Virus record (IMG/VR): IMGVR_UViG_3300035698_013720
Location: 1 to 26,251 of that record
Origin: a virus
DNA: 26,251 nucleotides
Direction: 5' to 3' (one strand)
The notes under the pieces were generated by a model. It saw nothing but the letters and a program-made list of their open reading frames with translations, had not been told where the DNA came from and ran no database searches. Of this stretch, positions 1 through 26,251 are shown one piece after another; positions within the stretch are counted from its first letter, which is position 1, and each line of letters starts with the position of its first letter. The translations under genes and the position numbers were made by a program.

Positions 1-174
1 CATTTAATCGGCGATTCACAGATTATATACACCCTTGTGTACCCTACCTATATCACCCCTTGTATATCACTAGAGTTAATAGGATGATTGTTATAGCTCC
101 TGTGATGCTTAGTATGGCATCCAGGTTGATCATGTTAAGCACCACAGGTGCTGCACTGTGAACTGTTTCCATAT

Positions 175-274
175 GAGTCCTCCTTTCAGTCCTCCTTTGA
201 GTTTCCTATGAGTCCTCCTTGGACTCTCCTTTGAGTCTCCTTTGAGTCTCCTTTGAGTTTCCTTTGAGTCTCCT
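175..274. repeat. Degenerate 11-12 bp tandem repeat array
   Basis: About nine units of the form GAGTCTCCTTT follow each other with 11- or 12-bp spacing. Variants include GAGTCCTCCTTT, GAGTTTCCTAT and GAGTTTCCTTT. On the bottom strand each unit reads AAAGGAGACTC, which contains a Shine-Dalgarno-like AAGGAG. The array encodes a Lys/Arg-rich peptide on the minus strand, which I take as a by-product. Spacing close to one helical turn would put all units on one DNA face. Confidence 0.85.
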
Positions 275-342
275 ACTTGCCCTGTTTTGTAAACTGTGAG
301 ATCAGCGGTGTGTGTGGGGTTAGTTGTAAACAAATAAACATC

Positions 343-440
343 AAACTAAACATCCCAGACATATCCTAATATAAACTAAACATCACAGACACATCATATA
401 TCTCATATATATCAAGTAGATATCAAGTAGATATCAACAG
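343..440. repeat. Short direct repeats, 30-bp and 11-bp periods
   Basis: AAACTAAACATCnCAGACA occurs at 343-361 and 373-391, a 30-bp period. Just after it, ATATCAAGTAG occurs at 409-419 and 420-430, followed by a partial third copy (ATATCAACAG) at 431-440, an exact 11-bp period. The stretch is AT-rich and has no gene. Function unknown. Confidence 0.75.
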
Positions 441-573
441 ATACCTCCCCCATGCCCTACATCTAAGAAAGTGTAAGTGGTTGTGGGGGGGCGATTCAGG
501 GGTGTCGATTGCCAGGTTTACTTTCCCCTACATAAACCCCCTAAACAATCCCTACTCGGTCTCAGTGAGGATC

Positions 574-906
574 CTAGTGGGTCGTTTTCTTGGGTGTTAC
601 ATCCACTACCCTCTTTAGGAGGTATTTATCAATCTCCGAGTGGGTCTGCGCAAGGTCAACCAAACGTGATTTAATTGTCGCTCCTCCTCGGCTATTGAGA
701 TTCTCCAAATAGCTCTCAGCGTATTCAAATAAACCAACAACCCCCTCACTCGTTATATCCTCCTCTATAAAGTCTAGGTATCCCGATACATAGTTATCTG
801 CCTCTACAACATAGTGGTAGTCTTGTATAAGATATCTATACTCTAATATTTGGATAATGAAGTCAACTACTTCAGCATTATGGTTGTAGAATTCAACTTT
901 TCTCAT
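574..906 (-). CDS. Hypothetical protein, 110 aa, last gene of leftward operon
   Basis: I do not recognise this protein. It is acidic and rich in aromatic residues and predicted helix, with many Tyr, Val, Ile and Glu residues and no membrane segment or zinc motif. The C-terminus is more basic (KRVVDVTPKKTTH). The start codon overlaps the stop of the upstream 75-aa gene (ATGA), which supports translational coupling and fixes the start. It is the third gene of an operon led by the trypsin-like protease, so a role tied to that enzyme or to early host interaction is possible, but nothing in the sequence proves this. Confidence 0.7.
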   Translation of the reverse strand: MRKVEFYNHNAEVVDFIIQILEYRYLIQDYHYVVEADNYVSGYLDFIEEDITSEGVVGLFEYAESYLENLNSRGGATIKSRLVDLAQTHSEIDKYLLKRVVDVTPKKTTH

Positions 907-1130
907 GATTGCAACGCACCTTTCTTGTCCTTCATCGTACTAGCCATGTGAAATTCATGACCAAGCTCTCTTAGTAATTCCTCCATCGTTATCGTCTGTC
1001 CGCCGTGGTTGACCTGTTGCTGGAGGGCTGCTAGCACCGCGAGGAACTCCGTATGGCCACCCTGACTCTCCTCTAGTTGCCGGTATGCAGCGGCTAGGGA
1101 CTGAATGGCTTCATATAGCTTCGGATCCAT
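903..1130 (-). CDS. Hypothetical protein, 75 aa, leftward operon
   Basis: A small, probably all-helical protein that I do not recognise. It has an Ala/Leu/Gln-rich N-terminal half (residues about 5-40) and a short charged C-terminus. A good ribosome binding site, AGGAGG, lies 9 bases before the ATG. It starts 19 bases after the protease gene's stop and its own stop overlaps the start of the next gene, so it is the middle gene of a three-gene leftward operon. Residues 44-58, with ITMEELLRELGHEF, look amphipathic and could mediate protein contacts (inference). Confidence 0.7.
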   Translation of the reverse strand: MDPKLYEAIQSLAAAYRQLEESQGGHTEFLAVLAALQQQVNHGGQTITMEELLRELGHEFHMASTMKDKKGALQS

Positions 1131-1149
1131 ACTCGGTTACCTCCTGTCC

Positions 1150-2097
1150 TTACTTGGACTCAACAATCGTGTTTAGGGTCAGGTCTATATCAACTGGTGT
1201 GTAGGTTACCCTCATTAGTTTATCCTTCTCATACCCAGTCGATGTGGATTCATTTAAAGCTGCCTCACGTTGATCATATTGGTGTGATAGCTCTCCAAAG
1301 AACCTCTCAAAGCTCTTATAGGCTGGATTGAGGCTGGGATATTTGGTTAGTAATCCCATATAGAGATCACCCATTGCCACATACTCTCCACTCTCTTGGG
1401 CATCCAGTATAGGTGTATCTCCCATATTTCTGAGGTGGAGCGGGTAGCCTCGAGACACAATTGAGATTATTTGCCCAGTTTCAGAATCCCTCACAGGACC
1501 GCCACTCATGCCGCTTACTGCTGTTAGGTCATAAGAGTTCATAGTTGCCACTAGATGGCTTGTAGGACCCACTGAGCCCGTTGTCATCATCAACTTAGAA
1601 TCTTCACCATATCCAATTGCCCTAACCTTCTGTCCTCGAGTACTCTTCCCAATGGAATCCATAAGATTGTCGGGTAATTTGGGGATTTTCTTAGTTGATA
1701 GAAGTGCGATGTCAAACTTATTACTAAATCCCACCACATAAGCCTGAATGATCTTCTCACCAGGGGTTACGATTGAGATCGGGTCGGACAAACCACCGGA
1801 GCTGAAGAAGCCACCGGATTTATAGATCACATGTGCTGCAGTGAGGATTAGGTCCTCATTTAAGAAGGCACCTGACCCAGTGCCACCATGGGTGATGACT
1901 CCGACCACCTTATCTCTATACTTGATTGGAATCTGCTTACCCTGTGGCTGCCTTGCAACAAATTGGTCGAGTTTGAGTTCATTCAAGTAGTTGTCAATCC
2001 CATCCACATACTCAATTCCCTGCTGAACTACGAAGGGTGTGGCAAAGGTGACTCCCATAACCAATGCTGTGCTTGATAAAAGCTTGTTAATATCCAT
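1150..2097 (-). CDS. Trypsin-like (S1/V8-type) serine protease
   Basis: A predicted chymotrypsin-fold endopeptidase of 315 aa. The catalytic triad is readable: His89 in LTAAHV, Asp129 in FDIALL, and Ser198 in SGMSGGPV. GTGSGAFL (73-80) is the usual strand before the His motif. Residues 8-25 are hydrophobic after a Lys-containing start and could be a signal peptide or membrane anchor, with a possible cut after TFA. If so, it would act in the periplasm or outside the cell. The ATG has an AGGAGG site 10 bases upstream and a sigma70-like promoter just before that. Trypsin-fold proteases are rare in T7-like phages. Candidate roles are attack on a host envelope protein or maturation of a phage protein. 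Family is fairly sure; role unknown. Confidence 0.88.
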   Translation of the reverse strand: MDINKLLSSTALVMGVTFATPFVVQQGIEYVDGIDNYLNELKLDQFVARQPQGKQIPIKYRDKVVGVITHGGTGSGAFLNEDLILTAAHVIYKSGGFFSSGGLSDPISIVTPGEKIIQAYVVGFSNKFDIALLSTKKIPKLPDNLMDSIGKSTRGQKVRAIGYGEDSKLMMTTGSVGPTSHLVATMNSYDLTAVSGMSGGPVRDSETGQIISIVSRGYPLHLRNMGDTPILDAQESGEYVAMGDLYMGLLTKYPSLNPAYKSFERFFGELSHQYDQREAALNESTSTGYEKDKLMRVTYTPVDIDLTLNTIVESK

Positions 2098-2119
2098 GAT
2101 TTATCTTCCTCCTAGTTTC

Positions 2120-2148
2120 AGTGTATCACTTTATTTGGGCTATGTCAA
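2120..2148 (-). promoter_or_regulatory. Sigma70-like promoter of the leftward protease operon
   Basis: On the minus strand TTGACA (2148-2143) is followed after exactly 17 bases by TACACT (2125-2120). The predicted transcript starts about 15-20 bases before the protease ribosome binding site. The -35 is perfect and the -10 matches four of six. Confidence 0.75.
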
Positions 2149-2196
2149 CCCCTAACTCCAAATAAATGCTTCTAAATATTATTTCCCATAGGTTAC

Positions 2197-2225
2197 ATAC
2201 TATCATGGGTGAAAATCGATGTCAA
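2197..2225 (-). promoter_or_regulatory. Possible second, upstream leftward promoter
   Basis: On the minus strand TTGACA (2225-2220) is followed after 17 bases by TAGTAT (2202-2197). It lies 77 bp behind the proximal protease promoter in the same direction, so the operon may have tandem promoters. The -10 is weak (four of six). Confidence 0.45.
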
Positions 2226-2289
2226 GGGGTGGATTGGCGAAATGGGCATTTATCGGGAGCTAAAACAAAAAACAATTTAAATAGGGGCT

Positions 2290-2361
2290 ACAGAACGTTT
2301 GATTAAATTTAGCACCCCTAGTGTACAAAAAACAACCAACATACCTCACCGTGCATTTAAA
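2290..2361. repeat. 72-bp direct repeat, copy 1
   Basis: Identical over 72 bases to 3699-3770 by direct reading. The left edge can form a stem: TAGGGG (2282-2287) pairs with CCCCTA (2315-2320). The copy lies in the gene-free control region, 1409 bp from its partner. Both copies end at GCATTTAAA. Confidence 0.92.
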
Positions 2362-2488
2362 TGGCTTCTAGGGGTATTTTAAAGCTAATATATAAGCCCC
2401 CAGGCAGCTCTGGTTGAAAGTGCTATCAAAATAAAAATAAAGTGCTTTGGGGGGTTGACTTTGGGGATCTCAGTATGTTACCCTAGAC

Positions 2489-2655
2489 CCTTACTTACTT
2501 ACTTACTTCTATTACCTTACTTAGTTCCTTACTTACTTCCTTACTGCTTACTACTACTTCTTCCCTTATGTTTATCTTATTTTTATTTTACTTACTATTT
2601 CTTACTACTACTTCTTCACTTACTTCTATTTCCTTACTTTCTTCCCTATACTCAC
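2489..2655. repeat. Pyrimidine-rich degenerate CTTA repeat tract
   Basis: Degenerate runs of CTTA, CTTACTTAC and CTACTTCTT fill about 165 bp, so the top strand is very pyrimidine-rich and the bottom strand is a chain of GTAAG units. The top strand has an open frame giving a Leu/Tyr/Pro-rich peptide, which I treat as an artefact of the repeat. Strand asymmetry of this kind can favour unusual DNA structure or binding of single-stranded DNA proteins (inference). Confidence 0.8.
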
Positions 2656-2666
2656 TACCATATGTT

Positions 2667-2792
2667 ATAACTACTGGTATAACTATAGGATAACTATATA
2701 GATAACTATCTAGGTAACTATAGAGATAACTACTGGTATAACTATAGGATAACTATATAGATAACTATCTAGGTAACTATAGAGATAACTAC
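2667..2792. repeat. 59-bp tandem repeat with ATAACTAT subrepeats
   Basis: Two full copies of a 59-bp unit start at 2667 and 2726, and the first eight bases of a third copy start at 2785. Within each unit the motif ATAACTAT, followed by AGG, ATAG, CTAGG or AGAG, recurs every 11-13 bp. This iteron-like pattern sits upstream of the rightward promoter at 2930. The nearby inverted repeat CCGTACG/CGTATGG (about 2799-2817) may belong to the same element. Confidence 0.88.
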
Positions 2793-2929
2793 ATAGACCC
2801 GTACGAGACACGTATGGTTAGTCCATTAGTTTTTCTATAGGTTTATATGTTATCTATAGTTTACCTATAGGTTATATCTATAGGATCACTAATGTTAGGG
2901 CCCATACAAAAAACAAATCAAATTTCGTG

Positions 2930-2958
2930 TTGACATTGGGCGATTCATGTGGGATACT
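2930..2958 (+). promoter_or_regulatory. Sigma70-like promoter with GGCGATTCA in its spacer
   Basis: TTGACA (2930-2935), a 17-base spacer and GATACT (2953-2958) form a promoter about 32 bases before the first rightward gene. The spacer contains GGCGATTCA (2939-2947), a 9-mer also found twice in the left non-coding region. It could be a regulator's binding site overlapping the promoter (inference). Confidence 0.65.
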
Positions 2959-2989
2959 GGAATTGTAGATATTTGGAAGGAGATCGGAA

Positions 2990-3211
2990 ATGAAAAAAGA
3001 AGAAATAAAAAAACAATTAGATCTATGGGATTTGGAAGAGGGGGATTTTTATCATGAAAGTATTTTTCAGCTATATCGGGAGAGCCGAGGAGATCGGACT
3101 CATCCTTTCCATCAGAGCACTTATGCGGATATCGAGCTTGTTATTACAACTCACAACGATTTTGTCCGAGAGACTATTGAGCGACAGAGACTAAACACGG
3201 AGGGAAATTGA
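2990..3211 (+). CDS. Hypothetical protein, 73 aa, first rightward gene
   Basis: A charged, soluble protein with a Lys/Glu-rich start and no membrane segment. AAGGAG lies 7 bases before the ATG. Residues 25-60 have the pattern F..LYRESR...HP....TY...EL, which resembles the 65-aa protein at 7544-7741 (F.FYREIR...HP....TY.ELV). The two may be distant paralogues, although I cannot score the alignment. The next gene starts one base after the stop. Function unknown. Confidence 0.75.
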   Translation: MKKEEIKKQLDLWDLEEGDFYHESIFQLYRESRGDRTHPFHQSTYADIELVITTHNDFVRETIERQRLNTEGN

Positions 3212-3212
3212 T

Positions 3213-3278
3213 ATGTGGCAGTTCTTAGGAATGTTGATAGCTCTAGCAATAATTACGTTAATTCGGATGGGAGGTTAA
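3213..3278 (+). CDS. Tiny membrane protein, 21 aa
   Basis: The frame reads MWQFLGMLIALAIITLIRMGG: one hydrophobic helix of about 15 residues followed by a single Arg. GGAGG lies 8 bases before the ATG, inside the end of the preceding gene. The stop is two bases before the next start. A longer frame that begins at a GTG near 3215 was rejected because the overlapping gene starts at 3281 with its own GGGAGG. It is the first of five consecutive tiny hydrophobic genes. Confidence 0.55.
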   Translation: MWQFLGMLIALAIITLIRMGG

Positions 3279-3280
3279 TT

Positions 3281-3439
3281 ATGGATATTATTGGAACATT
3301 GGTCTTTCTTTACATTATCGGCCTCATTGTCGCCTACAACTTCAAGGTTGTTACGGAGGAGCAGGCCATCATCGGGGCTGTGCTCGCGTTACCAGTGTCG
3401 ATTGCCCTGGGTGTGTTTTTTAACTTGGGAGGAATGTAG
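3281..3439 (+). CDS. Small membrane protein, 52 aa, two TM segments
   Basis: Two predicted membrane helices are seen, at about residues 4-20 (IGTLVFLYIIGLIVAYN) and 30-48, joined by a short charged loop (KVVTEEQ). The start is set by GGGAGG 6-7 bases upstream. There is a 3-bp gap to the next gene. Size and topology would suit a holin, an antiholin or a superinfection-exclusion peptide, but I recognise no family. Confidence 0.65.
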   Translation: MDIIGTLVFLYIIGLIVAYNFKVVTEEQAIIGAVLALPVSIALGVFFNLGGM

Positions 3440-3442
3440 ATT

Positions 3443-3589
3443 ATGATAGTTATTCATGCAATTTGGGTGCTTGGAATGGTTGGGTTGCTGATTGCCGCAG
3501 GGCGTAAGTACCTCAGCTCAGGCGAGTTACTACTGGCTGTCGGTGTTGGAGCACTAGTGATAGCGATTTCAATTCAGCTAATACGATAG
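3443..3589 (+). CDS. Small membrane protein, 48 aa, two TM segments
   Basis: The protein starts MIVIHAIWVLGMVGLLIAAG, continues with a short polar turn (RKYLSSGE), then has a second hydrophobic stretch (LLLAVGVGALVIAISIQLI) and a final Arg. It is a hairpin of two helices with Arg/Lys in the loop. GGAGG ends about 8 bases upstream, inside the end of the preceding gene. It belongs to the cluster of tiny membrane genes and no family is recognised. Confidence 0.6.
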   Translation: MIVIHAIWVLGMVGLLIAAGRKYLSSGELLLAVGVGALVIAISIQLIR

Positions 3590-3601
3590 GAGGGTCGATT
3601 T

Positions 3602-3685
3602 ATGAAAGAAGCAATATTTATAATGTTGGCAGCATTCACTGGAATACTTTTGGCCTATGTGATTGCCCTAATTAAAAAAGATTGA
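3602..3685 (+). CDS. Tiny membrane protein, 27 aa
   Basis: One hydrophobic helix (IFIMLAAFTGILLAYVIAL) is flanked by MKEA and a basic KKD end. AGGAGG lies 8 bases upstream and overlaps the stop of the preceding gene. The good ribosome binding site and tight spacing are the main support, since the length alone gives no statistical signal. Confidence 0.5.
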   Translation: MKEAIFIMLAAFTGILLAYVIALIKKD

Positions 3686-3698
3686 TTTAAGGGGTGCC

Positions 3699-3770
3699 AC
3701 AGAACGTTTGATTAAATTTAGCACCCCTAGTGTACAAAAAACAACCAACATACCTCACCGTGCATTTAAA
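3699..3770. repeat. 72-bp direct repeat, copy 2
   Basis: Identical to 2290-2361. Here the left flank gives a perfect 8-bp stem: AGGGGTGC (3690-3697) with GCACCCCT (3721-3728), with a 23-base loop. It separates the fourth and fifth tiny membrane genes. In copy 1 the flank differs but the ability to pair is kept, which hints at a selected structure. Confidence 0.92.
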
Positions 3771-3804
3771 GTGGAAATAGAGGTATTCTAGAGGAGGGGC
3801 TAAG

Positions 3805-3876
3805 ATGGATTATCGGGAAATTATCTTAATTACATACATTTTTGGAATTATATCACTTGTTGGTATATTTGGATAA
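3805..3876 (+). CDS. Tiny membrane protein, 23 aa
   Basis: A single hydrophobic helix (IILITYIFGIISLVGIFG) follows MDYRE. GAGGAGGGG lies 5 bases upstream and is one of the strongest ribosome binding sites in the window. It sits between copy 2 of the 72-bp repeat and the promoter of the lysozyme gene. Family unknown. Confidence 0.5.
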   Translation: MDYREIILITYIFGIISLVGIFG

Positions 3877-3893
3877 GTATTGAAAGAAAACCC

Positions 3894-3923
3894 TTGACAA
3901 GAGGTGAATTTTGATGTTATATT
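3894..3923 (+). promoter_or_regulatory. Sigma70-like promoter of the lysozyme unit
   Basis: TTGACA (3894-3899), 18 bases, TATATT (3918-3923); TTATAT at 17 bases is an equal alternative. Transcription should start near 3930, just before the folded leader. Confidence 0.75.
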
Positions 3924-3942
3924 AGAAGTGTAAATATACGTT

Positions 3943-3998
3943 AGGGGCTCTGGATAGCTGGCTCAACAAGCCGAGTGATGATTCTAGGGCTCCTTTTT
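3943..3998 (+). ncRNA. Leader RNA hairpin with terminator-like end, before lysozyme
   Basis: AGGGGCTCTGGA (3943-3954) can pair with TCTAGGGCTCCT (3983-3994), giving 12 bp with three G-U pairs. It encloses a small hairpin GGCT-caaca-AGCC (3960-3972) and a larger internal loop on the 3' side. Five U residues follow at 3994-3998. With a promoter about 13 bases upstream, this is a self-contained short RNA or an attenuator 30 bases before the lysozyme start. If the terminator works, lysozyme expression needs read-through or antitermination. Confidence 0.6.
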
Positions 3999-4027
3999 CA
4001 TAACCAAGGGGAGAGGGAGTTGAGCAA

Positions 4028-4546
4028 ATGAAGATTTCAGATTTTGGCCTGGAGCTGATTAAAGCGGCGGAGGGCCTGGAGCTAAAAGCGTATGCCGATA
4101 CAGGTGGAGTGCCCACAATTGGTTATGGCCATACATCTGGGGTGCGCCTTGGGCAAAAAACAACACAAAAACAGGCCGAGTTCTTTCTTAAAACGGATGT
4201 AGAGTCTGCTGAGGCCACGGTTGACAAGTTTGTTAAGGTGCCAATTAAGCAACATGAGTTTGATGCACTAGTCTCATTCGTATTCAACGTTGGAATTGGT
4301 CAGTTCATGAAATCGACCCTCTTACGTAAATTAAATAAAGAGGATCGGATTGGGGCGGTCAATGAGTTAGATCGGTGGATTTATGATAATGGTCGGATTC
4401 TTTTGTGGCAAATCAAGAGACGTGCTGTCGAGCGGGAGTTATTCAAAACGGGAGTACTTAACCTTGTTTTATTTGATGGCCCTAACACAAATCAAAAAGA
4501 GTTGACAAAGTGGATTGAGTCTGTTATACTAGGAACCATAGCGTGA
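4028..4546 (+). CDS. Endolysin, T4-type lysozyme (GH24)
   Basis: A 172-aa predicted muramidase that cleaves the N-acetylmuramic acid/N-acetylglucosamine bond of peptidoglycan. The N-terminal motif holds the GH24 catalytic set: Glu15 (AAEGLELKAY), Asp24 and Thr30 (TIGYGHT). A conserved core (ALVSFVFNVGIGQF) and a C-terminal RRAVERELF helix follow. There is no signal peptide or signal-anchor helix, so it would need a holin to reach the cell wall. GGGAGAGGGAG lies upstream of the ATG. It sits with early/replication genes on the plus strand, more than 13 kb from the late holin, much as T7 lysozyme sits among early genes. Five tiny membrane genes lie directly upstream. Confidence 0.93.
   Translation: MKISDFGLELIKAAEGLELKAYADTGGVPTIGYGHTSGVRLGQKTTQKQAEFFLKTDVESAEATVDKFVKVPIKQHEFDALVSFVFNVGIGQFMKSTLLRKLNKEDRIGAVNELDRWIYDNGRILLWQIKRRAVERELFKTGVLNLVLFDGPNTNQKELTKWIESVILGTIA
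4502..4530 (+). promoter_or_regulatory. Sigma70-like promoter inside the end of the lysozyme gene
   Basis: TTGACA (4502-4507), 17 bases, TATACT (4525-4530, five of six). It would start a transcript near 4537 for the 82-aa gene and the SSB gene, letting SSB be made regardless of the terminator-like leader before lysozyme. Confidence 0.65.
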
Positions 4547-4566
4547 AATAGAGGAGAGAACTGAGC

Positions 4567-4815
4567 ATGATTGATAAACTATTTGTATATTATAACAACC
4601 GCATTACCTCAACACTGATGCTAATGCGAAGTAAGGATTTGGTGCGGGATGAGAAACTGGCCCACCTTGAGGCAATCTTAAAGGATTTACAACACCTCCA
4701 ATACACAATCGAGACGGAATCATCCATGATCAGTATGGAGAAGCTCGAGGAGATGAAGGATGTTGCCGACGCCGACGGGGCTGTTGAGGCAAAGAAGACA
4801 AGTAAAAAGAACTGA
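4567..4815 (+). CDS. Hypothetical protein, 82 aa, upstream of SSB
   Basis: A probably helical soluble protein with a charged middle (residues 21-40), a Gln/Leu-rich helix and a basic C-terminal tail (VEAKKTSKKN). AGAGGAGAG lies about 9-13 bases upstream of the ATG. The next gene, SSB, starts 13 bases after the stop with its own ribosome binding site, so the two are likely co-transcribed from the promoter at 4502. I do not recognise the family. Confidence 0.75.
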   Translation: MIDKLFVYYNNRITSTLMLMRSKDLVRDEKLAHLEAILKDLQHLQYTIETESSMISMEKLEEMKDVADADGAVEAKKTSKKN

Positions 4816-4828
4816 GGAGAAAATAAAA

Positions 4829-5392
4829 ATGACGGATAAAACAAACAAATTCCCAACCTTTAAAGCCGAAGGACTTCTTTTTTGGCCACAATTTGTGAAG
4901 CCAGATGAGATGACTGGAGCATACGACATTCAAATTGTAGTTGCGGATGAGGTTGCCGATGAATTGGCTGATCGCGGATTGCGGCCCGTTGCTGCACGGG
5001 ATGGGACTTTACGAGAGATGAACGGCCACCCTGGATTGAGAGTCTTCAGACTACGTAAGAACGCACTGATGGCGGATAAGGTTACCGAGAGGCCCCCTCC
5101 TAGTGTGTTTGTAACTACAGATGCCGGTGAGCTTGTGCCCTTTGGGGGTAAAATCGGCAATGGGTCTGAAGGTGAGGTTATCTTCTCCCTCTTTGAATAT
5201 GACAACAAGTTCGGCAAAGGTATTTCACACTCTCTGCAGACAGTTGTTATCTCTAAGTTGGTGGAATATAAATCTGTGTCAATTGAGGATCGACTTAAAG
5301 AGGCTGTGTCGATTGGCAAGAAGAGCTCTTCAAAGATTAAAGCTAAGGCGAGTAAAGTGGATGTGGAGTCCGATGAGGACCAGCCATTTTAG
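4829..5392 (+). CDS. Single-stranded DNA-binding protein, T7 gp2.5-like
   Basis: A 187-aa protein predicted to coat single-stranded DNA and to contact polymerase and primase-helicase. Early residues (TFKAEGLLFWPQFVKPDE...YDIQIVV) and the core (VFRLRKNA, IGNGSEGEVIFSLFEYDNKFGKG) follow the OB-fold pattern of T7 gp2.5-like proteins. After a Ser/Lys-rich linker it ends in an acidic tail, ESDEDQPF, with a terminal Phe as in gp2.5 and bacterial SSBs; this tail is the usual protein-interaction hook. The start was set at 4829 (GAGGAG 9 bases upstream) rather than an earlier in-frame ATG inside the previous gene. T7 gp2.5 is 232 aa, so this is a shorter version. Confidence 0.85.
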   Translation: MTDKTNKFPTFKAEGLLFWPQFVKPDEMTGAYDIQIVVADEVADELADRGLRPVAARDGTLREMNGHPGLRVFRLRKNALMADKVTERPPPSVFVTTDAGELVPFGGKIGNGSEGEVIFSLFEYDNKFGKGISHSLQTVVISKLVEYKSVSIEDRLKEAVSIGKKSSSKIKAKASKVDVESDEDQPF

Positions 5393-5403
5393 CTAAGAGA
5401 CAT

Positions 5404-5505
5404 GGTGTAAGAGGTGCCGTCCGAGCACCAACCGGCCCCCCATCTATCCCGGACTCCCCCGGGCTGGGCCGGCTTCCAATTAAATCCAGGAACTCTACAC
5501 CCTGG
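5404..5505 (+). ncRNA. Candidate structured RNA, possible pseudoknot, after SSB gene
   Basis: The stretch folds by eye into a compact unit. A closing helix joins GGTGTA+GAG (5404-5413, one bulged A) to CTCTACACC (5493-5501). Inside are hairpin GGTGC/GCACC (5413-5417/5425-5429) and a long hairpin CCGGCCC/GGGCCGG (5432-5438/5466-5472) topped by CCCGG/CCGGG (5448-5452/5459-5463). CCAGG (5486-5490) can also pair with CCTGG (5501-5505), which would enclose the 3' strand of the closing helix and make an H-type pseudoknot. An intrinsic terminator follows directly. It has no coding frame of note and starts 12 bases after the SSB stop. It may be a processed 3' UTR RNA. I match it to no known family. 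Confidence 0.55.
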
Positions 5506-5511
5506 TTAAAT

Positions 5512-5540
5512 AGCCCCGGAGGTCAACTTCGGGGTTTATT
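5512..5540 (+). terminator. Intrinsic terminator after SSB and structured RNA
   Basis: CCCCGGAG (5514-5521) pairs with CTTCGGGG (5527-5534) around a 5-base loop, an 8-bp stem with one G-U, followed by TTTATTTAT. An A-rich stretch (TTAAATAG) precedes it. It would end the lysozyme/82-aa/SSB transcript. Confidence 0.85.
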
Positions 5541-5613
5541 TATGTCTTAAAATGTAAAGCTGGAGTTTACCTTTTCACACTTATTTGCACTATTTCGGAA
5601 ATTGCTATGGCTA

Positions 5614-5627
5614 CCACGTGAACGTGG
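5614..5627. promoter_or_regulatory. Inverted repeat, possible operator or hairpin
   Basis: CCACGT-ga-ACGTGG is a perfect 6-bp inverted repeat with a 2-base centre, 36 bp upstream of the -35 box at 5664. No U-run follows, so it is not a terminator. A repressor or activator site is possible. Confidence 0.45.
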
Positions 5628-5663
5628 AAACAACCCCTCTATACTGTGGTCCCAAGAAAACAT

Positions 5664-5693
5664 TTGACAAACGGAAAGAAATAATGCTATAAT
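5664..5693 (+). promoter_or_regulatory. Consensus sigma70 promoter of the PnuC-like unit
   Basis: TTGACA (5664-5669), 18 bases, TATAAT (5688-5693): both hexamers are perfect, the best match in the window. Transcription should start near 5700. Confidence 0.88.
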
Positions 5694-5699
5694 AAGAGT

Positions 5700-5785
5700 A
5701 CGGACCGTTAGGGTCTATGGCTTGCCCCAGGCAGGCGTCAGACCAGAGTAAGAGCCCTCAAGGATAAAAACTTGGGGGCTTCTTT
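5700..5785 (+). ncRNA. Short structured leader RNA ending in an intrinsic terminator
   Basis: The predicted transcript is about 85 bases long. GGTCT (5712-5716) pairs with AGACC (5740-5744). After a 3x3 internal loop, GCTTGCC (5720-5726) pairs with GGCAGGC (5730-5736). GACC (5703-5706) could instead pair with GGTC (5712-5715). A terminator follows: AGCCCTCAAG (5753-5762) with CTTGGGGGCT (5771-5780), 10 bp with one G-U, then TCTTT. GGGTCT (5711-5716) could also pair with AGAgCCC (5751-5757), which would break the terminator. That is the logic of an attenuator or riboswitch for the downstream gene. Pairings were read by eye; no ligand class is identified. Confidence 0.6.
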
Positions 5786-5809
5786 ATGCGCACAGGGAAG
5801 AGGTATACC

Positions 5810-6061
5810 ATGCTTGAGATAATCATCTTCGCATTTGGATTGCTGGGGAGCATTCTCATTATTTATAAGAATAGGTGGGGATTTATATCCTATTGCATTC
5901 ACAGTGTGGCTTGGGGGATTTCATCGTATGCTGATGCCGAGTATGGAGCCTTGGCGACATGTGTCCTATTCTTTGCCTTTGACGTATATGGCTTCTATCG
6001 GTGGAGTTCTACATACAAGCCCTTGGCTTCTATCGGTGGCGTTTTACATAAAAGCTCTTGA
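5810..6061 (+). CDS. Half-length PnuC-like membrane protein, three TM helices
   Basis: An 83-aa inner-membrane protein with three hydrophobic helices (about residues 2-18, 22-40 and 47-65). The stretch NRWGFISYCIHSVAWG, then SYADAEYGALATC, then FDVYGFYRW has the Trp/Gly and YADA...YGFYRW pattern of PnuC-type nicotinamide riboside transporters, which are normally over twice as long. A single triple-helix unit would have to pair with another copy, as SemiSWEETs do. The start was placed at 5810 (GGGAAGAGG upstream); an ATG at 5786 lies in the terminator's U-run. The C-terminus after RW is changed by a 35-bp duplication (5990-6059). Function as an NAD-precursor channel is an inference from family resemblance. 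Confidence 0.65.
   Translation: MLEIIIFAFGLLGSILIIYKNRWGFISYCIHSVAWGISSYADAEYGALATCVLFFAFDVYGFYRWSSTYKPLASIGGVLHKSS
5990..6059. repeat. 35-bp tandem duplication at the end of the PnuC-like gene
   Basis: Units 5990-6024 and 6025-6059 match at 31 of 35 bases. Because 35 is not a multiple of three, the second unit is read in another frame and gives a new tail (ASIGGVLHKSS). In the original frame the second unit would read GFYRWRFT and stop. The second unit ends exactly where the -35 box TTGACT of the next promoter begins (6058). Confidence 0.9.
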
Positions 6062-6086
6062 CTTCTTCCGTAAGACGTAGTACACT
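6058..6086 (+). promoter_or_regulatory. Sigma70-like promoter overlapping the PnuC-like stop codon
   Basis: TTGACT (6058-6063), 17 bases, TACACT (6081-6086). The stop codon TGA of the PnuC-like gene is part of the -35 box. GTACACTATAA here recurs at about 6229. Confidence 0.6.
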
Positions 6087-6092
6087 ATAAAT

Positions 6093-6187
6093 AGGCAGAA
6101 AAGTAAGACGCCCAAATCCTCCCTAGGATAATCCGGCGCAGCTGTCTAGGAACCTCGAGGGGCCCTCTCACAAGGAGGGCCTTTCTT
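6093..6187 (+). ncRNA. Short leader RNA with intrinsic terminator
   Basis: The predicted transcript is about 95 bases and codes for nothing I can see. ATCCT (6116-6120) can pair with AGGAT (6125-6129), or CCTAG (6122-6126) with CTAGG (6146-6150); these are mutually exclusive. The terminator is GGCCCTCT (6161-6168) with GGAGGGCC (6174-6181), followed by TTTCTT. The upstream fold is less clear than in the other leaders, but the terminator is strong. No gene starts within 160 bases after it, so this may be a stand-alone small RNA. Confidence 0.6.
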
Positions 6188-6258
6188 GTATCTAAATGGT
6201 CACTATTATGCACAAATTCACTCCTTTTGTACACTATAATCAGCATTAACCTTTTTTA

Positions 6259-6293
6259 TAAGTGTTTTTCACAGGCTGTAAGTGTTATTCACA
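6259..6293. promoter_or_regulatory. Two 15-bp direct repeats with 20-bp period, operator-like
   Basis: TAAGTGTTTTTCACA (6259-6273) and TAAGTGTTATTCACA (6279-6293) differ at one base. Each carries a GTG/CAC dyad, and their 20-bp period is about two helical turns. They end 7 bases before the -35 box at 6300, a typical place for an activator or repressor pair. Confidence 0.6.
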
Positions 6294-6299
6294 ACCAGC

Positions 6300-6328
6300 T
6301 TGACACATGCACTATTTTATGCTACAGT
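6300..6328 (+). promoter_or_regulatory. Sigma70-like promoter downstream of the 15-bp repeats
   Basis: TTGACA (6300-6305), 17 bases, TACAGT (6323-6328). It would start transcription near 6335, 20 bases before the 45-aa gene, and feed the run of small genes up to 7082. Confidence 0.68.
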
Positions 6329-6354
6329 TAAGGTGTAGATAGTGAGTTAAGAAC

Positions 6355-6492
6355 ATGGATAGATTCAATGAAGATTATAGAGAAGACCATTGGGAGGCCG
6401 AGAGTCGAGATGACTTCACAAATGAGATGCTTTCAAAGATCTGGTTGAGAAGTTTATCAATGACGATTCCGCCAGCAACAGATGAGGATTAG
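6355..6492 (+). CDS. Hypothetical small acidic protein, 45 aa
   Basis: The protein begins MDRFNEDYREDHWEAESRDD and is strongly acidic, ending PPATDED. It follows a good promoter, but the ribosome binding site is weak (AAGGTG is 20 bases upstream; GTGAG is nearer). The gene fills a space that is otherwise empty between promoter and next gene. Function unknown. Confidence 0.5.
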   Translation: MDRFNEDYREDHWEAESRDDFTNEMLSKIWLRSLSMTIPPATDED

Positions 6493-6531
6493 AGTAAAGT
6501 AAGTGGATACAAATATAGGGAGGTATGTATC

Positions 6532-6642
6532 ATGGAAAACTTTGAAGCTTGGAATCACGAATGTGAATTTTATACGGATTACCCCCACAACCATGGGGAA
6601 GACGAGGACACATCAGAGGAGGTTCAACATGCGACGGAATAA
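6532..6642 (+). CDS. Hypothetical small acidic protein, 36 aa
   Basis: GGGAGG lies 7-8 bases before the ATG, which is strong support. The product is rich in Glu, Asp, His and aromatics (MENFEAWNHECEFYTDYPHN near the start) and ends with an acidic stretch. Its last 14 bases overlap the start of the next gene in another frame, and that gene's ribosome binding site lies inside it. A longer frame across the same region from 6503 was rejected because it has no ribosome binding site. Confidence 0.6.
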   Translation: MENFEAWNHECEFYTDYPHNHGEDEDTSEEVQHATE

Positions 6643-6799
6643 ATTACAAAGAGCTGTTAAGAGGTTGCTCGATATATTAGATCAGGTCGAGCGGACCAAG
6701 AAGGGTGTCAGGTTCTACCCAGTCAAGATTCAATGCACGGGTGCGGACCTAGCGGAAGAAATCCACGAGCTATTAAGAACAATGAAGAAGGAGGTGTGA
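6629..6799 (+). CDS. Hypothetical small basic protein, 56 aa
   Basis: The start has AGAGGAGG 5-8 bases upstream, within the preceding gene. The N-terminal 30 residues are basic (MRRNKLQRAVKRLLDILDQ) and likely helical; the C-terminal half is amphipathic. It follows an acidic 36-aa protein in an overlapping frame, so the pair could form a complex (inference from opposite charge only). Family not recognised. Confidence 0.7.
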   Translation: MRRNKLQRAVKRLLDILDQVERTKKGVRFYPVKIQCTGADLAEEIHELLRTMKKEV

Positions 6800-6800
6800 A

Positions 6801-7082
6801 ATGTATAAGGGTCATCAAAACTATCCACACAGGACGATGTGCGACATCTTAGGTGAGATGCGAGCTATAATGGCGACGAATGGTTTGTTCACACACACGT
6901 ATGTCAATGCCGTGATGAGTAGCTTAATTGAGGAAGCGCAAGCTGCAGGGAACCGAATGGAGGCCGGACTATATTATAAGAGAGATATAGGGAGGCTACA
7001 CACTCGGCGTGCACGCTTGCTGAAGAAGGTTGCTGCCCTAGAGGCAAAGCTGCCTGAGGAGGACCGTGATACTGGCTTTTAA
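6801..7082 (+). CDS. Conserved phage-type hypothetical protein, 93 aa
   Basis: AAGGAGG is 7 bases before the ATG. The pattern NYPHRTMCDILGEMR followed by LIEEAQAAGNRMEAGLYYKRD is one I associate with small uncharacterised proteins of many T7-like and other phages, with a helical hairpin and a C-terminal Arg/Lys-rich coiled coil (residues 60-85). No catalytic motif is visible. Its stop overlaps by four bases the stop of the opposite-strand nuclease gene. Confidence 0.75.
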   Translation: MYKGHQNYPHRTMCDILGEMRAIMATNGLFTHTYVNAVMSSLIEEAQAAGNRMEAGLYYKRDIGRLHTRRARLLKKVAALEAKLPEEDRDTGF

Positions 7083-7474
7083 TCTGCGGGCTTAGTTAGC
7101 CAATCCAAATTAAATTTAAAAGGGCCTGATGTGGGGATGATAGTTAATGTCTCCCCATATTGCTGTTGCCAATAAGCATACCGCAAGGCATTTCCAGGCA
7201 TCATCCGCCCCTTCACCTCCAGATACACCTTGAACCCCTCGAGTGTTGTCACCACAAAATCACATGTATAGGAGAAACGCTTCCCCCCCTTCATGTCAGG
7301 CAAGGTGAACCTCACCTGCTTTTCAATCTTGCGAATCCGCCCATCCTCAAGCAACTCTTTCAACATTAGATAGTACTTAAGCTCTGCCTTGGAGTCGAAC
7401 TTCTCCCCATTATAAACAACCTTGACGGCCTTCGACCATTTTTTATGTGTGATTTTTGACATTTGAGTTGACAT
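7079..7474 (-). CDS. DUF1064-like PD-(D/E)XK nuclease
   Basis: A 131-aa protein with the small PD-(D/E)XK nuclease layout: Glu in FDSKAELKYY, Asp in YTCDFVV and ExK in YLEVKGRM. It most resembles the DUF1064 phage family, often suggested to be resolvase-like nucleases. It is the only leftward gene within the rightward replication block and converges tail to tail with the 93-aa gene. The start is uncertain: ATG at 7474 has AAGGA with no spacing, while ATG at 7462 has the same site 12 bases away. A rightward promoter (-35 at 7468) overlaps its first codons, so the two directions may interfere. No leftward promoter was found. Confidence 0.78.
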   Translation of the reverse strand: MSTQMSKITHKKWSKAVKVVYNGEKFDSKAELKYYLMLKELLEDGRIRKIEKQVRFTLPDMKGGKRFSYTCDFVVTTLEGFKVYLEVKGRMMPGNALRYAYWQQQYGETLTIIPTSGPFKFNLDWLTKPAD

Positions 7475-7496
7475 TCCTTTTCTTTTATTATATCAT
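7468..7496 (+). promoter_or_regulatory. Sigma70-like promoter of the recombination/replication operon
   Basis: TTGACA (7468-7473), 17 bases, TATCAT (7491-7496, five of six). A second TTGACA lies 12 bases upstream (7456-7461). It overlaps the start of the leftward nuclease gene. It likely drives the long run from 7544 to 13264, whose genes overlap or touch. Confidence 0.72.
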
Positions 7497-7543
7497 ATAA
7501 GTATAGGTAAAAGCAAATAGGCTATAAAATAGGAAGGTGTAAC

Positions 7544-7741
7544 ATGTCGAAATCACATGACTACTTTACATTTTATAGGGAGATCCGTAATAGTCCCTCC
7601 CACCCACTCTACGGCATCACGTACGATGAACTCGTGGAGCTATACGATGGGTATGAGAACTATATCGAAGAGATCGACGGCTACTTATTAGAGTCACATC
7701 AGATTATATTTACCCCAGAGGGAGACAAGGATGAAGATTGA
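7544..7741 (+). CDS. Hypothetical protein, 65 aa, first gene of the replication operon
   Basis: GGAAGG lies 6-8 bases upstream. The product is acidic, with FYREIRNSPSHP, then ITYDELVELYDGY, and an acidic tail (EGDKDED). The F..FYRE.R...HP...TY.EL pattern is shared with the 73-aa protein at 2990-3211, so the two may be paralogues, each the first gene behind its promoter. Its end overlaps the exonuclease start by 11 bases. Function unknown. Confidence 0.75.
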   Translation: MSKSHDYFTFYREIRNSPSHPLYGITYDELVELYDGYENYIEEIDGYLLESHQIIFTPEGDKDED

Positions 7742-8387
7742 ATGTAAAAATAAAATGGATTGGCTGGATGTTCGGAGTACAGTGATTACTGCTACCGAGG
7801 CATCCTCTATGTTCGCCATCAACCCATACGGGAGTGTCCACAAGATGCTGGACCAGAAGCGTAACCCTGACTTCATTGAGAATGCCTATACACGCCTGGG
7901 CCATGTCCTAGAGCCGGCAATCGTCAAAGCAGTCAATATGTTACTTGACAAAAAATTTGTAGATCCACCAGGCATTCAGTTCTATAAGCATGAGGCTGCA
8001 GCCCTCGGGGCCACTCCGGATGCTATTGATGGGCCGTGGTTGCTAGAATGTAAGTCAACCGGGCCTAAGAAGTTTGAGAATGAGTGGGTCGATTCGCCCC
8101 CAATCTATTATATTCTCCAGGTGCATGTTCAGATGATTTGCTCTGGGGTTAAGAAGGCATACATTGCCGGCATGTCGACAGACCAAACTCCTACATCCTT
8201 TCAATCTCCTTTACCTTTGAGAATATTTCAGGTACACTATAATAAGGAGCTTGAGAAGATTGTTTTGGAACGTGCAAATTATGCATATTCTTGTCTCACC
8301 GATGGGACGAAGTACGTACACGACCGGGAGTTGAATACCCACGTTAAGAAATTATTATTGAATAGTACAACAGGAATCGAGGTCTAA
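7731..8387 (+). CDS. YqaJ/lambda-type recombination exonuclease
   Basis: A 218-aa predicted 5'-3' double-strand DNA exonuclease that makes 3' single-strand tails for recombination or degrades host DNA. Visible motifs are the N-terminal WLDVRSTVITATEASSMF, Glu61 in RLGHVLEPAI, Asp97 in GATPDAID, Glu106 and Lys108 in LLECKST, and the Gln-containing YYILQVHVQM, matching the YqaJ/lambda exonuclease PD-(D/E)XK core. It is slightly shorter than lambda exonuclease (226 aa). The start overlaps the previous gene; a second in-frame Met at residue 9 is possible. No annealing protein of the Beta/RecT type is seen; the gp2.5-like SSB could fill that role, as T7 gp2.5 does. Confidence 0.88.
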   Translation: MKIECKNKMDWLDVRSTVITATEASSMFAINPYGSVHKMLDQKRNPDFIENAYTRLGHVLEPAIVKAVNMLLDKKFVDPPGIQFYKHEAAALGATPDAIDGPWLLECKSTGPKKFENEWVDSPPIYYILQVHVQMICSGVKKAYIAGMSTDQTPTSFQSPLPLRIFQVHYNKELEKIVLERANYAYSCLTDGTKYVHDRELNTHVKKLLLNSTTGIEV

Positions 8388-8388
8388 C

Positions 8389-8595
8389 ATGAACTGGTTA
8401 CCGGAGCATGATCTGCTACTCGCCATACTACAGAAGGCACGGGAGGATCTCGATTCACCCAGCCCACAGCTTCGCGGGGAGGCACAGTATTGGTTGTATG
8501 AAGACACTGAGGACTTCCCTCTTATAATAACCCTACTGGGTTTGGATTGGAAAATATTTAGGCTTAAGCTGAAAGGACAGGCACTACATGATTAA
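8389..8595 (+). CDS. Small phage protein, 68 aa, possible DNA-binding
   Basis: The pattern EAQYWLYEDTEDFPLIITLLGLDW....R.KL resembles small phage and bacterial proteins with EA..W......ypF.....LGLD...(R)..L, usually uncharacterised and sometimes considered helix-turn-helix-like. It begins one base after the exonuclease stop and its own end overlaps the next gene by eight bases. No enzyme motif is visible. Confidence 0.72.
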   Translation: MNWLPEHDLLLAILQKAREDLDSPSPQLRGEAQYWLYEDTEDFPLIITLLGLDWKIFRLKLKGQALHD

Positions 8596-9253
8596 GCGTT
8601 CAACATGTCTAGCTGTATTAAGAGACGAGGATGGGTACCTGCATTTTGCCGGGGATCGATTGATCTCGCGGAATTTTGGAAAGGCTCAATCCCGGCCCTA
8701 TCCTAAGGTGGGGTACCGCAATGGAGTACTCCTCTCAGGAACCGGAGATGCGTACCTATGTGATGTGTTCGTTCATCACTGGCCCGTCCCAGTCAAGCGC
8801 CCCGGACAGGACTCCTTTGCATATATACACGGCGTGTTCATGCCGCACCTAATGGACTTTCTGAATTCAGATGGCGACACAATGCCGGATCGACGAGCAC
8901 TCTTTGGCTCTGATTATGGCGGCGGGGCAGCCTTCCTGGTTGGGGTCGGCTCAGATCTATATGAGCTTGACCTAACGGCGGATGCGATAATGATTAATGG
9001 GATCGATGCTCCAGCTGCACATGGGTGCAGAGGACCGCTGGCGATGGGTAGCTTGATGACTACCGAGGGCTCAACGATGTCAGTTGAAGATCGGCTAACT
9101 GTCGCACTCACAGTGGCGGCTGGAGTTAGTCCGGGATGTCATTCGACAATCGACATCATCAGCAATGCGCCACCCATCATTAAGGCGCCGGCTGTAATTA
9201 AGAAGAAGAAGTCAACCACAAAGAAAAGGAGGACAAAGAAAAATGGGGAATAA
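8588..9253 (+). CDS. Ntn-hydrolase, proteasome/HslV-like
   Basis: A 221-aa protein with the layout of HslV/proteasome beta subunits. STCLAVLRDEDGYLHFAGDR (5-24) aligns with the HslV N-terminal strands: Thr6 falls on the catalytic Thr1, Asp23 on Asp17, and Lys40 in YPKVGYRNGVLLSGTGDA on Lys33. Later GSDYGGGAAFLVGVGSDLYELD and PLAMGS match the second half. Five residues (MIKRS) would have to be removed to free Thr6, or Cys7 could be the nucleophile. The C-terminus is a Lys/Arg-rich tail (about 200-219), not found in HslV. No ATPase partner is nearby. It sits between exonuclease and polymerase genes in a tightly overlapping operon. The substrate is unknown; the fold call is fairly firm. Confidence 0.78.
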   Translation: MIKRSTCLAVLRDEDGYLHFAGDRLISRNFGKAQSRPYPKVGYRNGVLLSGTGDAYLCDVFVHHWPVPVKRPGQDSFAYIHGVFMPHLMDFLNSDGDTMPDRRALFGSDYGGGAAFLVGVGSDLYELDLTADAIMINGIDAPAAHGCRGPLAMGSLMTTEGSTMSVEDRLTVALTVAAGVSPGCHSTIDIISNAPPIIKAPAVIKKKKSTTKKRRTKKNGE

Positions 9254-9413
9254 AGAGAGACAAACGGTGATTGTATTACAGAATTCGATGGCCCACGCGG
9301 TCAAAATCCTGGAGCACAATTCGCCCAACACAAAGATTAAGCTGGCGGACGTGCTGGTTGTGGCAGAAACAATTGCCATCCGATTACTAGAACTATCAAG
9401 GGAGATTGAGTAA
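9243..9413 (+). CDS. Hypothetical protein, 56 aa
   Basis: A short helical protein (VIVLQNSMAHAVKILEHNS..., ending LLELSREIE) whose ATG lies inside the end of the Ntn-hydrolase gene. AAAGGAGG (about 9227-9234) precedes the ATG by 8 bases. Its stop TAA overlaps the next gene's ATG (TAATG). The tight overlap on both sides is the main evidence. Function unknown. Confidence 0.65.
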   Translation: MGNKERQTVIVLQNSMAHAVKILEHNSPNTKIKLADVLVVAETIAIRLLELSREIE

Positions 9414-9628
9414 TGCATAGAATCCGATATAAGTTTCAGAGTGTGTCTGCCGTATTGTCACACGCCCCTGACGCCAAGAAGACAATGGATGAGATGGCGG
9501 GATCAGTCTATACATCTGAGTTCTCCGCTGAGGACCTGGATGATATTCTTGTCGAGTTCACCCACTTCTTGAGAGGGTCTGGGTTTTATTTTATAGGCAA
9601 TGTTGTGATAGAGGACACTAATGAATAA
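9413..9628 (+). CDS. Small phage protein of unknown function, 71 aa
   Basis: The C-terminal half (DDILVEFTHFLRGSGFYFIG then VVIED) resembles small uncharacterised phage proteins with an F..FL...G..F.G..(V/I) ending, often found next to DNA polymerase. The start is coupled to the previous stop (TAATG) and its end overlaps the polymerase start by eight bases. No catalytic motif is visible. Confidence 0.72.
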   Translation: MHRIRYKFQSVSAVLSHAPDAKKTMDEMAGSVYTSEFSAEDLDDILVEFTHFLRGSGFYFIGNVVIEDTNE

Positions 9629-11402
9629 GCGATATCTTATCTTAGATATAGAGGCCGACAACTTGTTGCACGATGTTACCCAAGTGTGGTGCGTCGTGCT
9701 GCAGGATGTTAGCTCCGAAGAGGTATTTACCTTCACGCACCTTGAGAAATTCGCGGGACTTGACCAATTCTTGTACAACCCAAACAATATATTTATAGCT
9801 CATAACGGTATTGCCTACGATATGCCAGTACTTAAGAAGCTACTCGGCTATCAGATACCATGGCACCAGGTGTATGACACTTTGATACTATCACGCATGT
9901 TCAATTCAGATCGGTTTGGGGGACACTCCCTTAAGTCGTACGGTGCCGAACTCGGGTGCCCGAAGCAGGAGTTCACAGACTTCTCACAATACAGCCCACA
10001 GATGCTGGAGTATTGTATACAAGATACCACAGTGACGAGAAAGGTTTGGAACCTATTCTCCCACCTCATAACAAAATACAAGAAGAGCATTGACATTGAT
10101 CGCGAGTTCGCCCACTACATCAGCCTTCAGGAGCAGAATGGCTTTTGTTTGGATGTAGGCTTTGCCACCGCATATTGCACTAAACTTGAGGCCGAGAATG
10201 AGGTCTTAACTGACGACCTATTTAAGATCGTACCAAAAGTCAAGGTCATTCCGCCCTTATATAAGGCTGCCAAACTTGAGGGAAGGTTGATTGCGGAGTC
10301 TATTACGGACTTCACATATATAACAGCCAAAACAAAAGTGATTAAAAAAGTGGCCTACAAATTCGCCGAGTTCAATCCAAACTCACGCCAACAAATCGTT
10401 GACCTATTTAAGAGTAAATATGGTTGGGTGCCGATTGAGTTCTCAGAGAAGGGATCGCCGAAAGTGGATGCTGATGTCCTTGGCGGCCTACATTATCCAG
10501 AGGCACAACTACTTGTGAAGATCCTAGACATTAATAAAAAACTAGGACAGCTTAAATCGGGTCAGAATGCATGGCTACGACAGGTTAAGGAGGATGGCAG
10601 GGTTTATGGTGCCGCAATTGTTAACGGGGCCACAGGGGGTCGTTGCACCCATCGTATCATATCTAATATAAATAAAGATCCGAACATGAGGAAGTGCTGG
10701 ATTGCCAGGGCAGGTTGGGTATTAGTTGGGTGTGATGCGTCAGGACTTGAGGCCCGGACCCTAGCCCACTATCTATCGCATTTCGATGGCGGCCAATACG
10801 CGGAACAGATTTATAAGGGCGACATTCACCTATACAATAAAAAAATCCTGGGGCTTCAGAATCGAGACACAGCCAAGGTGGCCTTCTTCGCCGCCGTCTA
10901 TCGAGCTCAAGGCTTGAAGCTTGGCAAGATTGTCAAGGATGACTTAGGCTTAAAGACGGCCGCGGAAATGAAGCAGGCTGGAAATAAGCGACGGGACCTG
11001 TTGCTTGCTAACTTGAGCGGGTACCAAGAACTCCTTGATATGATTGAAGAAACACTCGAAAAGCGCCGATATATGAGGTGCATTGATGGCCGACCACTGA
11101 AGCCGAGGCGAGATTATGCGGCGATTAATCTCCTAATCCAGGCATCAGGTGCGGCGATTATGAAGCAGGCCCTCAACAACTTTATGCGTCGGATGCAGGA
11201 GTTAAAATTAAAGCATGGACAAGACTATGCATTCTGTGCTAACATACATGATGAAGTAGTTATTGAATGCAGGCCCGATGTGGCCGAGGCGATGGCTCGG
11301 GAGTTCCGTGAGGCCATTGTGAAAGTAACTGACGACCTGAAGCTGAAGTGCCGACTAGATGGGGAGAGCAAAGTCGGACAGAATTGGCTTGAGGTCCATT
11401 GA
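9621..11402 (+). CDS. Family A DNA polymerase, T7 gp5-like
   Basis: A 593-aa replicative polymerase. The 3'-5' exonuclease domain is intact: Asp9/Glu11 (LDIEAD), HNGIAYD at 61-67 and Asp135 (YCIQD). Polymerase motif A is CDASGLEARTLAHYL (Asp372). Motif B is RDTAKVAFFAAVYRA (Arg415, Lys419, Phe423, Tyr427). Motif C is IHDEV (Asp544, Glu545). The position matching Klenow Phe762/T7 Tyr526 is Phe423, and the usual Tyr-Gly after motif B is Tyr-Arg (427-428). T7 gp5 is 704 aa; the region between about residues 205 and 250, where T7 carries the thioredoxin-binding loop, is much shorter here, so thioredoxin use is doubtful. It is coupled to the gene upstream by overlap. Confidence 0.96.
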   Translation: MNKRYLILDIEADNLLHDVTQVWCVVLQDVSSEEVFTFTHLEKFAGLDQFLYNPNNIFIAHNGIAYDMPVLKKLLGYQIPWHQVYDTLILSRMFNSDRFGGHSLKSYGAELGCPKQEFTDFSQYSPQMLEYCIQDTTVTRKVWNLFSHLITKYKKSIDIDREFAHYISLQEQNGFCLDVGFATAYCTKLEAENEVLTDDLFKIVPKVKVIPPLYKAAKLEGRLIAESITDFTYITAKTKVIKKVAYKFAEFNPNSRQQIVDLFKSKYGWVPIEFSEKGSPKVDADVLGGLHYPEAQLLVKILDINKKLGQLKSGQNAWLRQVKEDGRVYGAAIVNGATGGRCTHRIISNINKDPNMRKCWIARAGWVLVGCDASGLEARTLAHYLSHFDGGQYAEQIYKGDIHLYNKKILGLQNRDTAKVAFFAAVYRAQGLKLGKIVKDDLGLKTAAEMKQAGNKRRDLLLANLSGYQELLDMIEETLEKRRYMRCIDGRPLKPRRDYAAINLLIQASGAAIMKQALNNFMRRMQELKLKHGQDYAFCANIHDEVVIECRPDVAEAMAREFREAIVKVTDDLKLKCRLDGESKVGQNWLEVH

Positions 11403-11414
11403 GGAGATAAATAA

Positions 11415-11537
11415 ATGCAGAGTGATAAAAAACCAGCGTGTAGATTGTGCGAGGTAATAAGGACAGTCGGAGTGATTCTGACTGTGGTAGTGAATATTCT
11501 CACCCTATTAATCGTTGCACACATTGTAACATTTTAG
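11415..11537 (+). CDS. Small membrane protein, 40 aa, between polymerase and helicase
   Basis: GAGGAG lies about 9 bases before the ATG. The N-terminus has a CRLC pair and charged residues, then one hydrophobic helix (TVGVILTVVVNILTLLIVAHIV). An overlapping longer frame extends the primase upstream through this stretch, but the ribosome binding sites support this small gene plus a primase start at 11552. Role unknown. Confidence 0.6.
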   Translation: MQSDKKPACRLCEVIRTVGVILTVVVNILTLLIVAHIVTF

Positions 11538-11551
11538 AGGGGGGAGTAAAC

Positions 11552-13264
11552 ATGGATTCGACTAGCATCTTTGTAACGGCCGTGCCATCCCAGCTCCCCC
11601 TGTCCCCTGTGGCCAAGTCCACCCATCGCTGCCCCAAGTGTGCGGACGATCGGGTTAAGACTAACACACGGACTCTAACAGTCTATCGGGATCCAGATGG
11701 TTATGTTCGCTGGCAGTGCTTCCACCCCACGTGTCAGTGGGCAGTGAGGCATGCAGCACATGATCCTAATTCAGACAATGTTGTAGAGGATGAAGAGGCG
11801 GCGATCGAGGCAGTGATGCCCATCCCCTTTGACCCAACACAGGATGAGTTGATTAAACAAGTGGCTGCCAACTATGAGTTTGTACATTGGTATAAAAACA
11901 GTGCTGGTGAATTCTTGTTTGCTATTGTTCGTACTTCTACGAAGGCCTTCTATCCACTCACCCTGCTTAAGAGTGGGGACTGGTCCCTGCAGACAGCGCC
12001 ACCGGGAAAGTTCCTGTACTCAGTCAAGTCTTTGGCTGACAACCCCGAGGCCCCAATCATTGTGGTTGAGGGCGAGAAGGCGGTCGATTTGGGACAACCT
12101 AAATTCCCGAAATCCATCCTAGTGTCTTGGCCCGGTGGGTCGGGAGGCACACACCGTGGTGACTGGGACCAACTTAAAGGTCGCTCTGTTTTAATCTGGC
12201 CCGACAATGACGAGCCTGGAACTGCAGCGGCACAGAAAATCACCGCCTACCTTAAGGGCGAATGCGCGATCGCATATACTAACCACCTGCCACCAAAGGC
12301 TGATGTGGCTGATCCCCTGACCCCGGAGGAAATTAGACAGGCGATTACAAAACGAATTGACCAGGCCTACACTCTTGAGATTAGTAATGCACTTACACAA
12401 TCTAAGTTCTTTCAGGGACTAAAGGAGTCGGCGGTCGGCACAGCAACGGGGTGGGACATTGTAGATAAGAGTGTGCTACTTCGCGGCCTGACAATTATCG
12501 AAGGTCGTAGTGGCCATGGGAAAAGTACTGTAATGATGAACCTCGCCAATAACATGGTAGGCCGCAAGCATAAGGTTGTGTTCTATACCTACGAGATGCC
12601 GGGCTACGAGATCCTATCCCGCATGTCAATGTTACAGGAGGAGAGGGTGTTGTCAGATGTTCCATGGGAGAATGCTAAAAAATATGCGGAGATGATTACT
12701 TCTGGGAAGGCAAAGGGCTACAAATACTACACTCAATATTTAAATAAGCAGATCTTTATCTCAGATGAGGCTCTAAATATCCAGCAGCTTGTTACTCAAC
12801 TTGAGCAACCTGCCTTGAGTGGCTCAGTAGTCTTCATTGATTACATTCAAATGATTCCAGCGGATAAGGATACATCCTACATGCCAAGATACCTGCAGAT
12901 CAAAACATTCTCAGAGAAGCTAAAGCAGGTGAGTAAAAAGAATAATCTAACAATTGTGGCGGGGGCCCAGGTAACAGCAACCTCCGATCGACCAACACAA
13001 GATGTTATCCGTGAGGGTAAAGATATCTATAATGCAGCCGATGTCGTCCTCCGTGCATGGAATAATGAGGAAGGTAAGGAGGTTGGCACAACTTGGTTTG
13101 GCCCAATCGGCCCTAAGACAACCCTACCCACGAGCGATGGGGCAATTATTGTAAGGAAGGCTAGAGCCGGCGCCTCGAATCGCCACTTTGATTTTAACTT
13201 TAGCCCGACACGCAAGATGCTGTTTCTTGAGAGAGAGTCGAAAGACCTTGACACTATACTCTAG
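11552..13264 (+). CDS. Primase-helicase, T7 gp4-like
   Basis: A 570-aa bifunctional replication protein (T7 gp4 is 566). The zinc-binding domain has Cys27/Cys30 (CPKC) and Cys56/Cys61 (CFHPTC). The TOPRIM primase core shows VVEGEKA (Glu173) and WPDNDEPG (Asp218, Asp220). The DnaB/gp4-type helicase shows Walker A EGRSGHGKST (Lys324), Walker B VVFIDYIQM (Asp430) and GAQVTA (Gln473). It would unwind the fork and make primers for the adjacent polymerase. The start was chosen for GAGGGGGGAG 6 bases upstream; an in-frame ATG at 11447 would run through the 40-aa gene. The last codons carry the promoter of the next unit. Confidence 0.95.
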   Translation: MDSTSIFVTAVPSQLPLSPVAKSTHRCPKCADDRVKTNTRTLTVYRDPDGYVRWQCFHPTCQWAVRHAAHDPNSDNVVEDEEAAIEAVMPIPFDPTQDELIKQVAANYEFVHWYKNSAGEFLFAIVRTSTKAFYPLTLLKSGDWSLQTAPPGKFLYSVKSLADNPEAPIIVVEGEKAVDLGQPKFPKSILVSWPGGSGGTHRGDWDQLKGRSVLIWPDNDEPGTAAAQKITAYLKGECAIAYTNHLPPKADVADPLTPEEIRQAITKRIDQAYTLEISNALTQSKFFQGLKESAVGTATGWDIVDKSVLLRGLTIIEGRSGHGKSTVMMNLANNMVGRKHKVVFYTYEMPGYEILSRMSMLQEERVLSDVPWENAKKYAEMITSGKAKGYKYYTQYLNKQIFISDEALNIQQLVTQLEQPALSGSVVFIDYIQMIPADKDTSYMPRYLQIKTFSEKLKQVSKKNNLTIVAGAQVTATSDRPTQDVIREGKDIYNAADVVLRAWNNEEGKEVGTTWFGPIGPKTTLPTSDGAIIVRKARAGASNRHFDFNFSPTRKMLFLERESKDLDTIL

Positions 13265-13276
13265 ACATGTTATAGT
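13248..13276 (+). promoter_or_regulatory. Sigma70-like promoter inside the end of the helicase gene
   Basis: TTGACA (13248-13253), 17 bases, TATAGT (13271-13276, five of six). A transcript from about 13283 would serve the 139-aa gene and the zinc-ribbon exonuclease. Confidence 0.75.
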
Positions 13277-13302
13277 AAATAACTTATAACAAGGGAGAGG
13301 CG

Positions 13303-13722
13303 ATGCCAACACACATATGGGGCGATGCAGACTTTGATTGGGAGGGACTTAATCAAGCTATGGGCTACATCTATCGCTATGTCTATCACCGGTCTGGGAC
13401 ACGCGTGTTTATGAAAGAGAAGTACGGGTCAATTCGATATGGACTCATATTCACGCCAGGGACGTCAGTGCGGAGGGGGTTTAGAATTATCCTTCCCCTC
13501 TTTAAACGTAAGACCCGATTTGGCCCACTCGATTATGTCCTGTGGACCTGGTCATCGTGCTTCCTATCTAGATTATGGGGGCGATATAGTACATGGCTGC
13601 TACGTAAGGCGGTGTTTAAGGCCGTTAAGATGTGGCCACACCTGGAGCATGAAATTCTAAGTGATGCCGATAGTCGGTTTATGTCCGAAGACGTGATTAG
13701 CCGATATTGGACACAATCATAA
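13303..13722 (+). CDS. Hypothetical protein, 139 aa, aromatic- and Arg-rich
   Basis: The protein is basic and rich in Trp, Tyr and Arg. MKEKYGSIRYGLIF (37-50) recalls a conserved motif of uncharacterised phage proteins (KEKYG..R). A Trp-rich middle (LDYVLWTWSSCFLSRLWGRYSTWLL is one continuous hydrophobic/aromatic patch, positions 77-101) could touch the membrane or a nucleic acid. GGGAGAGG lies about 4-11 bases upstream. No catalytic motif is visible. It heads the unit driven by the promoter at 13248. Confidence 0.75.
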   Translation: MPTHIWGDADFDWEGLNQAMGYIYRYVYHRSGTRVFMKEKYGSIRYGLIFTPGTSVRRGFRIILPLFKRKTRFGPLDYVLWTWSSCFLSRLWGRYSTWLLRKAVFKAVKMWPHLEHEILSDADSRFMSEDVISRYWTQS

Positions 13723-13746
13723 TTCTATATAAAGGAGAGTATAAGT

Positions 13747-14538
13747 ATGACAGCGATTAAAAAACCTATTGTATTAGCCTATGATTTGGAGACTTCTCCT
13801 TGTTTGTCATGGGTGTGGTCGACCGGAAAGCAGAATGTTGGTGCGAATCAGCTATTGCGTCCAGGAAAGATCATCTGTGTTTCGTATCGATTCTCACATT
13901 GGCCGGAGGGGAAGGTGAAGAACCTTCGGTGGAAGAAGAAGAAACGAGACAACCGATTCTCCATCCCCTTTACTGATAAGGAGATGGTCATTAAGTTCGC
14001 CAAGATTGCCGCTAAGGCTGACATACTTGTTGGACACAACTCGGATAACTTTGACAACAAGTGGCTGAACACACGACTAGCCTACTATCGACAACCAACA
14101 CTGCGTCATCACATGACAGAAGATACCTTGAAGCAGGCTCGAAGGCAGTTCCGACTACCCAGCTTTAGACTTGACTTCCTCTGTAAGTACTTTAACATTC
14201 CCGGCAAACTATCAACGCCGACTGGCCTCTGGCAAAAGGTTGTTTTTGATGGATGCCCAGATGCACTGGACACAATGGTGTCATACTGTGATAACGACGT
14301 GCTGATTCAGGCTGCCCTGTATGAACACCTCTACGACTACGTACACCACACCCTTAACCTTGGAACATTTAATGGGCTCACCGAGATATGCCCACAGTGT
14401 GGCTCGAAGCACAGGCAAAAACGTGGATATAGGTATACGAATCTAGGGAAATTCCAGGCATATATCTGCCTCAATTGCCACCACTGGTACCGAGATGGAG
14501 TTAACCTCCTTCCTGGTGGTAAGTATGTTGGCCGATAA
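13747..14538 (+). CDS. DEDDy 3'-5' exonuclease with C-terminal zinc ribbon
   Basis: A 263-aa RNase H-fold exonuclease. ExoI is YDLETSP (Asp13, Glu15), ExoII is VGHNSDNFD (His97, Asp103) and ExoIII is YCDNDV (Tyr180, Asp184), so it is the DEDDy type seen in PolB-related exonucleases. A zinc ribbon follows: Cys215/Cys218 (CPQCGS) and Cys241/Cys244 (CLNC). A very basic loop (RWKKKKRDNR, 61-70) could bind nucleic acid. The polymerase already has its own intact exonuclease, so this is a second such activity; it might trim recombination intermediates, process RNA or degrade host DNA. AAAGGAG lies upstream. Confidence 0.85.
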   Translation: MTAIKKPIVLAYDLETSPCLSWVWSTGKQNVGANQLLRPGKIICVSYRFSHWPEGKVKNLRWKKKKRDNRFSIPFTDKEMVIKFAKIAAKADILVGHNSDNFDNKWLNTRLAYYRQPTLRHHMTEDTLKQARRQFRLPSFRLDFLCKYFNIPGKLSTPTGLWQKVVFDGCPDALDTMVSYCDNDVLIQAALYEHLYDYVHHTLNLGTFNGLTEICPQCGSKHRQKRGYRYTNLGKFQAYICLNCHHWYRDGVNLLPGGKYVGR

Positions 14539-14542
14539 GTAC

Positions 14543-14568
14543 TTGACACCCGAGACTATATGTGTCAA
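14543..14568. promoter_or_regulatory. Perfect 7-bp inverted repeat containing a -35-like TTGACA
   Basis: TTGACAC (14543-14549) and GTGTCAA (14562-14568) are exact inverse complements 12 bases apart. Only a weak -10 (CAAACT at 17 bases) follows, and no U-run. It may be an operator covering a promoter that needs an activator, or a hairpin in the leader of the LOG gene. Confidence 0.5.
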
Positions 14569-14591
14569 ACTAAAAGTAGAAGGAGATAATC

Positions 14592-15128
14592 ATGGATAAA
14601 ACAATAGCCGTATTTTTATCGGCACGAGAGTTACCGACTATTAAGATCCAGGCCATCAGGGTCGGGGAGCTCCTCGGGAAGAAGGGCTTTCACGTCTATT
14701 ATGGTGGGGGCAACCAAGGCGCCATGGGGGCACTCAAGGACGGTGTAGTGTCGGTCGGTGGAGTTTATACTGGCGTAACGACAACCCAACTATTGGCAGA
14801 CGAATTCCAGGGCCCGATGGACCCTAACACAACCGTGAAGGCAACAATGGGGGAGCGCAAAGATACAATGCTATATGTAGCTGGGACGATACTCCTCCTG
14901 CCTGGCGGATTCGGATCAATGGATGAGTTGTTTGAAGCACTAACATACATACAGCTGAACCTTATCAAGGCAAAGGTCATCATCTTCGATCCCGAAATTG
15001 AGGGCGCATTGAAAGCACTGTTCAGAGTATTCACGCATCGAGGCACCGCCAGCCGACAAGACTATGAGCATGTGAAGTTTGTTAGCTCACTTCTAGAGCT
15101 CGAGAGGGAGTTAAATAATGTCGCATAA
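14592..15128 (+). CDS. LOG-family nucleotide phosphoribohydrolase (SLOG fold)
   Basis: A 178-aa protein with the LOG signature: VYYGGGNQGAMGALKDG (35-51), ERKDTM (88-93) with Arg89, and LPGGFGSMDELFEALTYIQL (103-122) with Glu112. LOG enzymes split AMP and N6-modified AMP into base and ribose 5-phosphate; wider SLOG proteins bind nucleotide signals. AGAAGGAGA lies about 4-12 bases before the ATG. It is followed with overlap by a DUF5664-like dNTP diphosphohydrolase and, after one gene, a histidine phosphatase, so a nucleotide-handling role is likely. Whether it salvages bases, removes a signal nucleotide or supplies ribose phosphate is open. Family is firm; substrate unknown. Confidence 0.9.
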   Translation: MDKTIAVFLSARELPTIKIQAIRVGELLGKKGFHVYYGGGNQGAMGALKDGVVSVGGVYTGVTTTQLLADEFQGPMDPNTTVKATMGERKDTMLYVAGTILLLPGGFGSMDELFEALTYIQLNLIKAKVIIFDPEIEGALKALFRVFTHRGTASRQDYEHVKFVSSLLELERELNNVA

Positions 15129-15462
15129 ACAAATCAAAGGGAAACTAAAGCTGCGCCTAGTGCCGCCAAGGGCCATTGAGTCTATCGCCCTGGTCCGTGC
15201 AGCGGCCGGAGCGAAGTACGATAGCCCCTGGGGCTGGTTGGAAAGTGTGGCGCCCGAGGACTTCATTGAGGCTACGGCCCGACACCTCTTGGCAATGCAA
15301 AAGCTAGATGACATCGCGGCTGTGGATGAAGATTTCGGACTATTACACATCGAGCACGCACTTACATCATTGGCGATGGCCGTCGAACTTATCAAGCGAG
15401 GCACAGAGGGTTACGAAGCCACCCTTGAGAGGTTAAGAGCGGATCATGGTATAATAAGTTAG
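15118..15462 (+). CDS. DUF5664-like dATP/dGTP diphosphohydrolase-type protein
   Basis: A 114-aa protein with the pattern GKLKLRLVPPRAIESIALVR (8-27), GAKYD (31-35), ARHLLAM (54-60) and HIEHALTSLAMAVEL (77-91), matching DUF5664 proteins, annotated in phages as the N-terminal part of dATP/dGTP diphosphohydrolases. His56, His77 and His80 and nearby acidic residues could bind metal. Its ATG lies 11 bases inside the LOG gene, so the two are coupled; GAGAGGGAG is upstream. It would alter purine dNTP pools (known of the family name only; activity of this short form is inferred). Confidence 0.75.
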   Translation: MSHKQIKGKLKLRLVPPRAIESIALVRAAAGAKYDSPWGWLESVAPEDFIEATARHLLAMQKLDDIAAVDEDFGLLHIEHALTSLAMAVELIKRGTEGYEATLERLRADHGIIS

Positions 15463-15481
15463 AGAGAGAGGGAGAGCCAGC

Positions 15482-15691
15482 ATGAATATTGGAGACCGAG
15501 ACCTAGACCTTATAGCCGATTTCATTGAAAGTATGCTTGAGATCCGGGCTATGGATGATAAGGGAGCCTATGCCAAAGACCTTGCCAACCTACAGCTACA
15601 GTATCGCTGGAAGTATGGTATCAGTAATGAGGAGTGGGAGTGGCTCATGAATAATGAGGACCACCTTCTACGAGCGAAGGAGGGAATGTAA
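15482..15691 (+). CDS. Hypothetical protein, 69 aa, between DUF5664 and phosphatase genes
   Basis: An acidic helical protein (DLDLIADFIESMLEIRAMDD near the start; EEWEWLMNNEDHLLRAKEG near the end). GAGAGGGAG lies about 6 bases upstream. Its stop is directly followed by the phosphatase start, so the cassette is continuous. Not recognised. Confidence 0.72.
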   Translation: MNIGDRDLDLIADFIESMLEIRAMDDKGAYAKDLANLQLQYRWKYGISNEEWEWLMNNEDHLLRAKEGM

Positions 15692-16291
15692 ATGTTAAAA
15701 CTAGAGAAGCACTCATTCATATTTTTACGCCATGGTCAGACAGATGCCAACTTGAATGAGGTTGCCCAGGGCCAGTTAGACTATCCCCTGAATTCGTTGG
15801 GGAGACAGCAGATGGTGGAGGCAACACACGTACTAGCTCCCTATTTGTCTGCGCTGGGGCCCCAAACAATACATACATCAACCTTGAGGCGGGCCAAAGA
15901 GTCTGTCAAGGTTATTAAATCATACTTTCCACAAACGAAAATCAAATATCATGAGGATCTTAGTGAGGCCCATTGGGGCGTGAAGACGGGAAAATCCCCA
16001 CACCCCTGGCGTAAGAAGTGGTTAGGTGATAAGTATGTGCCGGATCGTGGGATATCATTTCTAGACTATCGAACAAGGGTGGTAAATAAGATCAATCATA
16101 TCTTAAAGGAGGCTGCTCTCCATGATCCTGTGCCGATTATCTTAGGGCATGGTGGGACCTGGTGGGCATTAATGAGAGTGTTGGGCCGACCTATCCACCT
16201 TGCAGGTAATGCCAGTGTTATGCTTGTTAGTTATGAGTATGGGAGGTTGAGGATCCGCACACTAACGGCAGCTACGGGAAAGGAGAACTGA
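15692..16291 (+). CDS. Histidine phosphatase superfamily protein
   Basis: A 199-aa member of the phosphoglycerate-mutase-like branch. FLRHGQTDANLNE (11-23) contains the phospho-accepting His14; an Arg in TSTLRRAKES, a Glu in SEAHWG and the second His in ILGHGGTWWAL complete the active site. The subfamily cannot be told; small-molecule or nucleotide phosphatases such as CobC-type enzymes share this size. GAAGGAGGG is 6-10 bases before the ATG. It is the fourth gene of the LOG cassette, which points to a phosphorylated sugar or nucleotide as substrate (inference). Confidence 0.88.
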   Translation: MLKLEKHSFIFLRHGQTDANLNEVAQGQLDYPLNSLGRQQMVEATHVLAPYLSALGPQTIHTSTLRRAKESVKVIKSYFPQTKIKYHEDLSEAHWGVKTGKSPHPWRKKWLGDKYVPDRGISFLDYRTRVVNKINHILKEAALHDPVPIILGHGGTWWALMRVLGRPIHLAGNASVMLVSYEYGRLRIRTLTAATGKEN

Positions 16292-16293
16292 GG

Positions 16294-16497
16294 ATGGATT
16301 ATTATAAATATAGGGACTTAAGGATGAGTTTACCTATGGAAATTGGGACAGAGAAGTTCCGTTTGATCATGGGTGAGATGTTATCGTTGCTTGATGAGGA
16401 GGAGATGGTCGAATTTACTCGGCTGAATATAGAGGAAGGACATGGCGCTAAGCAGGCGCTTAAGATGTTAGAGGATGCACATGTAGCTGACAACTAG
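16294..16497 (+). CDS. Hypothetical protein, 67 aa
   Basis: A Met/Glu-rich helical protein (TEKFRLIMGEMLSLLDEEEM in the middle). AGGAG lies 9 bases before the ATG, inside the end of the phosphatase gene, only two bases separate the genes, and a promoter begins just after its stop. It is probably the last gene of the LOG cassette transcript. Not recognised. Confidence 0.7.
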   Translation: MDYYKYRDLRMSLPMEIGTEKFRLIMGEMLSLLDEEEMVEFTRLNIEEGHGAKQALKMLEDAHVADN

Positions 16498-16510
16498 GTG
16501 TCGATTTGTC

Positions 16511-16539
16511 TTGACACAAGTGTTAAATGCTGTCATGAT
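16511..16539 (+). promoter_or_regulatory. Sigma70-like promoter before the MPYI-type gene
   Basis: TTGACA (16511-16516), 17 bases, CATGAT (16534-16539, weak). The bases after the -10 (TAGAAGTGTAA) are the same as those after the -10 of the lysozyme promoter. A short dyad TCAGA-ca-TCTGA (16573-16584) lies in the leader. Confidence 0.55.
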
Positions 16540-16622
16540 AGAAGTGTAAGAAGTTAAGAAGGGAGAGTGATCAGACATCTGACGGGCAGTGAGTACAGAG
16601 ATTAGAGATGGGGAGAAGAGAA

Positions 16623-16970
16623 ATGCCATACATACATCCAGAAAGAAAGAAGTTAATTGATGGGGGGACAGATAAGATGTCCAGTGGGGATTTAAATTAT
16701 CTCATAACAAAACTAATTATACGATATATGGAGGCAAAGGGAGAGTCTTATAAGACCTTCAATGATATTGTGGGGGCACTCGACAATGCTAAGGATGAAT
16801 TCCGACGCCGAGTTCTACACCCCTATGAGGATATGAAGTTGCTTGAGAATGGGGATGTGTATGCGAGTCGGGACATTGGGAGCTCCCTGGCCGCCGTGCA
16901 GGACATACTGAATAGTGCAGATGGGCATGGTGTAACTCAAATGCACCCACTTGATTGGGATCGGATATAG
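16623..16970 (+). CDS. Conserved small phage protein starting MPYI (DUF6899-like)
   Basis: A 115-aa protein. MPYIHPERKKLIDGG, GDLNYLITKLIIRYM, FNDIVGALDNAKDEFRRRV, then HPYEDMKLLENGDVY match a widespread uncharacterised phage/bacterial family (I think DUF6899). The start was set at 16623 (GGGGAG 7-8 bases upstream) because the family begins at MPYI; an in-frame ATG at 16608 has no good site. The 3' end runs into the next gene's leader. The family has no known function. Confidence 0.82.
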   Translation: MPYIHPERKKLIDGGTDKMSSGDLNYLITKLIIRYMEAKGESYKTFNDIVGALDNAKDEFRRRVLHPYEDMKLLENGDVYASRDIGSSLAAVQDILNSADGHGVTQMHPLDWDRI

Positions 16971-16983
16971 GGAGGATATAAAG

Positions 16984-17256
16984 ATGAATAGGTATGCAGA
17001 ATATGTCGAGGAGTTTAATAGATTAATTACGCTCCACAGTAAGAACGTGGCCGGCTTGACTGGAGTTTCCGCCGTAAGTCATAATGCTCATTCACAAACC
17101 ATTGAGTTCATCCTATCACTTCCGGCCCATGAAATGTACAAGGACCACCACCGTTTGTATAAGACTAGCGTGGCCAGCCTTACAATGAAGAAAATCCCCA
17201 TAATCTTTAATAAAATGTTGGTTGCCCTGAAAACGGCACAACAGGATGAGGCGTGA
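16984..17256 (+). CDS. Hypothetical protein, 90 aa
   Basis: GGGAGG (about 16969-16974) lies 9 bases before the ATG and sets the start; an upstream in-frame ATG at 16951 is inside the preceding gene. The product is helical and mildly basic with a His-rich middle (HSKN, SHNAHS, KDHHRLYK). No known motif. Likely translated with the MPYI-type gene. Confidence 0.72.
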   Translation: MNRYAEYVEEFNRLITLHSKNVAGLTGVSAVSHNAHSQTIEFILSLPAHEMYKDHHRLYKTSVASLTMKKIPIIFNKMLVALKTAQQDEA

Positions 17257-17259
17257 GTC

Positions 17260-17445
17260 ATGTTCGCAGTAGGCCTAGGTGGTAAACCACCCGAGAACAG
17301 GCAAAAGCTGTCACAACGCATCCTAGAGCGTCTACAGCGATTTCGCCCATTAGTGGGTCGATTTGCCCGCTTCACTGGGGAGAGTATTTATATATCCGTT
17401 ATTGTGTATATAATGATTCAGGTTTTGGATGGTGTTTTTAAATAG
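17260..17445 (+). CDS. Small membrane protein, 61 aa, last rightward gene
   Basis: The N-terminal 40 residues are basic (RQKLSQRILERLQRFRPL) and the C-terminus is one hydrophobic helix (SIYISVIVYIMIQVLDGVF), so it probably sits in the inner membrane with the basic part in the cytoplasm. Its stop lies two bases from the stop of the convergent holin gene. The ribosome binding site is weak. A role in lysis beside the holin is possible but unproven. Confidence 0.6.
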   Translation: MFAVGLGGKPPENRQKLSQRILERLQRFRPLVGRFARFTGESIYISVIVYIMIQVLDGVFK

Positions 17446-17447
17446 GT

Positions 17448-17858
17448 TTATTTAGTTACACCTTTGAACTTCTCATAGGTCCTGAATCCACCCATCCCAA
17501 GCATGCCGGTGACAATAGCTGTTAGTAGCGAGACATCCATCGTCGGCAGTGGGGGAAGTCCTTGTAGCTCTAATCCATATGAGATCAGGGGCGTGAGGGT
17601 AGTCCCGGTAATTGCAACCACACCCAGCCAACCAAACGCAGGCCGCCACCCAGATTTGTATAGACTAGCTGATCCCGCATCAATCTCATTAATCTTCATT
17701 TGCCCAAGGTCAGCCGACACGAGAGCCTTTGTTAGCTCTAACTCAATCTCGAGTCTCTTCCGCTTCACATCATCGGAATCCCCAGGAAACATTTTATCAA
17801 CTACTTGACCCACAAGGGGTATGAGGCTCAATATATTCATGTTATCTTTTACTTTCAT
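17448..17858 (-). CDS. Holin, 3-TM phage holin family
   Basis: A 136-aa protein with an N-terminal hydrophobic stretch (ILSLIPLVGQVV), a charged helical middle (30-60), then KSGWRPAFGWLGVVAITGTTLTPLI (the hydrophobic part spans 74-95) and a last helix at 108-125. The SGWRPAFGW motif is typical of the three-TM phage holin family (HOLIN of 3TMs). It would form the inner-membrane lesion that releases the lysozyme encoded at 4028. It is the most distal gene of the leftward late block. The start is uncertain; ATG at 17840 is an alternative and neither has a strong ribosome binding site. Confidence 0.8.
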   Translation of the reverse strand: MKVKDNMNILSLIPLVGQVVDKMFPGDSDDVKRKRLEIELELTKALVSADLGQMKINEIDAGSASLYKSGWRPAFGWLGVVAITGTTLTPLISYGLELQGLPPLPTMDVSLLTAIVTGMLGMGGFRTYEKFKGVTK

Positions 17859-17892
17859 GGTTCTTATTAAAGGATAGTTAAATAACTTTTAC

Positions 17893-18096
17893 CTACACCA
17901 TCCGAGAAACAAAGGTCACCGCCGCTGTCACAAGTGCAAGTAGAAAGGCAATTACTCCCTTAGCATAGGCGGCCATCTTCTCGAGCAACCGCACCCTCTC
18001 CTCAATGTGGATGCGATGCCTCTTAATTTCCTTAACATCTAAATGGACATCCTCCAGCCGGGCCTTTATATACCCGACATCTTCTTTCATAGACAT
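17893..18096 (-). CDS. XhlA-like protein, coiled coil plus C-terminal TM helix
   Basis: A 67-aa protein: residues 1-45 are a charged amphipathic helix (YIKARLEDVHLDVKEIKRHR, then EERVRLLEKM) and 46-65 a membrane helix (GVIAFLLALVTAAVTFVSRM). This is the layout of XhlA/haemolysin-like lysis accessory proteins found beside holins. AGGAG lies about 6 bases upstream. It comes just before the holin in the late transcript. A holin regulator or accessory is the likely role. Confidence 0.72.
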   Translation of the reverse strand: MSMKEDVGYIKARLEDVHLDVKEIKRHRIHIEERVRLLEKMAAYAKGVIAFLLALVTAAVTFVSRMV

Positions 18097-18105
18097 TTGC
18101 TTCTC

Positions 18106-18390
18106 CTACGGTTTTGGGTACTGGCCCTTGATCCCAGCGATCATGGCCTTCCACTCATCCAATCCACCATGGTAGATCAGATCTAATTGGTCCGCAACTG
18201 ATGGGTAGGCTTTCGCCCTTAACTCCTTGTAATTGTTTTGTGCCTTCCACTCAGAGTACTTTATCTCTATCTCTTTTGCCGTCGGCTTCGGGCTGTCGTC
18301 CATCCACCGCAAGCCTGAATATGCCGAGCCATCTAGGCTCCATTTTTTTCCAGGGTAACATTTCCCTAATGCATATGCGTAATCTATCAT
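18106..18390 (-). CDS. Small tail-associated protein, XkdW/tail-assembly-like
   Basis: A 94-aa soluble protein. The stretch YKELRAKAYPSVADQLDLIY followed by HGGLDEW and AGIKGQYPKP at the end is the common phage motif R...YP...DQLD...HGG...W......KYPKP found in small proteins next to tail fibre genes. AGGAGG lies 8 bases upstream. It directly follows the tail fibre gene, which fits a chaperone or tail accessory role. The N-terminal SGLRWMDDSPKPT may be a tail-protein-like segment. Confidence 0.75.
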   Translation of the reverse strand: MIDYAYALGKCYPGKKWSLDGSAYSGLRWMDDSPKPTAKEIEIKYSEWKAQNNYKELRAKAYPSVADQLDLIYHGGLDEWKAMIAGIKGQYPKP

Positions 18391-18402
18391 CCTAAGATCC
18401 TC

Positions 18403-20028
18403 CTATGTCCCATCAACTTCCATTAATATAATACTACTTGCTCCACGCGAATAGTCCGTACTATTGGTATCCTGCCCCGTCCTGTTCAAATAGCTGGTGT
18501 ATCCAAAAGCACTTTGAATCTGTACCTTATACGTTGTTGCACTGGTGGTAGACGGACTATCCAGGTACTGTATATAACAGCTCCCCAAGAAGTCATTATC
18601 CATCCCCATGCCGGTAGTCACCCGAGGACGGGTACCAGCTGTGTCTCCAACATGAATAGCCGTTGAACCACGTACCAGCTGCAGTTCAACACCATCTTGC
18701 CACGCACTTCCTGATGAGCCCACGGATAAATGTACCATAATAAGAATCTTATTGCTCGTACTTGTGGGTGTTATCGAGGCTGTAATTCCGGTAATATCGG
18801 CCCACGTTGTGTCTGCTGCACTGCTGAACGTGTCAGTTTTAACTGCCTGAATTACTTGTAAGATCTTGCCCCCACCACCGCCACCGCCGCTAGCATCTTG
18901 GAAGGTCGGTGCAGCACCTGCCCCATTACTGGTTAGGACCTGATCAGCGGACCCAGCAGCCACTGCAGCTGGGGCACCGTCTGCGCCCCAAGTAATAAGC
19001 TCACCATCAACACCATCAGCCAAATCAGCCACATCTATGTTTGAAATGGAGTTACCTGTGCCATTCGCATCAAAGGTCTTGTTAGTCAGGGTATCGGTAG
19101 ACGAAGTAGTGACAACATTGACACCCTCGACTGAGACCTGTCCAGCACCCACTCTTGCTAGTGTAGTGTCCGTAGCGTGCCCAAGCTCAAGTGCTGTAAT
19201 TTGTACCGTATCTCCAGTCCCTATACCAATAGAAGTTCTAAGGGTGGCTCCGGACTCAGCAACGGGGTCGGTTGTACCATCCCCTACTATCATCTCGCCA
19301 TCCGCCAATACACTCATGGCCGTAATTGCCCCACTGCCAGATCCCAGAAGAATGCCCCCATCAGTTAAGCCCGTGGCAATTATATTCGTGAAGGTGGGTG
19401 TATCTCCAGTACCAAGGCCCAGGGATGTCCTAACTGTGGCGCCCGACTCCCCAACAAATGTGGACCCATCCCCCACCAGGAAGCTCCCATCTGTGGGCGT
19501 GACTGCCGTGCCAAGTGTCAACTCCACTGAGGCTAGGGCCGGGCTAATGCTGGTAAAACCATCGGCTGCAGAGTTAATTTTAAGATAGGAGTCCCCGACA
19601 ACCGCCGTACTTACTAGCTCCCCATCGGCTATGCTTGTCGATGTGGGGGCCTTAAGTGCTCGTGTTGACATCTCGGCCACCTGTTGCGTTAAGAGAGTCA
19701 CCCGATCTAATGCCGTCTCGTGAGTCAGCGCTGGGAATGGCCCACTCTCCACGTAGTCCGCTGTTTGTGTATAGGCCATGGCGAGGGAAATAGTCAGGGT
19801 TGTGCCAGATGCTGGTGCCACCAACATCGTTACAGTCCCCCCACTCTCATCCCCAGCCCCCGCCACCGTGTAGTGGGTAGTTAGGGCCTTCACTGTCTCG
19901 ACCCCCGCGGCACCCTTTTCGACCACCCTAAGATCAGCGTCGGCCAGGAAGTAGTTACTGACGGTGAAGGCTAACGTAGCCCCGTCCCCATTGTACTTGT
20001 CTGGTGTGTAGTTGCTTGAAACTGTCAT
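18403..20028 (-). CDS. Tail fibre protein with glycine-rich shaft repeats
   Basis: A 541-aa virion protein. The N-terminal domain (1-125) with TPDKYNGDG at 8-16 and LDRVTLLTQQVAEMSTRAL (107-124) resembles the T7-like fibre attachment domain. The shaft has two related blocks: DGSFLVGDGSTFVGESGATV...GLGTGDT (180-210) and DGEMIVGDGTTD...GIGTGDT (243-274), then TDTLTNKTFDANGTGN (311-326). A seven-Gly run (381-387) links to a C-terminal domain (388-541) rich in Ser, Thr and aromatics, probably the receptor-binding or trimerising part. GAGGAT lies upstream of the ATG. The duplicated shaft block suggests growth by internal duplication. Confidence 0.85.
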   Translation of the reverse strand: MTVSSNYTPDKYNGDGATLAFTVSNYFLADADLRVVEKGAAGVETVKALTTHYTVAGAGDESGGTVTMLVAPASGTTLTISLAMAYTQTADYVESGPFPALTHETALDRVTLLTQQVAEMSTRALKAPTSTSIADGELVSTAVVGDSYLKINSAADGFTSISPALASVELTLGTAVTPTDGSFLVGDGSTFVGESGATVRTSLGLGTGDTPTFTNIIATGLTDGGILLGSGSGAITAMSVLADGEMIVGDGTTDPVAESGATLRTSIGIGTGDTVQITALELGHATDTTLARVGAGQVSVEGVNVVTTSSTDTLTNKTFDANGTGNSISNIDVADLADGVDGELITWGADGAPAAVAAGSADQVLTSNGAGAAPTFQDASGGGGGGGKILQVIQAVKTDTFSSAADTTWADITGITASITPTSTSNKILIMVHLSVGSSGSAWQDGVELQLVRGSTAIHVGDTAGTRPRVTTGMGMDNDFLGSCYIQYLDSPSTTSATTYKVQIQSAFGYTSYLNRTGQDTNSTDYSRGASSIILMEVDGT

Positions 20029-20051
20029 GCTCTTTTATCCTCTCTTAAACT

Positions 20052-23000
20052 TTAAAATATCTCTTCGGCCAAACTATCCCTCAACATATTCGTCAACAAC
20101 TTAGTATAGAATAAGTTCTGAAATGGCAGGGCCCGCCACATCTTCTTTATATCCGCCTCTGACCCGTTACCATTAACAATATTGCTGATTGGGACCCGGA
20201 AGTTATCAATGATTCCAGGGAGTGGTCCCATCACTCTCGTCCAGGCATTCTGTGTGGCGAATCGCGATCTCTGTCGATCTGTCAATAACGTTGCTGCCCC
20301 GATGCCAGTGAAGGATTGCACTTTATTATGGATGTCAAACAATAGGCCAGTTGCCCCGCTCCGATCGATCCCCTCGAGGATCAACTCTTCCGGATTGTCA
20401 ATTAGCTCGCGTCCATCCAAGGCCCGCCTAAGCTGTGATGTTGCAGCCCCCAAAAACACGAGTCCAGTCAGCTTACCGAGGAACTCTTTATCTGCCCTCT
20501 GTAGTCCAGGCAATAGAATCTTATTTTGGAAAGCAAAGGCAAATCCCATGAACTGCGATAGAACCTTACCTAGTCCGGAACTCATCCACAGCGATCGATC
20601 TGCTGCACCAGGAATAATGATTAGGTTGTCTACCTCTTCACGAATCGCCAACTTAAAGGTGTCGGCATTCCACAGATGCATATTAGCCATACGAACCCCA
20701 TCGATTTTAGTGGAGTGCTTAGCAAACTCTTTAAGCGCCTGGGACATATCTCCCGGACCAATACCCAGCTTTGACAGTGAATCCAATCTAGCTTTCGGCA
20801 ATCTTCCGGCCGCATGCTTTTGAAAATCAATAATCATCCTGTTGGCTACATGGTTAGCGGACATTCGACGCGTAAAGTCATTCATCTGATTAATAAGAGC
20901 AATGTTCATAAACTTACCCGAGTGCTTGCGAATTAACTTATCCATTCGGGTACCCGACATAATTTCATCAGCCCCCAAATCCGCAACCTCAAAAGCCCGA
21001 CTAGTCGCCCATGTCTCGTGCCCCACACCGATCTCAAGCAGATCATCCTTTGAGAGCTTAAGCCCCTTTAGCACCTTACCAAACTTTGTTATGTCTTTAC
21101 CAAGTGGACCAGACATCGCTCGTGCAACCATTACGTGGGCTAAGTCAGGTATCTGGGCCAGGGCTATACCACCCCCCACAGCTGCGAATGAGTAGGCCTG
21201 GGCTGCCTTAGGCAACTGACCACTGAGTGAGTAAGGGTCCTCTGGCATCTTATACTTACCTTGTATCCTATCTCGAATGGCCTTAATGTCGGTGAGTGTG
21301 GTCTGGCGCTCTTTCACAAGTCGCAGGATCTTCTTGTCCTTGGCTCGTATCTCCAGCTTGCTATCTTGTACTGCCTTAATCATATTCTCATAATCTAATT
21401 CAATCTCACGAAGCTGAATATCCATATCCGCCGATCCAAATTGTTTGTTGAAAGCTATATCAGTTTCCACAGAACGGGCATAACGGTTTAAAATGAATTC
21501 AATATCGTTATCTAAAAATTCATCCAAATCATTAGGATCTATATTTAATGTGCGATTCTTTAGGGGCCCTGCTTTGAACCTCATTTCTTTTGGAAGGCGT
21601 ACATTACCATGGAGAATTTTATCCGCTACATCGTCGGCAATTTCAGCAAGCTCATCACTTGTTAGTTTATCATTCTGCCGCTTAAGAGCAACCTTCATCT
21701 GATCCAAAAATTCTCTCTTCTGAAGTAGAATCTTCTCATGGCGAAACACAGAAGATAGATAGTTTGGGTTGTCAAACTCATCTGGAAGTAGTTTATTTTT
21801 CTTTAGTCTTTGTAGCTGTGCTTTAAAATAGCCTTGAACTGATTTAGCAGCCTTGGCGATGTGGGGATTATCTGATACACCTCCACGACGAACTGCTTTA
21901 GAGACCTCTGAGTTGAATTGGTCCCTCGAGAGGTCGGTACCGGACTTCTTTAATTTAATCCAACCATGATCAATAGCCATAAGGGGCTTATTAACTCTTC
22001 CAACCTTAGCTCGGATCATCGACTCGACAGACTGCTCGCCAAAACCATCCAAGTTCTTGCCAATGAGAAAGTTATGTGTAAATAGTTTGTTGCCTATCTC
22101 AGATGCCTTGGTGGACTTACCGCCCAGAACCCGCAACCCCGGACTTGTCTTCTTGGCTAAAGCGAATGCCGCATTGAATATCGGGTTCCGAATAATCTTT
22201 TCACCCTTCAAACTCACCTGCATAGCACCGGCAGTGGACTGTGAGATCTCAATATCACCCGCATCCTGAATCACATCCCGCCAGTTCTCTACCGTCGCCT
22301 TACTGCGCGGAAGCTTTACAGAGCCCCCAACAGTATATAAGAGGCCCCCGAGAGCTGCTGCTGCCGATAGGTTAAGGTATGTCTCGACTGACTGCCGTGT
22401 AGGGTCAGCCTCGTGTAAGATGGCTTCATCGATTCCGGCCGCCGCTGTCGTTAGCCCTGCACCAACTGCAAACCGACCCATCTTGGATGCACCCTGAACT
22501 GCCTTAGATGCCCACCCAATACCAGGTATAATCGTTGTCGGTGAGTAGAGTCCCCACGCCATGCTACCGAGAAATCCGCCCAAGCCTTGTTGCTTCTCTC
22601 TCATGCCCTGTAGGTCATCGAGATGGCTCTTATATTTATCCACACTCTCGCGATTTGGGAGGTCTACAAATTCACTAGCAAACTCTTCGTATCCCTTAAT
22701 GTCATCAAGAGGGTTATAGGTTGTGTCGAATTCACCTGTAAGGTTAGGTGCTTCCAAAGACATTTGTACTGGGCTCTCTCTGCGACCTGATGCAAAGGCC
22801 TCACTGAAGGGGACCTCCGGAGTCTGCGCACGATTGACAACATCCAGAATTGTCGGAGCTTCCTCTGAAGCAATATACATATTACTCTTTGACCCACCAC
22901 CTGCTTCACCAGATAAGGCCCCCTTGCCCAGATCATAGTAGCTGTAATTCGTTGTGTTAAAGGCATCAGATGTAACTGTATTATTTAAGTAAGCCTTGGC

Positions 23001-23396
23001 ACCACCAGTTACACCCTTGAGATGAGCGGCTGCCAGTAATCCAGCAACATCCTCAACTGGCACATCGCGGCCCTTCATCTCCGGTAGATTGGTAATCCGC
23101 TTATAGTTGAGCTCAGTGAGTGCATCGAAGGCTTGATCCTGAAGAGTTGAGTCGGCCATAAAGGCAGCCTTGCCACCAGGTGTAACCCAGTTAGCTTCAT
23201 CATCTAAACTCTTGTTACCCTTCTTGCTAACCCCCTTTTTAATAAGGCCGACATCCTCGAGTGCTTGGGCGCCAAACTGGTATGCGCCAATATACCCATA
23301 GGTATTTTCCGCACGGTAGCCCTGTGAACCCGACTCGGATGCCCGAATGGTCTCTCTGAACTTATTAAGTTGATCTGAATTAAATGGTAAGGTCAA
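20052..23396 (-). CDS. Large internal virion protein with N-terminal muralytic domain (gp16-like role)
   Basis: A 1114-aa protein; T7 gp16 is 1318. Residues 1-160 look lysozyme/transglycosylase-like: RASESGSQGYRAENTYGYIG contains ESG with candidate catalytic Glu21, followed by GAYQFG and later AGLLAAAHLKGVTGG. This would open the cell wall during DNA ejection. Gly/Ala-rich hydrophobic stretches (about 265-330, 340-360, 735-770) could insert into the membrane as part of the ejection channel. Long charged helices fill 600-720. The ATG overlaps the previous gene's stop (ATGA), coupling it to the gp15-like gene, the same order as T7 15-16. Homology to gp16 itself is inferred from order and domain logic. 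Confidence 0.82.
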   Translation of the reverse strand: MTLPFNSDQLNKFRETIRASESGSQGYRAENTYGYIGAYQFGAQALEDVGLIKKGVSKKGNKSLDDEANWVTPGGKAAFMADSTLQDQAFDALTELNYKRITNLPEMKGRDVPVEDVAGLLAAAHLKGVTGGAKAYLNNTVTSDAFNTTNYSYYDLGKGALSGEAGGGSKSNMYIASEEAPTILDVVNRAQTPEVPFSEAFASGRRESPVQMSLEAPNLTGEFDTTYNPLDDIKGYEEFASEFVDLPNRESVDKYKSHLDDLQGMREKQQGLGGFLGSMAWGLYSPTTIIPGIGWASKAVQGASKMGRFAVGAGLTTAAAGIDEAILHEADPTRQSVETYLNLSAAAALGGLLYTVGGSVKLPRSKATVENWRDVIQDAGDIEISQSTAGAMQVSLKGEKIIRNPIFNAAFALAKKTSPGLRVLGGKSTKASEIGNKLFTHNFLIGKNLDGFGEQSVESMIRAKVGRVNKPLMAIDHGWIKLKKSGTDLSRDQFNSEVSKAVRRGGVSDNPHIAKAAKSVQGYFKAQLQRLKKNKLLPDEFDNPNYLSSVFRHEKILLQKREFLDQMKVALKRQNDKLTSDELAEIADDVADKILHGNVRLPKEMRFKAGPLKNRTLNIDPNDLDEFLDNDIEFILNRYARSVETDIAFNKQFGSADMDIQLREIELDYENMIKAVQDSKLEIRAKDKKILRLVKERQTTLTDIKAIRDRIQGKYKMPEDPYSLSGQLPKAAQAYSFAAVGGGIALAQIPDLAHVMVARAMSGPLGKDITKFGKVLKGLKLSKDDLLEIGVGHETWATSRAFEVADLGADEIMSGTRMDKLIRKHSGKFMNIALINQMNDFTRRMSANHVANRMIIDFQKHAAGRLPKARLDSLSKLGIGPGDMSQALKEFAKHSTKIDGVRMANMHLWNADTFKLAIREEVDNLIIIPGAADRSLWMSSGLGKVLSQFMGFAFAFQNKILLPGLQRADKEFLGKLTGLVFLGAATSQLRRALDGRELIDNPEELILEGIDRSGATGLLFDIHNKVQSFTGIGAATLLTDRQRSRFATQNAWTRVMGPLPGIIDNFRVPISNIVNGNGSEADIKKMWRALPFQNLFYTKLLTNMLRDSLAEEIF

Positions 23397-25378
23397 TTAA
23401 ATATTCCCTTTATTATATTCCAAATAGCTCCGCCCTCTTTAGACTCCTCGGGTGCCTTCTCTTTTAGTAGAACAGACATAGCCTCTTTTTCCCTGTTAGT
23501 CTGCTCACGGTTTAATCTTAAATCATTAATCGAATCGACCTGCTCTTGTGTTACCTGTTTATCGCCTGGTCGGTAAATAACCTTAACTGGCAATCCAGTG
23601 CTTGGGTGGAGGAGTGGTACGGTAATGGGTGTACCATCTGTTGTTGTGTCCTCATAGAATAGCCCATATCCTAAATCATTTTTTGTTGAGGGCAGACTAC
23701 GAATCTTCACTGGTAGATCCTTATCACCAACCGAGATGCCGAGCTGGGGTGCACTCGAGATATTAGGAAAGAAGTGTTGCCCAAGCGGCTTAGCCCCATA
23801 TACTTCAGATAGGACCGTGCCCACTTGTTGCTTGAATTCATCGGCCCGACCTGGAAATAGCTTCTCAGGAGCATTGGCCATCAATTCTTTGCCCCCATTA
23901 ATACTAGAGACAGTGTAGAGACTATTCAACTTATTGAGTGCTATATCTTTTGCTGTGTCTGAATCGCCAGACCTCTCATATGAAAACTTGTAGAAGCGCT
24001 TGAACTGCTCAACAGCCATGTCAGAGTTCTCAACCCGACCAAAATCTAAGGTGCCCTGAAAATAATCACTTACTACTTCGCGAGCTTCGTCACTTTTAAG
24101 AATAACATCGGAACGTAATTGGTCTCTACGCTGTGCTACTAAATCAGTCCGAGGTGCCCGGAGCTGTTCACGAGTTATCTGGATCGCCTCGTCCAAAGGT
24201 GTACCCAATTCACGGAGTCGATTGAGATATGTCCCTTCCATTAAAGCTTGCTCGTCTAACTGCTGAGTTGCATGATTGGTCTTAGGATTCTGCATCAAGT
24301 TAACCAGCATCTGAGAGTAGAGTTCAGCATTCTCCTTTGTGCCATTTAGTATGTTTGCATTGATATTAGATGCAAGTTTAGGGGCGACGATCCCACCACC
24401 CTTGCGTACAAATTGGCTAAAGTTACTAATCACTTCCTCATTCGAGACTTTCTTAAGAGACCCATCTTCATCTTTCATCGAGTTAAGGAGTTCATCAAAT
24501 GCCAAGTTGGCAGCCTTCTTATGGTCAGCATTCTTGGGATCGAGGGCCGCCCCGGATGAGTACATATTCTTAAGAGCAAGTTCCTCCCTTGCCTTACCGG
24601 CAGCCTGTATCTTTAGCGCTGTGCTATTTACCGCACTACCCATTAGTCCCCGGAGAGTGCCTGGATCTAGGTGATTGTACTCGCCTTCCAACAGGTCCTG
24701 TAGAATGTTTGTGGGGTCATCGCTTTTTATTTGTGAAGTAATGAATGCTACATCAAGCTGCTTAGTTGCCCGAGCTCGTTGCTGATCAATGGTGCTGGCC
24801 TGAACTCCCACGGTTGATAGTCCGCCAATCATCTGATCTAACTGTGCCTGAACATCTTGATATTTACTTGGGTCCAGCTGCACACTATTGATTAAGTTAG
24901 TAGATGTGGAGTCAATCTTACTCACATAATTCTGGCGAGTTGCTTGCTTCTCAAATGTTAGTGAGCGACTCTTATATGACCCACGAAGACGATTAAGTCT
25001 GTCCTGCATGTGTATTGCGGCCTCTTTAGAGGGGGCGGCATTGAGTAACTGTGAAGTCTGCTCAGCAAACATTTTATCAAATCGATCGGCAAATCCTTTA
25101 GGGTTGCTTGAATTCTCTTGACTGAACTGATCATATTGACCAACCATATCTAATTGGAACTGACTGAGATTTGGGCCAAGATACTCAGCCGCCTCGAGGC
25201 GCTTTTGCTCAGCCTGTTGTCGGCGACCCTGATTAATCAGATCGTCACCAGTCTCCTGGAGGGCTTGCCCCTCAAAACCAGTTTGTGAAAAGCTTGCCAC
25301 AGTATTAGGGTTTAGCTCGACACCAAGGGTGGGAGATCTACCGGTGGGGCCAGCGCTGAATCTAGGTATGCGTGCTAT
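23393..25378 (-). CDS. Internal virion protein, gp15-like position; apparent AUA start
   Basis: A 661-aa mostly helical, Gln/Lys/Asp-rich protein between gp14-like and gp16-like genes, so likely the middle ejection-tunnel protein. From ATA at 25378 it begins MARIPRFSAGPTGRSPTLGV, then NPNT, then ASFSQTGFEGQAL. An excellent AAGGAG lies 7 bases before this ATA. The first standard start in frame is GTG at 25300, which has no ribosome binding site and would drop 26 residues of the virion-protein-like start. There is no ATG, GTG or TTG between the upstream stop and the ATA. The GTG start (635 aa) is the fallback. The last codons overlap the next gene by four bases. Confidence 0.8.
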   Translation of the reverse strand: MARIPRFSAGPTGRSPTLGVELNPNTVASFSQTGFEGQALQETGDDLINQGRRQQAEQKRLEAAEYLGPNLSQFQLDMVGQYDQFSQENSSNPKGFADRFDKMFAEQTSQLLNAAPSKEAAIHMQDRLNRLRGSYKSRSLTFEKQATRQNYVSKIDSTSTNLINSVQLDPSKYQDVQAQLDQMIGGLSTVGVQASTIDQQRARATKQLDVAFITSQIKSDDPTNILQDLLEGEYNHLDPGTLRGLMGSAVNSTALKIQAAGKAREELALKNMYSSGAALDPKNADHKKAANLAFDELLNSMKDEDGSLKKVSNEEVISNFSQFVRKGGGIVAPKLASNINANILNGTKENAELYSQMLVNLMQNPKTNHATQQLDEQALMEGTYLNRLRELGTPLDEAIQITREQLRAPRTDLVAQRRDQLRSDVILKSDEAREVVSDYFQGTLDFGRVENSDMAVEQFKRFYKFSYERSGDSDTAKDIALNKLNSLYTVSSINGGKELMANAPEKLFPGRADEFKQQVGTVLSEVYGAKPLGQHFFPNISSAPQLGISVGDKDLPVKIRSLPSTKNDLGYGLFYEDTTTDGTPITVPLLHPSTGLPVKVIYRPGDKQVTQEQVDSINDLRLNREQTNREKEAMSVLLKEKAPEESKEGGAIWNIIKGIFN

Positions 25379-25389
25379 GGTCTTTCTCC

Positions 25390-25884
25390 TTAGTTAAATG
25401 CTTTAAGGGTGGTCCCGAGTAATGAGAACCCAGCCTTTTGTAAACCTTGTGAATCGACATTGTCGGATTGATTGCGAGCCTGCTGTGCATAGAAGCTTTG
25501 GAGAGCCCCTGTATTCTGGTGCTGTGCTGCTCTGATAGATCCGGCATGTGTGATATCTTCTGCAGCAAGGGCCTCTTGTATTGCCTCATCACCAAGAACG
25601 GCCAATGGGGATCCAGATAGTGTGACCCCACTCTTTAGGAACTGGCCAGCTTTGGAACTCAGTCGCAGCTTTGAAATGCGCTCTTGTCTCCGTCTGTCAC
25701 TGGCTGCCGACTGTATAGCGAGCTGGGAATTCTGTTGAGCAATGGCTGCATTAAACTCATAGGCCCGGGCCTGCTCATTAATGGCATTTGAACGAGACTG
25801 CGTCGCCTGGTACTGACCTGCGAACTTAGCAGCCCCACCAAGTAGTTGACTGAATACTCCAACACCTAAATCCATTTTATTCAT
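25390..25884 (-). CDS. Internal virion protein, gp14-like
   Basis: A 164-aa protein with VGVFSQLLGGAAKFAGQYQA near the start, then long Ala/Gln-rich helices (NAINEQARAYEFNAAIAQQN), a basic RRRQERISKLR patch, and VTLSGSPLAVLGDEAIQEAL. The Gly/Ala-rich start plus Gln-rich helices and GSPL..L.D motif match gp14-type internal virion proteins of T7-like phages, which form the outer part of the ejection channel. The gene overlaps the previous one (TGA within ATGA). A second ATG at 25875 (residue 4) is better spaced from the G-rich ribosome binding site and may be the true start. Confidence 0.82.
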   Translation of the reverse strand: MNKMDLGVGVFSQLLGGAAKFAGQYQATQSRSNAINEQARAYEFNAAIAQQNSQLAIQSAASDRRRQERISKLRLSSKAGQFLKSGVTLSGSPLAVLGDEAIQEALAAEDITHAGSIRAAQHQNTGALQSFYAQQARNQSDNVDSQGLQKAGFSLLGTTLKAFN

Positions 25885-26251
25885 TCCCCCCTTACATATG
25901 CGTATCTAAAATAATTTTCTCTCTTTGGCCCATATGCTGTCATAAGACCTTCCGGCTTAAATCCAAAAAATCTAGCAAATCTGGTACCGGCATCAAAGCC
26001 CTCCCGGACCGGCGTCTGCACTCGGTGGTATGGTGTTAGGGCCATCCACATCCGTACAGCCTTAATAAAGGCCCGAGGGTCTCTGCGATAATAGGTCATA
26101 ATGTCCTCATCCACAAGTGCCCAGAGCTCACCGACCCCACACCACATTGGAACAATGCCGGCCAACATAATCAACTTATCACCCGAGTAAATCGACACTG
26201 AGTTCGTTGAATAAGGCAGTGCCAGCTCAAGCGGATTCTTGTCAGGCCCAA
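25881..26251 (-). CDS. Internal virion protein A-like (gp13/GNAT-like), truncated by window edge
   Basis: The frame is open through the right edge, so the N-terminus is outside the window. A GTG at 26198 could serve as a start, but 17 more codons (beginning GPDKNPLELALPYSTNS) lie upstream without a stop. Visible residues (SGDKLIMLAGIVP, GVGELWALVDEDI, YRRDPRAFIKAVRMW, ARFFGFKPEGLMTAYG, YFRYAYVRGE) have the acetyltransferase-like GNAT layout with GF.PEG near the end, as in T7 gp13-type proteins next to gene 14. The usual acetyl-CoA loop is not evident, so it may be a non-catalytic relative. Confidence 0.75.
   Translation of the reverse strand, partial: GPDKNPLELALPYSTNSVSIYSGDKLIMLAGIVPMWCGVGELWALVDEDIMTYYRRDPRAFIKAVRMWMALTPYHRVQTPVREGFDAGTRFARFFGFKPEGLMTAYGPKRENYFRYAYVRGE

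Follow-up and report, generated by a model that had tools for sequence, protein, structure and literature searches.

Small RNAs derived from the 3' UTRs of bacterial mRNAs (SdhX and others) lie between a stop codon and a terminator (PMC9438474). The gp32 operator of the phages T4 and RB69 is located in the 5' leader, where it covers the ribosome-binding site; in T4 gene 32 a pseudoknot precedes the start codon by 67 nt, and an A+U-rich stretch extends over the ribosome-binding site (PMC535899; PMC3014915). A third arrangement is that of the intrinsic (Rho-independent) terminator accompanied by stem-loops in the 3' UTR.

The element described here follows the single-stranded DNA-binding protein gene (ssb) of a phage and can be compared with all three. 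It shares position and length (~100-140 nt) with the SdhX-type RNAs, but its U tract is interrupted and its processing and targets are hypothetical. The likeness to the gene 32 operator is a possible pseudoknot in a phage SSB mRNA; however, here the pseudoknot is doubtful and the structure is found 3' of the stop codon instead of upstream of the gene. With the intrinsic terminators it has in common the operon end, a GC-rich hairpin with a T-rich tract and extra stems upstream, although the upstream structure is larger (a multibranch of ~100 nt) and its protective role is putative. A plausible description of the locus is a structured 3' UTR of the ordinary kind that ends in a terminator and may be functional.

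The ssb operon and its predicted structured end

The window, i.e., the whole stretch of DNA that was analysed, is a virus record of 26,251 bases with the gene set of a T7-like podovirus, including a gp2.5-like SSB, a RecE-like exonuclease, a family A DNA polymerase, a primase/helicase, an endolysin, a tail fibre and internal virion proteins. The closest matches of its DNA polymerase, among IMG/VR relatives, have 33-38% identity. Searches of IMG/VR for homologues of the SSB, DNA polymerase, helicase and internal virion protein retrieved distant phages only (polymerase identity of at most 36-38%), with the exception of L062, the sole near-identical contig found (7.5 kb, 99% identity over the 299 residues compared), which contains structural genes only.

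Since the SSB retains the acidic tail at its C-terminus (...DEDQPF), including the terminal F, the stop codon of ssb looks genuine. The sole open frame across the element has no start codon 3' of this stop and reads through the terminator, so that the element does not look coding. A programmed frameshift from ssb was considered and rejected by inspection: the -1 frame is open to 5550, but CCATTTTAG differs from the canonical slippery heptamers, and the terminal F of the SSB is normal. A tRNA/tmRNA search found none. On the plus strand there is no promoter-like site between 4530 and 5664, where the next one appears, and a terminator stem is found at 5512-5536; from this we infer that the element belongs to the ssb transcript, as the 3' UTR of the operon.

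Table 1. Features of the ssb operon and of the element at its end (positions in the window).
Feature	Position	Strand	Remarks
Sigma70-type promoter-like site	4502-4530	+	TTGACA-17-TATACT, extended -10; 11/12 consensus matches; precedes ORF82 and ssb
ORF82 (82 aa)	4567-4815	+	first gene of the ssb operon; no family matched
ssb	4829-5392	+	gp2.5-like ssDNA-binding protein; phrog_112, E 1.2e-8; SBB_T7, E 1.6e-4 (below cut-off)
Closing helix P1, 9 bp	5404-5409/5496-5501 and 5411-5413/5493-5495	+	A5410 bulged
Hairpin 1, GGTGC/GCACC	5413-5417/5425-5429 (5413-5429)	+	predicted fold
Stacked arm (5432-5472), outer 7 bp, CCGGCCC/GGGCCGG	5432-5438/5466-5472	+	asymmetric internal loop above
Stacked arm, inner 5 bp, CCCGG/CCGGG	5448-5452/5459-5463	+	predicted fold
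5-bp helix CCAGG/CCTGG	5486-5490/5501-5505	+	loop contains the 3' strand of P1 (5493-5501)
Intrinsic terminator	5508-5545	+	stem 5512-5536, full stem 5508-5541; interrupted U tract TTTATTTAT

The features of this end are collected in Table 1. The initial annotation had described a compact structured RNA, apparently non-coding, and this is supported: the 9-bp closing helix with its bulged A, the two internal hairpins (including the stacked 7+5 bp arm), the 5-bp helix that loops around the 3' strand of the closing helix and the terminator directly behind are all present where they had been placed. G5413 belongs both to hairpin 1 and, as its last base, to P1. The terminator consists of a GC-rich hairpin, 3' of the stop codon, with a T-rich tract immediately behind it (tail TATTTATGTC after the stem 5512-5536). 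The AT-leaning surroundings were also borne out, with a GC content of 0.61 in the element (vs. 0.46) and 0.40-0.45 in the flanks, the GC rise being limited to the element. Overall, the observation was largely right and its interpretation inflated.

The reading that we favour, with about an even chance of being correct, takes the element for a structured 3' UTR of the ssb operon mRNA, specific to this lineage, whose stems and terminator probably slow down 3'-5' exonucleases. Transcription would probably begin near 4530, pass through ORF82 and ssb and end at the terminator (5508-5545). The ~100-110 nt from the ssb stop to the terminator would fold into GC-rich stem-loops, closed part of the time by the 9-bp helix, and these stems together with the terminator would probably block 3'-5' exonucleases and so make the ssb mRNA, or a 3' fragment of it, longer-lived. 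If real, this would be one more lytic phage that provides the mRNA of a replication gene with a stable structured end, perhaps releasing a small RNA.

Folding stability and conservation

An advantage over shuffled sequences was found for the 153-nt stretch that includes the terminator (-60.7 kcal/mol, z -3.15, 0 of 200 shuffles as good) but was modest without it. Since the RNA alone reaches only z -2.28 (5404-5510) or -1.97 (5393-5515), the terminator itself accounts for part of the excess. When the plus strand of the window was scanned with 110-nt tiles, whose z values are noisy (50 shuffles per tile), the tile at 5400 was 17th of 655 (z -2.7) and the one at 5401 sixth (z -3.42), so that the values without terminator go from about -2 to -3.4. 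Both tiles are also among the most stable of the window by energy. The density of pairing had been considered unusual; the helices and the GC content are real, but z was below -3 in 10 of the 655 tiles. The element is real as a GC-rich, well-folded spacer, yet it is no outlier within the window. For transcripts starting at 5340 or later, the predicted pairing probability was ~1 for hairpin 1 and ~0.9 for the outer part of P1; that of P1 decreased to 0.24 in 5240-5545 and to ~0.01 in the whole ssb mRNA, predictions for such long RNAs being unreliable.

No Rfam family fits the element. The scan proposed in the initial annotation gave none above cut-off at gathering or at lax thresholds, and the best sub-threshold scores (against gathering cut-offs) were those of anti-hemB (20.5/49.5), NsiR1 (21.4/39) and Yfr10 (17.7/43), to which the 3' terminator-type hairpin aligns, the likeness resting mostly on the terminator. 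No second copy was found by BLAST against GenBank phages and plasmids or by searching IMG/VR and the GTDB genomes for DNA patterns (P1; hairpin 1 with the arm; the P1 3' strand joined to CCTGG; the stacked arm). The pattern hits that were folded differ in layout and appear to have matched by chance. A single-sequence covariance model, run on 94 related loci and 10 pattern-hit loci, matched only itself. Because records very close to that of the window were possibly excluded from the searches, the lack of near-identical copies means little; the lack of divergent ones is more telling, within the limits of searches by exact seeds. In four relatives with an SSB upstream of a related polymerase (L018, L027, L030 and L033) the next frame opens with an ATG at the SSB stop or close to it, and such a spacer is therefore not shared by these phages in general. 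As far as is visible in these sequences, the element is most likely lineage-specific.

These results bear on the possibility that the spacer is GC-rich by chance and has no function besides the terminator, which we consider rather unlikely but worth weighing. A z of about -2 for the RNA alone speaks for it, and so do the shuffles: a 9-bp helix like P1, spanning at least 70 nt and interrupted by no more than one bulge, appeared in 4.3% of them (and in 3.8% of the window tiles), and an A-B-A-B layout of helices in 16%, as strong as the observed one or stronger in 4.9% (by simple enumeration). The failure to find homologues and the four relatives without such a spacer point in the same direction. 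Against it, the fold including the terminator beats all 200 shuffles, and a non-coding GC-rich insert of 118 nt is, in our judgement, somewhat unusual for a compact phage genome.

Small RNA, pseudoknot and other roles

In a second alternative, an endonuclease would cut the ssb mRNA and set free a small RNA from its 3' UTR, which would end at the terminator and pair with other mRNAs through C-rich loops. The succession of stop codon, ~110 nt and intrinsic terminator is the layout reviewed in PMC9438474, with the element lying between the two and having no promoter of its own, and the C-rich loops GACUCCCCC and CCCAUCUAU could in principle bind G-rich ribosome-binding sites. However, compared with 35 of the phage's own translation starts, the C-rich loop shows no complementarity beyond chance: its best duplex (-12.4 kcal/mol) equals the median obtained for the best duplex among 35 random sites. 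The interrupted U tract (UUUAUUUAU) would also be poor for Hfq, and the searches gave no homologous RNA with a shared seed. Taken together, we regard such a small RNA as unlikely.

The initial annotation had gone further and combined P1 with the CCAGG/CCTGG helix into an H-type pseudoknot. Indeed, every helix of the A-B-A-B layout is present, which speaks for a tertiary RNA of a new class (a ribozyme, an exonuclease-resistant element or an element binding a ligand or SSB). However, C5501 is common to both helices and the linker between the P1 3' strand and CCTGG is of 0 nt (2-3 nt on the other side), so that the full 9+5 bp pseudoknot cannot form and one of 9+4 bp looks strained. On geometric grounds, with both helices together 9 of the 12 loop nt would be paired in an almost full-turn helix, which also appears strained. 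The two helices compete in energy and are favoured as alternatives: of the nested folds, the one with P1 has -41.6 kcal/mol vs. -38.5 for the one with the CCAGG hairpin, and adding slightly more 3' sequence switches the minimum to the latter. With a layout that is, in addition, not rare in shuffles, the pseudoknot is undemonstrated, and on the models CCAGG/CCTGG more probably replaces P1 than forms a true tertiary element with it. The lesson is that reading helices by eye from a GC-rich spacer led to too strong a claim for the pseudoknot.

The functions that had been attached to this structure fare no better. No Rfam class, ribozymes included, matched even at E up to 10, which leaves the self-cleaving or nuclease-resistant element without a match. 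The SSB feedback site is unsupported by analogy: T4-type SSB operators sit 5' of the gene, in the leader (T4/RB69), whereas the element comes after the stop codon, and a site like that of T4 gene 32 appears unlikely. We thus consider a tertiary RNA of a new class very unlikely. Equally improbable, in our opinion, is a new lineage-specific phage RNA that would switch between the P1-closed multibranch and the CCAGG hairpin, or a strained pseudoknot, and so control the decay or the 3' processing of the ssb mRNA. Lastly, that the inverted repeats act as DNA, e.g., to signal single-strand initiation or replication close to ssb, is most improbable: GC-rich hairpins do fold on the minus strand too (-45.6 kcal/mol, z -1.70), but z is better on the plus strand, which also carries the terminator, and the AT-rich repeats at 2492-2900 are a better origin candidate.

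Other candidate RNA structures and repeats

Several other regions of the window contain promoter-like sites followed by structured RNA. At 5664-5810 a perfect-consensus promoter (TTGACA-18-TATAAT, with an extended -10) precedes a structured leader (z -3.08); the second hairpin of this leader resembles a terminator, and downstream of the leader there is a short pnuC-like NMN transporter ORF (5810-6061). Judging by its sequence, the leader appears to be under attenuation and may sense a ligand; it did not match the NAD or other riboswitch models of Rfam. Further on, at 6058-6190, a promoter-like site is followed by a folded RNA of ~100 nt and a strong terminator (6157-6185), without any ORF, and appears to be a better candidate than the ssb element for a free-standing phage small RNA. 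These neighbouring promoter-RNA-terminator units are RNA candidates at least as good as the ssb element. A 35-nt tandem duplication (5989-6058, 89% identity) ends the pnuC-like ORF and reaches the next promoter-like site. Just upstream of the endolysin gene, at 3894-4028, another promoter-like site leads into a long hairpin that resembles a terminator (3943-3994, z -2.79), and the string CGTTAGGG is common to this region and to the 5664 leader.

The region 2492-2900, a candidate replication origin by its sequence features, is AT-rich and non-coding and contains tandem TTACTTAC repeats, with tiles down to z about -4. Two perfect 59-nt copies of a ATAACTAT-type repeat are found at 2667-2725 and 2726-2784. 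There is also an intergenic direct repeat of 108 nt (87% identity) at 2277-2384 and 3686-3793.

A different situation is seen just after ssb in other T7-like phages (L005:6409-6528, L006:6181-6300, L012:6172-6291; also L002 and L003), where a GIY-YIG-like frame overlaps the end of the gene. The RNA just 3' of the ssb stop folds far better than its shuffles in these phages (z -2.2 to -6.1), with two helix arms nearly unchanged between them, a fold that may reflect coding constraint or a regulatory hairpin. Within the window, the best z of the plus-strand scan (-4.43) belongs to 6921-7030, inside a 93-aa ORF (6801-7082).
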